Below are positions 1 through 43,747 of a stretch of 43,747 bases of DNA, one piece after another. Within the stretch, counting starts at the first letter, position 1; every line of letters starts with the position of its first letter. The translations under genes and the position numbers were made by a program. The notes beneath the pieces were generated by a model. It saw only the letters and a list, made by a program, of their open reading frames with translations. It did not search any database and was not told the DNA's origin. The DNA lies in the NCBI GenBank assembly GCA_016779185.1, contig JADHOA010000004.1, forward strand, positions 1-43,747, in the 5' to 3' direction. This stretch comes from Rubripirellula sp. GTDB taxonomy: Bacteria > Planctomycetota > Planctomycetia > Pirellulales > Pirellulaceae.

Positions 1-133
1 CACCAGGCTTATCGATCCGTTTGGGAATATCAGCAGTATTGATACTATGAAAAATGCTACTAGTGCAGCCACTTTTGAATGATTCGGGAAAACCACCTTG
101 ATCTTGTAGCGGTGACTTTCGTAGGAATAATCC

Positions 134-718
134 ATGAGCGGAACCTATTATCTCACTTGTTTATGGCCTGGTCTTGTCGAAATATGGTGGAGAGGGCGGT
201 TAACTGCCCTGCCATATGCAATCGTCTTTTCTCTGCTTGTGAATATTTACCTTGTAGCCCGCTTTATTTACCCTGACTGGTTGCCTGCTTCGGTTGCCGG
301 ATTGATTTTTTGGATTGGTGTTCCTATCTGGATTCTCTTCGTAATCCGTGATCTGAGAAATCTTCCTGCGATCATGAACCGAGTAGAAACACCTGAAGCA
401 TGTGACCTTTACAAAGCGGCGTTGGCGCAAATGCTGGCAAAACAATACGCCGACGCTGAAGGGTCGCTCACCGATATGCTAGGAATTGAGCCGCGAGATC
501 CTCCAGCTTTACTGCTGCTTGCTGGTTTGTATCGACAAACTCAACGTTTTGAAGCGGCCAGTCTTTTGCTTCGGGAAATGAGTCGTCTTGAGGTTTCGGA
601 TGCGTGGTGGCTTGAAATAGACGCCGAACAACGCCGATTAAGCCGTCAAATGGAGGCGGAAGCGGTTTCGGAAGATTATCATCAAGATTCTTCGGAATCG
701 CTCATTTCAGTTGCGTAA
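134..718 (+). CDS. Membrane-anchored TPR-like hypothetical protein
   Basis: A 194-residue protein that I cannot assign to a named family. Residues about 23-45 and 50-72 form two closely spaced hydrophobic segments (a probable hairpin in the membrane). Residues about 88-160 are helical, with the Ala/Leu/Tyr spacing of one or two TPR-like repeats (the KQYADAEG and TQRFEAAS helices start repeats). The end is acidic and Ser-rich. The ATG at 134 is preceded by AGGAA at 123-127, a reasonable ribosome binding site. It points the same way as clpC but is separated from it by 388 bases, so co-transcription is not obvious. A scaffold role is inference from the TPR-like region only. Confidence 0.75.
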   Translation: MSGTYYLTCLWPGLVEIWWRGRLTALPYAIVFSLLVNIYLVARFIYPDWLPASVAGLIFWIGVPIWILFVIRDLRNLPAIMNRVETPEACDLYKAALAQMLAKQYADAEGSLTDMLGIEPRDPPALLLLAGLYRQTQRFEAASLLLREMSRLEVSDAWWLEIDAEQRRLSRQMEAEAVSEDYHQDSSESLISVA

Positions 719-1106
719 AAGACAGGTAAGTACCAAATGTTCAAGCAATTGACATACTTTTAGGTGTGAAATTGAAATTTAAATGCAATGAGTTTTTTTT
801 CCCTCTTTTCGGTTCGTTCGCACCTATCCCCGTATTTTGCTGGAACAGATAGAATTTCCTGACTTGATTATTGTCTTTCCAGCTTCTGGCTTGCCGAAAT
901 CCCCACAAAAGTGGTAGCCGTAGTGCAACCATATGGTGTGAAGTTTGCGTAGGATGGTTTGGTCGGGCTCCTGCACGGCCAAAATGGCAGATGAATTTTT
1001 CAACTGCATATTAAAACACTAAAAACGACTAATATTTGAAACGTTGATTTTAGAACTAACTAACGGGTTAGGGAGAATCAACAACGAAATCGTAACGAGA
1101 TAGACC
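719..1106. other. Intergenic region upstream of clpC
   Basis: This 388-base AT-rich stretch lies between the TPR-like gene and clpC. Short minus-strand frames are open here but show no protein-like composition or start signal. I find no clear CIRCE element (TTAGCACTC-N9-GAGTGCTAA) and no convincing -35/-10 pair. It presumably holds the clpC promoter, which I cannot place. Confidence 0.4.
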
Positions 1107-3731
1107 ATGTACGAACGATTTACTGATCGCGCAAGAAAAGTCATGCAGTTGGCTAATCAGGAAGCGCAACGTTTCAACCACGAATACATCGGCACCGAAC
1201 ACATCCTCTTAGGTCTTGTAAAAGAAGGTAGTGGCGTTGCCGCTAACGTTCTTAAAAACCTCGAAGTTGATCTTCGGAAAATCCGTCTTGAGGTTGAAAA
1301 ACTCGTTCAGAGTGGGCCCGAAATGGTAACCGTGGGGAAGCTCCCACAAACTCCTCGCGCGAAAAAGGTTATCGAATACTCAATGGAAGAGGCGAGAAAC
1401 CTTAACCACAGCTATGTCGGTACCGAACACATACTCCTCGGTCTTTTACGAGAACAAGAGGGAGTAGCGGCTCAAGTTCTTATGAATCTAGGTCTCAAGC
1501 TAGAGGACGTCCGAGAAGAAGTTCTCAATCTCCTAGGTCACGGCCTAGAGGGTGCTGAAGTAGGCGGGGAACGAGCTGGAAGGTCCGCCGAAGGAGAAGG
1601 CAACGCAAGCTCGGGAAAAACCAGTAAGAGTAAAACGCCAGCCCTTGATAGCTTCGGACGAGATCTTACCGAACTTGCTAAGAAAGGTGAATTGGATCCC
1701 GTGATCGGACGAGAGCGGGAGATCGAACGAGCAATTCAAATCCTATGTCGTCGGACTAAGAATAATCCGGTTCTTTTAGGAGAAGCGGGCGTAGGGAAAA
1801 CGGCCATTGTCGAAGGTTTCGCACAACGCGTTATCGAAGGCGATATACCAGAAATTCTTTCAGAAAAAAGAATCGTCGTACTTGATCTGGCCATGATGGT
1901 CGCTGGTACGAAGTACCGAGGTCAGTTTGAAGAACGTATCAAAGCGGTCATGACTGAAGTACGGCGCGTCAAAAATACCATTCTCTTCATTGATGAACTG
2001 CACACTCTAGTAGGTGCTGGTGGGGCTGAGGGCGCGATTGATGCCGCAAATGTACTTAAGCCCGCACTAGCACGAGGAGAAATTCAGTGCATCGGTGCGA
2101 CAACTCTCGATGAGTACCGAAAGTACATTGAAAAAGATAATGCTCTAGCGAGGCGTTTCCAAGAAATTATGGTCGAACCGACCGGTAAGGCCGAGACGAT
2201 TGAGATCCTTAAGGGTCTTCGTGGGAGATACGAAGAACACCATCGCGTGCAGTTTACTGACGATGCGATTGTCGCTGCTGTAGAGATGAGCGAACGATAC
2301 ATCACAGCAAGATGTCTACCCGATAAAGCAATTGACGTTATCGATGAAGCGGGTGCGAGAGTCCGGTTGCGAACAATGACTCGGCCACCAGATCTAAAAG
2401 AAATCGACGAAGAAGTCGAAAAGCTGAATAAAGAAAAGGAAGAAGCTGTAGCCAATCAGGACTTCGAGAAGGCAGCGAACCTTCGTGATCAAGCAGAAAA
2501 ACTTCGAAAGAAGAAAGATCAGATCACTCAAGATTGGCGTGATAAAAGTCAACAAACCGACGGAGTTGTTGACGAGGAGATCATCGCGGAAGTTGTCAGC
2601 AAGATGACGGGTATTCCGTTAACCAGGCTCTCTACCGAAGACAGCCTTCGTTTGATGAAGATGGAAGAAGAGCTTCACAAGAGAGTCGTCAGCCAAAACA
2701 CAGCCGTCACAGCAGTATCTAAGGCCGTACGTCGTAGTCGAAGCGGACTGAAAGATCCGAAACGACCGACTGGGTGCTTCATTTTCGCTGGACCCACAGG
2801 AGTCGGTAAAACACTTCTAGCAAAATCACTTGCTGAATATTTATTTGGTGACTCTGATGCTCTGGTTCATATCGATATGAGCGAGTACATGGAAAAGCAC
2901 AATGTGAGCCGATTGATCGGAGCTCCTCCTGGTTTCGTTGGATACGAAGAAGGTGGACAACTCACAGAGAAAATCAGACGCCGCCCATATGCTGTGGTGC
3001 TTTTCGACGAAATTGAAAAAGCCCATCCGGACGTTTTCAATATGATGCTGCAAGTGATGGAAGAAGGTCGGCTTACAGACTCCTTTGGACGCAATGTCGA
3101 TTTCCGCAACACCATCCTCATCATGACTACGAATGCGGGTGCTGAAGCCATCAAGAACCAGTCATCATTTGGTTTCCAAAAACCAGATGATGACGCTAGC
3201 TACGATTCTATGAAACAGCGAGTGATGGATCAGATAGAGAGGGTTTTTAGACCTGAATTTTTGAACCGACTAGACGATGTCATTATATTCCGACACCTGA
3301 ATAATAACGATTTGAAAGGTGTGATTGACTTTGAGCTATCGAAAGTTCGCCAAAGACTCATGGAGCGAGGATTAAACCTTGAACTTACCGACCTAGCCAA
3401 AGAATTTTTGGTGAAAAAGGGGAGTAATCTTGATTACGGAGCCAGACCACTTCGTCGCGCCCTCGAGCAAAGAATTGAGGACCCTCTCAGTGAAGAACTA
3501 CTGCGAGGTGCTTTCGAGAATCACGACACAATCCTGGTGGATGTCATTGCCGAAAATGAAGATGGAAAACAAGTTCCTTCGTCCAAGGTCACAATGACCG
3601 ACGAGGGAAAAATCGTTGGACCTAAGAATTCAAAGATCAAATTAGTACGTCTCGATTTCAAAGGGGAGTCTCGTGGCTTAGCACCCGCTGAGCAGGAGGT
3701 TACCGCGACATCTTCTGATACGACCAAATGA
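1107..3731 (+). CDS. clpC: ATP-dependent Clp protease ATP-binding subunit ClpC
   Basis: Hsp100 AAA+ unfoldase that feeds proteins to ClpP. The 874 residues have the full ClpC layout: two Clp-N repeats (about 1-72 and 80-150, each with an H/Y[10 protein letters not shown] motif), a Gly/Ser linker, AAA module 1 with Walker A GEAGVGKT near residue 225 and Walker B ILFIDELH, a middle region with a UVR motif (about 430-470), AAA module 2 with Walker A GPTGVGKT near residue 562, and a C-terminal D2-small domain. SSFGFQ after the second module matches the tripeptide loop that docks on ClpP. The UVR motif and short middle domain separate ClpC from ClpB and ClpA. It converges on dnaN and ends at a strong bidirectional hairpin. 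Confidence 0.98.
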
Positions 3732-3771
3732 ACAAGGTTGAATCAACCTGATAACCGAAACCAGATAGGCG

Positions 3772-3801
3772 AAAAACCCGTTCAATCGAACGGGTTTTTT
3801 T
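3772..3801. terminator. Bidirectional intrinsic terminator between clpC and dnaN
   Basis: A perfect inverted repeat, AAAACCCGTTC, then loop AATC, then GAACGGGTTTT, is followed by a T run on the plus strand. The A run in front gives a T run on the minus strand, so it can stop transcripts from clpC and from dnaN. It begins 40 bases after the clpC stop and abuts the dnaN stop at 3804. A smaller hairpin (AGGTTG-AAT-CAACCT) lies just after clpC. Confidence 0.9.
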
Positions 3802-3803
3802 GT

Positions 3804-4922
3804 TTACCGATCTCTTGCCATCGGCATGATGACATACCCATAACCGTCATCAGTCAAAAGCAGCGCTGGCGACGATGATGACTCTATTTCCATCACAAAG
3901 TTCAGTTCATTATCCAAAACTTTGCAAAAATCTGCTACATATCGATGATCTAGCGTCAAAGTAATAGGCTCTCCATCGTAAGCAATTGGAAGTTCAATCT
4001 GAGATTCTCCAATCTCAGCGGTGTTAGCTTCCATTTTCAACGTTCCATCAGCGAACGTGAAATCAATGCCTCGACTGTCATGATCCGTCACGATCGCAGC
4101 TTGTCGCAGAGCTGAATAAAGTGGCCCTACGGTCATATCTATTTCAACCGCGGACTCTCTTTGAGGAAATACCTGCCTCCAGTTTGGATATCGGCCTTCT
4201 ACTAATCGAGAATAGATAACGCCGCGCGGTGTACGCACTAACAAATCATTGTTTCTAGCCGCTACATCGACTGATTCATCTCGATCATTTAGTGCTCGTT
4301 CGATCAATTGAATCGCGCGAGTCGGTACGATCGTACTTGATCCTGTGGTTTGGTGATCTCCGACTGACTGCCCAAGACCTTCCATTCTTGCCAGACGCCG
4401 CCCATCTGTACCAACAGCGATTACTTTTTCATTATCGAGTTCAAGCAGAACACCGCCCAAAGCGAATCGACTGCTTTCTGAATCGGTAGCAAACACCGTC
4501 CGTTTCACCATCTCTCGGAACAGTCTCGTTGGAATCACATGATACTTATCCTCTTCGAAACCACTCACGCTTGGGAACTCATCCGGATTTCCACCCGGCA
4601 GTCGAAATTTACTTCTTGTCCCACTTATTCTAATTCCAGAATTGTCCGTTTCGATAGTTATCGTTGGGTCAGTGCTTTCTCTAAGAATCGCCATGGTTCT
4701 CTGAACCGGAAGCAATGCGGTACCCTCAGCCTCGACTTCGATGCCTTCTTCCACATCTAATCGAATGCCTACTTCCATATCGGTGGCTGTCAGAATAATT
4801 CGATCGCTAGTAGCTACCAACTTGACATTCATTAGGATCTCTTTGGGAGATCTCGTCGGGGCAATGCTCGCCGCTAGGGTAAAGGCATTTGTGAGAGCTT
4901 CGCGTTGGCAAATGATCTTCAT
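3804..4922 (-). CDS. dnaN: DNA polymerase III subunit beta (sliding clamp)
   Basis: The processivity clamp of the replicative polymerase. At 372 residues it has the normal length for a bacterial beta clamp, which is three clamp folds in tandem. Recognisable segments are the N-terminal MKIICQREAL, GTDGRRLA in the middle domain, LVEGRYPNWRQVFP at the domain 2/3 boundary and the C-terminal VIMPMARDR. The ATG at 4922 gives the usual beginning. There is no clear Shine-Dalgarno sequence. The gene follows dnaA on the same strand, separated by the putative origin, which is the classical bacterial dnaA-oriC-dnaN order. Confidence 0.97.
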   Translation of the reverse strand: MKIICQREALTNAFTLAASIAPTRSPKEILMNVKLVATSDRIILTATDMEVGIRLDVEEGIEVEAEGTALLPVQRTMAILRESTDPTITIETDNSGIRISGTRSKFRLPGGNPDEFPSVSGFEEDKYHVIPTRLFREMVKRTVFATDSESSRFALGGVLLELDNEKVIAVGTDGRRLARMEGLGQSVGDHQTTGSSTIVPTRAIQLIERALNDRDESVDVAARNNDLLVRTPRGVIYSRLVEGRYPNWRQVFPQRESAVEIDMTVGPLYSALRQAAIVTDHDSRGIDFTFADGTLKMEANTAEIGESQIELPIAYDGEPITLTLDHRYVADFCKVLDNELNFVMEIESSSSPALLLTDDGYGYVIMPMARDR

Positions 4923-5175
4923 GAAATAGCAATCAAGAGCGAGTGGTCACGAGTTTTAAAATATTTGAGTCACCAGTATGACGCTGCAACTTGCTCTGGT
5001 GCACCCGTCTATTGACGATCGTTGGCTCTTTTTTGATCTTCAGCTTTTATACTTATTCTATCAAAGTAAATATAACTATCGTCTTCTTCGTAATGGTTAA
5101 GCAATTGTTGTTGGAGACAATCAATTAACCATCTTTAAGTCATTGAAAATAAACAACTTAAGGAAAAAAATCCAT

Positions 5176-5318
5176 TGTGGAAAAACCGTTGACTGTCGTT
5201 GTCTATATGTCAACTGCTGGCCATTTTTCCAACATAGTTAGGGTTTCCACAATCTTTGTCGAGACTTGCTCGGTTTGGCTATGACAGTCTCAGTCTGGAA
5301 TCCAACAGTTTTTCCACC
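5176..5318. promoter_or_regulatory. Cluster of DnaA-box-like sites
   Basis: Four sites related to TTTTCCACA lie at 5176-5184 (minus), 5225-5233, 5243-5251 and 5310-5318 (plus). One is reversed relative to the other three. The first is the best match, and the other three end in CCACA, CCACC or CCAAC. An inverted repeat GTTGAC (5188-5193)/GTCAAC (5209-5214) lies beside the first box. Confidence 0.6.
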
Positions 5319-5339
5319 AACATCGAAAGCTTTATTGGA

Positions 5340-5376
5340 GGTTAAATTTTTAGAAAAAAGTTTTCAGTATTTAACC
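5340..5376. repeat. Inverted repeat GGTTAAA/TTTAACC at the 3' end of dnaA
   Basis: GGTTAAA at 5340-5346 and TTTAACC at 5370-5376 can pair across an AT-rich loop, ten bases beyond the dnaA stop. A second pair with the same core (TGGTTAA at 5094-5100, TTAACCA at 5125-5131) lies on the dnaN side of the boxes. It could be a weak dnaA terminator or part of the origin. There is no strong T run. Confidence 0.4.
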
Positions 5377-5385
5377 ATGGATGTT

Positions 5386-6537
5386 CTAGCTAACTAATTC
5401 CAGTTCTATTTTCTCCATTGCCTCAGAGAGCACACGATCTTTCTTTAATCGCTGTTCGGTGGTTCGAATCGCGTGCAGCACAGTGGTGTGATCTCGTCCA
5501 CCGAAGTAGTCGCCGATCTGCATCATCGTTTTGGTAGTAAATTTGCGAGCGATTAGCATCGCTAGTGATCTAGCGCGAACGAGTGATTGTTTCCTCGAGT
5601 GACTGCGAATATCTGAGCGTTTGATCTTGAAGTGCTTAGCGACTAACGCACAAATTCTCGAGAGTGTTATTGGTTGTTGGTGGCTAGCTGAGTGATACGT
5701 GTTTGTGATTGCGTCCAGTGTTAACGGAGCATCATTAACCTTAGACCATAAAACCAACGAGCGAATAATGGAGTCGAGCTCACGAACAGACGATTTCGCG
5801 GTGGACAAGCTAAGCAAATGTAAGATCGATTCATCATCCAAAGTCAAATCATGTCGCATCGATAACTCAGTAATGATTTGTCGAGAAGCTTCATAACCAG
5901 GATATTGCAGAGGTATGGTCAACCCTTCAACACAACGACTACAAAAATCCGGTTTCATTCCTGCTATTTCTGAAGGTCGAAGATTGCTTGTTAATAAGGT
6001 TGGTTTATTTGCCAGTGTTCGACCTTCAATTCGCAAAGCTAATTCTTCTTGGGCACTATATTTTTCTTGCAGATGATGTAAGTCTTCAACAATCCATATT
6101 GATGATTGTTGAATTGTTTCTCGCATCGACTGAAGTATATCAGCAGCTACGTTTTCTGAATATTCACGGTGAAAGTCATTAGACGTCATGTATAAAACAT
6201 TGGAGATTGGTTCGGAGGAAGCACCAACTTCAGAGGTTATAAGATCGCATTCTGGTGTTAACTTATTGAGAAGCTGCGAAATTCTGGCAGCTATAAGAAG
6301 CGCAATTGAAGTCTTACCAGCGCCAGTTGTTCCGGTAAGTAAAAGTGGGTTTGCATCGGGAAGTATCTTCGCCAATGATTCGCTTACAAAAGCCGACAAT
6401 CGGTTTTCTGGGCCAGCGATAAAGTAAGGGAGAATATGATGAGGTTTTGGAGCGTCCCGTCGACGAATCCAATCCTTGGGTCTTTCGAAGGGAATGGAAT
6501 CGATTTGATTATCAGTTCTGGTACTTTGATTCGTCAT
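5386..6537 (-). CDS. dnaA: Chromosomal replication initiator DnaA, short form without domain I
   Basis: AAA+ initiator that binds DnaA boxes and melts oriC. The ATG at 6537 (one codon inside a TTG) gives 383 residues, clearly shorter than the usual 440-470. The AAA+ core starts at FIAGPENRL near residue 40, with Walker A GTTGAGKT (about 69-76), an atypical Walker B (IVEDLHHL where others have LIDDIQF), SRC in place of the box VII SRF and the sensor II VREL. Domain IV ends with GGRDHTTVLHA, the DnaA signature helix that contacts the box. The roughly 80-residue domain I that recruits the helicase is absent, and the gap to the upstream gene leaves no room for it. Family assignment is secure because of domain IV. 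Confidence 0.93.
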   Translation of the reverse strand: MTNQSTRTDNQIDSIPFERPKDWIRRRDAPKPHHILPYFIAGPENRLSAFVSESLAKILPDANPLLLTGTTGAGKTSIALLIAARISQLLNKLTPECDLITSEVGASSEPISNVLYMTSNDFHREYSENVAADILQSMRETIQQSSIWIVEDLHHLQEKYSAQEELALRIEGRTLANKPTLLTSNLRPSEIAGMKPDFCSRCVEGLTIPLQYPGYEASRQIITELSMRHDLTLDDESILHLLSLSTAKSSVRELDSIIRSLVLWSKVNDAPLTLDAITNTYHSASHQQPITLSRICALVAKHFKIKRSDIRSHSRKQSLVRARSLAMLIARKFTTKTMMQIGDYFGGRDHTTVLHAIRTTEQRLKKDRVLSEAMEKIELELVS

Positions 6538-6642
6538 CAAAAACGCCTAAGTCAAACCATGTCGTTCAGATGTTTAATAGCTAACGATGAAAATAAATAG
6601 CTGAAGTGTATCGGTGAAATCTGATTAAATTACCGAGCACAT

Positions 6643-7791
6643 TTATTTCTTGAGTCGGCGGTATACCTTCGATATTTTCTCCACAGCAGACTCAATTTCA
6701 CTTAAAGTTGAAAATCGAGAAACAGCAAATCGAATCGCACTATTAATCTCGCTTTTACTACGCCGCATCGCATGCAAGACATGACTTGGCGGGCTACTCC
6801 CACTGCTACACGCTGAACCACTGCTACACGAGACCCCTTCTAAGTCCAGAGCCATCAACATCGATTGACGATCTGCTCCCAAGAACGAAATACAACTGGT
6901 GCCAGGAAGCCTAGAGGTTTTCGAGCCCTGTATAACGATATCAGGAAACATCTCTTTAAGGCAATTTTCTAGCCTGTCCCTAAGATTGCTACACTGAACG
7001 AGGGTCTCTGGTATTCGTTCACAGGCAATTTCTAATGCGAATGCCATTCCAGCAATTAGTGCCACTGGCTCTGTACCCGGACGAGTTTCCAATTGTTGTT
7101 CTCCTCCATACATGATGGGATCAAGCGTCTCACCACCAGAGAGCCAAACACCCCCGACTCCCGCTGGCCCGTGAAATTTATGTCCAGTGAATGACATTGA
7201 TGTAAGCGAAATCTTTTCTAGATCGATAGGTATTTTTCCTACGCATTGCGTCGCATCAACATGAAGTTTTGCGTTGTATTTTCGACATAGCTCAGATATT
7301 CGATCGATAGGTTGAAGCACCCCGGTTTCATTATTTGCCCACATAATCGATACCAAGCTGGATAGATTAGTATCAGACTGCAAAAGAGACTCGAGATGCT
7401 CTGTCGATACCCGTCCTATCGAATCAACTTCTAACCAGTGAACTTTTTGTCCAGTCCTTTCAAGCCATTGACCAACCCCAATCACACTGGGGTGTTCTAT
7501 TCGGCTAATGATAAGCGGATTCTTTTTACACATCCCTCGAATGACGAGGTTATTCGCTTCGGTACCGCTACCGGTGAAAACAAGGCGAGCTCCACCGGGT
7601 TCATCCATCTTGCTATTCAGGCACCTTCCGATTTGATCCGTAGCAAGCTCTAAATAATTCCTGGCAATCCGTCCACATGAGTGCAAGCTAGAAGCGTTCA
7701 ATGGTCCGTCAGCCATGACCTTCGTAATCAGCGAAATAACTTCAGGGTCTATCTGTGTCGTAGCAGCATTGTCCAGGTAGATCAGGGTCAC
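6643..7791 (-). CDS. Cysteine desulfurase (IscS/NifS family)
   Basis: PLP enzyme that moves sulfur from L-cysteine to a protein persulfide for Fe-S clusters and tRNA thiolation. The 382 residues match the class V aminotransferase fold: LDNAATT at the N-terminus, SGTEANN (74-81), EH at 99-100, NNETG (153-157), HVDATQ (177-182), the PLP lysine in TGHKFHGPAG (Lys205) and the active-site cysteine in SGSACSSGS (Cys328). The short Cys loop is of the IscS/NifS type, not the SufS type. The start is GTG at 7791, directly before the conserved IYLDNAATT. It lies 105 bases upstream of dnaA. No iscU or sufE lies nearby, so the exact physiological type is open. Confidence 0.94.
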   Translation of the reverse strand: MTLIYLDNAATTQIDPEVISLITKVMADGPLNASSLHSCGRIARNYLELATDQIGRCLNSKMDEPGGARLVFTGSGTEANNLVIRGMCKKNPLIISRIEHPSVIGVGQWLERTGQKVHWLEVDSIGRVSTEHLESLLQSDTNLSSLVSIMWANNETGVLQPIDRISELCRKYNAKLHVDATQCVGKIPIDLEKISLTSMSFTGHKFHGPAGVGGVWLSGGETLDPIMYGGEQQLETRPGTEPVALIAGMAFALEIACERIPETLVQCSNLRDRLENCLKEMFPDIVIQGSKTSRLPGTSCISFLGADRQSMLMALDLEGVSCSSGSACSSGSSPPSHVLHAMRRSKSEINSAIRFAVSRFSTLSEIESAVEKISKVYRRLKK

Positions 7792-7860
7792 TCGCCTAGC
7801 CGTATCAGTTTGAAGAGATAAAGAAATAATTTGTGAATTACGAAGCGAATACGAATTCCA

Positions 7861-8520
7861 CTATGGCCATTTGACCGACGGAAAGTCCGATTTCGCGTCT
7901 TTAAGGATTTGATCAGCTAAACTCATATTGTTTTCGGCACGCAAATCCTCTGTTAGTTGGACAACATCGCTCCGCAATTGTGCGAGAATTTGATCCTCAA
8001 AGTCCAACGTATTCGTTTCACTCTGTGCGATTTCGAGTAAGGGTGGTACCAATAGGTATAATTCTCGGAGAGCCAATTTTTGTGTAACGGGCCAAAGTAT
8101 TTTAGCTTCAGCCGAATTCTGTTCGGACCAGCTTTTCCAGTATTCCATTTCCAGAGGAGTCATGAGAAGCTCAGCATCCGCATCGCTTGATCCAGAAAGT
8201 CCTCGCGACAATGAAACGAGATCCCACCTCGGGGGTAATTTTGAGAACACGGTCACAAACCCCCGTTTGCGTAGGAAACTGAGTGTTGGGTGCGACACAT
8301 TTGTTCGCGTGATGGGAGTAACTTGCTGCTCCAACACTGGAATTTCGAAAAAATGAAAATTTCTCCGCTGAAAATTTGTCGGCGAAAATTCGACTCCACT
8401 TACACGTCCTTGCACCAAAATAATTAAGCCAAGAATCAGAGCCACTAGCACCGACGATACTAGAGATACCGAAATTCTGATAAACCGATTGGATCGGTTT
8501 TTTTTCGCACTAGATTCCAT
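7861..8520 (-). CDS. Membrane-anchored hypothetical protein
   Basis: A 219-residue protein not assigned to a known family. A basic N-terminus (KKNRSNRFIR) is followed by one transmembrane segment at about 15-37. The rest is soluble and presumably periplasmic, with a beta-rich first half and a helical second half (about 120-210). The ATG at 8520 is clear. It lies 69 bases upstream of the cysteine desulfurase on the same strand, so they may share a transcript, and is divergent from scpB. Function unknown. Confidence 0.75.
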   Translation of the reverse strand: MESSAKKNRSNRFIRISVSLVSSVLVALILGLIILVQGRVSGVEFSPTNFQRRNFHFFEIPVLEQQVTPITRTNVSHPTLSFLRKRGFVTVFSKLPPRWDLVSLSRGLSGSSDADAELLMTPLEMEYWKSWSEQNSAEAKILWPVTQKLALRELYLLVPPLLEIAQSETNTLDFEDQILAQLRSDVVQLTEDLRAENNMSLADQILKDAKSDFPSVKWP

Positions 8521-8657
8521 GGACTAAATCACAGGTAGAATGGGATAGCTAGCAGTACTTTAACTCAATTGCATATCGCCGCGTTGTCAAATCAAGAGAG
8601 CAGTATTCCAAAATAGATAGCGTAAACACAGCAGGATATAAGACTCAAATTTATCTA

Positions 8658-9851
8658 ATGACCATGGATCAAGCATCTTTTCTCATGAAACGGCGCCTCG
8701 GTCTCTTTCGGGGCAGCGAGAAGTTGGCGTTCGCCGGTCTCCGTGACTGGGACGGTCACATGATGCTCCACGGACGCAAAGTTAGCCAACTTCATGATTC
8801 TATTTCAGAGATTGACGACAACACGGAGATTTCTGAATCAGAAAAAGAATGCAGCGAGCCGATTGATCCTAGACTGGCCAGATTGCGGACGGAGGCGGTC
8901 CTTTTAGTAGCAAAAACTGCCCTCAGTCCTCGAAAACTAGCACAGTTGGCGCACTTGGCGGATGCTACACAGGCTCGTACACTTGTCCGCCAACTCAATC
9001 AGATTTATGAGGATAATTGCCGAGCGATCCGAATTGAGCAGGTAGCTGGTGGTTTCCGAATGTTCACACATCCGAGCCTAGCTCCTTGGCTGACTCGCCT
9101 TGGACATTTGCCCTCAACTGTTCGTATTTCAACACCGATGATGGAAACACTGGCCGTTGTTGCTTACCATCAGCCAGTGTCGCGAGCGAATGCTGAGGCG
9201 GTCAGGGGCGTTGGTTGTGGTGAACTACTAAGACAATTGATGGAGCGAGATCTGGTCCGCATCGTCGGACGCAGTGAAGAGCTTGGGAGACCCTATCTTT
9301 ACGGAACCACCAAACGTTTTTTACAACTTTTCGGATTGCGAAGTGTTGAGGCGTTACCGCCAATCGAAATCAATGCATTGCAAGACGATCCAATTCACAT
9401 TTTACCAAACGAAGATCTATCGACATCCACGAAGGAGCTTGTCGTGAGTAGTACTATCGCGCCTGTTCTGGCAGAGACTGAATTCGCAGTGGTTGATCCA
9501 ATGTGTGATTCTCAGCTATCTAATAATGCTGCAAGTACGCCGACGTCTGAAATCGAGGACGAAGAGAATGAGTACTACGATGACGGTGACGATGAAGAAG
9601 AAGATGATGACGACGACTGGTCAAGTGACGATGACGAAGATTGGGATGATGAAGATCTCGATGATGAAGAGGATGACTCTGAAGAAGATCTAGATGACGA
9701 TGAAGAAGATGACGCTTGGGAAGAGGTCGACGAATCAGACGCCGAAGAAGACGATGATGATGATGACGAAGATTGGGATGACGACGACGACCAAGATGAC
9801 GATGATTGGGACGACGCCGAAGAAGAAGAGTCAGATGATGATTGGGACTAA
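8658..9851 (+). CDS. scpB: ScpB-like chromosome segregation protein with acidic C-terminal tail
   Basis: ScpB is the winged-helix (kite) partner of ScpA and SMC in the bacterial condensin. Residues about 75-225 carry two winged-helix units, with the second strongly diagnostic: METLAVVAYHQPVSRANAEAVRGV, then LMERDLVRIVGR, then GRPYLYGTT and FLQLFGL. After a linker rich in Asn/Ser/Thr, the last hundred or so residues (from about 299) are nearly all Asp and Glu, with Trp at intervals and no Lys or Arg. The total of 397 residues is about twice a usual ScpB. The acidic region is encoded by GAC/GAT/GAA repeats at 9553-9851. No scpA or smc is seen in this window. Confidence 0.9.
   Translation: MTMDQASFLMKRRLGLFRGSEKLAFAGLRDWDGHMMLHGRKVSQLHDSISEIDDNTEISESEKECSEPIDPRLARLRTEAVLLVAKTALSPRKLAQLAHLADATQARTLVRQLNQIYEDNCRAIRIEQVAGGFRMFTHPSLAPWLTRLGHLPSTVRISTPMMETLAVVAYHQPVSRANAEAVRGVGCGELLRQLMERDLVRIVGRSEELGRPYLYGTTKRFLQLFGLRSVEALPPIEINALQDDPIHILPNEDLSTSTKELVVSSTIAPVLAETEFAVVDPMCDSQLSNNAASTPTSEIEDEENEYYDDGDDEEEDDDDDWSSDDDEDWDDEDLDDEEDDSEEDLDDDEEDDAWEEVDESDAEEDDDDDDEDWDDDDDQDDDDWDDAEEEESDDDWD
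9553..9851 (+). repeat. Low-complexity Asp/Glu/Trp coding tract
   Basis: About 300 bases of GAY/GAR-rich sequence encode the ScpB acidic tail. Recurrent amino-acid blocks of the form DDDW or DEDW suggest growth by short duplications. The plus strand is markedly purine-rich here. Confidence 0.85.
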
Positions 9852-9890
9852 CTGAAAGACCAATTGCCCTCGGCTTTTGGTTGTGAACGT

Positions 9891-11168
9891 TTAGTCACCC
9901 AAATTAAACAGATGGCGTAACGCCTCAAGTAAACCTTTGCTATGTCCCTCGGCAGCGTCATCTCTCACGGAAGCAAGTGGTGGATGTAAGAGCTTATTGA
10001 TTAGGCGGTCAAAGGATTTTTCTATTTCCTTGACCATAACCGGATTCATTTCGGATAGCTTCAGCTTGTTGATTAACCGTTCCAGCTCATCTTGTTTTAA
10101 CTCGTGAGCTTGTTCGCGCAGTCTCTGTATGACTGGTCCAGTGGCGCGATGATTCAGCGCCTGCATGAACTTATCGGTTTCCTCAGCGATGATGGTCTTC
10201 GCTTTTGGCCATTCTTTTTCTCGTTCTCGCTGATTACGTTCGCAAGCGTTTCGAAGATCGTCAATTCCGTACAAGTAGACGTTCGCAAGCTTACCGATCC
10301 TTGGGTCGAAGTCACGAGGTACCGCTAAGTCGAGTATGAGCAGTAAACGGTGACCACGTTTTGCATGAATCGGTTGAAAGGTTTCTAGTTCCAAGATCGG
10401 TTCGGTTGCGGAAGTCGTTCCTATCACAAGATCTGCATCCAACATCTGTCGATCTAATGAGTCCCACAAATCACTTGTTGCATCAAAGCTTTCCGCAACC
10501 CGAATCGCTCGATCATAGTTGCGGTTCAATACACAGATATTGTTCGCTCCAGCTTGTTTAAGATAACGAAGAGTTTCCTGACCCATCTCGCCTGCTCCAC
10601 ACAAAACAATTCTTTTGTCAGCAAGATGATCGAAGATCTCCGTGGCTACTTCGCCCACCGCAACACTCGGAACACTAACACGTCGTCGGTGTATGTCTGT
10701 TTCTTGCTGAACTCTCTTTGCGGCTCGATTCGCCGCCTGAAACACTCCATGAGTCAGTGGACCAACAGAATCCCAAGTACACGCCAAATCGTATGCTTGT
10801 TTTACTTGTGAAAGTATCTGAGCTTCTCCCACCACCATGCTGTCAAGGCTTGAAGCTACCGTGAAAAGATGCTCCACAGCTTGATTTCCAGATCGATAAA
10901 TCATTTGGTCAATTACTTCATCAACCGATAATCCTTGCTGCTCTGCTAAAAACGAAGCAACCGTATTTTTATCGACCAAACTCTGGTCATCAGACGTTGT
11001 GTAGAGCTCCACACGGTTGCATGTGCTCAGTAATACGATTTCTGAGGAAGGAAATCGTTCTCGGAACAACCCGAGGGCTTTGCCAGCTTCCTCGGAGGTG
11101 AATGATATTTTTTCTCTAAATTCAACAGCTGCATCGTGGTGACTACAGCCAATCATTTGAAGCTTCAT
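9891..11168 (-). CDS. hemA: Glutamyl-tRNA reductase
   Basis: First step of C5-pathway tetrapyrrole synthesis: NADPH reduction of glutamyl-tRNA(Glu) to glutamate-1-semialdehyde. The 425 residues have the three family regions: the catalytic domain with GCSHHDA near the start and STCNRVE (nucleophile Cys50), the motif GEAQILSQVK, the NADPH Rossmann segment VLCGAGEMGQ near 188, and a helical dimerisation tail with LLHPP. The ATG at 11168 overlaps the stop of the upstream ccsA-like gene as ATGA, so the two are probably translationally coupled. Pairing with a HemX/CcsA-type membrane protein is a common bacterial arrangement. Confidence 0.97.
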   Translation of the reverse strand: MKLQMIGCSHHDAAVEFREKISFTSEEAGKALGLFRERFPSSEIVLLSTCNRVELYTTSDDQSLVDKNTVASFLAEQQGLSVDEVIDQMIYRSGNQAVEHLFTVASSLDSMVVGEAQILSQVKQAYDLACTWDSVGPLTHGVFQAANRAAKRVQQETDIHRRRVSVPSVAVGEVATEIFDHLADKRIVLCGAGEMGQETLRYLKQAGANNICVLNRNYDRAIRVAESFDATSDLWDSLDRQMLDADLVIGTTSATEPILELETFQPIHAKRGHRLLLILDLAVPRDFDPRIGKLANVYLYGIDDLRNACERNQREREKEWPKAKTIIAEETDKFMQALNHRATGPVIQRLREQAHELKQDELERLINKLKLSEMNPVMVKEIEKSFDRLINKLLHPPLASVRDDAAEGHSKGLLEALRHLFNLGD

Positions 11169-12091
11169 TGGATACTCCCAAAACTTTGAAGAGATTCCAA
11201 AGACAGCTCAGCAAAAGACAATTGCGAATCACCGTTTTTTTGTATGACACTCGTTTTGTTATTTGAACCTCCATGTGAGGTTGTTAACGCCCCGAATAAC
11301 GCCAGAATTAGGAATCCTAAACTAGCGAAGGTCATGTAGATGCCCTTTCTGCTGTGACTGATTGATGAGTAGTAAAACTCGACGTACGTGGAAATAATTA
11401 GCCACAGAAGCAGTAGGAAGCTAAAAGCAACCGTCCTATCGGTAAATCCAATCTGGCCAATGCGATTTAAATTCATCGCGATACCAGCAGTCAGTCCGCC
11501 TGCTACTGCGATTGTGCTGATAATCAGGCACCTGCGGCTTAATCGATTAAGTGATTCTAAAGTTGGTAAGCGAAAGCCGGATCCTGCTCTTTTGCTTTTC
11601 AGTCGCCAAGATTGAACGAGGTACATGCACCCAGAAAGAAAACCGAGCAAGACAGACAGTGAACCTATCATCATTGCGAGGGCATGAACGGTGGTCCAAA
11701 GTTGTGTGGCCTCCGTTCGCGAAAAAGGTGCGATATCTCGTGAGAACATCGCGATAGCGATCAGTATCATGATGGAGGGTAAAAAGAAAAACCCAACCAT
11801 CGTATCTGGGCGTCGAATATGAAAAACGAGAAAGGTCACACCTAGAATAAACGACAAGAGCAGGGACCAATCCAACCATGATGCCAGAATACCGGCATCC
11901 GACAAGCGGCTTTGGTTTGCTCGCATGAAAAGATAGGAGAAATGGGCAAAGAGTCCGAGAGCGGACATTAGTATCACTAACAAGCCTCTTCCAGGTACAC
12001 GACGCCATAACCGTGTCATCTCCAAAAGCAGCACAACTAGGTAACTGCAAAAGAAGCAGGTGACAGTAATTTCCCGCAGGAAAGCGAGCAT
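11165..12091 (-). CDS. CcsA/HemX-type cytochrome c assembly membrane protein
   Basis: Polytopic membrane protein of the CcsA/ResC/HemX family. CcsA members handle heme for cytochrome c maturation, while HemX affects glutamyl-tRNA reductase levels. From the ATG at 12091 it has 308 residues with about eight hydrophobic segments. The stretch TVHALAMMIGSLSVLLGFLSG followed by a basic SWRLKSKR loop matches the family core, and HALAM supplies one of the usual conserved His. The WWD heme-handling motif of full CcsA is not evident, so the HemX-like role is at least as likely. A GTG at 12151 would add 20 residues, but 12091 puts the Met just before the first membrane segment. Its TGA overlaps the hemA ATG. 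Confidence 0.8.
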   Translation of the reverse strand: MLAFLREITVTCFFCSYLVVLLLEMTRLWRRVPGRGLLVILMSALGLFAHFSYLFMRANQSRLSDAGILASWLDWSLLLSFILGVTFLVFHIRRPDTMVGFFFLPSIMILIAIAMFSRDIAPFSRTEATQLWTTVHALAMMIGSLSVLLGFLSGCMYLVQSWRLKSKRAGSGFRLPTLESLNRLSRRCLIISTIAVAGGLTAGIAMNLNRIGQIGFTDRTVAFSFLLLLWLIISTYVEFYYSSISHSRKGIYMTFASLGFLILALFGALTTSHGGSNNKTSVIQKNGDSQLSFAELSLESLQSFGSIQ

Positions 12092-12232
12092 TTTTTTATC
12101 CGGAGACGAGTGATGATGAGAAATGCGCCAGATCAACAAATGCAGCCGCACGTCTTTAATAGTGTAGTGCTTACCAAATATTTTTCCTGATCAATGATGG
12201 CTTGCAAGTCAATTTGCCACCATTGAATATTC

Positions 12233-14611
12233 TCACAAGTGATTCCATGATTGCCCATCCCAATGCTGGATCTCTTGGACCTCATCTATCGACCAAGAAA
12301 TTCGGATTGCCTGATGTTGATAGGTTGCGTAAGCGATCAATCCACGCTGTCGCAAAACGGTTTCAATAGACCCAGCCATGGACCGACGCAAACCACTGAT
12401 AATGCAAAAACTTGGATTACTCCACTCAATAAAACGTTCAGTTTCGGGAGTCAAGCTTCCATGATGGGGAGCCATCACAAATCCATACCTTCCTGGAGGC
12501 GTTTTAGTAATCAAATCCGAGACTCCATCGCCATCAATATCACCTGGTAGAACCAGGCTATGACCGAAAACGACAACTTCGAGAACCAAACTTGCGGAGT
12601 TATCAGAATCGTAGATTTTCTGTCTTGGCGGATGAAGAACCTGGGTGGACCCCCCAAGCATCTCAATCCGATCACCACTACCGACTGTACTAAGATGAAC
12701 GCCAAGACTCTCTGCCTTGTCAAACATTCGTTGTAAAACTAGTGAACTACTGTCTCGGGTTGTAGCGGTTGTATAGATGCGTCGGACATGGAACCGCTCG
12801 ATCACCTGCTGGAGTCCATTGTAGTGGTCAGAGTCCGCGTGAGACAAAAAAATGGCCTCAATACGAGAAACACCCATATCCCACAAAGCGTTAGTAACAA
12901 TTCGAGAAGCTCGTTTCGCTTGGCCTAAGCTACCGCAATCGTACAGCCAAGTGTATTGGTTGTCGCGCAGAATCACACAAGTGCCATGGCCGACGTCTAA
13001 GAACGTAACTTCAACCTTAGATGCGTCCACTTGTTTATTTCCATTGAACGGCAAATAAACAACGGTCCAAATACTAGGCAATAAGTAAACAATCCAACGC
13101 AAACGGAATTTGCTCCTTAACCAAAATCCTACGGGTAGAAGACAATAAAAAAGGATCACCGCATGGACGGGTGGCGTTGGCACCCAATAATGACCCATTG
13201 GAAATAGAGCCGCTAATTCGATGACATATTGGTTAATGTCCAGAACAAAATCGAGAACCATGCTCAATAGAATCCCACATGATTCATGAATGGATGCACA
13301 GACAGGAAGCGCGAGTGATAAAAGCAGAGCGAGTAAAACAACAGGTGATAGAATTACATTTGTCAAAATACTGACTGGTGCAATCACATTGAAATGCATC
13401 CAAAAAAACGGAGTAGTTATTAGGAAAAAACCACAACTGAAATAAAGAGAGGTTGCAAAGAGTCTGAGAGCGAACAGTGTTCGGAGAATGAACTTGCTAG
13501 GTTGAAATTGTTTATGTCGAGATGCAAGTGTTTTTGATTGTTGGTTCGAACTAGAATTTGATAACTTCGAATGGCTATTGAGAAAAAAGATTGTGGAAAC
13601 GGCGAGAAATGACAATTGGACGCCGAGCTCGAATAATAGAAAGCAGTCATAAATTAAAAACAGTAATAAACAAAGTGCGAGGGAATTGAAGTTCAGATTT
13701 CGACGTCCTATTCCCATTGCAATCACCCACGAGCATAACATGACTGCAGCTCGGATGACGGGTGGTCTAAGTCCGGTTAGTACGCTGTAAACCAGGCAAA
13801 ATGCAACGATTGCGAATAGTTTTTTCCGATAGGAAATGCGTAAAGCAGCGAATACAAAATGAAGGCTGCTAATGATTAGTCCAAGATGGAGACCGCTTAC
13901 GGATAATAGGTGAGCAGTTCCGGTAACTAGAAGTTTTTCTCTGGTTGAGTCAGAAATAAATTCGCGACGTCCCAGACTAAGGGCAGAAGCAAACTCAGCG
14001 TTCGAACGTTTCAGGTATTTAAAAAAAGTTTCGACGCCGTATTGTGAATATTTTCGAACATAGCCTTCGACTCTGTATTGATAAGGCCGTTGACCGAAAT
14101 GTATGTCTACAAGATTTGAATGGTTACACTGCAGTTGTCCATGGATTCGTCGGTTTTCGTAGATCTTAGATCGACTAATCTCGCCGGGATTACTGGAGCA
14201 TCGGTAGGTTTTTACCCTTCCGGCTAACGTGACACGCGAACCGGGTTGCAGTTCTTCTTTTTGATCATAAAGAACAATCAATAGGCGGCCAAAGACTGGT
14301 ACTGTTTCTTTCCCCAAATTGATGCTTTGCGTTTCGATTTCAAATCGCGTGTACGTTGTGTTGTGTGTGTTTTTTGTTTGATTCGCATCATTAACAGAAG
14401 ATTCAATTTCACTAACAACGGTACCGGTAGCGATGCAAGGTTGGGGTTCTATAGTTAGAATGTGAGCCAGCGGCGAAGATTTGAAGTGATGTTGCTCGTG
14501 GGCGTGAATCGTTGCAAAAAGTGGGATGCAAAGCAGAGCGCTCCCCTTAGCCACAAGTGATGTTCTCGGAGTTAATGCGAGCGAAGTTGCGCATAACAAC
14601 GAAATACACAA
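12233..14611 (-). CDS. comEC: ComEC/Rec2 family DNA uptake protein
   Basis: Inner-membrane channel that imports single-stranded DNA during transformation, with a periplasmic OB-like domain and a metallo-beta-lactamase-like nuclease domain. An OB/DUF4131-like segment is followed by the competence core, with LLSVSGLHLG (typical of ComEC) and many membrane helices. The C-terminal third starts at VTFLDVGHGTC and holds the metal motif HADSDHYNG near residue 590 and APHHGS. The listed start is a TTG at 14611, giving 792 residues. The frame stays open upstream to 14842 and encodes a plausible extra membrane segment, so the true start may be a non-ATG codon such as CTG at 14725 or 14782. It is divergent from the prolyl oligopeptidase gene. 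Confidence 0.9.
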   Translation of the reverse strand: MCISLLCATSLALTPRTSLVAKGSALLCIPLFATIHAHEQHHFKSSPLAHILTIEPQPCIATGTVVSEIESSVNDANQTKNTHNTTYTRFEIETQSINLGKETVPVFGRLLIVLYDQKEELQPGSRVTLAGRVKTYRCSSNPGEISRSKIYENRRIHGQLQCNHSNLVDIHFGQRPYQYRVEGYVRKYSQYGVETFFKYLKRSNAEFASALSLGRREFISDSTREKLLVTGTAHLLSVSGLHLGLIISSLHFVFAALRISYRKKLFAIVAFCLVYSVLTGLRPPVIRAAVMLCSWVIAMGIGRRNLNFNSLALCLLLFLIYDCFLLFELGVQLSFLAVSTIFFLNSHSKLSNSSSNQQSKTLASRHKQFQPSKFILRTLFALRLFATSLYFSCGFFLITTPFFWMHFNVIAPVSILTNVILSPVVLLALLLSLALPVCASIHESCGILLSMVLDFVLDINQYVIELAALFPMGHYWVPTPPVHAVILFYCLLPVGFWLRSKFRLRWIVYLLPSIWTVVYLPFNGNKQVDASKVEVTFLDVGHGTCVILRDNQYTWLYDCGSLGQAKRASRIVTNALWDMGVSRIEAIFLSHADSDHYNGLQQVIERFHVRRIYTTATTRDSSSLVLQRMFDKAESLGVHLSTVGSGDRIEMLGGSTQVLHPPRQKIYDSDNSASLVLEVVVFGHSLVLPGDIDGDGVSDLITKTPPGRYGFVMAPHHGSLTPETERFIEWSNPSFCIISGLRRSMAGSIETVLRQRGLIAYATYQHQAIRISWSIDEVQEIQHWDGQSWNHL

Positions 14612-14884
14612 CCAGCTAATGATGCGCGTTACCGAATCAATATCAGGATGTCTGTTGGCAATCCAATGGTCAACAACAATACCCGTCGCCGCAGAAATTG
14701 CGAACGGTACAATCGAGTGATTCAGTCGACGATATGATAGCTCGATTCTTCCTAGAATTTCTCTGGGAGAAATCTTTTTCAGATGATCGATCTTTCTGAT
14801 GTCGCCGCTCGTTTCGTTGCAGAAAATTTTAGATACATCAATTCAAAAGCTCCGAAGTATTCACTTGAACAATTAAGGTTGGTG

Positions 14885-17044
14885 ATGTTGTCGTATTCAA
14901 AAATTTCTACTCGGTACATCTTGTCAAGCAGTCTCTTCGTTGGCCTTAGTATCATCTCTCCTGCATTGTCTCAAGAAAAGTTGGGTGAATCTCAAGTGAT
15001 CGACCTAAAGTATCCACAGGCAAAAAAAATCGACGTGGTTGATAATTACCATGGTCATTTGGTGAAGGATCCTTACCGATGGCTTGAGCAAACCGAGAGT
15101 CCAGAAACGCAGGCTTGGATCACCGATCAAAATCGCGTAACCGACAACTATTTATCGCGTCTTAAAAATCGATCTGAGATTCGTCGGAGATTGGAAGATC
15201 TATGGAATTACGAGCGGTTTGGCATACCTGAAAAGCGAGGTGAGTTCTATTTATTTTCCCATAACGATGGACTGCAGAATCAGAGCATTCTCTATCGAGC
15301 GGACACTTTAGAAGCTGATCGAAAGGTCTTGTTGGACCCGAATGAGCTCACAAGTGACGGGACAGTCGCTTTAGCTGGGTATGTCGCTACCAAGGACGGC
15401 CGGTACCTCGCTTATGGTTTAGCTGACGGAGGTAGTGATTGGCGAACCTGGAAGGTAAGAGATGTCAAATCGGGGAGAGATTTGGAGGACAGTATTGAAT
15501 GGGTGAAGTTCAGCAGTGTTGCTTGGAAACCAGACGGTAGCGGGTTTTTTTATGGTCGTTACGATGAACCCACAGAGGGTCAGGAGCTTACCGGCACCAA
15601 TGAGAATCAGAAGGTGTTCTTTCACCGACTCGGTGAGAGTCAAAAACAAGACCAGTTGGTTTTTCAGACTCCTGAACATCCAAAATGGGGATTCTCTCCA
15701 CGGGTTACCGATGATGGACACTTTCTTGTACTGGAGAACTGGAAAGGGAGTGAGCCGCAATCTCAGGTTTTTATTCTCGATCTGCAAGATCCCGACGGAT
15801 CAGTTGTACCGCTAATTACCGGTTTTGACGCTGAATATGAGTGGATTGGATCGTCAGGAGATGAACTCTATTTTTTGACCGATCACGAAGCGCCAAAACG
15901 TCGACTCATTGCTGTCAGAGTTGGTGATGAGAAAAGACAAACATGGAAAGAGATTATCTCCGAGGGCGAGCATGTTCTTGAATCGGTTAGCTTATTTGGC
16001 AACACCTTCTACGCCCAAAGCCTAATCAACGCGAGCGGAAGTGTTTCAATACACAATCTATCTGGTCAAAAGACCGGAGAAATTGAATTGCCAGGTCTTG
16101 GAACTGTTAGTGGATTTGGTGGCTCACAAGATTCTAAAGAGACGTTTTTCTCGTTCACCAATTACGTCACACCTGCCGCAATTTATCGCGTTGAACTCGA
16201 GAGCGGAGATATCCGTTTATGGCGCCAGCCTCAATTAGATTTGGATCCTGAAAAATTTTTGACAGAGCAAGTTTTCGTTGAAAGCAAAGACGGAACTCAG
16301 GTGCCGATGATCGTTACTCGTCTTAAAACATCCAAACTTGATGGTTCCAATCGTGCACTTCTCTACGGCTACGGCGGATTCAATATCTCCATCACTCCCT
16401 CTTTTTCACCAGCTACAGCAGCTTGGGTAGACTCAGGTGGTATCTACGCCGTTGCCAACTTGCGGGGAGGGGGAGAATTCGGTCGTGATTGGCATGAAGC
16501 AGGGATGCGCCAAAAAAAGCAGAATGTATTCGACGACTGCATTGCCAGTGCCGAATTCTTGATTCAAAAGGGGTACACGGACCCGAAGCGTCTTGCATTA
16601 CAAGGTCGCAGTAATGGCGGCTTACTTGTAGGCGCCGTCATGGCGCAACGCCCAGATTTGTTCGGTGCCTGCCTTCCTGCGGTCGGAGTGATGGACATGC
16701 TTCGGTATCAGAAATTTACCATTGGTTGGGCCTGGGTTGCCGAGTACGGTAGCAGTGACGAAGCGGATCAGATTGAGAATCTGCTTAGTTATTCTCCGCT
16801 CCATAATCTGAAATCAGGGACTTGCTACCCCGCAACACTGATCACAACCGCTGAGCGAGATGATCGGGTCGTTCCGGGTCATAGCTTCAAGTTTGCAGCG
16901 AGGTTGCAAGAAACGCAGTCATGTTCCAATCCGGTGCTGATACGTATTGAAACTCGGGCTGGACACGGAGCCGGAACACCGACGAGCATGAAAATCGATG
17001 AGTATGCTGATTTGTGGTCCTTTCTGATGTCAAACCTTCGGTAA
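14885..17044 (+). CDS. Secreted prolyl oligopeptidase (peptidase family S9A)
   Basis: Serine peptidase that cuts short peptides after proline. The start at 14885 gives 719 residues beginning with a convincing signal peptide (MLSYSKISTRY, hydrophobic core, cleavage near PALSQ). An ATG at 14783 would add a non-signal leader overlapping the comEC upstream frame and is less likely. The mature start YPQAKKIDVVDNYHG...DPYRWLE is the S9A N-terminal signature. A seven-bladed propeller follows, then the hydrolase domain with NLRGGGEFG, catalytic Ser in GRSNGG (residue 576), Asp in DDRV and His in AGHGAG. The full triad is present. It lies upstream of, and parallel to, the site-2 protease gene. Confidence 0.95.
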   Translation: MLSYSKISTRYILSSSLFVGLSIISPALSQEKLGESQVIDLKYPQAKKIDVVDNYHGHLVKDPYRWLEQTESPETQAWITDQNRVTDNYLSRLKNRSEIRRRLEDLWNYERFGIPEKRGEFYLFSHNDGLQNQSILYRADTLEADRKVLLDPNELTSDGTVALAGYVATKDGRYLAYGLADGGSDWRTWKVRDVKSGRDLEDSIEWVKFSSVAWKPDGSGFFYGRYDEPTEGQELTGTNENQKVFFHRLGESQKQDQLVFQTPEHPKWGFSPRVTDDGHFLVLENWKGSEPQSQVFILDLQDPDGSVVPLITGFDAEYEWIGSSGDELYFLTDHEAPKRRLIAVRVGDEKRQTWKEIISEGEHVLESVSLFGNTFYAQSLINASGSVSIHNLSGQKTGEIELPGLGTVSGFGGSQDSKETFFSFTNYVTPAAIYRVELESGDIRLWRQPQLDLDPEKFLTEQVFVESKDGTQVPMIVTRLKTSKLDGSNRALLYGYGGFNISITPSFSPATAAWVDSGGIYAVANLRGGGEFGRDWHEAGMRQKKQNVFDDCIASAEFLIQKGYTDPKRLALQGRSNGGLLVGAVMAQRPDLFGACLPAVGVMDMLRYQKFTIGWAWVAEYGSSDEADQIENLLSYSPLHNLKSGTCYPATLITTAERDDRVVPGHSFKFAARLQETQSCSNPVLIRIETRAGHGAGTPTSMKIDEYADLWSFLMSNLR

Positions 17045-17196
17045 ATATTGCCAATTGATGTTCGAGATGAGATAAAAGTTAGGCCTTGATCATCGCTAAG
17101 GTGGATTCAAGCCACGTATCAACAAAGGTTGTGGCGAGATATTTTGAAGCTGATGTCTGACCCCGCGGCCCCATCTCGTACCGACCGACTAAGAAG

Positions 17197-17979
17197 ATGT
17201 TTTTACAAGAACCCGCAGCGAATCCCTATGACTTAGAGTTACGAGTCTTGGGGTTCCCACTTCGAGTTAGTTGGACTTTTTGGGTCGCTGCGGCTGTGAT
17301 TGGATACGACCTTGCTAATGGGTTGGATCTTGCTCTAGGAAGCGAAAGTTTCGGAGTCGTCCCGCTACTGGCGATTTGGGGAGTCTGCATTTTTGTTTCG
17401 ATCACCATTCATGAACTTGGACATGCGATTGCGTTTCGTCGCTTTGGTATCGAATCACGCATCGTTCTGTATTTCATGGGTGGTATGGCAATTCCCAGCA
17501 GGTCATTCCAGTACCGGCAAGAACTAACTCCACAACAATCGATGTGGGTTTCGATTGCAGGACCGCTAGCGCAGTTAGCTTCGGCATTGGTGTTTATTTT
17601 CATCTTGGCCATGTTTTCCTATGCGTCACCTATTCCATGGCCACTTAACGAAATCAAGTTTTTGCAGCGTTTTTCAGCAGGGAATCCAATCGATAGCGTA
17701 GGCTTACTCACGCTTTCGATCATGTACATTCAGCCGAGCATCCATTGGGCGATTTTAAATCTAGTCCCAGTCTGGCCTTTGGATGGTGGTCGATTTGTTC
17801 ACTCCTTGATGCAACTTCGAGGCGGCACGATTGTGATGACCTTGATGGTAGGCGTCGTTGTTTCAGCATTAGTTGCTCTCTTCGCGTTTCAGAATCAATT
17901 GTCCTTTCTTGGATTCATGTTTTTGATTCTTGGATGGAACAATTTTCAAGCTGTCCAACAGCTACAAGGTTCGCGATAG
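17197..17979 (+). CDS. Site-2 protease family (M50) membrane metallopeptidase
   Basis: Intramembrane zinc protease. It has 260 residues, about six membrane segments, the zinc motif HELGH at residues 72-76 and the third ligand in NLVPVWPLDGGR (Asp196). FMGGMAIP and SIAGPLAQL are typical of the SpoIVFB/S2P subgroup. There is no PDZ domain and no CBS domain, so it is the compact SpoIVFB-like form. The substrate cannot be predicted: such enzymes release membrane-held transcription factors or clear signal peptides. It lies 152 bases after the prolyl oligopeptidase stop. Confidence 0.93.
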   Translation: MFLQEPAANPYDLELRVLGFPLRVSWTFWVAAAVIGYDLANGLDLALGSESFGVVPLLAIWGVCIFVSITIHELGHAIAFRRFGIESRIVLYFMGGMAIPSRSFQYRQELTPQQSMWVSIAGPLAQLASALVFIFILAMFSYASPIPWPLNEIKFLQRFSAGNPIDSVGLLTLSIMYIQPSIHWAILNLVPVWPLDGGRFVHSLMQLRGGTIVMTLMVGVVVSALVALFAFQNQLSFLGFMFLILGWNNFQAVQQLQGSR

Positions 17980-18334
17980 CCACAACGGATTTAGACAACT
18001 TTAGATAGATTGTTTGATGATTTTTATGGTCATCAGACGATGTCATAGACGTTAGAGATTGATGAGAAGCGATCAAGATTTGTGTCGCCTACCAAAAATT
18101 TTTTTCCTTGCAACCACTTTTTTTCACAAAAAGATGTTGCGGAATCTCTAGAAGCGCGTAAAGTTACGCCAAGTTTGTAACGGTTATAAGGAATAGCAGG
18201 ACCGATGCTGTGCATCAAAGCTTGTTCTTTTTAACCACCAATGACGATTGGTGAGCCGTGGCCGGTGGCTTTTAAAGCGGCGCTTTTGAAGTCACGAGGA
18301 CTCGCCAACGTATCTTTTCTCAGCGGAGGAAAAC
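17980..18334. other. Leader region of the H1-like gene
   Basis: This 355-base gap lies between the site-2 protease gene and the H1-like gene. A possible weak promoter is TTACGC (18164-18169), 15 bases, TATAAG (18185-18190). A 7-bp hairpin CACCAAT-GACG-ATTGGTG lies at 18236-18253 in what would be the leader. AGCGGAGGA at 18321-18329 is a strong ribosome binding site for the GTG start at 18335. The promoter is tentative. Confidence 0.4.
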
Positions 18335-18583
18335 GTGGCCAAGAAAAAAGCTACTAAGAAAGCGGCAGCTAAAAAAGCTACCAAGAAGAAGGCTGTAAAG
18401 CGCACAGCTAAGAAAGCAGCAGCTAAAAAAGCTACCAAGAAAGTTGCTAAGAAAAAGGCAGCTAAAAAGGCAGCTAAAAAAGCTACTGCGAAAAAAGCGA
18501 CTAAGAAAGTTGCAAAGAAAAAAGCAGCTAAAAAAGCAGCGACCAAAAAAGCTTCTAAAAAAGCAGCTAAGAAGCGTCGTTAA
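18335..18583 (+). CDS. Histone H1-like Lys/Ala-rich DNA-binding protein
   Basis: An 82-residue, extremely basic protein made almost only of Lys and Ala with some Thr, Val and Arg, ending KKRR. Such proteins resemble the C-terminal tail of eukaryotic histone H1 and of chlamydial Hc1/Hc2, and bind DNA or RNA by charge. The GTG start is chosen because GGAGGA sits just upstream and translation gives MAKKKATKKA. A 17-residue block (KKATKKVAKKKAAKKAA) occurs twice, at residues 31-47 and 53-69. A strong terminator follows, so it is a single-gene unit or the end of one. The minus-strand frames over it are hydrophobic artefacts. Confidence 0.88.
   Translation: MAKKKATKKAAAKKATKKKAVKRTAKKAAAKKATKKVAKKKAAKKAAKKATAKKATKKVAKKKAAKKAATKKASKKAAKKRR
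18425..18541 (+). repeat. Imperfect 66-bp tandem repeat within the H1-like gene
   Basis: Bases 18425-18475 and 18491-18541 encode the same 17 amino acids with a 66-base period and synonymous differences. The wider gene consists of AAA/GCT/GCA codon runs. It likely expands and contracts by slippage or recombination. Confidence 0.7.
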
Positions 18584-18626
18584 AAATGTCTTCACGGTGC
18601 GTGAATCGCTCCAAATGACCACCAAG

Positions 18627-18666
18627 GACCAAGCCAGAGTTTACGCTCCGGCTTGGTCTTTTTTTT
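18627..18666 (+). terminator. Intrinsic terminator of the H1-like gene
   Basis: The stem GACCAAGCC (18627-18635) pairs with GGCTTGGTC (18650-18658), extended past one mismatch by GAG/CTC, and is followed by eight T residues. It lies 44 bases after the stop codon. Confidence 0.9.
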
Positions 18667-18766
18667 GCATCGCAAGGAGAGAGAGTTGTCTATCCCTGTT
18701 CGCTCCTGATAAACATGCAACTTCTCTATTTACAGGAGCCTAGTAAACCTTCTTAGGGGCGCTGGA

Positions 18767-19846
18767 TTACAAAACCGGTAACGATCCCTGATTCGGTTTC
18801 TGCATCGTTTGTGATGCTATTTGCCTCACCATGGCTTTGGTTACTGCTTCGAGCGGTGCTCGAGCTTTCTCATCCGAGGAAATGACGTCGGCCAATCGAC
18901 CTTCATCACCCGCTGTTCGAAGCGTGATGTCAATTGGTAAACATCCTAGAAAAGGCACGGCGGTTTGTTCTGATTTGTCCCTGGCTCCTCCTCGCCCAAA
19001 GATGTCGTAGGTCTTTCCGCAATCAGGGCATAGAAATCCACTCATGTTCTCGACCATTCCCAACAGCGGAATATTCACTTTACGGAACATGCTGATGGCT
19101 TTGACCGCATCCAGAAGAGCGACTTCCTGAGGTGTGCAAACAACCACGGCTCCTGCCAAGGGAATTGCTTGAGAAATGGTCAGCGCAATATCGCCAGTTC
19201 CAGGCGGCATATCGATAACCAAGTAATCCAATTCACCCCAATTCGTATCGGAAAGGAATTGGTTGATTGAGCCATGAAGCATCGGACCACGCCAGATTAC
19301 AGCCTGATCCGGTTCAACCAAAAATCCCATCGACATCACTGGCATATCGCCACCTAGCAGGATGGGTTCAATTTTCTTGTTGGCACTCACCGCTGGACGG
19401 CCTGACAGTCCTAGTAGTTGAGGAATGCTCGGACCATAGACATCCGCATCCAGTAATCCCACTTTAGAACCCAGTCTTCGAAGGGTAAGGGCAATACTTG
19501 CAGCAACAGTGCTTTTACCGACACCACCTTTCCCGCTACCTACAGCGATGACGCTTTTCGCACGGAGAGCAATCTGACCAAGCCGCACTGGCGGGCGATC
19601 GTGTAGCGAGATGATGATTTTAGGTGATATACCTGGCGCAGCAGCCGTCACCTTGGATTCAATGGCGTCTACAAATTCTTGTTGGATTGGCATCGAGTGT
19701 GAACTGAGACCAATTTCAATTTTGACGACGTCGCCCTCAATCGCTAAGGATCGAATTTGTCCCATGCTTTCGATTGGGCGACCGGTTTCAGGGTCTGGGT
19801 GATTGCTGATAGCTTGGCGGATAGTTTCGGCGGTAAAACTTGACAT
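18767..19846 (-). CDS. Mrp/ApbC family P-loop Fe-S carrier ATPase
   Basis: ParA/MinD-related ATPase that carries and transfers Fe-S clusters. The 359 residues comprise an N-terminal MIP18/DUF59-like domain (about 5-85), the deviant Walker A GSGKGGVGKST (103-113), DADVYGPS, the Walker B stretch LVIDMPPGTGD (209-219) and the cluster-binding pair CPDC (Cys273, Cys276). This is the complete Mrp pattern. The ATG at 19846 gives the normal N-terminus. It is a functional match to the cysteine desulfurase elsewhere in the window, though not adjacent. The intergenic space to the next gene upstream is about 110 bases. Confidence 0.95.
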   Translation of the reverse strand: MSSFTAETIRQAISNHPDPETGRPIESMGQIRSLAIEGDVVKIEIGLSSHSMPIQQEFVDAIESKVTAAAPGISPKIIISLHDRPPVRLGQIALRAKSVIAVGSGKGGVGKSTVAASIALTLRRLGSKVGLLDADVYGPSIPQLLGLSGRPAVSANKKIEPILLGGDMPVMSMGFLVEPDQAVIWRGPMLHGSINQFLSDTNWGELDYLVIDMPPGTGDIALTISQAIPLAGAVVVCTPQEVALLDAVKAISMFRKVNIPLLGMVENMSGFLCPDCGKTYDIFGRGGARDKSEQTAVPFLGCLPIDITLRTAGDEGRLADVISSDEKARAPLEAVTKAMVRQIASQTMQKPNQGSLPVL

Positions 19847-19960
19847 TGAAATTCAATCAGACAAAAACGAGTTGGAAAAAGCATTCGGCGTGTTGGGTGT
19901 GCTCGGTCAGAGATAGGAGGCATTGATCGAATATCAAAAACACTCAATGGGCCGTCTGCT

Positions 19961-20392
19961 TTAGTCTACGTCCCAGCCCAGTCTTGCGAAGTAGCCATCT
20001 AGTATTGGCTTGCACCGAAATAGATCTTCCGGTTGCTCTAAAAAGTATGCAATATCGAACTCCGCCAACGCTAACCTTTGGCTCAGGTTAAGCTGATTGC
20101 AAGCTACAAAGTGCAGTCGAGATACCGGTGTTCTGCTAAGCGTTAAAATATTATCCAAAGAAGTAACCAGATTTTTTCGACTAACCTCCCAAAATACGAT
20201 GGCCCTTTGGTGAGGGGTAATGCTGGGGATGTCGATTAATCGCAGATTGTTGATGATAAAGTTCACATTCGAGCCGAAAAGATCGGGATAAAATCTGCGG
20301 AGGCTATCCGACCAGCGTGTTCCGTGTTCAAAAAAAATCCAATGCAGGGTTGGTGCTTCGCCGATACCGTGTTGATGTCGATGACTTGTCAA
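19961..20392 (-). CDS. Small protein coupled to the NtrC-like gene; possible degenerate receiver domain
   Basis: A 143-residue protein without a clear family. Its TTG start overlaps the TGA of the upstream NtrC-like gene (TTGA), so the two are probably translated as a coupled pair. From about residue 60 the pattern of strands and helices resembles a response-regulator receiver: AIVFWEVSR (strand and possible acidic site), a helix, PVSRLHFVAC (strand), then the ALAEFDIAYFLEQPEDL segment, which looks like the usual 'A..GA..yl.KP....l' end. The KP lysine is not conserved (QP). This reading is inference from pattern only. Confidence 0.7.
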   Translation of the reverse strand: MTSHRHQHGIGEAPTLHWIFFEHGTRWSDSLRRFYPDLFGSNVNFIINNLRLIDIPSITPHQRAIVFWEVSRKNLVTSLDNILTLSRTPVSRLHFVACNQLNLSQRLALAEFDIAYFLEQPEDLFRCKPILDGYFARLGWDVD

Positions 20393-21786
20393 GACTCACT
20401 CCGCTTGGGCATTTGCTCTGCTTCAAAACTGTCTAGTTTTCGAAGCAATCGAGATCGAGATATACCTAAACTTCTTGCCGCTTCTGCACGATTCTGATTT
20501 GCGGCATTCATTGCTTCGTACAGCAACGATTTTTCGTATTGCTTGACTTGTTCATCTAGTGATTGGATTTGTTTTTTTACTTTTGGTGAGGAAGGTCGGA
20601 AGGATCTAACACTGAGAGGCAAGTCTTCTACTCGAATCGCTTCTCCAATGGCATTTTGACTGGCATACCGAATCGTTTCTTCAAGTTCGTGAAAATTATT
20701 TGGCCATGGATAATAAACCAGAGCATCAAGGGCGGGACGGCTAATTCGTTCTGCAGAAAATCGACCGGTAACTCGATACTGTCCCAATATTGCCATCGCA
20801 ATTAGCTGAAGGTCTTCGACTCGCGCAGAAAGCATTGCCAAAGTGATTTGAATGGTATCCAAGAGATCGCTCAATCTTGGATCGATAACTTCTGAAGAGT
20901 GAGTCGGGCTTCTTGGTTCATCGGATAAAGTTTTGTGATTAGTCAACTGTGGAACGGTTTCACAAATCGCTATCAGGCGAAGACGGTTCGGATAGCTCTC
21001 AAGCAGCGACAATAGGCGTTGTTGAGTCGGTAAAGAGGTTCGATTTAGTTGATTGAAGAGTATCGATCCGGTTGCAGATTCTGAATCACTTAGGCGATTG
21101 ATAAGAGGCATGACGGAGGCATCCAGTAGCTCCGCATCCATCAGGGGGCCGTCGATTCGAATCAGGGGTTCCCCGGGTGCAGAACGTTGATGGACGTGTG
21201 TTGCCAATAATTCTGCTCCACCACCGCTAGACTGAAACAAGTTGACGTGGGTTCGAACCGAGCAAGCAATCTCGGTCCGACGCCGCATCTTTTCTGCTTC
21301 TCGAGATGTGCCAATGAGCAAATATGAGCCCAGACCTGCCTGACGTTGCCGCCACTGATCAAGACGCTGCCTGACGGCCACAGCGTCTTGTATTTCTGGA
21401 TCTACTTGGCGATCCTCGAACAAACCAGCGATACCGAGTGTAAAGCGATTCTCGGATGATCCAACACGAACGTATCGAACCTCTTTGGTTTCGGGACGCA
21501 ATGCACCGCCGGACTGGGGTGGGTGAAGACGTAACGAGGCGGTTCCACGACTGTAGAACCCCGGCGGCGGAGAAAGACTTGCGGCGATTAGGTCGAGGGG
21601 ATCACCTGAGATTGGAGTTCCGGCTTTGCAACGACGACCGATTAGCAGTTCACCATCCACTCCGAGCCAGGCCGAGCAGCCCGCTGAAAGATAAGCCAAC
21701 TCATCATCTTGGTTGATCGCCCACACCACCGCAGATTCTTGCTCGAGGAGACGAGCTAGCCGGCGAATCTTTGTGCTTGTTGACAT
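20389..21786 (-). CDS. NtrC-like protein with degenerate AAA+ domain: PAS-like, pseudo-AAA, Fis-type HTH
   Basis: A 465-residue protein with the layout of a sigma-54 enhancer-binding protein but without its catalytic residues. Residues about 5-125 look PAS-like. Residues about 155-390 follow the sigma-54 AAA+ domain: YPWPNNFHELEETIRYA corresponds to the family YPWPGNxRELENxI. The Walker A position reads QSSGGGAEL instead of GESGTGKE, Walker B reads ILFNQLN instead of LFLDEI, and no GAFTGA loop is visible. The C-terminus has an intact Fis-type helix-turn-helix (NRAEAARSLGISRSRLLRKL, about 432-451). It probably binds DNA but should not hydrolyse ATP or remodel sigma-54. It is coupled to the downstream 143-residue gene. 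Confidence 0.88.
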   Translation of the reverse strand: MSTSTKIRRLARLLEQESAVVWAINQDDELAYLSAGCSAWLGVDGELLIGRRCKAGTPISGDPLDLIAASLSPPPGFYSRGTASLRLHPPQSGGALRPETKEVRYVRVGSSENRFTLGIAGLFEDRQVDPEIQDAVAVRQRLDQWRQRQAGLGSYLLIGTSREAEKMRRRTEIACSVRTHVNLFQSSGGGAELLATHVHQRSAPGEPLIRIDGPLMDAELLDASVMPLINRLSDSESATGSILFNQLNRTSLPTQQRLLSLLESYPNRLRLIAICETVPQLTNHKTLSDEPRSPTHSSEVIDPRLSDLLDTIQITLAMLSARVEDLQLIAMAILGQYRVTGRFSAERISRPALDALVYYPWPNNFHELEETIRYASQNAIGEAIRVEDLPLSVRSFRPSSPKVKKQIQSLDEQVKQYEKSLLYEAMNAANQNRAEAARSLGISRSRLLRKLDSFEAEQMPKRSES

Positions 21787-21958
21787 ATGCCGACCACGTT
21801 TGCGGCTGCACTACTATTTGGAGTCTCTGCCAAAAAGACGATCCGCATCATCACTGATCGTCGTTGGTCACATCGCGCGTGTAAACGAACACAATGCGCA
21901 AGGGTTTTCCAGCAATGGCGACCGCCATGTCAGCGGCCGCCAATAATTTTGGTGGAGA

Positions 21959-22282
21959 TTAAAATACATCCAGCATAAAATGATGACCCGAGTGGTACCG
22001 TCGGTTGCTCGGATAATAGTTGTGCCAATTCTTGTTGTAGACAGGAATTCTCATTTCGGCGGGGTAACGGTGATAGAGACTATCGTTGCTACGAAAGTAC
22101 TCTTGTCCGTAAAAGTTCTGGGGATAGTAGACATAGGGATAGTGATAGAAGCGATTCCAATCTCGGAAATCAGCCTGTCCCCCCCATGCTCGACCGTATG
22201 CTTTTTGTTCCGCGGTCGCCGATTCTGTTCCCACTGAGTAGCTGCAAATCAGCACAGCCGCAATCATAAGATGACGTAACAT
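21959..22282 (-). CDS. Small secreted Tyr/His-rich protein
   Basis: A 107-residue protein with a signal peptide (MLRHLMIAAVLICSYSVGTESATA, cleavage near TAEQ). The mature part is rich in Tyr, His, Asn and Arg: FYHYPYVYYPQNFYG, MRIPVYNKNWHNYYP and RRYHSGHHFMLDVF. I recall similar small exported proteins in planctomycetes, with conserved YYPQNF and GHHF motifs, but no function is known to me. It is a monocistronic minus-strand gene starting at ATG 22282. A wall-associated or metal-binding role would be speculation. Confidence 0.8.
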   Translation of the reverse strand: MLRHLMIAAVLICSYSVGTESATAEQKAYGRAWGGQADFRDWNRFYHYPYVYYPQNFYGQEYFRSNDSLYHRYPAEMRIPVYNKNWHNYYPSNRRYHSGHHFMLDVF

Positions 22283-22742
22283 TCAAACGTCCCCCCTCGA
22301 GACGGTCGAGAGCATCTCAATGGATGATCTTGACAAGAATTGTGTTCCAATTGATGGCCGATACACTCCAAAAAGCTCTCTGTCGTGAGTTTTTGCGTGA
22401 TATTGACGCTTTTGGGGTAAGAATAAGATCCTATGGAATTCCGTCGGACAGATCACCACCCCTTCCTCTATCGTCACTATCGGCATTCTCATTAGGAGTG
22501 GTTTAGTCCTTCGTGATTGCTTTTTCAGGCTAATTCATCGCCTGCTAGGATGTCGAACAGACTAGCGGATGGACTACTTTTCTCTCTGCAGATGCCAGAA
22601 AGCCTTCTCACCACAACCACTGAGTACCTATGATGACGTTGGGTAAGAAGTGCGAGTTGTCAACAGCGGCTTCGTTCTTTCCCACGACATTCGGCGTCTA
22701 CCTATGTTTTTTGGCCGACCTACGCTTTTGGTGATTAATTTT
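22283..22742. other. Divergent intergenic region
   Basis: 460 bases between the secreted Tyr-rich protein gene and the CPFC protein gene. It has short open frames in several registers with no supporting signals. A weak plus-strand promoter-like pair, TTGACG (22403-22408) and TAAGAT (22424-22429), is separated by 15 bases. I see no RNA gene or clear repeat. Confidence 0.35.
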
Positions 22743-23954
22743 ATGAGCCTTCGGATTCCTTTACTAAAACGACTGACAACTGCTTCACTGCTTGTTGCAA
22801 TTTGCATCAACCTTATTCCCACAATCGTCGTTGCTTGCCCGTTCTGTAACGCTGTGTCTCAAACGCTGCGCCAAGAAATGGCAGCCATGGACTCTGTGGT
22901 GATTGCCATCTCTATGCAAGATGCCGCCGACCGTGATGCAGAAACCGGAAAGCTTCAGATGAAAGTGGTGCAGGTTTTGAAAGGCGGGGATTTGGTTAAA
23001 AATGGCGATGAAATTGAAGCGATCTACTACGGCGATGTCACCAAAGGTCGCCGATTCATGCTTTCGGGTGTTGATCCTCCGCAACTTCAATGGTCGTGTC
23101 TGCCCGTGACCGCGAGAGCAGAGGACTACATCGGCAAAATGAATGCACTGGCCGACGATGATCTGGTGAGGTTGAGATTCTATTATCAATTCTTGCAAGA
23201 CGAAGAATCGATGCTAGCACGTGATGCTTATGATGAGTTCGCGATTGCTCCCTATGATGCAGTCAAAAAGCTGGCTCCGGAGATGGATCATGATCAATTG
23301 GTAACCTGGATTAGTGATTCAGAAATGCCAACTGACCGCAAGCGGTTGTATTTGACAATGTTGGGAGTTTGTGGCGGCAAGGATGATTTACCACTACTCG
23401 AGAAAATGCTGCGGAGCACCTCGAAAAGTTCGCGTGGCGGATTAGACGCCATGATTGCCTGTTACTTAACACTCGGTGGCGAGGACGGGCTGGGTTTGAT
23501 TAATGAGCTATTTCTAGCGAATAAGCAGGCTCCTTATCCAGACACTTATCAAGCGATCATGGCGATTCGATTCCATGGAACTGAGGGTGACGTGATTCCT
23601 CGGAGTGCATTGGTCGAATCCTTGCACCACGTTTTAGATCGTAAAGATTTAGCCGATTTGGTGATTCCCGATTTGGCAAGGTGGAGCGATTGGAGTCAGA
23701 TTGATCGTTTAGTCAATCTGTTTGTGAATGCAGATCCAGAGAATAATTGGGTACGAGTTCCTGTCGTAAATTACCTCCGCGCTTGTCCGCTCGATTCCGC
23801 CAAAGAGGCTCTAAAGAAAATCGAAGAGATTGATCCCGAAAGCGTTCGGCGAGCAAATACATTCTTTTCAATTCCCGTGCCCGCTCGCGATAAAGGCAGT
23901 AGCAGTTCGTCGATCCAAACAATATCCCCTAAGCAGATTGCACTGGTAGGTTAG
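22743..23954 (+). CDS. Exported protein with N-terminal CPFC motif
   Basis: From the ATG at 22743 it has 403 residues: signal peptide (SLRIPLLKRLTTASLLVAI..., ending VVA), then ACPFCNAVSQTLRQEM. The first mature Cys could be a lipoprotein site (VVAC) or part of a CPFC redox or metal site. Residues about 45-110 look like a small beta domain (MKVVQVLKGGD, GRRFMLSG), and the rest is helical and HEAT-like. Upstream GTG (22650) or ATG (22704) starts would bury the signal peptide. It is followed in the same direction by two CCFG-motif proteins. Function unknown. The CPFC...AVSQTL start seems lineage-typical from memory. Confidence 0.8.
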   Translation: MSLRIPLLKRLTTASLLVAICINLIPTIVVACPFCNAVSQTLRQEMAAMDSVVIAISMQDAADRDAETGKLQMKVVQVLKGGDLVKNGDEIEAIYYGDVTKGRRFMLSGVDPPQLQWSCLPVTARAEDYIGKMNALADDDLVRLRFYYQFLQDEESMLARDAYDEFAIAPYDAVKKLAPEMDHDQLVTWISDSEMPTDRKRLYLTMLGVCGGKDDLPLLEKMLRSTSKSSRGGLDAMIACYLTLGGEDGLGLINELFLANKQAPYPDTYQAIMAIRFHGTEGDVIPRSALVESLHHVLDRKDLADLVIPDLARWSDWSQIDRLVNLFVNADPENNWVRVPVVNYLRACPLDSAKEALKKIEEIDPESVRRANTFFSIPVPARDKGSSSSSIQTISPKQIALVG

Positions 23955-24224
23955 ACACATGATGGCTTTCAGAAACCGACCTGATGGGTATTCCGAAGTT
24001 TGATGATGATCTGAACTGGAGTGATACTTCGATCGTATCACGACTGTAAATCAGCACGTCTAAAATCCTGAAGTTGCAGGAACTATCCGGAAAAATAGAC
24101 GTACTTTGGGTTTGAGATGGTTAAAAAATTGATTTTGATCAACGCTGGAACCCATTAATTTACTGTTAGCAAGAGACTTTCAAATACTTGCTTTGATATT
24201 CCATCTGTTTAGAGATTGTTGACG

Positions 24225-24902
24225 ATGTCAGTCGAGCAAAAGCTTTCAGCCTCATCCGACCAAGTTGAGTTCCCGTACCGGGCAATTAGTTCTACCGCAA
24301 TTACCTCCATCGTGTTTTCTGGACTGGGTGCATTAGGGGGTTTTTTCTTTTGGCCAGCTCTCGGACTTTCATTAATTGGAATGATTGCAGGCTGGCTAGG
24401 TGTTAGGCAGATTCGACGTTATCCGGATGAATTCGAAGGAATGCGATTGGCGATCCTCGGTGTTTCTGTCAATGCATTGGTGCTTTTTGGTGGCGCATCA
24501 ATGCATATCTACATTTATGCAACTGAGGTGCCAGATGGTTACACAAGAGTCCAGTTCTACGAGTTGCAGCAAGATGCGTCGCAAACGGTTGAGACGCCAA
24601 CCCAGCGTGCCGTTGAAATGAATGGCGAAGCGGTATTTTTGAAGGGTTATATCCACCCGTCATCCGGAAGCGGAATGTTGAAGAAGTTTATTCTTGTTCC
24701 CGACTTAGGCACTTGCTGCTTTGGTGGGCAGCCTAAGAGCAGTGATATGATTGAGGTCACACTGATGGATGGTCAGGCTACCAAAGCTGGTTTGACCAAA
24801 AAAAAGCTGGCAGGCGAGTTTTCTGTCAATAATGCGCCGAGACGGGTCACTGATTTCGACAATAACGTTTTTTATCGTATGAAAGTCGACATCATTCAGT
24901 AA
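24225..24902 (+). CDS. Membrane protein with DUF4190-like helices and a CCFG domain
   Basis: 225 residues from the ATG at 24225 (a TTG nine bases earlier is less likely). After a short cytoplasmic start, two or three membrane segments (about 22-50 and 68-95) resemble the DUF4190 hairpin (GLSLIGMIAGWLGVRQIRR). The exported C-terminal domain (about 135-225) has FLKGYIHPS, ILVPDLGTCCFGGQP, DMIEV and a closing VFYRMKVDII. This order resembles the DUF3299 family and matches the next gene's C-terminal domain. The twin cysteines suggest metal or redox chemistry, which is inference. Probably co-transcribed with the next gene 82 bases downstream. Confidence 0.82.
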   Translation: MSVEQKLSASSDQVEFPYRAISSTAITSIVFSGLGALGGFFFWPALGLSLIGMIAGWLGVRQIRRYPDEFEGMRLAILGVSVNALVLFGGASMHIYIYATEVPDGYTRVQFYELQQDASQTVETPTQRAVEMNGEAVFLKGYIHPSSGSGMLKKFILVPDLGTCCFGGQPKSSDMIEVTLMDGQATKAGLTKKKLAGEFSVNNAPRRVTDFDNNVFYRMKVDIIQ

Positions 24903-24984
24903 GTTGAATCCCATTGCAGCTGAAGACGCTCGGAATGAGTCCCCGTTTGGTTAGAAAAATTTGTTTACCCATGAAAATTTGCAA

Positions 24985-25728
24985 ATGATCACATTCGTTC
25001 GACCAATTCTCTTACCTTTGCTTGTTACTGGTCTCAGTGTGTCTTGCTCGGTAGAAAAAGAAGCGAGCATTGATGGATTAGTCGATCAGAGGGACGCACA
25101 AAGCATTGCCGCTGGGGATTCCGCAAATGTAGCACTTTTGCAAGAGCAACCTAATCAACCGAACGATAAGGATGCTTCCACAAATCAAATGGGTGTTGCT
25201 GCAGATGAAAATGGTGCCGCGCAAGATGAGCCGACGACTGGTGATGATTTCAGGCGACCCTTAGTGAATCAAGATACAGCATCGGTAAAAGGAGTTGAGG
25301 AACGGCGGAGCAGTGAAAGTGCCTTGATGAAGGGCGATATCAACTTTGATGATCTCAAGTTTGATTTAGCGAAGGATGCTCCGTTCGACCCAAGTTTGAT
25401 AACGGAAGGCCTTAATCAGCTCAATGGTCGTGATGTAACGTTGAGAGGATACATTTTACCCTCGACCTTATTTTCGGAGACCAACATCTCTCAATTCGTT
25501 TTGGTACGAGATAATCAAGAATGTTGTTTTGGTCCTGGAGCAGCCCTCTACGACTGCGTGATGGTCCAGATGGTGGAGGGCCATACTACCGATTTTGTTA
25601 CTCGACCCGTAACAGTTGCTGGGCGGTTTGTGATCGATACGGAATCCTATCGCTATCCACCAGGCCTTTCTCCAAACGGGGCGACTCACATGGCTATCTT
25701 CAGAATTGAAGGCCTAAGTGTTGAGTGA
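24985..25728 (+). CDS. Exported (probably lipo-) protein with a CCFG domain
   Basis: 247 residues from the ATG at 24985: MITFVRPILLPLLVTGLSVSC is a signal peptide ending in a lipobox-like LSVSC (imperfect at -3). A long acidic, Gln/Asn-rich linker (about 30-120) follows. The C-terminal domain (about 125-247) has VTLRGYILPS, FVLVRDNQECCFGPG, VMVQMVEG, VAGRFVI and MAIFRIEGL. This is the same arrangement as in the preceding gene, so the two are paralogous at this domain and resemble DUF3299. They probably form a unit at the membrane surface. The TTG at 24961 would add eight residues and is less likely. Confidence 0.82.
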   Translation: MITFVRPILLPLLVTGLSVSCSVEKEASIDGLVDQRDAQSIAAGDSANVALLQEQPNQPNDKDASTNQMGVAADENGAAQDEPTTGDDFRRPLVNQDTASVKGVEERRSSESALMKGDINFDDLKFDLAKDAPFDPSLITEGLNQLNGRDVTLRGYILPSTLFSETNISQFVLVRDNQECCFGPGAALYDCVMVQMVEGHTTDFVTRPVTVAGRFVIDTESYRYPPGLSPNGATHMAIFRIEGLSVE

Positions 25729-25769
25729 GCCGACCCTTTTCATTTGATTGATGATTTTCCTAGCGATGC

Positions 25770-25800
25770 TGTTGATCACTGTTTCTATGTTGATCACTGT
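25770..25800. repeat. Short tandem repeat, 13-base unit at 18-base period
   Basis: TGTTGATCACTGT occurs at 25770-25782 and again at 25788-25800, each with the palindrome TGATCA. The second copy overlaps the stop codon of the DUF4432 gene on the minus strand. It lies between two converging genes. Confidence 0.7.
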
Positions 25801-26966
25801 GTCCATCCCGATTTTGGTTGGCTGTGAATGATTGGAGTGTTTTCTCCCATCAATAGGGCGACACGCTCGCTAACACTCGAGACTTCTTCTCGATTCGTGA
25901 GTGGCTCGATTGTCACTCGAAATGAGACCGTCTCTTCCGGTTGCAGGATGATCACACGGCCTTGGCTTTCCTCGTATGATCGGGCATTCGGAAAGTTTGT
26001 TGCCGGTTCAAGTCCTGCGACATAACCATCAGCAGTTGCGGCTGTGTTCTTCCATAAGATGAACTTTGGTAAGCCTTGGGTGTTGAAGGAAACGGCTAAT
26101 CCACGGTCTTGGTTGGGCGAACGCAATAAAGCGGTGGTGGCGGAAGATGCGTCCGCCCTTAGTTCTGCAAAGTAAACGCGTTCAGAATATTTTTCTTGCG
26201 GCCCATCGAATTCATTCCAGCGATCAATCTCGGAGGCGGATAATGCATCTTTTGGTGCAAGCTCAGAGACCGGCGCTTCAAGAACGGATCCTGACTCTAG
26301 TACAGGATTGCCGATATTAATGTGGTAGAGCAGTTGCATTCCTGTTGGTTTTGCCAGCTCATTGGTCACGTCATCTAAAAGTGAGATTGCAGATCCACCT
26401 GCTTGAAATCGAATTCGGCTGCGAAGTCGTAATCGCTTGATGAACAGACGCGATTCAACAACTTCACCGATGACGTCCAGACGTCCAGATGCTTCGTCAT
26501 ATTCAATTGATAATGATTGAGCCGGCAAGTTTCCGATTCTTCCATGAAGAGGGTACAGCAGGCGACCGTTTTCATCATGCTCCGGTGCTCCATTGCTTTC
26601 CAAGCCACATCTCACCACGAGTTCGTCGAAACCTTCTAACCATCCGATGCCACTTGGATCAAAGATTGGCACTTGGTTGGGATGAACTGGGCCACAGATC
26701 GGTGATTTCCAACAGAAGTCGACACCATCTTTCTCGATTTTCCAGAGTCCCATTCCACGAGTCGGCAAAATCATTGCTCTGACTGACCCCGTATCGACTT
26801 CAATCACCTCAACACGATCCGAAACGCCACCAGAAAATATCCCGTAGCGGGTCCTAATTTTCCCTGTTCTTGTCTCGATTTCCATGCAGAGAGGGGAATT
26901 GTCGTCCCAAAGAATCTGCTCTTCAGGTGCATGGATTGAACGCAAGTTTGCGGTTTTTGTGGTCAT
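25794..26966 (-). CDS. DUF4432 family aldose-1-epimerase-like protein
   Basis: 390 residues matching the DUF4432 branch of the galactose mutarotase superfamily. Visible landmarks are VRAMILPTRGMGLWKI near 65, GIGWLEGFDELVVRCGLESNGAP, YPLHGRIGN (His of the active-site groove), MQLLYHINIGNPVLE and GLEPATNFPN near the end. No signal peptide is present, so it is cytoplasmic. It is divergent from the TIM-barrel isomerase and Gfo/Idh genes, and all three are typical carbohydrate-catabolism families, which suggests anomer or epimer interconversion of an imported sugar. The sugar is unknown. The ATG at 26966 is clear. Confidence 0.9.
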   Translation of the reverse strand: MTTKTANLRSIHAPEEQILWDDNSPLCMEIETRTGKIRTRYGIFSGGVSDRVEVIEVDTGSVRAMILPTRGMGLWKIEKDGVDFCWKSPICGPVHPNQVPIFDPSGIGWLEGFDELVVRCGLESNGAPEHDENGRLLYPLHGRIGNLPAQSLSIEYDEASGRLDVIGEVVESRLFIKRLRLRSRIRFQAGGSAISLLDDVTNELAKPTGMQLLYHINIGNPVLESGSVLEAPVSELAPKDALSASEIDRWNEFDGPQEKYSERVYFAELRADASSATTALLRSPNQDRGLAVSFNTQGLPKFILWKNTAATADGYVAGLEPATNFPNARSYEESQGRVIILQPEETVSFRVTIEPLTNREEVSSVSERVALLMGENTPIIHSQPKSGWTQ

Positions 26967-27311
26967 GTCGCTTCGATGTGGATTGGCGGATTTGCTGTTT
27001 CTTGAAGAATGGGTGAAATTGCCATTCTTGTATGCGCTGCAGCCAGCTAATAAAACATTTAACCGCGGTGGTGGCTACCTAGCGGTTGGAAAACCGCCAT
27101 TTTCTCCACCAACAAACATTTTGTCTTTACCGCTAAACTGCATACTTACAAAAGTCTGGCAAGTCATGATGGATGAAGTCCTGCCAGACAGACTACATGA
27201 ACCTTACTAATTACGATTCCCAACGTTCATGGGACTGACGTGCCTTCGTTAAAGGCTGTCTGATGTCTTTGAATCACCGTGTAAAGCTCGAAACGATAGG
27301 AGTGCTGATCT
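26967..27311. promoter_or_regulatory. Divergent promoter region with an inverted repeat
   Basis: 345 bases between the DUF4432 gene and the isomerase gene. A perfect inverted repeat GTCTGGCA (27154-27161) / TGCCAGAC (27182-27189) with a 20-base spacer could be a two-site operator for a sugar-responsive regulator. AGGAG at 27298-27302 is a good ribosome binding site for the ATG at 27312. No regulator gene is adjacent, and promoter hexamers could not be placed. Confidence 0.4.
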
Positions 27312-28346
27312 ATGTCAAATCCTCTACCTAAACTCCACAATGCAATGTGGCCCGGTCTTGTCGGAAAAGGTGACGACGAAGGTCAAGAACCACCCATCAG
27401 CCTTGAAAGAATGCTTCAACTTACAGCTGCTGCTGAGGTCGATGGACAGAAGTTCGAAGGAGTCGACTATTTTCTGTTCCACCCTCACACCGACCCGGAT
27501 GCGTCTGATGAAGAGCTCAAGCGAATAGCTGACCTGATTGGCAGTCATGGATTAAAGGTCGGGTCTCTAGTTGCACCCGTTTGGCCGGGTACGGTTGGTG
27601 ACTCTGCAATGGGAGATGATGCGCAGCAAGGGAAATTCTTAGATGCCATTCGAAAAGCCTGTCGAATTGCCAAGGTCTTTAACGACCATGGAATTCGTGA
27701 GTATGGGGCCATTCGAATCGACTCCGCTGAATTCGGTGTCGAAAAATGGCGAGAAGATCCGTCTTCGGGTACCGCGCGTATCATCGATACATTCCAAAAA
27801 GCAGCGGACATTGCTGAAGAACATGGGGAGCGGCTCGCTTGCGAAGGTGAGATTTGTTGGGCCGGGATGCATAGCTGGAAAGATATGCTCGATGTGCTTG
27901 AGGGTGTCGGCCGTCCACAGTCTTTCGGTTTTCAGGCAGACCAAGCACATACCTATCTTTATCTGATGGGATACAACGCTCCAGAGCATGCCTTGCTTCA
28001 GGAAGGTTATAGCGAAGAAGAGTTTTACGCTGCCTATGAAACGATGACCGATAAGCTTCGTCCCTGGACCATCGATTTTCACGTCGCTCAAAATGATGGA
28101 ACGGTTCATGGAGCTGGATCACATGATAAAACCGGTAAGCACTGTCGAGCAGATGATCCAAATGGAAAACTAGATATTGCTCGAACAGCAAGCTACTGGC
28201 TGAAAGATGCACATAGCAGGGGAATTCAACATATCTGTTGGGATGGTTGTATGTTTCCCAATGAAGTCCTTGAAAATCCAGAGACTTGGAACGTTATTCT
28301 TAAAGCTATGATTGACGTCCGAGATGCAGCTGGTTGGCAATCCTAA
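27312..28346 (+). CDS. Sugar phosphate isomerase/epimerase-like TIM barrel protein
   Basis: 344 residues of the xylose-isomerase-like / AP-endonuclease-2 superfamily. It begins with [11 protein letters not shown], then [12 protein letters not shown]. Likely metal ligands lie in CEGEICWAG (Glu), [12 protein letters not shown] (Asp and His) and [11 protein letters not shown] (Asp, His). The whole length fits one alpha/beta barrel and no signal peptide is seen. It is followed 58 bases later by the Gfo/Idh/MocA gene, so the two likely form an operon converting a polyol or keto-sugar. Substrate unknown. An AGGAG site supports the ATG at 27312. Confidence 0.92.
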
Positions 28347-28404
28347 GTGCAACCCGGCGCATCGCTCTTAATTTTTTAAACATCAATACAATTCGAAACC
28401 TATT

Positions 28405-29544
28405 ATGAAAAATTTGAACATTGGACTCATCGGATACGGGTTTATGGGACGAACCCACTCCAACGGATACAAAAGGGTCAACGACTTTTTTCCAGAACTG
28501 CAACATCGACCTGTTCTCAAAGCAGTTTGCGGTCGAAATCAAGAAAAAGTTCAGGCCTTTGCGGATCAATGGCAATACGAGTCGATTGAAACCGATTGGC
28601 GCGACCTCATCAAACGAGATGACATCGACGCAATCGATATTTGCACTCCGAATAATTCACACGCAGAGATCGCAATTGCTGCGGCGGAAGCCGGAAAGAT
28701 GATCCTCTGCGAAAAACCACTTGCGCTGAACACCGAGCAAGGTGAGCAGATGTGTGAGGCTGTAGAAAAAGCAGGAGTCGTGAACACGGTTTGGTACAAC
28801 TACCGCCGGGTACCTGCAGTGACGATGGCAAAGCAGTTGATTGATGAAGGCCGGCTAGGACGTATCTTTCATTATCGCGCTAACTTCTTGCAGGACTGGA
28901 CCATTTCAGAGGATGTTCCTCAAGGTGGTGCTGCATTGTGGCGGCTTGATAAAGACGCTGCGGGTTCGGGTGTAACCGGAGATCTTTTAGCTCATTGTAT
29001 TGATACGGCAATTTGGCTGAATGGGTCGATTGCTGACGTCACAGCAATGACAGAAACATTCGTCAAGGAACGAATGCATACCGAAACCGGAAAAATGGAA
29101 CCGGTTACGATTGATGATGCCTGTGCGTTCCTATGTCATTTCGCGAATGGTTCCTTAGGACTCTTTGAGTCCACAAGATATGCTCGTGGGCATAAAGCAC
29201 TCTACACTCTTGAGATCAACGGCGAGAATGCCTCAATTCGTTGGGATTTACACGATCTGCATCGTCTTGAGTACTTCGAGCATAGTGATGAAGGAAAACT
29301 GCGAGGATGGCGGTCCATTCATGTAACCGACCACGGCGGAGAGCACCCCTATATGGATAAGTGGTGGGTACCCGGTCTTCAGATTGGGTACGAACATACT
29401 TTTGTTCATCAAGTAGCTGATTTCATCAAAGGTGTGGAGTCGGGAGGGCAAGTGCATCCGACTTTCCGCGACGCACAAGAAACTCAGCGAGTCTGTGACG
29501 CGGTTTTGAAAAGCGCTGAAGCGAATAGCTGGGAAAAAGTTTAA
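28405..29544 (+). CDS. Gfo/Idh/MocA family oxidoreductase
   Basis: NAD(P)-dependent sugar or inositol dehydrogenase family. The 379 residues start with the Rossmann motif [16 protein letters not shown], followed by [26 protein letters not shown] (the conserved EKP, with the catalytic-region Lys) and, near residue 190, [19 protein letters not shown], whose D...H pair fits the active-site helix. The C-terminal half is the usual beta-sheet domain ending [21 protein letters not shown]. No Tat signal, so cytoplasmic. Directly after the TIM-barrel isomerase gene; followed by a strong terminator. Confidence 0.95.
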
Positions 29545-29636
29545 GAAAAACGATTTTGGGTTTGTGCGACTCCTCAACGAACCGAGTGGCTCTGAGCTCA
29601 TACAAATCGCCTCATCTATCGAGTACAGATGTTTTG

Positions 29637-29668
29637 AAACCACACGATGCTTGTCGTGTGGTTTTTTT
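29637..29668 (+). terminator. Intrinsic terminator of the isomerase/dehydrogenase operon
   Basis: AAACCACACGA (29637-29647) pairs perfectly with TCGTGTGGTTT (29654-29664) across a six-base loop, followed by more T to 29668. It lies 92 bases after the stop of the Gfo/Idh gene. Confidence 0.92.
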
Positions 29669-29786
29669 ATGGCAGTTAGCTGTGTGATTTTCGGTAACGA
29701 GGTTTAACGAAATGAAAGAAAATGATTGTGCGTTCACCAAGCAATCAGAAACAACACTTACTGGTTCTTTCCGACGGTTATCGACG

Positions 29787-31052
29787 TTACTTGGGACGTA
29801 ACCAAAATTGTTCTCGCGCTTCGGCGATTTCTTTAACGTTCAGGTAGCGTTCTTCTTTTCGGACGCCCGTCTTACGGTCTGAAACACTCTGAAGTTTCAC
29901 TCGAATCTCGTCATCAAGACCGATGTTTTTTGCGACTTGGTAAGCGATTTCCAGCTGATACCTCGCTTGCGGGTAAACAGGTACACCTCGTTGTCCGAGA
30001 GACCAAACTCCGAGGTTCAATTCCTGCCACTGATCACCGTCAATGTCTGGCTCCAATGATTTTTGCTGTGATTCACTTAGTCGGCTAATAATTGATTGAT
30101 GAAATTCTATTCGAGCTCGGCTGGTGTGCGGTGAATATAGCGACCACGAAGTCCAGTGATCCCAGTAGCCAAATCTCTCAAGACATGGCGAGATTAGGGC
30201 AATCATCCAAAGAGATAAAACGCACCAGTGTTGAGCAGTTTTGGATTCAACTATCTCTGAAGCTGCAAATTCATTTGCGCTGGTAAGTCGTTGAAATCCG
30301 AAGCACTGAATCAAGTAAAAATTCTGAACGACTAGCATCAGATTCCAGATCAGGACACCCAAGCTGTGGTTTTTTGCCCAAGGTCCGAGCATGATGAAGA
30401 GCGTCAGATGCATCACCATCGCCATCAGACACGCTTGAACACGTGTGCGACGAAAGCAGAGACCCAAGGCAACCAATAATTCCGTTGAGGGTAAAAGTGC
30501 GATCAGCAGATTTCGAATCGTCGAATTTGAATCTCCAAGATCAAGGTCGAACGTATTGGCGATGACGGTAACAAAATCATTCCCAACTGTATGAAAAAAC
30601 TGAGAGTCAAACTTTCCAGCGGCGCTGTATGCGTAAATACTCGCAGCAAACGGAAGTATCCAAACGTGCCATTTTCTGGCGGGTAAGACACCGAAAATAA
30701 ACGAATAAAAGAAGGACTGATAAGCCCACGGTTGGATTCGGTGTTGATCACTCACAAAACAAAGAAGAAGACCAATACCAACAAGAATCCACGGAGAATC
30801 ATTTCGTGGAAAAAAAAGAAGGTAGACAGAGCAAGTAACAACGGTGATTGATGAAATGAATCCGAAGGATTGAAGTCCATCAAGGAAAGTTTTCCCCACC
30901 GGTAAAAGCGGTATCGAGGGATAATCAGAACCATCAAGTGAGAACCAGAGTTTCCAAGATGTTGCTACAAGCAAGACCAAACCTGCAGCCCAAAAGCGGC
31001 TGAATGCAACAGCGATCGTGTGGTCAGGGTCAGGATCCAATATTTGATGCAT
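29787..31052 (-). CDS. Polytopic membrane protein, HTTM/DoxX-like
   Basis: 421 residues from the ATG at 31052 (a GTG at 31070 is also possible). About eight to nine membrane segments fill residues 18-290, followed by a soluble C-terminal domain of about 130 residues. Features include an aromatic-rich HRIQPWAYQSFFYSF helix, YAYSAAGKFDSQFF (like the DoxX/MauE 'AGxxK' position) and MHLTLFIMLGPWA. This resembles the HTTM and DoxX groups of membrane oxidoreductase-like proteins but is not a firm match. Monocistronic between a terminator and a long intergenic region. Function unknown. Confidence 0.78.
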   Translation of the reverse strand: MHQILDPDPDHTIAVAFSRFWAAGLVLLVATSWKLWFSLDGSDYPSIPLLPVGKTFLDGLQSFGFISSITVVTCSVYLLFFPRNDSPWILVGIGLLLCFVSDQHRIQPWAYQSFFYSFIFGVLPARKWHVWILPFAASIYAYSAAGKFDSQFFHTVGNDFVTVIANTFDLDLGDSNSTIRNLLIALLPSTELLVALGLCFRRTRVQACLMAMVMHLTLFIMLGPWAKNHSLGVLIWNLMLVVQNFYLIQCFGFQRLTSANEFAASEIVESKTAQHWCVLSLWMIALISPCLERFGYWDHWTSWSLYSPHTSRARIEFHQSIISRLSESQQKSLEPDIDGDQWQELNLGVWSLGQRGVPVYPQARYQLEIAYQVAKNIGLDDEIRVKLQSVSDRKTGVRKEERYLNVKEIAEAREQFWLRPK

Positions 31053-31070
31053 TTTCGAAGGATGGGTCAC

Positions 31071-31469
31071 TTATCGGCTTTCTATCAATCTGAATGATTC
31101 TTGGTATCCTCGATGATCATAGAGTTGCTTTGATTCAGATCGGTATCGCTATGAAATAGAATCGATTTGGCATGCCAAATTTTGTCGCTAAAAACACAAC
31201 TCTGAAATGAACCTGATCATAAATAATGGGAAAGATCAAAAAGCATACTTGCCCGATTCGAGATTTCTCTTTTCTTATTGATTCAGCTATCCAGACCAAT
31301 TGATTTTTCGGAGCAGATTCACCTTAAAAAGGCGTTTTTTCCAGCTCTAAAGCCGATCCATGAATCTTTCGGTGTAGTCTGGTCTTCACAGAATCAGATA
31401 ATGTGTGGTCATTGATTGATAAGGAATACATTAAGATACCTGAGGGGCAGTTCGCCGCGTTTTCCCAAA
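31071..31469. promoter_or_regulatory. Divergent intergenic region with a 16-bp palindrome
   Basis: About 400 bases upstream of the DUF1592 gene. ATTTGGCATGCCAAAT at 31165-31180 is a perfect 16-base palindrome, a shape typical of a dimeric repressor operator, about 115 bases from the start of the membrane protein gene and 305 from the DUF1592 start. No clear -35/-10 or RNA gene was found. Confidence 0.45.
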
Positions 31470-33431
31470 ATGTCAATGCAAGGAATACGCAGTAAAAGTA
31501 TCAAGTCGCTCTGTTGGAGAGAATGTTTGTCAGTTTTGAGAGTGTCGAAAAGCTGTTGGTTGTTGCCGTTAACCATGCTTATTTTAAGCATCAATCAACC
31601 AGCGTTTTCGGAAGAGAATACCCATTTCGCTACGGAACTCCGTCCGTTATTGCAGCAATTCTGCTGGGATTGTCACTCTGCAGGCGATGCAGAAGGTGGA
31701 ATTGCGTTTGATCGTTATGTTGATTCAGCGGAGGTACAGTCGGATTTTGAATTATGGGAAAAGGTAATTCGATTGGTAAAAGAGCGGCAAATGCCGCCAG
31801 CGGATGCGGCAGAGATCGATAACGAATCTCTCCAGCGCATAGTCAATGGAATTGAGTATGAGTTATCACAGTTTGATTGTTCAGTTGAAACACGACCAGG
31901 TCGCGTAACGATACAGCGTCTGAATAAAGCCGAGTACAACAATACGATTCGAGATTTGACGGGACTTGAACTTCAGCTTGCCAATGATTTTCCCTCTGAT
32001 GATGTTGGTAACGGATTTGATAACATTGGCGATGTTTTATCACTGCCACCAATTTTGCTCGAAAAATATCTAGAGGCTGCTGAGACAATTGCAGAGGCAA
32101 TCTGGTCCAATGAGGAGGTGCGTAATCGCGTTTTTTCTATCAAGCCTAAGAGCGAGTCGTTAGAAGATCAGGTTGCTGCAGCGACCGAGAATGTGCGACT
32201 GTTTGCAACGAAAGCCTTTCGAAGACCACTTGCCGAAGAAGAGTTGCAAAAATTGTTTCAATTGATGCGAGCGACTTGGCAACGTGATGGGTCAGATTCA
32301 GAGATTATGCAAACGGTCACCATTGCAATTCTCTCGAGCCCAAATTTTATATTCCGCGTGGAAGATGATTCTAACGACCGTCTTGATCAAGTAAATGAAG
32401 ATCCTATCACTAGGAGACTGAATGATTATGAATTGGCATCGAGGCTATCATATTTCCTATGGAGCAGTATGCCTGACGATCGTCTTTTCGATCTAGCCAG
32501 TCGTGGAGAATTACAGGATCCTGCAACATTGGTGTCAGAAGCAAAGCGGATGCTGCAAGACCCCAAGGCAAACGCGTTAGTGGATAACTTTGCCGGTCAA
32601 TGGTTGCAACTACGAGACGTCGAGCGTTTGACACCTGATCCAGGTCGATTTCCGACCTACACCAAGGATTTGGGAATCGCGATGCGTCAGGAGACAGAAG
32701 AGTTTTTCAGACGCGTCGTACGGCACGACCGAAGTATTCTTGATTTTCTTGACGCTGATTACACCTATATCAACGAGCCGCTTGCGAAGCATTACGGCAT
32801 CGAGGGCGTAAAGGGTGAAGAGTTCCGGGAAGTGTCTTTGCAGGGAGGCCGACGCGGTATTCTTACGCACGCGAGTATTTTGACACTCACATCGAACCCG
32901 ACTCGAACGTCACCCGTCAAACGTGGTAAATGGATACTAGAAAATATCCTAGATGAGCCACCGCCACCGCCACCAAGCGATGTGCCAGAATTAGAAGAGG
33001 GAGCCGAGACTTTGGGTTCGCTTCGTGAGCAAATGGAACAACATCGTGCAAATCCCGCGTGCGCAGTTTGCCATCGAACGATGGATGCAATTGGTTTTGG
33101 CCTAGAAAACTTTGACGCGATCGGTGTGTGGCGAGACCGTGATGGAAAAGAGCAGATTAACGCATCTGGACAGCTGCCAGGTAATAAACAATTCGAAGGC
33201 GCATCCGAGCTGATGGCTATATTAGCACAGGAAAAAAAAGAGGCGTTTGCGAGATGCCTCACCGAAAAAATACTTACCTATGCTCTAGGTCGTGGATTAG
33301 TATCGTTCGATCGATGCGTGGTTAACGATGCAGTATCTGAGCTAGAGCGTAATGATTATCGGTTTAGTGCACTGGTTGCAGCGGTTGTCACCAGTGATGC
33401 ATTTACCAAGCGAGAGGTGATCGCAAGATGA
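31470..33431 (+). CDS. DUF1592-type planctomycete cytochrome c protein
   Basis: Large exported protein of the planctomycete PSD1/DUF1587-DUF1592-DUF1588-DUF1585 family. From the ATG at 31470 it has 653 residues: a hydrophobic export segment ending NQPAFSEE, a heme c motif CWDCH (Cys65-His69), TIQRLNKAEYNNTIRDLTG (DUF1587 start), RPLAEEELQKLF (DUF1595), YELASRLSYFLWSSMPDD (DUF1592), GILTHASILTLTSNPTRTSPVKRG with a Pro-rich EPPPPPPSDVP (DUF1588), a second CAVCH motif near residue 530, and a DUF1585 end. The ORF begins upstream at a TTG, but ATG 31470 or 31476 is preferred. Its stop overlaps the next start (ATGA). A redox role in the periplasm is inferred from the two heme motifs. Confidence 0.94.
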   Translation: MSMQGIRSKSIKSLCWRECLSVLRVSKSCWLLPLTMLILSINQPAFSEENTHFATELRPLLQQFCWDCHSAGDAEGGIAFDRYVDSAEVQSDFELWEKVIRLVKERQMPPADAAEIDNESLQRIVNGIEYELSQFDCSVETRPGRVTIQRLNKAEYNNTIRDLTGLELQLANDFPSDDVGNGFDNIGDVLSLPPILLEKYLEAAETIAEAIWSNEEVRNRVFSIKPKSESLEDQVAAATENVRLFATKAFRRPLAEEELQKLFQLMRATWQRDGSDSEIMQTVTIAILSSPNFIFRVEDDSNDRLDQVNEDPITRRLNDYELASRLSYFLWSSMPDDRLFDLASRGELQDPATLVSEAKRMLQDPKANALVDNFAGQWLQLRDVERLTPDPGRFPTYTKDLGIAMRQETEEFFRRVVRHDRSILDFLDADYTYINEPLAKHYGIEGVKGEEFREVSLQGGRRGILTHASILTLTSNPTRTSPVKRGKWILENILDEPPPPPPSDVPELEEGAETLGSLREQMEQHRANPACAVCHRTMDAIGFGLENFDAIGVWRDRDGKEQINASGQLPGNKQFEGASELMAILAQEKKEAFARCLTEKILTYALGRGLVSFDRCVVNDAVSELERNDYRFSALVAAVVTSDAFTKREVIAR

Positions 33432-34786
33432 GAACACAATTTAGCCCCTTGAATCGGAGGGCTGTTTTGCGTGCTATGGGTCTATCCATTGGCTTGCCGT
33501 GGATGGAATCACTCGCGACAGCTGCTGACTTGTCGGCAAAAGGTCATGAGAATTCGCCCAAGCGTATGGCATTTCTTTTCGTGCCCAATGGTGTTCATCT
33601 TCCCGATTGGACTCCAAAACAAACTGGCTACGGTTATGACTTGCCGCATATCTTGCAACCATTGAAGAGTGTTCAGGATGAGTTAATGGTGATCAGCGGC
33701 TTGACGCATGATAAAGGTCGAGCGAATGGTGATGGCCCTGGAGACCATGCACGCAGCGCTTCCGTGTTCTTGACGGGTTCTCAACCAAGAAAGACCAACG
33801 GTTCCGATATCCGATCCGGTGTTTCTGTTGACCAAGTTGCTGCTCGAATCGGCGGTAAGAAAACACGCTTCTCTTCGTTGGAGCTTGGCTGCGAGCCCGG
33901 ACGTAGTGCAGGAAACTGCGACAGCGGGTATAGCTGTGCTTACTCATCTAATATTTCTTGGTCTTCGGAGTCGACTCCGGTTGGAAAAGAGACGAATCCT
34001 CGCTTTGTGTTCGAACGATTGTTTGGTGCTGGAGAAACGCCAGCGCGCGATGAGCAGGCCGAGAGAAGAAGAGCCCAGAAACAGAGTATTCTCGATTTTG
34101 TTCTCGAAGACGCCAAGTCGCTTCAATCACGACTCGGTAAAACGGACCAACAAAAGTTAGAAGAATACCTGAATGGCGTTCGAGAAATAGAACGGAGGGT
34201 CGAGCTTTCAAGTAATCCCTCTGAAGTCAATTTAGATATTACTTATCCGGTTCCTGAGGGAACGCCAAGTGACTATGGCGAACATATACGATTAATGTGC
34301 GACATGTTGGTTCTTGCGTTTCAAATGGATCGTACGCGTATCGCTACGTTTATGCTGGCCGACGCAGGCAGCAATCGTAGCTACCGACAAATTAACGTTC
34401 CCGATGGTCATCATGATTTATCACACCATCGCGGCGATTCAGCGAAACATTCAAAAATTCGTGAAATCAATCGCTTCCATGTACAACAGTTAGCGTACTT
34501 TTTGGAGCGTTTGAAACGGACGCCAGATGGTCCAGAAGGGAACTTGTTAGATCAATCCATGATCTGTTACGGAAGTGCCATTAGCGATGGTGATCGTCAC
34601 AACAATGAGAATCTTCCCATTCTCTTAGCTGGCAGTGGTGGTGGCACAATCGACACCGGACGCCACCTACGGGTGGAGACAGAAACTCCGATGTGCAACC
34701 TCTTTATGTCAATGTTGCAGAGATTTGGGACGCCAGTGGACTTTATCGGAGATAGCACGGGTTCTTTGAATCAATTGACGATTTAG
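33428..34786 (+). CDS. DUF1552 domain protein
   Basis: 452 residues of the DUF1552 family, which almost always accompanies DUF1592 genes in planctomycetes. It starts with an export signal of twin-arginine type (LNRRAVLRAMGLSIGLPWMESLATAAD), then RMAFLFVPNGVHLPDW, ISGLTHDKGRANGDGPGDHARSASVFLTG and SVDQVAARIG. NVPDGHHDLSHHRGD and the ICYGSAISDGDRHNNENLPILLAG end resemble the alkaline-phosphatase-like fold of the DUF1501/DUF1552 group. The ATG lies inside the DUF1592 stop (ATGA), so translation is coupled. Biochemical role unknown. Confidence 0.94.
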   Translation: MRTQFSPLNRRAVLRAMGLSIGLPWMESLATAADLSAKGHENSPKRMAFLFVPNGVHLPDWTPKQTGYGYDLPHILQPLKSVQDELMVISGLTHDKGRANGDGPGDHARSASVFLTGSQPRKTNGSDIRSGVSVDQVAARIGGKKTRFSSLELGCEPGRSAGNCDSGYSCAYSSNISWSSESTPVGKETNPRFVFERLFGAGETPARDEQAERRRAQKQSILDFVLEDAKSLQSRLGKTDQQKLEEYLNGVREIERRVELSSNPSEVNLDITYPVPEGTPSDYGEHIRLMCDMLVLAFQMDRTRIATFMLADAGSNRSYRQINVPDGHHDLSHHRGDSAKHSKIREINRFHVQQLAYFLERLKRTPDGPEGNLLDQSMICYGSAISDGDRHNNENLPILLAGSGGGTIDTGRHLRVETETPMCNLFMSMLQRFGTPVDFIGDSTGSLNQLTI

Positions 34787-34795
34787 TTGGATGCA

Positions 34796-37138
34796 ATGGT
34801 GATGTTCATGGACGCTCGATCACTTTGGAACCGATTTCTTACAGCGACCGGTCGATGGTTGTTTTGGCTATGGATCTGTTCTTTTGCAGCAATGTCGATC
34901 GCAGGTGAAATCGAAGATTTGGCTTCGCAACTGCAAAGTGTTGATTTATCCGAACGGCGCAATGCAGCCTACGACTTGGCTTCGCGAGGCCAAGAAGCTC
35001 TACCCGCACTCGAGCAGCTGATTCAAGCACTCGGTGATCAAGATGCGCAGGTTTGGTTTCAGTCAATAACTGCGATTGGGAAATTAGGGCCATCCGCTGC
35101 AATGGCTGCCGAAGCGGTTGCGGCGCATCTTGGTAGTGATAGTGAGCAGCGCCGATATCGAGCAGCGTGGTGTCTTTCTTGTTTAGGCTGCGACGCGATT
35201 CCTGTGTTGGCTGCAGCAGTTTCAAATGAATCCAGTAGGATTCGTGCCACCGGTGTGAACGCACTAGGAGGAATGTCCGCTTGCCGCAAGCAAGCACTCA
35301 CTTTGCTCAGACGTGCAGTCAGGGATGAAAACCTGTTGGTCGCCATCGAGTCGGTGAATTCATTGGTGAAGCTACAAGCAGCTGAAGAACTTATTGGATC
35401 GTTATCTGACGATCGGATTGAGATACAAATTGCTGCGGCTTCAGGATTATCTAGTTTTCAGCAACTGCCAAATTCGGCGAACGACAATCTCGTGAAACTA
35501 AGTCAATCTGAAAACGAAGGGGCTCGAGCAGCAGCGATTTCTGCGTTGGGCGGATCTGATATAGAAATGGGGGTCTTGAAAAATCTCGTTCGCAAGAGTC
35601 TCGAATCGCCTAATCTTGCCACCACCAATGCGATTGTTGTTCTGATCAAGAAACAACCCGATAGCTCTGAGCTGGCTGACGTGATTTGTGAAGTCTTGTC
35701 TTCGGATCAAGCTGAAGTTCGTGCAGCTTGTGCCCGGGTGTTAGCTTCCGCTGGTGTTGAATCAAAGCGTGTTCGTGAGGCTTTGATTCAGGCTCTATTC
35801 GTATCAACAACGGACGCAGAGCAGGTGATCGATGCCATGACCCGGTCTGGTGATTCCATGATCGAGCAACTGCTCAGCTATGAACCTCAGTCAGAGGATG
35901 CTGAAAAGAAACTCTCAGAAGTACTCTCGACGCTTGGTGCTTTGAGCATCGACAACCTCGTTGTCGCTCTCAAGAGTGATAAGGTAGAGGTTTCTACTCG
36001 AGCCGCTAACGCATTATCTCGAATTGACAGCATTCCCGAGGAAGCACTTGTCGAGTTGATGGGATCGTTGGATTCCACTAATTCGGCGGTGCAGTTAGCA
36101 AGCTTGAAAGCTCTTCGGCAGCAAACAGAATTGCCCGAGGACGCTATCCGTAAGGTTCACAAAGCCGCAAAAGGCGAACAGGTACCAAATCGGGTTGCTG
36201 GAATTCTCTTGCTCGGTAATTCTGATTTTTCGAGCGAAACGAGTCTTCAGATCTTTGATGAGGCGAGTCAAGATAACAACCCCGCTGTCCGCTCCGCAGT
36301 GCTAGAAGCAATTACTGGGAAAGACTTTGCTGATGAGCGTTATGCAACGTTTCTTGCCTCATCTCTCGCAGATGGAGAGGCGGTCATTCGAAAGCTTGCT
36401 GCGGATGTGCTTTCTAAAATGAACGGCTGTCCTCCGCGATATGAAGGTCCATTGCTGGTATTACTTTCAGATGAATCCGATGAAGTGCGCAAGGCCGCTC
36501 TGCGGGCTTTATCGGTTATTGAGTCAAAGTCTGCGGCTTTGTCTCGACAGATAGCTTTACTGTTGCCGCAAGCAGATGAACTGTCACTCCTTGAAATACT
36601 TAGTGTTCTAGGTAGTTATGGAGCGTCAGCCGCTGGAGAGCTTGAAACGGTTAAAACGTTCTTATCGCATCCAAGTTCCGCGGTAAGATCTGCGACCGTT
36701 GGTTGTGTCAGTCAGATTACCGCTGATACCAATGTAGCCATCAACGCAATCTTACCGCTTTTGAAAGATGAGGATTGGGCTGTCAGAAAAGTCACGGCTA
36801 ATCAATTAGCTGAATATGGCGCTGCTGCCAGAATCGCTGTACCTGATTTATTTCGAATGCTCCGAAGTGAGGTCGATGAAGAGGCAGCTAGGAATGCGTT
36901 GAGGGCAATAGACGATGCAGGACCAGAAGCATTGGAAGTCCTCATGCAAGGTTTAGAGTCACAGGATCGACGTATCAGATTCTATGCGATGTTTTTGATT
37001 GGTAAAATCGGACCGGCTGCTGAACCGGCAATTCCTAAATTGCAAGAGCTCCTGAGCGACTCGGAGAGCGGTAGATTTCGTGAAACTATTCAGCAAGCAA
37101 TCGATCGTATTCAATCGCAGGCCAGTGACGGAAATTAA
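34796..37138 (+). CDS. Exported HEAT-repeat protein
   Basis: 780 residues from the ATG at 34796 (a TTG at 34787, immediately after the DUF1552 stop, is an alternative). A signal segment (FWLWICSFAAMSIAGEI) is followed by more than a dozen HEAT/PBS-lyase-like repeats covering the protein, seen as LGDQDAQVWFQSITAIGKLG, LLSDESDEVRKAALRALSVI, LLKDEDWAVRKVTANQLAEYG and IRFYAMFLIGKIGPAAEPAIP. No catalytic motif is visible. The spacing of nine bases or less to the DUF1552 gene makes a three-gene operon likely, so it may scaffold the exported DUF1592/DUF1552 proteins. That role is inference. Confidence 0.9.
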   Translation: MVMFMDARSLWNRFLTATGRWLFWLWICSFAAMSIAGEIEDLASQLQSVDLSERRNAAYDLASRGQEALPALEQLIQALGDQDAQVWFQSITAIGKLGPSAAMAAEAVAAHLGSDSEQRRYRAAWCLSCLGCDAIPVLAAAVSNESSRIRATGVNALGGMSACRKQALTLLRRAVRDENLLVAIESVNSLVKLQAAEELIGSLSDDRIEIQIAAASGLSSFQQLPNSANDNLVKLSQSENEGARAAAISALGGSDIEMGVLKNLVRKSLESPNLATTNAIVVLIKKQPDSSELADVICEVLSSDQAEVRAACARVLASAGVESKRVREALIQALFVSTTDAEQVIDAMTRSGDSMIEQLLSYEPQSEDAEKKLSEVLSTLGALSIDNLVVALKSDKVEVSTRAANALSRIDSIPEEALVELMGSLDSTNSAVQLASLKALRQQTELPEDAIRKVHKAAKGEQVPNRVAGILLLGNSDFSSETSLQIFDEASQDNNPAVRSAVLEAITGKDFADERYATFLASSLADGEAVIRKLAADVLSKMNGCPPRYEGPLLVLLSDESDEVRKAALRALSVIESKSAALSRQIALLLPQADELSLLEILSVLGSYGASAAGELETVKTFLSHPSSAVRSATVGCVSQITADTNVAINAILPLLKDEDWAVRKVTANQLAEYGAAARIAVPDLFRMLRSEVDEEAARNALRAIDDAGPEALEVLMQGLESQDRRIRFYAMFLIGKIGPAAEPAIPKLQELLSDSESGRFRETIQQAIDRIQSQASDGN

Positions 37139-37154
37139 CGTTACTCTTTGACCT

Positions 37155-40154
37155 CTATTGAGTCACACTTGGTTGTAGGCAGATCAGAAGTCCATTTTCT
37201 AATACAACATAGATCCGACTATCGTAGCCGATGCTTACGCCTCCCTTGACTGGTGGGCAGGGCAGTGGAGCAAGCCAAAGATCATCGCCAGTTATCGTAT
37301 CAATGGCTGCAAGAAAGGATGAAGACTCGTTGTTATCGAGATGGCCACCGGCCAAGAGCGTACTATCTGTTACCGCGAAACAGGTAAATCTGCGATCAGA
37401 ACGATCTTGCCAAAGCGGTGATGGCATTTTTCCACCACGCCGAACCCAGCGCGCTTCTTCTTTTTCAACTTTTGGTGCGTCATCAGGCCGTTTTGCATAG
37501 CGAGCTAAGTTGACAAATTGACTGCCTTCGTAGCTTGCATCGTGACTGATCTCACATCCATCTTCGCATTGATAATCCAAGGAAATGTATTTTCCGTAAC
37601 TGGGGTAGTATGGATAGAATGCCGTGCGAAATTGTGAATCAACTTGGTGTTGAGGAGCATTTAAACAGTTGAGTGTTTTCAGGTCATAGCGACCTGTTTC
37701 ATAAACTCCCCCTGCTAAGAAACGTAATTCACCATCGACGATTTTTAATTCGCCTTGCAAGCTGATACCGTTATTCACTTCGTCTTGAAGCGTTCCCGAT
37801 GTTCGGTTTTCGGCGATCAAATTTCCTGTGGCAGCATCCAATGCGACGATGTGGGTTCCGTCGTAGTGTGTCAAGCCTGCAGCAGCGTAGATCACTCCAT
37901 CTTGATGGACGACGCCACCTGCGACGGGCCACGAGCTGATGAGAGAGCCAAAAACAGGAATTCGATCGAGATTCGGGCCAACACGAAAATTCCATAAAGG
38001 TTGTCCAGACGCTGCGGAAAAGGCATAAACCTTTCCGTCAGCAGAGCCAACAAAAAGTCTTTCTCCAACGATGGTTGGGGCGAAGTAGATCGGTCCATCT
38101 GTCGACTGCGACCACAAAGGTTTTCCTTCGCGATTAAAGACCTGAATGGCACCACGACGATCCGCAGTAAAAACATAGCCGTTGGAGGTGGTGGCTGCTG
38201 TTGGTAATACTCCGTCACATACTTGCTGCTGCCAGGCAACTTCGACTTCGCGAGCAATCGGGACAATTGATCGATCGTCTCTAGCACTCGAGCCGCGATA
38301 GGTTACCCAGTCCCCAGGTTTGGCCGAAACAGCCGATTCATGGCTATGTTCGTTTTCATAAGTGAACAAAGACGGTAATTTCGATTGAAACGGCGCCTCG
38401 GGTTCAGGTCGTAAACCGATGTTTCCGTAAAGTGACAATTGGCAACCACACATCCAAGGGCCCCAATAAAGATGGCCTCCTGCAACTAGCACACCATCTT
38501 GGCATGGTGGCCGCATGGGATCAAAGTGCTGTGCTGTGCTGTCGTCGGTTAGTACGCGAACGGTTCCACCATTAGCTCGAAAAAAAATACTGTCGACACA
38601 ACCTGTGGCTCGAGTGCAAGCACGCCTTGCGGGGAAAGTTGACAACACCTTTCCCGTCGCGTAGTCCAGTTTCACCCCGCTCTCGGACTGTTGAGGTCCG
38701 GCAGCCCAAACGCCATCTTCTCTGAGAACCAATTGCAGATTTCCTGTGGGATAAGTCCACTCCAAGTGTCCGTCTTTTGTCGAAGCTACGACTGTTTGCG
38801 AACGTTGGGGTCCAGCAAAAAAAAGATGATCGGCATCGCACTTTACATAACACGTGGTGGCATAACCAGTGATGTAATGCTGAGCCTTCTCGTTGGCACC
38901 AATCGCTGTCAACAACTCTTCGCTGTTGTTTCGCCAATTGACTAGCCCAGTATTCCTGTCAATCGCAGTGAGAGATTCTTCAGGCGAATAGCAATAAATT
39001 TCCTGATCATTCATGCAGACGGCACGAGCGTCCAAATAGTCTTTTGACCGATGGGCCCAGAGGGTTTTTCCACTGTCAATGTCTAAAGCGATCAAAGTCC
39101 GTCCGTAACCAAACGAAGTCTTCGCTTCGTCATACTCGTGGCCTTTCCACATGTTCCACGGCCAATGCCCTAAACCTCGGCGTTCCGAGCGTTGTGTTTC
39201 AACATGTACTTCTTCACCACCGACTAATGCATAGAGAACGCCGTTGCTCAAAGACATCCACTTCCAAACGGGGCCATCACTCACGCTCTCATTTACTTTA
39301 ATTTCTCGAGTGATTTCACCCGTCTCTGCGTCAAAAAATTTGCAAGACTCATAGTCCCCGAGCAGAAGACCATCATTCGTCGCAATCATCGTGTTTCGAT
39401 GAATCATGAAACCTTCTGGTAATGCTCTCCTCCATAAAATGGTGCCGTTGTAAGCGTTGATACAGAGCAATGTGTTCAACATCTCGTTTTGATTTTCTTT
39501 GTGAGCAAGGTGACCCATCGCCTTGTAAATCTTGCCGTTGGCGATAACGGTTTGCTCCGGCATCGGACTGAACATTGGATCGCCGAGGAATTGCGTCCGA
39601 AAAGTTCCCCTTGCCAATTGGTCTCTGGACTGCGGATTGTTGTCTGGTCCGTGATAAGGATGAGACCAATCATCGATCCCTCGTGGAGCTACCTTGGTTA
39701 ATACTTCCTTTCCCAAGAACACCTGACCGCCAGGTCGAACGGGGCGAAGTAATTCATCGCGATCCCATGCGTTCGACCTACGGGATCCAACAATCAGGTA
39801 GTCCGCAACATTGTTAGAAAGTTGAATGCGATCTTCCGTCCCAAGAGACGTGAAGACGCGTTGACCAAGCATTGGCATTTTCGAGGCGTACTCGCGGACA
39901 AAATTCAATTGCTTGCCGTTTTCACTTTGAAAGAAAATTGTCCACTCATGATCAGCAGCACGATCGATCAATGATTTACTTTCGGAATCCGAAAGACTGA
40001 TTGCACAGAGAACTCCACGTTTTAATGGAAGCTGTCTTAAATCGATATCGAATCCGTTACTCACTGATAGCAACTGAGCGACAAGCAATGAAGGCAGAAT
40101 AATTAAGCGAAGAAGGGAGTACATGCGTTTTCCAAAAAGTTGGTGTAAGTCCAT
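37155..40154 (-). CDS. Large exported PQQ-like beta-propeller protein
   Basis: 999 residues with a signal peptide (MYSLLRLIILPSLLVAQLLSVSNG when started at the internal ATG 40124, which is equally acceptable). The body contains many PQQ/BamB-type propeller repeats: INAYNGTILWRRALP, LIALDIDSGKTLWAH, LTAIDRNTGLVNWRN, VYAFSAASGQPLWNF, VALDAATGNLIAENR and AAIDTITGDDLWLAP. An N-terminal domain of about 150 residues and the GIDDWSHPYHGPDNNPQS motif are typical of planctomycete versions. Cys-rich patches (PWMCGCQLSLYG) may bind something. It converges on the HEAT gene with only 16 bases between. Quinone binding and enzyme activity are unproven. Confidence 0.93.
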   Translation of the reverse strand: MDLHQLFGKRMYSLLRLIILPSLLVAQLLSVSNGFDIDLRQLPLKRGVLCAISLSDSESKSLIDRAADHEWTIFFQSENGKQLNFVREYASKMPMLGQRVFTSLGTEDRIQLSNNVADYLIVGSRRSNAWDRDELLRPVRPGGQVFLGKEVLTKVAPRGIDDWSHPYHGPDNNPQSRDQLARGTFRTQFLGDPMFSPMPEQTVIANGKIYKAMGHLAHKENQNEMLNTLLCINAYNGTILWRRALPEGFMIHRNTMIATNDGLLLGDYESCKFFDAETGEITREIKVNESVSDGPVWKWMSLSNGVLYALVGGEEVHVETQRSERRGLGHWPWNMWKGHEYDEAKTSFGYGRTLIALDIDSGKTLWAHRSKDYLDARAVCMNDQEIYCYSPEESLTAIDRNTGLVNWRNNSEELLTAIGANEKAQHYITGYATTCYVKCDADHLFFAGPQRSQTVVASTKDGHLEWTYPTGNLQLVLREDGVWAAGPQQSESGVKLDYATGKVLSTFPARRACTRATGCVDSIFFRANGGTVRVLTDDSTAQHFDPMRPPCQDGVLVAGGHLYWGPWMCGCQLSLYGNIGLRPEPEAPFQSKLPSLFTYENEHSHESAVSAKPGDWVTYRGSSARDDRSIVPIAREVEVAWQQQVCDGVLPTAATTSNGYVFTADRRGAIQVFNREGKPLWSQSTDGPIYFAPTIVGERLFVGSADGKVYAFSAASGQPLWNFRVGPNLDRIPVFGSLISSWPVAGGVVHQDGVIYAAAGLTHYDGTHIVALDAATGNLIAENRTSGTLQDEVNNGISLQGELKIVDGELRFLAGGVYETGRYDLKTLNCLNAPQHQVDSQFRTAFYPYYPSYGKYISLDYQCEDGCEISHDASYEGSQFVNLARYAKRPDDAPKVEKEEARWVRRGGKMPSPLWQDRSDRRFTCFAVTDSTLLAGGHLDNNESSSFLAAIDTITGDDLWLAPLPCPPVKGGVSIGYDSRIYVVLENGLLICLQPSVTQ

Positions 40155-40269
40155 GGTTACGCTATTCGTTAGTGTACTGTGTCAGAATCGACGGATATGA
40201 TACCGGTTGGAAAACGGTATTAAAATTTCGTCGTTCTGATTCATTGGCGACTGAAGATTGGAGAGAAAA

Positions 40270-42339
40270 ATGAGGCTGTTCGCGGTACTGATTTTGTGTG
40301 TGTCGATCACCGCTCTGATTACATTTCCAAATAAGGTCCATGCTGCAAGCGGTCTAACGTCAGCGGATGTTGCCAGATTGCAGTCGGTTCAGGACGCAGA
40401 GATATCGCCGGATGGAAATTGGATTGCGTTGCGCTTAGCTGTGCCACGTTTACCCACTCAAGGTGAAGATGGTTCCTCTTGGACAGAACTTCATGTCATC
40501 GATGTTCAAACTGGGCGACAAAAACCATTTGTCACGGGTGAAGTCTCAATTGGTCCGGTGCAATGGGCGCATGATTCCAAGACTCTGTATTACACAGCAA
40601 AAAGGTTTGGCGACAAAAATACCTGCCTATATCAAATTCCAGTGGATGGGGGCGAATCAGTCCCTGTGTTGCGAAGAAGCGAATCCATTAGAGGATTTCA
40701 ATTTAGTCTGGATGGCGGGAAGCTCGCGTTTCTTGCCCTTACCGAAAAAAACGAAGTTTCCAAAAAACAAGATGAGCAGGGCTTCAATCAAGAGATCTAT
40801 GAAGAAGATGCACGTTCGGCCGCAGTTTGGATCGGTGATTTCGACAATGGTTTAGTCAAAAACATCACTCAAATCGAGTTGACGGGATCTGCCTATGAAG
40901 TGCACTGGAGTCCCCAAGGCCACCGACTAGCCGTTGTTGCTGCTCCAACTCCAAGCGTTGACGATCAGTACATGAAAAGGCAAGTCCATCTAATAGATGT
41001 AGCGTCTCAAAAGCATTTATCGTCGTTAAACACCTCAGGGAAACTGGGTGAAGTTTGCTGGAATTCCACCGGTGAAAAAATAGCTGTAATTTCAGGACAA
41101 GATAAGCACGATCCATCAGAGGGTCGCATCGTGATACACGACCTTTCCAACAAGATGCAAACCACCACATTGTTGGCCGATTACGAAGCACATGTCATCA
41201 AGATCAACTGGTTAGACTCGGACACCTTACTCTGGTTAGCCGAAGAAAATCTCGGATCGCAAGTCGGAACGATCACGGTTGATGGAAAAGTCGACCGTTG
41301 GCTTGATCCGGGAGAGATTGTTTTTAGTTCATTTTCGATCGATGATTCGACTAACGGGTTGGCGTTGGTAGGTAGTTCGTATGAACATCCGAGTGAGGTC
41401 TTTTTCCTTCAACGCCACGAACAAAAAATACAGCGGCTCACGAATCATAATGAATGGCTCAAAGACCGCGATTTCGGAAGACAAGTCGCCGTAAAATGGA
41501 ACGCACGCGATGGCCTGCCGCTCGAAGGTATTTTGATTTATCCATTGGACTATGATGAGGCAAAAAAGTATCCGACGATTATGTACGTGCATGGTGGTCC
41601 GGAATCGCACGAAAAAAATGCTTGGCTCACATCTTATTCTCGACCCGGTCAGGTCGCCGCTGCGAAGGGATTTGTTGTTTTCTATCCTAACTATCGCGGA
41701 AGTACGGGTAGAGGTGTTCAGTTCTCGATGGCAGGTCAGGGAGATGCTGCGGGTAAAGAGTTCGACGACCTTATCGACGGAATTGACTACCTAATCGCAA
41801 ACGCGATAGCAGATTCTACCGCTATCGGTGTAACAGGAGGATCCTATGGCGGCTATGCTTCAGCTTGGTGTTCTACCTATTATTCGGATCGATTTGCTGC
41901 AAGCGTTATGTTCGTCGGAATCAGTGATAACCTATCCAAGGTAGGGACCACAGATATTCCTGAAGAAATGTATTTGGTCCATCATCGAAAACGCCTCTGG
42001 GATGATTGGAACTACTTTCTCGAAAGAAGTCCGATACGATATGTTGAGCGCAATCAGACACCTACTCTCATCCTTCACGGAAAAGAAGATCCGAGAGTAC
42101 ATCCATCGCAATCATTGGAATTGCATCGCCATTTAAAAACTCTTGATCAAGCACCGGTGCGATTAGTGCTCTATCCCGGAGAAGGTCACGGTAATAAGCG
42201 AGCGGCATCAAAATTTGATTACAATCTACGAATGCTTCGTTGGATGGAGCATTTTTTGATCGCTCGAAAGCAAGAGGCGCCCAGTTATTCAATCGACTAT
42301 GACGAACATTTTAGCGGCGATCACAGTAGTGAAGACTAA
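40270..42339 (+). CDS. Secreted S9 family peptidase (S9C-like, dipeptidyl/acylaminoacyl type)
   Basis: 689 residues from the ATG at 40270, preceded by GGAGAG (40259-40264). A signal peptide (MRLFAVLILCVSITALI..., cleavage near VHAAS) leads to an N-terminal propeller with WD40/TolB-like blades (ISPDGNWIALR, WAHDSKTLYYTAKR, WSPQGHRLAVVAAP). The hydrolase domain has YPTIMYVHGGPESH, NYRGSTGRG, catalytic Ser in GGSYGG (about residue 525), Asp in LHGKEDPRVHPSQS and His in GEGHG. This matches the acylaminoacyl-peptidase/DPP-like subgroup and differs from the S9A enzyme encoded at 14885. Confidence 0.95.
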   Translation: MRLFAVLILCVSITALITFPNKVHAASGLTSADVARLQSVQDAEISPDGNWIALRLAVPRLPTQGEDGSSWTELHVIDVQTGRQKPFVTGEVSIGPVQWAHDSKTLYYTAKRFGDKNTCLYQIPVDGGESVPVLRRSESIRGFQFSLDGGKLAFLALTEKNEVSKKQDEQGFNQEIYEEDARSAAVWIGDFDNGLVKNITQIELTGSAYEVHWSPQGHRLAVVAAPTPSVDDQYMKRQVHLIDVASQKHLSSLNTSGKLGEVCWNSTGEKIAVISGQDKHDPSEGRIVIHDLSNKMQTTTLLADYEAHVIKINWLDSDTLLWLAEENLGSQVGTITVDGKVDRWLDPGEIVFSSFSIDDSTNGLALVGSSYEHPSEVFFLQRHEQKIQRLTNHNEWLKDRDFGRQVAVKWNARDGLPLEGILIYPLDYDEAKKYPTIMYVHGGPESHEKNAWLTSYSRPGQVAAAKGFVVFYPNYRGSTGRGVQFSMAGQGDAAGKEFDDLIDGIDYLIANAIADSTAIGVTGGSYGGYASAWCSTYYSDRFAASVMFVGISDNLSKVGTTDIPEEMYLVHHRKRLWDDWNYFLERSPIRYVERNQTPTLILHGKEDPRVHPSQSLELHRHLKTLDQAPVRLVLYPGEGHGNKRAASKFDYNLRMLRWMEHFLIARKQEAPSYSIDYDEHFSGDHSSED

Positions 42340-42476
42340 GAGAGTGCATCCTTGTTATTTCCGTGTTCTGGGATCATCTGAAGTATTGAGACTGGGTGAT
42401 CACCGACGGCGATTGAATGTCTCACTACGTCCTTGGGTATTATCACTTCTTCCATCAAGTTTTTAAGATTCACCAA

Positions 42477-42956
42477 ATGCGAAATCAATTTAACAGTTCA
42501 AAGCGTTTTCAAATGATGGTAACGGCGTGCGTCCTTTCCGTTTTGAATGTTCCTTCGAGTTTTGCTAAAGACGCAGGTCAAAATGTCCTTCAAGCAGCAG
42601 TCATTGCTGAGGAAATTCCCCACACAAAGGATTCACTTTCGGAAGTTAAAACACGCGTTGAATCAAAGATCGCTGCACTGTTGGATATCAGAGAGTCTTC
42701 AGAGTGGAACGATGGACACCTTAAGTTGGCGATTTTGATACCGCTAAGCGAATTAAAAAGTTCAAACCCAAGCGCCGAAGTAAAAAAAGCTTTGGAGGCT
42801 TTGGATAAAAGCGAACCAATTTATTGTCATTGTCGGTCCGGTCGGCGCGTATTAACCGCCGCACCGCTCCTAAAAAAAATGGGTTTCGATGTTCGACCAC
42901 TCAAAGCGGGTTTTGAAGAATTGAGCAAGAATGGTTTTGAGGTCGCTAAACCCTAA
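42477..42956 (+). CDS. Exported rhodanese-like domain protein
   Basis: 159 residues from the ATG at 42477; the ATG at 42417 would put 20 extra residues before a normal signal peptide (MMVTACVLSVLNVPSSFAKD). The mature part holds one rhodanese domain: LLDIRESSEWNDGHLKLAILIPLSEL, then EPIYCHCRSGRRVLTAAPLLKKMGF, with active-loop Cys in CRSGRR and a closing LKAGFEELSKNGF. Such exported single-domain rhodaneses carry sulfur or act as redox sensors; the partner is unknown. It follows the S9 peptidase gene in the same direction with a 137-base gap. Confidence 0.9.
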   Translation: MRNQFNSSKRFQMMVTACVLSVLNVPSSFAKDAGQNVLQAAVIAEEIPHTKDSLSEVKTRVESKIAALLDIRESSEWNDGHLKLAILIPLSELKSSNPSAEVKKALEALDKSEPIYCHCRSGRRVLTAAPLLKKMGFDVRPLKAGFEELSKNGFEVAKP

Positions 42957-43021
42957 GTGACTTGATCGTCGGCTCACCCGCATATCATTACATAATAAGA
43001 AATGATGAAAACGCGAAGCTG

Positions 43022-43041
43022 TGTGTGCCGTCTTGCACACA
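43022..43041. terminator. Possible hairpin between converging rhodanese and sulfatase genes
   Basis: TGTGTGC (43022-43028) and GCACACA (43035-43041) pair across CGTCTT. Only a weak T-rich tail follows on the plus strand and none on the minus strand. It lies between convergent genes, where a terminator is expected. Confidence 0.4.
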
Positions 43042-43064
43042 TTTGTTAGCTCTTGAGATGCTGG

Positions 43065-43747
43065 TTACTCACCGTCGATGAGAAAGCCAAGTTCCGAGAT
43101 TGCGGCAAAGTTTTCTCCACTAAAATCGGTTTCGCAAACCACCCGAATATACCGAGCATTCGTGCGCGGAAATATTTTAGTTTGGGGCTTTGTGGATAGG
43201 TCAAAAGTAGATTCAAGAACTTTCTGAAATTGGTTTCCATCCAAGCTCAGCTCAATGGAAAAATCTTTAACCGCTCCGTTTCGACTACGGTCTTGCCGAC
43301 ACATGTAGACTATTCCCCGTAGAGCCGCTTCTTCGACTAGATCGATGGTTAGGACGTGTGGTGGAGCAGCTTTTCCATCCGAGAACTTTGTGTGCCACCA
43401 GGTCGTTGGGTCGCCGTCGATAGCATTCAAAGCGAGCTTGTTGTTGGCTCGGTTTTCGCTGCTGACCTCAATGATTTTCCAACCCGAATTCTTGAGTAAT
43501 CCTTGGGTAGGCATCGTTTCAACTTTACCGTTCAAACGACTCTTTTCAGACGGTCCATTTGCGGCGTCATGTCGCCCAGCTTTTGCTCGGCGATCACGTT
43601 CATGCTCGACCGTGGAATGAAAAATACCCTCTACCTCGGGCTCGTGCGCAGAATCAGCTAGTTGAATAAGCTCAGTGAGTTTTGTCCGATGAACGGTTGC
43701 GAGGTTTTCCTTTTCTGAAATGTCGTTCTTCAAATCGTAGAGTTCCC
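43065..43747 (-). CDS. Sulfatase C-terminus with F5/8 type C (discoidin) domain, cut by the window edge
   Basis: The minus-strand frame runs open to the window end and begins ELYDLKNDISEKENLA, the classic C-terminal motif of type I sulfatases, so the catalytic part with its formylglycine Cys lies outside. After a helical region and a short charged linker, residues about 80-220 of the visible part form a discoidin-like domain: GWKIIEVSSENRANNKLALNAIDGDPTTWWHT, PPHVLTIDLVEEAALRGIVYMCRQD, FSIELSLDGNQF and ARYIRVVCETDF. The domain probably targets a sulfated polysaccharide. Internal start codons (for example TTG at 43733) are not real starts. Convergent with the rhodanese gene. Confidence 0.88.
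   Translation of the reverse strand, partial: ELYDLKNDISEKENLATVHRTKLTELIQLADSAHEPEVEGIFHSTVEHERDRRAKAGRHDAANGPSEKSRLNGKVETMPTQGLLKNSGWKIIEVSSENRANNKLALNAIDGDPTTWWHTKFSDGKAAPPHVLTIDLVEEAALRGIVYMCRQDRSRNGAVKDFSIELSLDGNQFQKVLESTFDLSTKPQTKIFPRTNARYIRVVCETDFSGENFAAISELGFLIDGE

Follow-up and report, generated by a model that had tools for sequence, protein, structure and literature searches.

The question raised by this locus is whether an NtrC-like protein and the small protein encoded behind it, here called BIG and SMALL, make up one regulator split into two polypeptides that have both been stripped of chemistry. This was the reading of the initial annotation, which also suggested a phosphorylation- and ATP-independent system. 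The two genes lie in a stretch of 43,747 nucleotides from Rubripirellula sp. (assembly GCA_016779185.1, contig JADHOA010000004.1, positions 1 to 43,747), referred to below as the window.

The array and its flanks

Both open reading frames were confirmed on the reverse strand, together with the overlap described for them: BIG ends in TGA, and the TTG start of SMALL uses the same four bases, TTGA. The third gene of the array, coding for Mrp/ApbC, follows 114 bases downstream of SMALL (Table 1). Among 54 same-strand BIG-SMALL neighbours, the overlap is exactly 4 bases in 17, and 30 pairs have a spacing from -4 to +4; the remaining spacings comprise 9 longer overlaps, which are uncertain because the start codon in some loci was set by the analyst's rule, 9 gaps of 5-60 bases, and 6 of more than 60 bases.

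Table 1 Features of the array and its surroundings in the window. Strand is given relative to the forward strand of the contig.
Feature	Position	Strand	Remarks
M50 peptidase gene	17197-17979		Mostly on opposite strand to array; recurs near array in 13/37 anchored regions
Lys/Ala-repeat ORF (histone H1-like)	18335-18583		Just beyond Mrp
Mrp/ApbC (359 aa)	18767-19846	-	NUBPL-type P-loop ATPase, MinD/ParA superfamily; N-terminal FeS_assembly_P; GKGGVGKS, CPDC
SMALL (143 aa)	19961-20392	-	TTG start; stand-alone pseudo-receiver by prediction
TTGA stop/start overlap, BIG and SMALL	20389-20392	-	Read from sequence
GGAG, likely ribosome-binding site of SMALL (function inferred)	20399-20402	-	Six bases 5' of TTG
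BIG (465 aa)	20389-21786	-	PAS-like N-terminus, degenerate sigma54-type AAA+, AAA lid, Fis-type HTH
107-aa ORF upstream of BIG	21959-22282	-	Same strand as BIG; no Pfam match at 0.01

Repeat-coding stretches that resemble, by eye, the Lys/Ala-repeat ORF follow Mrp in three further loci (L221, L227, L240). On the other side of the array, a gene of the nuoL/M/N type, nuoN in the cases given a name, is found directly upstream of BIG in L029, L063, L071, L074, L075, L076, L081, L084, L087, L089, L090, L095, L097, and L100; in one nuo-flanked locus, nuoK, L, M, and N were named by NCBIfam over cut-off. No complex I subunit gene was present within the flank examined upstream of BIG in the window's genus. 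The upstream nuo genes suggest that, in some members of the order, the targets are respiratory or redox-related.

The receiver-like protein and the degenerate activator

The SMALL family was collected by iterated HMM searches, in which 8 seed proteins gained 24 members in round one and gave a final 55 members in 70 loci; the weakest member scored E 5e-18 vs 0.14 for the first non-member, the final E-values having been computed for included members and hence being partly circular. By sequence, SMALL is a real gene family. The window protein has no match to the Pfam receiver model (PF00072) up to E 10 and none to anything in Pfam or NCBIfam, and PF00072 matches 1/55 members, with E 0.11. The order-level SMALL profile A2, at the cut-offs applied, matched nothing in the genome from which the window comes; window SMALL is placed in the order-level family on the strength of the iterated HMM, its shared position, and its fold.

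The AF2 model of SMALL (20 sequences, pLDDT 86.7) consists of five strands (residues 15-21, 44-49, 64-71, 92-99, and 114-118) alternating with five helices (26-39, 52-57, 75-86, 103-110, and 121-137). The structure prediction proposed as a check on the 143-residue protein thus returned a receiver fold, in agreement with Foldseek and VIA. The fold covers residues ~14-137, nearly the full chain (AF2, VIA): the degenerate receiver of the initial annotation stands, and its restriction to the second half of the protein does not. The pseudo-receivers of CpaE (4n0p, 1.8e-5) and TadZ (4lda, 1.4e-4) were the top Foldseek matches, with TM-scores of ~0.5-0.7; flavodoxins and other unrelated Rossmann-like folds also appeared, at E ~0.001-0.004. 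VIA aligned the receiver 3lua with Z 13.2 (119 residues aligned, rmsd 2.6 A) and TadZ 4lda with Z 12.8, and so did not rank TadZ over other receivers. Searched against the PDB, the 22-member order-level SMALL profile matched the receiver-like domain of TadZ (4lda, 5.5e-5), the NtrC receiver (1.1e-4), FleR, and other receivers, and the 55-member profile matched TadZ (2.7e-4) and the NtrC receiver (0.01). SMALL is accordingly predicted, from models and profiles, to be a stand-alone pseudo-receiver.

The residues of receiver chemistry are replaced in this family. At the column that corresponds in the profile alignment to the phospho-Asp (NtrC D54), Glu occurs in 41/55 members and Asp in 1/55; at the column of the conserved Lys following strand 5, Lys occurs in 1/55. 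The acidic residue after strand 1 is retained (Glu22; Glu 50/55, Asp 1/55), with metal binding only putative, and Trp27 is kept in 53/55 Pirellulales members. Replacement of Asp by Glu is the classical phosphomimic, so that SMALL proteins with Glu at this site may be locked in a form resembling the active one. Most order-level SMALL proteins end in an LPW-type motif, a possible docking peptide, which is absent in window SMALL.

In BIG, Pfam detected AAA_lid_14 (2.1e-11) and HTH_8 (4.9e-7), both over cut-off, and Sigma54_activ_2 (1e-4), below cut-off; PAS was called in two order-level relatives and not in window BIG. The model of BIG (pLDDT 81.2, pTM 0.58) was matched best by VIA with the AAA+ domain of FleQ (Z 20.1), the chains of the FleQ-FleN complex following at 19.5, and NtrX and NtrC1 lying within ~1 Z unit of FleQ. 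BIG is likely to bind DNA, its AAA lid and Fis-type HTH both being intact.

The ATPase residues of the AAA+ domain have largely disappeared. In window BIG the Walker A Lys, the Walker B Asp-Glu, and the sensor II Arg are replaced by A, N, Q, and H, respectively. Pirellulales BIG proteins (n=70) retain the Walker A Lys in 2, the Walker B Asp in 0, the Walker B Glu in 9, and the sensor II Arg in 2 cases vs 58, 56, 56, and 56 among 58 controls, which were relatives from other bacteria picked by similarity to BIG; all four residues are gone in 57/70 vs 0/58. The GAFTGA-type sigma54-contact loop was found in 0/104 BIG family members vs 56/58 controls with a broad pattern, the strict GAFTGA pattern recovering just 18/58 controls. 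In f112, another family of the class, the Walker A Lys is present in 14/14 BIG proteins, which have neither the loop nor the Walker B Asp. With the BIG HMM they reach 214-292 bits, a range that the top ordinary relatives enter (up to 222), and the missing loop is therefore part of the case for counting them as BIG. As read from the alignments, the loss of AAA+ chemistry is graded across the class within one protein family (Walker A Lys in 14/14 f112 vs 2/70 Pirellulales proteins).

Four Cys/His positions were noted in the PAS region of BIG, each present in 28 to 34 of 47 distant members (~60 to 70%) and, among 23 members near the window, in 15, 9, 0, and 0. The positions, seen in L065, L029, and other order-level loci, are possibly a former cofactor site.

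The description of both proteins as stripped of chemistry was borne out by these replacements, and phosphorylation-independence is well supported by the substituted phospho-Asp and Lys.

Linkage of BIG, SMALL, and Mrp/ApbC

From 99 Pirellulales genomes searched, 70 loci with long BIG matches were taken. SMALL adjoins BIG in 55/70, and Mrp is in view in 49 of those 55; in 6/70 loci SMALL is there and no Mrp is visible, in 2 Mrp is there but the HMM detects no SMALL, and the remaining 13 show neither gene. The place of SMALL is occupied by an unrecognized 182-aa ORF in one locus with Mrp and no detected SMALL (L026), and Mrp lies 3 kb further on (L241) in one of the 6 loci counted as SMALL without Mrp (L079). 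SMALL and Mrp lie upstream of BIG in L080, a rearranged array of genome G047 (SMALL-Mrp at L249), and upstream on the opposite strand in L091. SMALL is carried elsewhere by 12 of the 13 genomes that have neither gene at BIG; none was found elsewhere in the genome of G031. In these 12 genomes and G047, where SMALL is not directly after BIG, it is followed by Mrp in 13/13 loci with sequence beyond SMALL; a second SMALL copy in G056 (L297) lies at a contig end with no neighbour visible and stands outside the 13. Among 22 named relatives, SMALL follows BIG in 20, with one SMALL-less locus ending at a contig edge, and Mrp is present in 11; those without Mrp in view include Stieleria, Roseiconus, Roseimaritima, and R. 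europaea.

Across the class Planctomycetia, the SMALL profile matched in 150/248 genomes at 1e-5, some matches being long ordinary regulators. The class-level loci comprise 40 chosen ones (mostly short frames with better scores) plus 6 f21 regions, and the following rates hold for that choice. In f111, Mrp follows SMALL in 12/12 loci (9 within 0.3 kb, 3 at 1.1-1.4 kb), with no BIG in view; in f21, it does so in 11/16 (5/6 and 6/10 in two sets), again without BIG in view. In f112, BIG precedes SMALL in 14/17 loci and Mrp is nearby in 0/17, yet a single Mrp is present elsewhere in 17/17 genomes; in f113, neither BIG nor Mrp is near SMALL (0/1). Neither partner is in view in 9/46 class-level SMALL loci (f21, 5/16; f112, 3/17; f113, 1/1). 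Matches to the BIG profile at 1e-40 in the 248 class genomes include ordinary NtrC-type proteins, and SMALL was in view in 0/20 of the regions taken from them. Outside the class, a receiver-like ORF was found within ~1.5 kb of Mrp in 0/29 Mrp loci.

SMALL is linked to both partners and mostly retains one after losing the other, and BIG, SMALL, and Mrp very probably form a linked module of the class Planctomycetia. The conservation of the BIG-SMALL pair expected by the initial annotation was found (55/70 Pirellulales and 14/17 f112 loci); a unit of just two polypeptides is not what the loci support, since Mrp comes with SMALL in 49/70 and SMALL precedes Mrp in all 13 displaced loci, and the same linkage is seen in f111 and f21.

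The deviant Walker A motif GKGGhGK[ST] and CXXC define the Mrp/NBP35 Fe-S carriers (PMC6345978). Window Mrp resembles the Mrp/ApbC/Ind1 carriers in its matches to PF10609, the 'NUBPL iron-transfer P-loop NTPase' (2.1e-95), and to FeS_assembly_P (PF01883, 9.9e-10), and in keeping GKGGVGKS and CPDC; it differs from them in falling below the NCBIfam cut-offs for MrpORP and ApbC, and most class members differ in the absence of CxxC. Mrp is single copy at E 1e-30 in 57 of 58 positive genomes (60 searched) and at 1e-20 in all of a set of 23 genomes. The deviant Walker A GKGGVGK is kept in 68/68 Mrp genomes of the class checked and the Fe-S ligand CxxC in 25/68, distributed as 8/12 near the window, 17/33 in other Pirellulales, 0/11 in f21, and 0/12 in f111. 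In 23 more genomes CxxC was found in 0/23 (f112, with Mrp elsewhere, 0/17; f21 and f113, 0/6). Mrp loci outside the class have CxxC in 25/29, a sample of best-scoring matches among 59 genomes and so biased to canonical proteins.

CxxC was scored in Mrp loci L211-L216, L355-L366, L386-L393, and L432-L454 and in the window gene; it is mostly lost, with the ATPase motif kept where scored. The idea that loss of CxxC marks a protein partnered with SMALL is weakened by f112, in which Mrp is not beside SMALL and is also without CxxC (0/17).

The only activity of the module with a motif conserved throughout is the putative MinD/ParA-type ATPase of Mrp. Because this intact deviant Walker A belongs to the array, the label ATP-independent probably does not fit the system taken in its entirety.

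Candidate mechanisms and known systems

None of the three components is new by itself: pseudo-receivers, activators without GAFTGA, and MinD-type partners are all familiar. FleQ carries a Fis HTH, and its N-terminal domain is receiver-like. FleN, a MinD/ParA-type ATPase, binds FleQ, inhibits it, and lowers its ATPase activity (PMC8036289). The likeness to the present array lies in a bEBP partnered with a MinD/ParA ATPase and in the best match of the BIG model, the FleQ AAA+ domain; FleQ, however, has its N-terminal domain in the same chain and a working AAA+, whereas in the present array the pseudo-receiver is a protein of its own, BIG combines a PAS-like N-terminus with a dead AAA+ domain, and an Mrp/NUBPL-family protein is the ATPase. 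In TadZ/CpaE, an atypical receiver is joined to a deviant-Walker-A ATPase (PMC13170226). A pseudo-receiver with a deviant-Walker-A MinD/ParA ATPase is common to both systems, and TadZ/CpaE is the top match of SMALL by family profile and Foldseek; TadZ/CpaE is, however, a fused chain and part of Tad pili, in contrast to separate ORFs 114 bases apart and an ATPase of the Mrp family. No pilus gene was recognized among the recurrent neighbours of the array, several neighbour clusters being without a name.

Regulation of sigma70 promoters has been reported for NtrC proteins that lack GAFTGA (PMC10274813). Such bEBPs (Caulobacter and Rhodobacter NtrC, VspR) share with BIG the loss of the sigma54 loop; in Caulobacter and R. 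capsulatus NtrC, as described, the phosphorylated Asp still matters, and receiver and AAA+ are in one protein. Pseudo-receivers of the FrzS type have a receiver fold without phosphorylation chemistry, as does SMALL, and act by protein contacts (PMC1974792, PMC12632262); SMALL differs in being stand-alone and in its predominant Glu at the phospho-Asp position (41/55). A survey of planctomycete sigma54 regulators retains, by its own description, only GAFTGA-bearing proteins (PMC12316311). Among the titles and abstract openings listed by full-text searches (5 to 12 papers per search, of up to 781 containing the terms, with few subscription journals covered), none describes this split three-gene array.

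We tentatively favour, at somewhat less than even chances, a split FleQ/FleN-like or TadZ-like module in which Mrp would be an ATP switch and SMALL the adaptor to a dead, DNA-binding BIG. BIG would bind DNA at ordinary (non-sigma54) promoters. SMALL would have two docking partners: the inert AAA+ domain of BIG, in the manner of the receiver within an NtrC-type protein, and Mrp, in the manner of the pseudo-receiver joined to the ATPase in TadZ/CpaE. Whether Mrp has bound ATP and is dimeric (and carries an Fe-S cluster, in proteins that keep CxxC) would set the partner of SMALL and thereby the action of BIG; by analogy, this would be a FleQ-FleN-like working with the pseudo-receiver split off and Mrp replacing FleN. 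Against an adaptor stands a three-way linkage that is not universal, being broken in f112 and in 6/70 Pirellulales loci and seen with Mrp in 11/22 named relatives. The usual Fe-S transfer job of Mrp could also explain its presence without regulation.

A rival reading, in our estimate rather unlikely, sees SMALL chiefly as an accessory protein to Mrp that acts in Fe-S or complex I biogenesis, with Mrp being Ind1-like and BIG merely regulating the neighbouring operon. Ind1 matures complex I (PMC6345978), SMALL-Mrp occurs without BIG in view in f111 (12/12) and f21 (11/16), and a nuoL/M/N-type gene is directly upstream of BIG in 14/70 Pirellulales loci; yet CxxC is missing from most class Mrp proteins (kept in 25/68, and in 0/23 more), and SMALL of f112 is linked to BIG rather than Mrp. 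Two genus members, G020 and G017 (99% complete), have no NuoN match at 1e-60 and still keep the array, which counts against an essential nuo link, with the reservation that this threshold is strict and that 0/14 genomes reached the family's own cut-off, so that NuoN absence is not proven. A function in complex I was weakened by these two near-complete relatives and by the restriction of upstream nuo genes to 14/70 loci. Distinctly unlikely, in turn, is a device of BIG and SMALL alone, that is, a bEBP split from its receiver with Mrp as a passenger: 4-base overlaps are frequent, and BIG-SMALL occurs without Mrp in f112 (14/17) and in 6/70 Pirellulales loci, but Mrp follows SMALL in 13/13 usable loci where SMALL is not directly behind BIG, and in f111 and f21 SMALL is without a neighbouring BIG.

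Co-expression alone can conserve operon neighbours, and the three genes might share an operon without any physical or regulatory device; this is very unlikely in our judgement, since SMALL stays with either partner after rearrangement, which chance adjacency does not predict. The view of SMALL as what is left of a decaying response regulator would agree with the replaced phospho-Asp and Lys positions and with the missing Pfam receiver match of the window protein; we regard it as extremely improbable, the open frame being kept in Pirellulales, f21, f111, and f112, and Glu22 (50/55) and Trp27 (53/55) being kept in Pirellulales. In its broadest form, the favoured split module would be a class-wide transcriptional switch in which an Mrp-family ATPase, and neither a kinase nor the bEBP's own AAA+ motor, drives the dead bEBP via a free-standing pseudo-receiver with Glu built in at the phosphorylation site; so extended, the proposal is on balance doubtful.

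In a 2025 review (PMC12632262), the switching of bacterial pseudo-receivers on and off counts as a mystery, for which this array provides a naturally split case: a class-wide split pseudo-receiver with two linkage-identified candidate partners, so that partner choice becomes directly testable. The mostly CxxC-less, single Mrp/ApbC also raises the question of which protein carries Fe-S clusters in the class. Should Mrp prove to be the switch, regulation would be added to the Fe-S transfer for which its family is known; should the class-wide switch be true, the Fe-S carrier family would have been converted to an ATPase with a regulatory task.
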